Positions 1 through 9,149 of a stretch of 9,149 bases of DNA are shown here, piece after piece; position 1 is the first letter of the stretch; each line of letters starts with the position of its first letter. A program made the translations under genes and the position numbers. The notes under the pieces were generated by a model. That model was given only the letters and a program-made list of their open reading frames with translations, searched no databases and had not been told where the DNA came from. The DNA comes from an uncultured Caulobacterales bacterium (lineage in GTDB: Bacteria > Pseudomonadota > Alphaproteobacteria > Caulobacterales > Maricaulaceae). The DNA lies in the NCBI GenBank assembly GCA_938007945.1, contig CALLME010000066.1, forward strand, positions 1-9,149. The letters are read 5' to 3'.

Positions 1-2180
1 CGAAGAGGCTCTGGCGCGTCGGGCGTAAGAGATTCAAAGGAAATATCAAAGTTGGGCGCGGATTTATGAATATGCGGCGGGATGATAAAACCGCGCGTAA
101 GCCCCCTTTTTTTCGGCTTAATTTCGGTTGTGAATTTCTCGCCATTTATGGTGATTTGGCGCGTAATTTTAGGACCAGACCAAAACTTAAATTGAAGCAG
201 AAGGGTTTCTCCGGCTTTAGGGGGGCGCGTGAGTTTTATATTGAAGTCTAAAGCACCGTTCTCGGCGAGAATAAAATTATCATTCATCGTCACTTTTTTT
301 ACATCCGTGAAAGCGTTGAGAAAGTCTGTTTCGCTTTTCACCTCGCTGCCATAGCTAAGGGTTTCGCCAATTGTATAGCGATCTCTGTTTTCAAAGGGTA
401 TTGGGTCTTTTAAATACCCTTTATCGTTCCAAGAAGTGAGCGATCTGACATCACCATCAATCTCGAAAACTCGAAAGTCATTGAGATATTTGGAGTCCCA
501 ACTTGTGAAAGTATAGTACATATATTCGCGAGTGCGCGGCATGTCCTCGGATAGGCTGTGAATGTCCACGCCTTCAAACTCAAGTCCCTCTATACCAGCA
601 GCAGCCGCCAAAGTGGGGGCCACATCGACCCCAGACGTTGGCGCTTGGGAGCGCTTTAGCGGACCAGTTTCACCTGGATTTTTTACTAGCAGAAGAGACC
701 GAGCCGAAGCGCGTGTGTAACCAAATTTCTTTAGCGTCTCATAGCGTTTGGTGACGCCATTATATTGCTCACCGTTTGTCGCAGCCATGCCGTGATCAGA
801 TACGATGAGGATGGAGGCTTCATCATAAACACCTATGTCTTTCAACTGCGCAATGTAATCCCCCATAAGCTTAAGCGCTGCAATCGAATAAAGGCGGCTA
901 TTTTCAAAATTGTTTTCAAGCCTAACACTATTAAAATTCTCATCGAGTAAAACAGGGCCGTGGGGCAGTGAGAAATGATAAAACCGAAAAACAGGGTCAT
1001 CCATGGAGGGTTTTGCATGCTCCTTCATCAGGCTTTTAAAGCCTAAGGCGTCGTGCTTTTCCTTATAATCATATTTAAACGGTTGGGCAGATTGCGGTTC
1101 ACCCGTCAGTTTTTCTAAAACCTTTTTCGGCTTATCTCTTCGCGCTACAAAATTGCCTTTATTGAAAACTATGGATTTGAGTTGATGCGGCGCCGCGCGA
1201 AAAAACGAAAGATCAAGCGCTTGCAAATAGGTATCAATCTTGGCCCGACTTGGCGTGCCTGAAATGATATTATCCATGATATCAGGGTGCGCCGGAACGG
1301 CATTAACAAGGCTCGAATAAGCATCGACATTATGATACAATCCGACATCCCAGCCCTCTTTCTGTAGCGACTGCAGCAGCGAGCCCTTATAGGCCGTTTG
1401 AAAAAAGTCCAAAACAGGCTCTTCTTTGCGGTACACTTTGCCCGTCAAAAACAGCGGGATAGTCGGATAGGTTTTGGCAAAGGTTGCACTGTTGTTTTCG
1501 TAAAGCGTGAACCCCTCAAGTGGCTCCATTAATTCTGGGTGACTATCGGCGAGCTCTCGAAAGACATCCATTTGGTAGGCATCAAATAGAAATAGGAGGA
1601 CGTTTTTAGTCTTGGAAAAATTAAATTTGTCGCGCTCATCAATTGAGTAGGTAGAGTTTGCCTCGCCGTAATTAGCGATGTTTATTCCCGCCATGATGAA
1701 GGTGATGGCGCCAACACCGATAAGTATATTACCGGCCCAAGACCGAAGACGTTTTGCCGCAAAAACTGAGGCCAGGGCCGCAGTCAACCAAAGCAATAAA
1801 TCAAAAACGCCGAGACCATTGTTTTGAGAAAAATCTAAGGTTTGGCCATCAAGGATTCCGTAGTCCCAAGAGAGGAAGTTCTGCTGAATAAAAAGCATCA
1901 ATACGGCCGCCACAAGCAATGGCGCAAGTTTTTCTTTCAAACTTTTCGGCAATACAAATGCCACGAAAATCGAGGCCGCCGTTATCAAAATCATGATGAT
2001 TATGAGAACCGAATAGGAATGAGTGAGAGGGGCTTCGAAGTTAAACTTATTTCTAGTCCATACGGCAATAGGAAAGCTGATGAAGACTTGAAACAAGCAT
2101 AAAAATAAACTCAAAAAGAGTGACCACCTTCCAATCACATGGCCAGATTGTTTCTTTCTATTTCCTTTTGTAACATTCAT
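1..2180 (-). CDS. membrane-anchored sulfatase-like / alkaline phosphatase superfamily protein, partial (3' end off window)
   Basis: Reading from ATG at 2180 the frame stays open to the window edge, giving at least 726 residues without a stop. About five hydrophobic segments come first (roughly residues 17-40, 56-77, 83-101, 123-142 and 149-167). An extracytoplasmic hydrolase/transferase domain follows, with the metal-site Asp in LLFLFDAY (D200), a probable Thr nucleophile in AKTYPTIPLFLTG (T237), YHFSLPHGP (401-409) and VSDHG (460-464). From about residue 600 on there is a beta-rich C-terminal part. This layout resembles membrane phospho- or sulfo-transferases and hydrolases such as LtaS and the EptA group. 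There is no CxPxR formylglycine motif, so a true sulfatase is unlikely. Transfer or removal of a phospho-group on a surface polymer is inferred. The start is one base after the yidC-like stop, which suggests translational coupling; no clear Shine-Dalgarno is seen. The exact substrate is unknown. Confidence 0.85.
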   Translation of the reverse strand, partial: MNVTKGNRKKQSGHVIGRWSLFLSLFLCLFQVFISFPIAVWTRNKFNFEAPLTHSYSVLIIIMILITAASIFVAFVLPKSLKEKLAPLLVAAVLMLFIQQNFLSWDYGILDGQTLDFSQNNGLGVFDLLLWLTAALASVFAAKRLRSWAGNILIGVGAITFIMAGINIANYGEANSTYSIDERDKFNFSKTKNVLLFLFDAYQMDVFRELADSHPELMEPLEGFTLYENNSATFAKTYPTIPLFLTGKVYRKEEPVLDFFQTAYKGSLLQSLQKEGWDVGLYHNVDAYSSLVNAVPAHPDIMDNIISGTPSRAKIDTYLQALDLSFFRAAPHQLKSIVFNKGNFVARRDKPKKVLEKLTGEPQSAQPFKYDYKEKHDALGFKSLMKEHAKPSMDDPVFRFYHFSLPHGPVLLDENFNSVRLENNFENSRLYSIAALKLMGDYIAQLKDIGVYDEASILIVSDHGMAATNGEQYNGVTKRYETLKKFGYTRASARSLLLVKNPGETGPLKRSQAPTSGVDVAPTLAAAAGIEGLEFEGVDIHSLSEDMPRTREYMYYTFTSWDSKYLNDFRVFEIDGDVRSLTSWNDKGYLKDPIPFENRDRYTIGETLSYGSEVKSETDFLNAFTDVKKVTMNDNFILAENGALDFNIKLTRPPKAGETLLLQFKFWSGPKITRQITINGEKFTTEIKPKKRGLTRGFIIPPHIHKSAPNFDISFESLTPDAPEPL

Positions 2181-2181
2181 A

Positions 2182-3438
2182 TTAGGAATTTTTCATAGCT
2201 TTATTGGCGATGGATTGCAACAGAGTCGAAAGCGTCCAATAAAGTACCATGGCTGAGGGGAACGGATAAAAAATCAAAAAGAAAATACTGCCCATTAAAT
2301 ATAAATTTCGTTTTTGCCGCTGGGTTTCGCGAGGAGAGGCTGTCGCGCTCTTGAGCATATAGGCCGAGAAAAATGTCACCCCTGCCATAATAAATGGCAA
2401 TAAATTTAGGGTATGTCCAAATAGCGGAAGCTGTGTGCGCATATGGGCTAACGCATCGGGATAAGCCAAGCTTTCGACCCAAAGTGCTCCTGCACCGCGG
2501 AGGGGTTCCACTTCCCCCAGCATGTTAAATATGGCGATAAGAACAGGTAGAGATACCATCGTCGCAAGAAGAGGCTTGAGGCTGTAATAGGGCGTAATTC
2601 CGCGGGCCTTGTAAGCCGCCATGACCTTCTTATGAGCCGTCTCTCCTGTGAAGTTCTTTTTGATATTATCAAAGACCGGTTCTAACGCCGTTTTATGCGA
2701 GTTAGCCTGATTTTGTAAACGCGTTGTGAGCATAGCAATAGGCAATAAAATGAGCTTAATAACAACGGCAAACAGTAGCAAACTAAGCCCCCAACCAAAC
2801 CCTGTCACAGAATGAATACCTTTATAAAGCGTCTCTACTAAGTTACACAAAACCCGCATCCACCGCGGTAGATGAGAATATTGAAGTGTACGAATATCTA
2901 CTAATCCATCGGTGGCTGGCGGGAAGGAGCTGTCAGGCTTTCCGGTGATGATTGTTAAATCAGGCGTTACCCCTGCAGGCCATTTGATAGACAAGACCGT
3001 CGGCGTTATGCTGACCACGCCTGTTTCACTGCGCACGAGAATAGCTTTGAAACGCCCTTTAAAGCCTGTCCAGTCTCCATCGGATGTCACCGCTGTATCG
3101 TTCTTGAGTTTTATGACTGAGACGCGGCCATTCTCCAAAATTTTTACGGCTGGAGCCATACCTAAATAGACCGCCATACCACTATGCGCATATTCATCTT
3201 TCACACCGGACGATTGAACGTGTAATTCATAAATCAACGGCCCTTTTATAGGCTCCGCAAAGAAGAATTTTTTTAGAACTCCATCGCCTTGTACCGCCTC
3301 TTCTGTGACGGTAAAGTTGATTGAGGTGTCCGAAAATTGAGCGTAACTCACCGACGAGCTAAGCAAGACCATCAAGCAGGCTAAAAGAAGAACGCGAACT
3401 TTTTTTTGAGCAGAAAAGATTTTATCAAACACCAACAT
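2182..3438 (-). CDS. YidC/Oxa1-family membrane insertase paralogue with atypical N-terminal domain
   Basis: The 418-residue product starts with a signal peptide (basic start, hydrophobic 15-30, likely cleavage SYA|Q at 33/34). A beta-rich extracytoplasmic domain of about 160 residues follows, then the conserved insertase core. Core membrane segments lie near 212-236, 288-308, 343-363 and 379-410. The C-terminal segment has PSAMVLYWTLSTLLQSIA, matching the PAGLVLYW signature of YidC. A typical Gram-negative YidC is about 550-600 residues with a P1 domain near 300, so this one is short and its outer domain is not recognisably P1. In the first core segment the groove position usually held by Arg is Lys (K228 in VVIKLILLPIAML). 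It sits inside a glycopolymer-type operon instead of beside rnpA/rpmH, so it is probably a specialised second insertase and not the housekeeping YidC. The family call is firm; the specialised role is inference. Confidence 0.88.
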   Translation of the reverse strand: MLVFDKIFSAQKKVRVLLLACLMVLLSSSVSYAQFSDTSINFTVTEEAVQGDGVLKKFFFAEPIKGPLIYELHVQSSGVKDEYAHSGMAVYLGMAPAVKILENGRVSVIKLKNDTAVTSDGDWTGFKGRFKAILVRSETGVVSITPTVLSIKWPAGVTPDLTIITGKPDSSFPPATDGLVDIRTLQYSHLPRWMRVLCNLVETLYKGIHSVTGFGWGLSLLLFAVVIKLILLPIAMLTTRLQNQANSHKTALEPVFDNIKKNFTGETAHKKVMAAYKARGITPYYSLKPLLATMVSLPVLIAIFNMLGEVEPLRGAGALWVESLAYPDALAHMRTQLPLFGHTLNLLPFIMAGVTFFSAYMLKSATASPRETQRQKRNLYLMGSIFFLIFYPFPSAMVLYWTLSTLLQSIANKAMKNS

Positions 3439-4568
3439 TATTTTTGAACAAGCCGTAGGATTTCGCGCGCGCCTCTCTCGTCTGAATGGCCGACATTGTA
3501 AACATACTTTTCAGCCAAGTCGTGTGGCAATGGTTTCAAGTCTAACTCTAATATAGCGTCAAGATTGTCGGGGCTAATAACCGTTCCTATCGAGCCGCGA
3601 ATTTCGACTTCAAATGGCGCAATAGGGATGTCCTGATAATTTGGGTTATTCACCTTCCGCTCGACATCGATAAAAATCACTGGCTTACCCAAACCAAATG
3701 CGTAATCCAACGCTGCACCTGACCAGTCACATATCATGACATCTGATGCATGAAGCGAGCTTTGTCCTTCCACATTATTCTCATAGTCAAAATTGGGGTT
3801 GGCAGAGTATTTGCTAACAATTTCATCAACGCGTTTAGCTGCAAACTTTATAGTTTGCGGATGTGGGCGTAGCGTAACTTTCGCGTTCTTTGACAGTAAT
3901 AACGCAACAATTTTGGCCCCGACTCCAGTCTCTATCGTTCCGGCCGTCCCCCATGAAGGTGCTAGTAAAAAATGTTGCTGTGCCTGTGTTGTTGTTTTAT
4001 TTCCACGGCCACGTTCCGCCCCTTCTGCCATAATAGAATCAAGGCGCGCATATCCATGTTCAAATAGATTTTTGGGAGGTGTGTCAGAGAGGGCTTCTAT
4101 GGCCCTGATTTCTTTCATATGGTGTGGGCCAGCGCAGAAAATTGTATCATAAAAATCAAATGCACCAGGACGATAGACCATATGTAAACTCACAAGTGAG
4201 TGCTGGACATAGACATAGTGGACGGCGTGAGATGAACGTTTAACTTGATATTGCCCAAGATCAGGCATTGTCATGACAACAACATCTGTCTCCATGTTCG
4301 CAAACATCCAATCACGCACAAACCCTTCGCCTATTATAAAGCTATTTAAGCGGGGGTGCTCTATCTCTAATCCAGGGTCAGTCTTGGACGATGTAACGTA
4401 ACAGACATGAACGTCTGATGTACTTAATATGGTTTGCAGGAGACCCCCCAAGTAAGACCAATAATTCTTACCTTCCGAATAAATCGTGAGGCGGCGGTGT
4501 TCTTTGGGAAGCTGATTATACGCTATCACATTTTTAATGTGTAAAAAAAAAGCGCCAACCTTATTCAT
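3438..4568 (-). CDS. CDP-glycerol:poly(glycerophosphate) glycerophosphotransferase-like (TagB/TagF family)
   Basis: The 376-residue soluble or membrane-peripheral protein carries the family's motifs in order: YVQHSL (120-125), CAGPHHMKEI (145-154), HGYARLD (171-177), LLAPSWG (201-207), TLRPHPQT (232-239) and CDWSGAALDYAFGLGKPVIF (280-299). Family members use CDP-glycerol or related CDP-activated polyol phosphates to extend or prime teichoic-acid-like polymers. In Gram-negative bacteria they occur in capsule and LPS clusters. The length matches a single catalytic domain without the extra N-terminal repeats of long TagF proteins. The His residues of PHH and RPHP are the likely catalytic and phosphate-binding ones by family analogy. 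Its start overlaps the methyltransferase stop by one base (TAATG) and its stop overlaps the yidC-like start the same way, so the three are translated as a coupled set. The true donor sugar or polyol cannot be told from sequence. Confidence 0.87.
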   Translation of the reverse strand: MNKVGAFFLHIKNVIAYNQLPKEHRRLTIYSEGKNYWSYLGGLLQTILSTSDVHVCYVTSSKTDPGLEIEHPRLNSFIIGEGFVRDWMFANMETDVVVMTMPDLGQYQVKRSSHAVHYVYVQHSLVSLHMVYRPGAFDFYDTIFCAGPHHMKEIRAIEALSDTPPKNLFEHGYARLDSIMAEGAERGRGNKTTTQAQQHFLLAPSWGTAGTIETGVGAKIVALLLSKNAKVTLRPHPQTIKFAAKRVDEIVSKYSANPNFDYENNVEGQSSLHASDVMICDWSGAALDYAFGLGKPVIFIDVERKVNNPNYQDIPIAPFEVEIRGSIGTVISPDNLDAILELDLKPLPHDLAEKYVYNVGHSDERGAREILRLVQK

Positions 4569-5221
4569 TATTTCTTCTCGAAAACAAGTCGGCTAACATA
4601 GGGATCTTCTGATTTATATTTGGCCATACCGCGTCCTGTAAGCGCGTATTTTAGCTCAAATCCATATGTATGTGTTTGCGCCTCTATAAAAGCGTCCGTG
4701 TCTACAAAGCGCCGATAATGACCGCCAAACGTTTTCGCTAAATCTGCATCTTCTTTGGATCTGAATTCGAAATAGATTGTTTCGCCAAGCTTGATAAGTT
4801 TGCTTATGCTGGTGAGAAATAGGCGTTCTTGTTCATCATTAACTGAATGCATTACAAATCTTGAATAACAAACTACAGCACCCGCATTATTTGTATTCCT
4901 TGCGGCGTCAAACAACCGTTTTAAATCTTCGTGACTGGAGATATCCCCTTGCATGAATTGAGCTGTATTGAGCCCCAGTTTAGCAGCCGTTTTGCTACAA
5001 GATTTCACAGCTTCATGAGAGAGGTCTACGGCGCAGACATTATGTTGATGGCTAGCAAAATAAAGCGAGTCTCGCCCATTACCGCAACCTAGTTCAACAA
5101 CACAGGGACCTTTAGTGATTTCTGTCGCAACCATCGCGCAAAATTGCGACGGAACTGAAAGCGCGTTCTGTTTATAAAATTGTTCCCAATACTCACGATT
5201 TGATTTTACGTTATGATCCAT
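4568..5221 (-). CDS. class I SAM-dependent methyltransferase
   Basis: The 217-residue protein has a Rossmann methyltransferase core. Motif I is VVELGCGNGRDS (41-52) for SAM binding, the acidic end of strand 2 is VDLS with D66, motif III-like QGDIS has D93, and CYSRFVMHSV (118-127) fills the motif IV/post-IV place. The N-terminal NREYWEQFY helix is common in small-molecule methyltransferases of the Methyltransf_11/25/TehB type. The C-terminal part is too short for a nucleic-acid recognition domain. It lies between a small exported protein and a glycerophosphotransferase, so methylation of a polymer building block or of a chain end (as in chain-terminating methylation of O-antigens) is a reasonable inference, not something the sequence proves. 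The stop overlaps the next start by one base. Upstream, GGAAG lies about 11 bases before the ATG, a weak ribosome site. Confidence 0.85.
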   Translation of the reverse strand: MDHNVKSNREYWEQFYKQNALSVPSQFCAMVATEITKGPCVVELGCGNGRDSLYFASHQHNVCAVDLSHEAVKSCSKTAAKLGLNTAQFMQGDISSHEDLKRLFDAARNTNNAGAVVCYSRFVMHSVNDEQERLFLTSISKLIKLGETIYFEFRSKEDADLAKTFGGHYRRFVDTDAFIEAQTHTYGFELKYALTGRGMAKYKSEDPYVSRLVFEKK

Positions 5222-5275
5222 AGATATTAGGTCTTCCGCGCTTACGGCAAAATAATGTGATAGCGTTTGTTGAGG

Positions 5276-5488
5276 CTATGCGTCCGGCGGCGTCTCTGAA
5301 TCGTCTTTTGACCCGCCCGCAAAGAGTGCTTTAATCTTATACCAGAACGATTTTATGGTCAGGCCAATAACCACGAAAAAACCGATGATCGCTGACATGA
5401 TTGCGCTTCCTGAACCTGGGTCAATATAGGCGTGAGCTGTTGCGGGAATCGTCATAAAAATGAATATAAAGAATAAAAGTCCACGCAT
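5276..5488 (-). CDS. small exported membrane protein with YIDPGSGS motif
   Basis: This 70-residue protein has a signal sequence (hydrophobic 4-14, likely cut after AHA at residue 20). The predicted mature protein then begins directly with YIDPGSGSAI, followed by one transmembrane helix at about 28-47, a basic stretch (KSFWYKIKAL) and a polar acidic tail. Small proteins of this shape, with YIDPG[ST]GS just after the signal peptide, recur next to polysaccharide and sulfatase genes, but I know of no established function. It is the first gene of the leftward cluster, 54 bases ahead of the methyltransferase, and the candidate promoter lies just upstream. The signal-like N terminus, motif and gene context make it a real gene despite its length. 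Any role as an assembly factor or membrane partner of the cluster's enzymes is guesswork. Confidence 0.8.
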   Translation of the reverse strand: MRGLLFFIFIFMTIPATAHAYIDPGSGSAIMSAIIGFFVVIGLTIKSFWYKIKALFAGGSKDDSETPPDA

Positions 5489-5540
5489 TAAAAGCTCGCA
5501 ACTACCGTTTGTATTACTCTAAAGGCAAAAATCATGGTAC

Positions 5541-5569
5541 TTGTTACTAGTGCGGTTTCCTACCGTCAA
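5541..5569 (-). promoter_or_regulatory. candidate promoter for the envelope cluster
   Basis: On the minus strand TTGACG (5564-5569) is separated by 17 bases from TAACAA (5541-5546). The -35 box is good and the -10 box is poor. A start near 5534 would give a leader of about 45 bases before the ATG at 5488. It is the best sigma-70-like candidate upstream of the small exported protein gene, but the weak -10 box leaves it uncertain. Confidence 0.35.
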
Positions 5570-6020
5570 CAGATGAATCAATGTGACGTTCCTCATTCGG
5601 AGAGGCAAATGTCTGGCAGCAACGCCTACTTGTCAGCTTTAAATCTGGCATAAGCGCGGTTGGTAACCACTAAGAGTATTTAAGCCCGACGAGAGCCTCT
5701 TTGGATGACACAAAATCACTGGCGCAAGGTCCGCAATGCACCCCCTTTTGCGGAAATCGCTGCCGCGTTTCGCCTAACTACTTTGCATTTATGCTCCGAA
5801 AAATCGAAACTATAATGTGGATGTCAGAACACCAAGCATGGGCGCGCTTAGTACCCCAACTTACCAAAAGAAAACTACATCCGTCAGGAATTTTCAGGGG
5901 TTTAGCTTGAAACTAAAGCGGGTGGACAGCTTACGATTCGTGAAAAGTAGAAAATTTCAATCAAAATACGTCCCTGACAGTTCTATGGAGCGCTTCAAAG
6001 ACCATATTCTCTTATGCTGA

Positions 6021-6052
6021 AAGGTGGACAAAAGAGGACAGAAAGGCGGACA
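6021..6052. repeat. three short direct repeats ending in GGACA
   Basis: AAGGTGGACA (6021-6030), AAAGAGGACA (6031-6040) and GAAAGGCGGACA (6041-6052) stand head to tail, with repeat ends 10 and 12 bases apart, close to a helical turn. A further GGTGGACA sits at 5921-5928, about 100 bases away. The array ends about 5 bases before the A-rich flank of the tRNA terminator. Helically phased copies suggest a protein-binding array, for example arm-type sites of a recombinase, but no binding protein can be named. Confidence 0.5.
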
Positions 6053-6060
6053 AGCAAAAA

Positions 6061-6101
6061 AATAATAAAAAAAATCCTTGTAAGTCAAAGACTTACAAGG
6101 A
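6061..6101 (-). terminator. intrinsic terminator downstream of tRNA-Pro
   Basis: A perfect 11-bp stem (6075-6085 with 6091-6101) closes a 5-base loop (CAAAG on the plus strand). On the minus strand it is followed at once by an eight-T run and further T-rich sequence to 6061. It begins about 5 bases beyond the CCA end of the tRNA. I see no T-tailed hairpin between the MerR gene and the tRNA, so this terminator probably also ends read-through from the ihfA/merR side. Confidence 0.9.
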
Positions 6102-6106
6102 AATTT

Positions 6107-6183
6107 TGGTCGGAATAGCAGGATTCGAACCTGCGACCCCTAAGCCCCCAGCTTAGTGCGCTACCAGACTGCGCTATATTCCG
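6107..6183 (-). tRNA. tRNA-Pro (anticodon GGG)
   Basis: The 77-nt gene folds as a complete cloverleaf: acceptor CGGAATA/TATTCCG (7 bp), D stem GCGC/GCGC with loop AGTCTGGTA, anticodon stem CTAAG/CTTAG with loop CTGGGGG (anticodon GGG, G37), variable region GGGTC, T stem GCAGG/CCTGC with loop TTCGAAT, discriminator A and encoded CCA. It reads CCC and, by wobble, CCU. All stems are fully paired, so it looks functional. It follows the MerR gene by 73 bases and has its own promoter at 6201-6228. Its 3' end faces the non-core half of the window, the usual orientation for a tRNA used as an integration site. Confidence 0.97.
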
Positions 6184-6200
6184 ACAATCACCGTCAGCGC

Positions 6201-6228
6201 TATATAGCGCGGCGCGCGCGCAACTCAA
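6201..6228 (-). promoter_or_regulatory. promoter of tRNA-Pro
   Basis: On the minus strand TTGAGT (6223-6228) and TATATA (6201-6206) are 16 bases apart. The spacer is an almost pure alternating GC tract. The -10 box lies in the middle of the 14-bp palindrome GCGCTATATAGCGC (6197-6210), and a GC-rich discriminator follows. Start would be about 10-15 bases before the mature tRNA. Short spacer plus GC-rich discriminator is typical of stable-RNA promoters under stringent control; the control itself is inferred. Confidence 0.7.
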
Positions 6229-6256
6229 TGGTAAATCAGCGAGAGACTCCCGACAA

Positions 6257-7021
6257 TTACTCTGACGGCTCTTCTGAAGACTTAAAATCAACCCAACGCT
6301 TACGCAAAGCTACAAGCTTGGACAATGCGTCTTCAAGCGCGTCTTTATCCACGCTTGGAACCTCGGCAATCACAGGCGCGGAGGACGCCTCATCGAGGAT
6401 AACGTCGCCGTCCTGAATATCGTCAAGATCAACTTCGGTCTCAATATACTCCTCAATCTCGTCATCTACATAATCAACTTCTGGCAGGTCCATATCCACT
6501 GGCTCAGTCGCTGGAGGCGGGACGACAACCTCGTCCTCTTTCAAATCGACAGAATGAATGACGGGTGCAACTTTTACATCTTTACCAAAGGGTTTGCGCG
6601 CCGTCTCTGGTTCAGAAATGGGGCGCAAAATATCAGAATCTACGGGTTTACTTACATCTGATAGAGCCGGCTCTGGCTCGTAATTGACGATGCGCTCTGG
6701 AATAAGCTCAACTTCCTCAACAGGCTTAGGCTTAGCGGCCCGTTCAATTGAGCGGCCAAGTTCCATGACGCGCCCTGCCCCTTTGACGCGGATGAGCTTT
6801 TGCACATCTTTGATTGGGTGCTTCTCATCATGAAGCAGAATTTTGATGCCGCGCAGAAATTCAATGTCTTCGGGGCGATAGAAGCGACGCCCACCGCCAC
6901 GTTTCATCGGTTTAATTTGCGGAAATTTTGATTCCCAAAAACGCAAGACATGAGGCTGAAGGTCTAGTTCTTCACCAGCTTCGCTAATCGTTCGAAATGC
7001 CCGTGTGGTCTTTAATTGCAT
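6257..7021 (-). CDS. MerR-family transcriptional regulator with acidic C-terminal extension
   Basis: This is a 254-residue protein. Residues 9-80 form a MerR-type winged helix: helix-turn-helix [20 protein letters not shown] (9-28), [10 protein letters not shown], then the wing [12 protein letters not shown] (41-52) and [20 protein letters not shown]. In place of a metal- or drug-binding domain there is a long Pro- and Asp/Glu-rich region (about 100-215), probably disordered, and a short C-terminal amphipathic helix (about 226-243, [19 protein letters not shown]). This architecture next to ihfA and a Pro tRNA is conserved in alphaproteobacteria; target genes are not known to me. The dimerisation coiled coil normal in MerR proteins is short or replaced. 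GAGGG (7028-7032 on the minus strand) lies six bases before the ATG and supports this start. The gap of 62 bases to ihfA contains two GANTC sites and may hold a promoter. Confidence 0.9.
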
Positions 7022-7067
7022 TCCCTACCCTCAAAAATAGGCACGTTGAGATAAATATAGCCATTAC

Positions 7068-7079
7068 GAATCAGGACTC
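7068..7079. promoter_or_regulatory. pair of GANTC (CcrM-type) sites upstream of the MerR gene
   Basis: GAATC (7068-7072) and GACTC (7075-7079) are two bases apart in the 62-base gap between ihfA and the MerR gene. GANTC is the target of the cell-cycle DNA methyltransferase CcrM in many alphaproteobacteria, and promoter-proximal GANTC can tie transcription to the methylation state through GcrA. Two sites so close in a short intergenic gap are more than expected by chance, but function is not shown. Confidence 0.4.
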
Positions 7080-7083
7080 TAGC

Positions 7084-7389
7084 CTATTTCCTTGAAAGTG
7101 ACGAATCGACACGTTCACGCATCACTTGAGATGCTTTAAAGACAAGCACGCGGCGCGGTGTAATCGGGACAGCTTCGCCCGTTTTAGGATTACGTCCGAT
7201 GCGTTGTTTCTTGTCGCGCATAGAGAAAGTTCCGAACCCCGCGAGTTTTACACTTTCGCCGCGCAGTAAGGCTGCGGATATATGATCAATCACGGCCTCG
7301 ACAAGCTCAGAGCTCTCAGTACGCGACAAACCGATTTCTCGGTAGACGGCCTCTGACAAGTCAGCGCGTGTAACAGTACCAGCACTCAT
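7084..7389 (-). CDS. ihfA: integration host factor subunit alpha
   Basis: From ATG at 7389 the product is 101 residues, the usual IhfA size. It begins [15 protein letters not shown] and carries the DNABII signature: [13 protein letters not shown] (48-60) and [18 protein letters not shown] (63-80), with the DNA-intercalating Pro of the beta arm at 68. With the beta subunit, encoded elsewhere, it forms the heterodimer that sharply bends DNA in replication, recombination and transcription. The frame is open further upstream (ATG at 7431 and 7395), but GGGGAGA at 7396-7402 fits only the 7389 start, and the upstream residues are not family-like. It follows fabH by about 120 bases and precedes the MerR gene. 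The alpha rather than beta or HU assignment rests on the fabH/MerR neighbourhood and the N-terminal TRADL start. Confidence 0.95.
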
Positions 7390-7395
7390 CAACAT

Positions 7396-7402
7396 TCTCC
7401 CC
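7396..7402 (-). promoter_or_regulatory. ribosome binding site fixing the ihfA start
   Basis: GGGGAGA lies six bases before ATG 7389 and directly abuts the alternative ATG at 7395. The spacing selects the 7389 start and rules out 7395. Confidence 0.75.
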
Positions 7403-7508
7403 GTGGCCCAAATCATTGAGCCCCATAACAAAGGTTAAAGCAAAGTTACCGCAGGGCTGGCAAGGGAAAATCGTAAAAAAGGCAAATAAAACAGTTACTT
7501 TACAACTT

Positions 7509-8480
7509 TTAGAGCCGGAATAGCGCCGCGCCCCATGTAAAACCGCCGCCAAAAGCTTCGAGCATGACTAAATGCCCATCTTTTATGCGTCCATCTTTTA
7601 TAGCCGTATCGAGCGCCAAAGGCACTGACGCTGCAGATGTATTAGCATGCAACGCAACTGTAGAAATTACCTGTTCAGGCCGCAATTTCAGCCGTTTTCC
7701 AACGCCGTCAAGAATACGTTGATTAGCCTGATGCGGAACACAATAGTCGACGTCTGTCATGTCCAGACCAACTTGCGCCGCACACTCTTTCATCGCGGCG
7801 GCAATATCTGTGACAGCGTGACGGAAAACTTGATTGCCAATCATACGTACATGCCCGACCGTCCCCGTCTTAGACGGACCGCCGTCCACATAGAGAAGCT
7901 CTCTATGGCGTCCGTCAGAGCGAATCAGCGTCGAAAGCATACCTCGATCTTCATTTGTACCTTCACCCTCCTCTGCGCTCATCACGACAGCCCCTGCGCC
8001 ATCACCAAACAACACACAGGTCGTGCGGTCATCCCAATCAAGCAAGCGTGAAAACGTCTCCGCGCCAATCACTAATGCGTTTTTCGCCGCGCCCGTGCGC
8101 AACATCGCGTCTACGACCTTAATGGCGTAAATAAAGCCGCTACAGACCGCCTGTACATCAAAAGCGGCGCCGTGATGCATACCAAGGCGCTCTTGCACAA
8201 TCGTTGCCGTTGCAGGAAAAGTGTAATCAGGGGTCGTGGTCGCGAGCACAATTAGATCTATGTCGGACGCCTCAAGCCCCGCGTCCTTTATCGCGCGTTT
8301 CGCGGCGTGTGTGGCAAGGTCAGAGGTCGTTTCGCCTTCCGCCGCAATGTGGCGTTGTCTTATGCCTGTGCGTTCACGAATCCATTCATCGGTTGTATCG
8401 ACGCGTTCTGTGAGCGCCTCATTGGTCATGATATGCTCTGGCAGATAAGACCCAGTGCCGCGTATGACGGAGCGTATCAT
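7509..8480 (-). CDS. fabH: beta-ketoacyl-ACP synthase III
   Basis: FabH condenses acetyl-CoA (or another acyl-CoA) with malonyl-ACP to start type II fatty-acid synthesis in the cytosol. The 323-residue product is full length, with the Cys-His-Asn triad in family context: C113 in [13 protein letters not shown]250 in VPHQANQRI and N280 in LHANTSAAS. The start [31 protein letters not shown] (31-46) and the C-terminal [13 protein letters not shown] are diagnostic. Its ATG overlaps the plsX stop (ATGA, 8477-8480), the usual coupling of this phospholipid/fatty-acid gene pair. I see no hairpin terminator before ihfA, so read-through into ihfA is possible. Confidence 0.98.
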
Positions 8481-9149
8481 TGGATAAACCCTATATTATC
8501 GTCTTCATCATGAAGCGCTGTCAGCGTATCATCAATTTTTTCTAGAAAATCACTTTCCGCCAGACCTATCGCGATGTTAAGCGCATTAGAAAAACCGACT
8601 TTATCCGTACCGCCATGGCTTTTGATGACAATGCCATTTAGCCCCAGAAACACGCCGCCATTTGCGTTGCGCGGGTCAATTTTCTTCTTAAGTCGTCGTA
8701 GCGCCATGGCATTAAGATAGGTCGTAAATTTCGACCACAAACTGCCTTGCATGGCCTCTTTAAAGTAAGTGCCGATAAGCTTAGCTGTGCCTTCGGCGGT
8801 TTTCAGTGCTATATTGCCCGTAAATCCGTCGGTCACAATAACTTCTGCACCGCCCATAGAAATATCGCCGCCCTCGACATATCCTATATAGTTCAGGCCA
8901 AGCTGGCTTTCGTTCAGGCGCTCATGTGCCGCTTTGACGACATCATTACCTTTTAAGTCTTCAGTGCCAACGTTCAACAATGCGACCCGCGGCTGCTCGA
9001 CATGATAAAGCGCGCGGTAATAGGCTTCACCAAGCACAGCAAATTCGGTGAGTTGCGCAGCATTACAATCAATATTTGCGCCCACATCTAGCACCACGCA
9101 CATACCGTCAGGGCCAGGCCAACTCGCCGCGATAGCAGGACGCTGCACG
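8477..9149 (-). CDS. plsX: phosphate acyltransferase PlsX, partial (5' end off window)
   Basis: PlsX turns acyl-ACP and phosphate into acyl-phosphate, the acyl donor for PlsY in phosphatidic-acid synthesis. About 224 C-terminal residues are present, roughly two thirds of a 340-350-residue protein. Diagnostic stretches, numbered from residue 1 at codon 9148-9146, are [11 protein letters not shown] (18-28), [16 protein letters not shown] (55-70), [20 protein letters not shown] (89-108, followed by FTGNIALK) and the C-terminal [20 protein letters not shown]. The GTG at 9148 is an internal Val codon, not a start: the preceding N-terminal domain of PlsX lies beyond the window edge. The stop codon overlaps fabH. 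I see no frameshift or unusual residue in the visible part. Confidence 0.97.

Follow-up and report, generated by a model that had tools for sequence, protein, structure and literature searches.

Results

The locus described here raises the question of why a YidC-like protein should be encoded among enzymes of predicted envelope phosphate transfer. The window, which is the whole stretch of 9,149 nucleotides analysed (contig CALLME010000066.1 of an uncultured Caulobacterales bacterium), belongs to a genome that is 70% complete, and all genome-wide searches have this scope. It carries a cluster of five co-directional genes on the minus strand (3-5488), the leftmost of which is truncated at the contig end. 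The features are as follows.

3..2180, minus strand: membrane alkaline-phosphatase-superfamily enzyme (PF00884; LtaS/EptA/PbgA-like), 726 codons, 3' end lost at the contig edge
2182..3438, minus strand: accessory YidC, 418 aa (PF02096)
3438..4568, minus strand: TagB-like transferase, 376 aa (PF04464)
4568..5221, minus strand: class I SAM methyltransferase, in the exchangeable head-group slot
5276..5488, minus strand: YIDPGSGS mini-protein, 70 aa, without a domain or family match in the Pfam and NCBIfam searches
6075..6101, minus strand: intrinsic-terminator-like hairpin (12 pairs and a T tail), separating the cluster from the tRNA-Pro/core genes
6107..6183, minus strand: tRNA-Pro(GGG), adjoining the cluster

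The YidC and TagB-like genes overlap by 1 base, as do the TagB-like and methyltransferase genes, while the gap between the PF00884 and YidC genes is 1 base and 54 bases separate the methyltransferase from the mini-protein. The tight same-strand packing that had been noted was confirmed from these coordinates and from the domains. In both relatives whose tRNA-Pro(GGG) region was inspected, the next gene beyond it was unrelated to the cluster.

The window YidC consists of a small N-terminal beta domain followed by the YidC core, and a long C-terminal tail is absent. It was recognised by PF02096 (84.8 bits against a cut-off of 35), its predicted model (pLDDT 91.5) matched E. coli YidC (6al2; E 2.1e-16, TM 0.55), and Lys228 occupies the groove position. 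The PF02096 core, the E. coli YidC fold and the positive groove residue are hence common to this copy and the YidC/Oxa1/Alb3 insertases. Unlike the canonical members, it has a much smaller N-terminal domain, lies outside the canonical clade and is encoded within an enzyme cluster. The cut-off of the canonical YidC NCBIfam equivalog was missed (best 90.8 bits against 670), and the large periplasmic domain PF14849 was not found in the Pfam search. In a quick tree with midpoint root and no bootstrap, the 25 canonical YidC rows formed one side of a branch with an SH-aLRT of 100, and no accessory row fell among them. Two PF02096 matches were present in the genome, the window copy and a canonical YidC of 586 aa on contig C149. 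The window protein is therefore not the only YidC of its genome, and the original prediction of a paralogue stands. Second YidC copies are known in B. subtilis (SpoIIIJ/YqjG), and they also occur in S. mutans (YidC1/YidC2). To our knowledge, every member of the YidC/Oxa1 superfamily described so far has been treated as a protein insertase. A search of 72,556 plasmid records with the window YidC gave 33 matches, each with an identity below 60% and a query coverage short of 80%; among the 20 of the 33 that were listed, the names were yidC or none.

The neighbourhood recurs. We compared 37 mostly proteobacterial loci that carry an accessory YidC, one of them being the window. The mini-protein was present in 27, a phosphatase-superfamily enzyme in 24 and a TagB-like gene in 23, the last lying <=200 bases from the YidC in 16. 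This recurrence rules out an arrangement that occurs only once and, together with the second YidC copy, bears out the view that a second YidC is locked into a cluster for envelope phospho-transfer. No partner family at all was seen in six loci (L040, L045, L063, L065, L066 and L068), of which L063 and L065 start at a contig end. At the level of genomes, the mini-protein was found in 28 of the 31 with an accessory YidC (<=10 kb away in 25), and a TagB-like gene was present in 22 and absent from 9. The TagB family was detected in 6 of 229 gammaproteobacterial genomes, and all six also had the mini-protein and a second YidC. The cluster is patchily distributed and is present in other bacteria too. 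In locus L050 of the cultured marine bacterium Marinicella litoralis KMM 3900, for example, the genes for the mini-protein, methyltransferase, TagB and YidC follow one another. Three loci (L076, L079 and L080) have the mini-protein, a kinase-methyltransferase-like protein and the phosphatase-superfamily enzyme without an accessory YidC, which implies that the outer enzyme works without such a copy there.

The outer enzyme had been described as sulfatase-like, and this holds for the fold only. Thr237 is at the nucleophile position, and the 18 aligned rows (window included) have T in 15, S in 3 and Cys in none, so that a true (formylglycine) sulfatase was ruled out. D200, H407, D462 and H463, which we take from LtaS to be metal-ligand positions, are invariant in 18/18 rows. 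With LtaS, EptA and PbgA the enzyme has in common the fold of the outer domain, the Thr nucleophile position and the invariant Asp/His positions; it differs from them in falling below the cut-off of the LtaS family model (NF053595, 21 bits against 970) and in its pairing with a YidC core, either as a separate partner or in one polypeptide. LtaS and EptA act via a Thr-phosphoryl intermediate.

In other bacteria, the partners of the window are joined into single proteins. Among homologues of an 830-aa fusion, 117 of the 120 listed of 442 (query included) combined YidC and phosphatase-superfamily domains, with the YidC domain first in all 117. The predicted model of the fused protein was matched by PbgA, LtaS, EptA and YidC structures; a VIA-align list was filled with sulfatase-fold entries and barely tested the YidC part. 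The stretch that links YidC to the outer domain (about residues 221-405) consists in this model of long helices that resemble membrane spans. Similarly, the mini-protein is joined to the TagB N-terminus, and a YIDP-type motif was located near the N-terminus in 116 of the 120 listed of 835 TagB-fusion homologues (query included). Both fusions occur together with a canonical YidC in two gammaproteobacterial genomes. One YidC fusion and one TagB fusion, searched against the 72,556 plasmid records, gave zero matches. Since it sits with two enzymes of predicted phosphate handling and is fused elsewhere to one of them, the accessory YidC is likely a part of a machine that would place small phosphate-bearing groups on the cell surface, and not a general inserter.

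The TagB-like protein is 34-57% identical to 20 aligned relatives and exceeds the PF04464 cut-off (32.8 against 22.1 bits); zero NCBIfam models were matched, and no solved structure was found at E up to 1 with a single sequence or a profile. The PF04464 domain and a presumed CDP/CMP-activated phospho-head-group as substrate are common to this enzyme and the TagB/TagF family. The group differs from TagB/TagF in being without a solved relative by sequence, in its YIDPGSGS anchor when fused and in the other donor modules of its relatives. A cytidylyltransferase for the head group of the window was not found in our searches.

The slot beside TagB is exchangeable and holds the methyltransferase in the window (general methyltransferase matches only in the PDB), whereas sister clusters have either genes resembling the first steps of Campylobacter phosphoramidate synthesis or a phosphonate set. 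In the phosphoramidate-type sister clusters, glutamine-kinase-like, nucleotidyltransferase and gamma-glutamyl-CDP-amidate hydrolase-like proteins are adjacent; for the L041 protein, the best model was NF045546 (gamma-glutamyl-CDP-amidate hydrolase; E 6.4e-46, 156.9 bits where the cut-off is 250). These resemble three proteins of the O-methyl phosphoramidate capsule modification of Campylobacter, from which the window differs in holding 0/3 of them and in its TagB-like transferase, with YidC and the outer enzyme in addition. In L047, L048 and L054, a PEP mutase-cytidylyltransferase fusion, a phosphonopyruvate decarboxylase and an Fe-alcohol dehydrogenase adjoin TagB and YidC, and in L048 the cut-offs were passed by the PEP mutase (TIGR02320, 399 against 319.55 bits) and by the decarboxylase (TIGR03297, 481.1 against 312.5 bits). 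These three loci resemble phosphonoglycan clusters, in which PEP mutase occurs with nucleotidyl activation. The usual terminal enzymes of those clusters are LicD-type transferases, in place of which TagB, YidC and the outer enzyme are found here. Some clusters encode a protein with a methyltransferase-like C-terminal part and an N-terminal half that is kinase-like by eye. Both parts are reminiscent of WbdD, a kinase-methyltransferase by which O-antigen receives a methyl phosphate cap; in the cluster protein the domain order is reversed, and the kinase-like half had zero PDB matches.

Discussion

Of the readings considered, the one that we favour, at somewhat short of an even chance, is that the window holds an envelope cluster with a division of labour: a TagB-like enzyme would load a head group, YidC would let it pass the membrane and the outer enzyme would hand it over to a surface glycan. 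On the cytoplasmic side of the inner membrane, the TagB-like enzyme would transfer a nucleotide-activated, phosphate-containing head group and load it on a lipid carrier. The mini-protein would be the membrane anchor of TagB, because it is fused to the TagB N-terminus elsewhere, and its YIDPGSGS motif is probably on the outer side. The YidC and the phosphatase-superfamily enzyme would form one unit, in which YidC would give the head-group lipid its path across the membrane, and the outer enzyme would move the head group in the manner of LtaS and EptA, via a Thr-phosphoryl intermediate, and pass the phospho-group to the surface glycan. In the window cluster, the head group would be methylated. 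The path is proposed by analogy with E. coli YidC, which scrambles lipids in vitro (PMC10491306); the authors of that work call lipid scrambling by the YidC/Oxa1 superfamily a role so far overlooked. Scrambling by YidC may be a mere side effect of the groove.

A teichoic-acid-like polymer, as first suggested for this locus, would rely on TagB/TagF to polymerise a polyol phosphate, with an LtaS-like enzyme acting outside. The PF04464 score agrees with it, and so do the LtaS matches obtained by sequence and by fold. The 70%-complete genome gave no match to the CDP-glycerol synthase TagD (TIGR01518), the TagB-like protein is without an NCBIfam match and the score of the outer enzyme stays well short of the LtaS cut-off. 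In addition, the sister clusters feed this TagB-like family from phosphoramidate- and phosphonate-type modules, and this favours small phospho-head-groups over a polyol-phosphate chain. The suggestion was thus left unsupported and set aside as the main reading, and we consider it very improbable.

It is also improbable, to a lesser degree, that TagB decorates the glycan in the cytoplasm, a usual exporter carries the product out and the outer enzyme hydrolyses or edits phosphodiesters, with YidC only as the anchor of that enzyme. Campylobacter phosphoramidate is added to the capsule inside the cell, PF00884 includes hydrolases, the best match of the outer enzyme in a sequence-profile search of the PDB was a phosphonate monoester hydrolase, and an ABC-transporter-type ATPase is a cluster member in five loci, L053 among them. 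Against it, an anchor has no obvious need of a full YidC core, and the fused model already has the span-like helices.

The strongest competitor is a dedicated insertase or assembly factor, in which the accessory YidC would insert the mini-protein or fold the outer enzyme, with no chemistry and no lipid movement. The YidC fold and Lys228 are retained in the window copy, which may accordingly have insertase activity. The mini-protein is composed of a signal-peptide-like segment ending AHA, the YIDPGSGS stretch, one hydrophobic segment and a basic tail, a layout shared with M13 procoat (signal-like segment, short outer stretch, single hydrophobic segment, basic tail), which is a classical YidC substrate. 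It fits as well that the two genes lie close together in 25 of the 31 genomes with an accessory YidC. On the other side, 10 of 18 gammaproteobacterial genomes with mini-protein-like matches had only one PF02096 match, so a second YidC seems unnecessary for the mini-protein; some of these genomes are incomplete, and several of the mini-protein matches in them are weak, with E values as poor as 1e-7. The insertase reading also offers no obvious reason for the fusion to one enzyme or for the missing groove charge.

The groove charge has been reported as strictly conserved. In our alignments, the position was K/R in all 116 split accessory YidCs and in 29/29 canonical YidCs from relatives of the window, and in 0/118 fused YidC domains; the sister-lineage proteins joined to the phosphatase-superfamily enzyme differ in this from the YidC/Oxa1/Alb3 insertases. 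A hydrophilic or aromatic residue next to it can make the charge dispensable (PMC8920935), and its absence from the fused YidCs is accordingly no proof of lost insertion. Overall, the proposal of a dedicated insertase for a membrane part is possible and ranks second; the fusion family and the absent charge speak against it, and we hold it doubtful.

Returning to lipid passage, we suggest, more tentatively than for the window itself, that a branch of the YidC/Oxa1 family has left insertion and would flip a TagB-loaded lipid for unloading by the outer domain, with phosphoramidate, phosphonate or methylated groups as cargo in several phyla. Within this broader reading of anchored TagB, flipping core and unloading domain, the window would be the split form. 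A literature search covering titles and abstract openings, mostly non-subscription, found no YidC in such a cluster and no YidC-phosphatase/sulfatase fusion. If the reading is true, there is a large family with a YidC core built into an envelope enzyme, for which a lipid path may be its job. The database names of the fusion homologues include 'membrane protein insertase YidC', and this annotation would then need correcting for such proteins. Phosphoramidate, phosphonate and methyl-phospho surface chemistry would likewise be linked by one exchangeable export-and-transfer unit.

Results

The window belongs to a 2.0-Mb genome (contig C66; 70% complete), and to the right of the cluster it holds the following features:

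Right part of the window, minus strand: core genes plsX, fabH, an IHF/HU-type gene and a MerR-type regulator gene
6107-6183, minus strand: tRNA-Pro(GGG), closing the core-gene stretch
6075-6101, minus strand: terminator-like hairpin after the tRNA-Pro

The cluster begins about 590 bases past the hairpin and the tRNA-Pro and runs in the order mini-protein (YIDPGSGS type), methyltransferase, TagB-like, YidC-like and then the PF00884 enzyme (outer enzyme), which is cut by the contig end. The G+C content is 49-53% in the core genes versus 42-47% in the cluster. In the two relatives examined (G001 and G006), the merR region is followed by a gene with no relation to the cluster, in a comparison covering about 1.5 kb beyond merR; tRNA-Pro is present there in G006 and absent in G001, and it is also present in both further loci scanned (L114 and L119). 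No close match to the window YidC was found in 60 other genomes searched as relatives (best 55.3 bits versus 925). The cluster thus appears to be inserted next to a tRNA gene, and 5489-6183 has the look of the insertion site. The TagB family was found in 2/398 genomes of the window's phylum, the window's own being one, so that in this phylum the system is uncommon and scattered.

The original prediction proposed looking for a second, canonical yidC, and this gene is present on contig C149. PF02096 gave two matches in the window's genome, the canonical YidC (182 bits, 586 aa) and the window copy (86.6 bits). The window YidC scores under every listed NCBIfam YidC equivalog cut-off, the large periplasmic domain PF14849 was not found in it by domain search, and its structure model (pLDDT 91.5) matches E. 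coli YidC (6al2, E 2.1e-16). A quick tree was made of 84 YidC cores (25 canonical, 25 split accessory, that is, encoded separately as in the window, 8 of other cluster types, 3 very short and 23 fused to the PF00884 enzyme). In this tree of hand-chosen rows, made with midpoint root and no bootstrap and with the very short rows on long branches, a single branch (SH-aLRT 100) set the canonical rows apart from all others, and another (SH-aLRT 100) did the same for the fused rows. The split rows needed three changes, two of them straying; the window row was placed among the other split rows, and the rows of clusters with a kinase-methyltransferase-like protein were nearest to the canonical clade. 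Another genome from the same family as the window's has a short 220-aa YidC beside the canonical one (L012, G027:C53:45995-46540).

An alignment (A1) of 31 of 120 YidC homologues was used to scan a species-genome collection, which gave 37 loci; L069 was dropped because it had no YidC by profile, and the window and the other 36 loci were counted. The gene neighbourhood is conserved beyond the window, with a TagB-like gene in 23 of these 37 accessory-YidC loci, the mini-protein in 27 and the PF00884 enzyme in 24; the window-type methyltransferase was found in 10, a glutamine-kinase-like gene in 9, a kinase-methyltransferase-like gene in 6 and PEP mutase in 4. TagB lay at most 200 bases from YidC, on either strand, in 16/37. 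These locus counts are descriptive, because the profiles were partly built from the same loci. Counting only the 21 loci that had 5 kb or more of sequence on each side, the mini-protein was present in 17, the PF00884 enzyme in 16 and TagB in 15, and profile-free BLAST clustering of 38 loci gave PF00884 22, TagB 22 and mini-protein 17. By profiles, no partner family was found in six of the 37 (L040, L045, L063, L065, L066, L068). In L040, L045 and L063 (Halieaceae/Halioglobus) the accessory YidC stands in a different recurring neighbourhood without TagB or mini-protein, and the whole genome of L045, when searched, gave neither. In L066 and L068 (Hydrogenedentes) the neighbour of a YidC of about 230 aa is a gene of roughly 1100 codons, and the two loci have this neighbourhood in common.

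Whole genomes were searched for the window and for 30 of the 37 loci (31 genomes; those of L040, L052, L055, L063, L065, L068 and L069 lie outside this set, L065 being the same organism as L033). PF02096 matched twice or more in 29 and once in two; the mini-protein was present in 28, in 25 of them at most 10 kb from the accessory YidC, and a TagB-like gene in 22.

A tool-drawn sample of 229 gammaproteobacterial genomes, of which G076 and G083 were already known beforehand, contained the mini-protein in 18 (E up to 1e-6, some matches weak). At E up to 1e-25 the TagB-like family was found in 6 genomes, each of them belonging to these 18. PF02096 was looked up in these 18 genomes; 8 had two matches and 10 had one. 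Because all 6 TagB genomes have a second match, versus 8/18 for the mini-protein, TagB thus implies a second YidC within this sample and the mini-protein does not. The remaining two two-match genomes carry a kinase-methyltransferase-like gene (L058 of G083, L089 of G198), which in G198 adjoins a very divergent 217-aa YidC (L089:9007-9660). Clusters of mini-protein, kinase-methyltransferase-like protein and PF00884 enzyme without accessory YidC (L076, L079, L080) are a sister system dispensing with it.

Gene fusions were also found. In G187 (L090), a 433-aa fusion of mini-protein and TagB is overlapped by the next gene, an 830-aa fusion of YidC core and PF00884 enzyme; in G206 the pair recurs, spread over two contigs (L086, L087), and both genomes retain a canonical YidC. 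The YidC fusion has 442 homologues in a search limited to 0.55-1.75 times the query length, which under-samples split forms. Among the best 120 listed, query included, 117 have both domains by the profiles built in this analysis, YidC always first, and the named sources include Gammaproteobacteria, Bacteroidetes, Lachnospiraceae, Clostridiales and Spirochaetaceae. Among the best 120 of 835 TagB-fusion homologues, again with the query, 116 have a YIDP-type motif, and 85 match its strict form. Several pairs across the two lists come from equal-sized contigs (e.g. 15,521 and 1,542,691 bases). The motif follows a signal-peptide-like segment in 90 listed TagB fusions, with Ala directly before it in 85 of the 90, and lies inside the first 12 residues in 26; this prevailing arrangement suggests that the motif would be outside and TagB inside. 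Many TagB fusions among P0306-P0360 begin almost directly with YIDPASTSALLY, without signal peptide (one named source, P0334, is Bacteroidales). Literature searches found no description of a YidC in such a cluster or of a YidC-PF00884-type fusion, and the word 'sulfatase' was not found in PMC8675477 or PMC7618853.

Discussion

TagB should require an activated phospho-group on the inner side and the outer enzyme should act outside, and YidC is linked to the former by co-occurrence and to the latter by fusion. The simplest machine would be a relay of phospho-groups through the membrane with YidC as part of the path. In liposomes, E. coli YidC shows a glycerophospholipid scrambling activity that the authors assign to the insertion channel (PMC10491306), so a lipid path through the accessory YidC is plausible by analogy. 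The acceptor, the window's own donor and the direction of the relay are inferred.

The alternative that the accessory YidC works as an insertase has real weight, as the mini-protein resembles a YidC substrate and the window YidC retains the groove charge. Its Lys228 corresponds by motif to E. coli Arg366, and the position is K/R in 116/116 split rows (P0117-P0120 excluded), in 29/29 canonical rows (the window's own genome plus relatives), and in 0/118 fused rows (61 N, 34 S, 17 T, 4 Q, 2 G; counted without P0137, with a gap there, and P0144, with no YidC match). PMC8920935 describes this charge as strictly conserved throughout the homologues, and shows as well that it can be dispensable next to a hydrophilic or aromatic residue. 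Because it can be dispensable, its absence from the fused YidCs marks a different constraint and is not proof of a different job.

The membrane relay would be supplied by the genes between mini-protein and TagB. In the window this slot is filled by the methyltransferase, and in L037, L038, L041, L049 and L053 by three other genes, which in L041 are:

PPDK_N/PEP-utiliser protein, 999 aa: NF004508, a 'hypothetical protein' model, 948 bits versus cut-off 501
Glutamine-amidotransferase: best model gamma-glutamyl-CDP-amidate hydrolase, E 6.4e-46, below cut-off
Nucleotidyltransferase: best PDB match CTP:phosphocholine cytidylyltransferase

These resemble the enzyme set starting phosphoramidate synthesis in Campylobacter. 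The glutamine kinase step of that route is described in PMC6429109. Next after YidC in the phosphoramidate-type clusters comes a protein of about 450 aa (L041:10726-12084 and relatives) that has no family name and matches a formyltransferase only weakly. L048, L054 and, with the genes on the opposite strand, L047 carry phosphonopyruvate decarboxylase, Fe-alcohol dehydrogenase and a fusion of PEP mutase with a cytidylyltransferase, the proteins of L048 being those identified by model searches; from these enzymes the route should yield CMP-hydroxyethylphosphonate. Given these varied gene sets in the slot, one conserved chassis therefore seems to accept different small activated phospho-groups.
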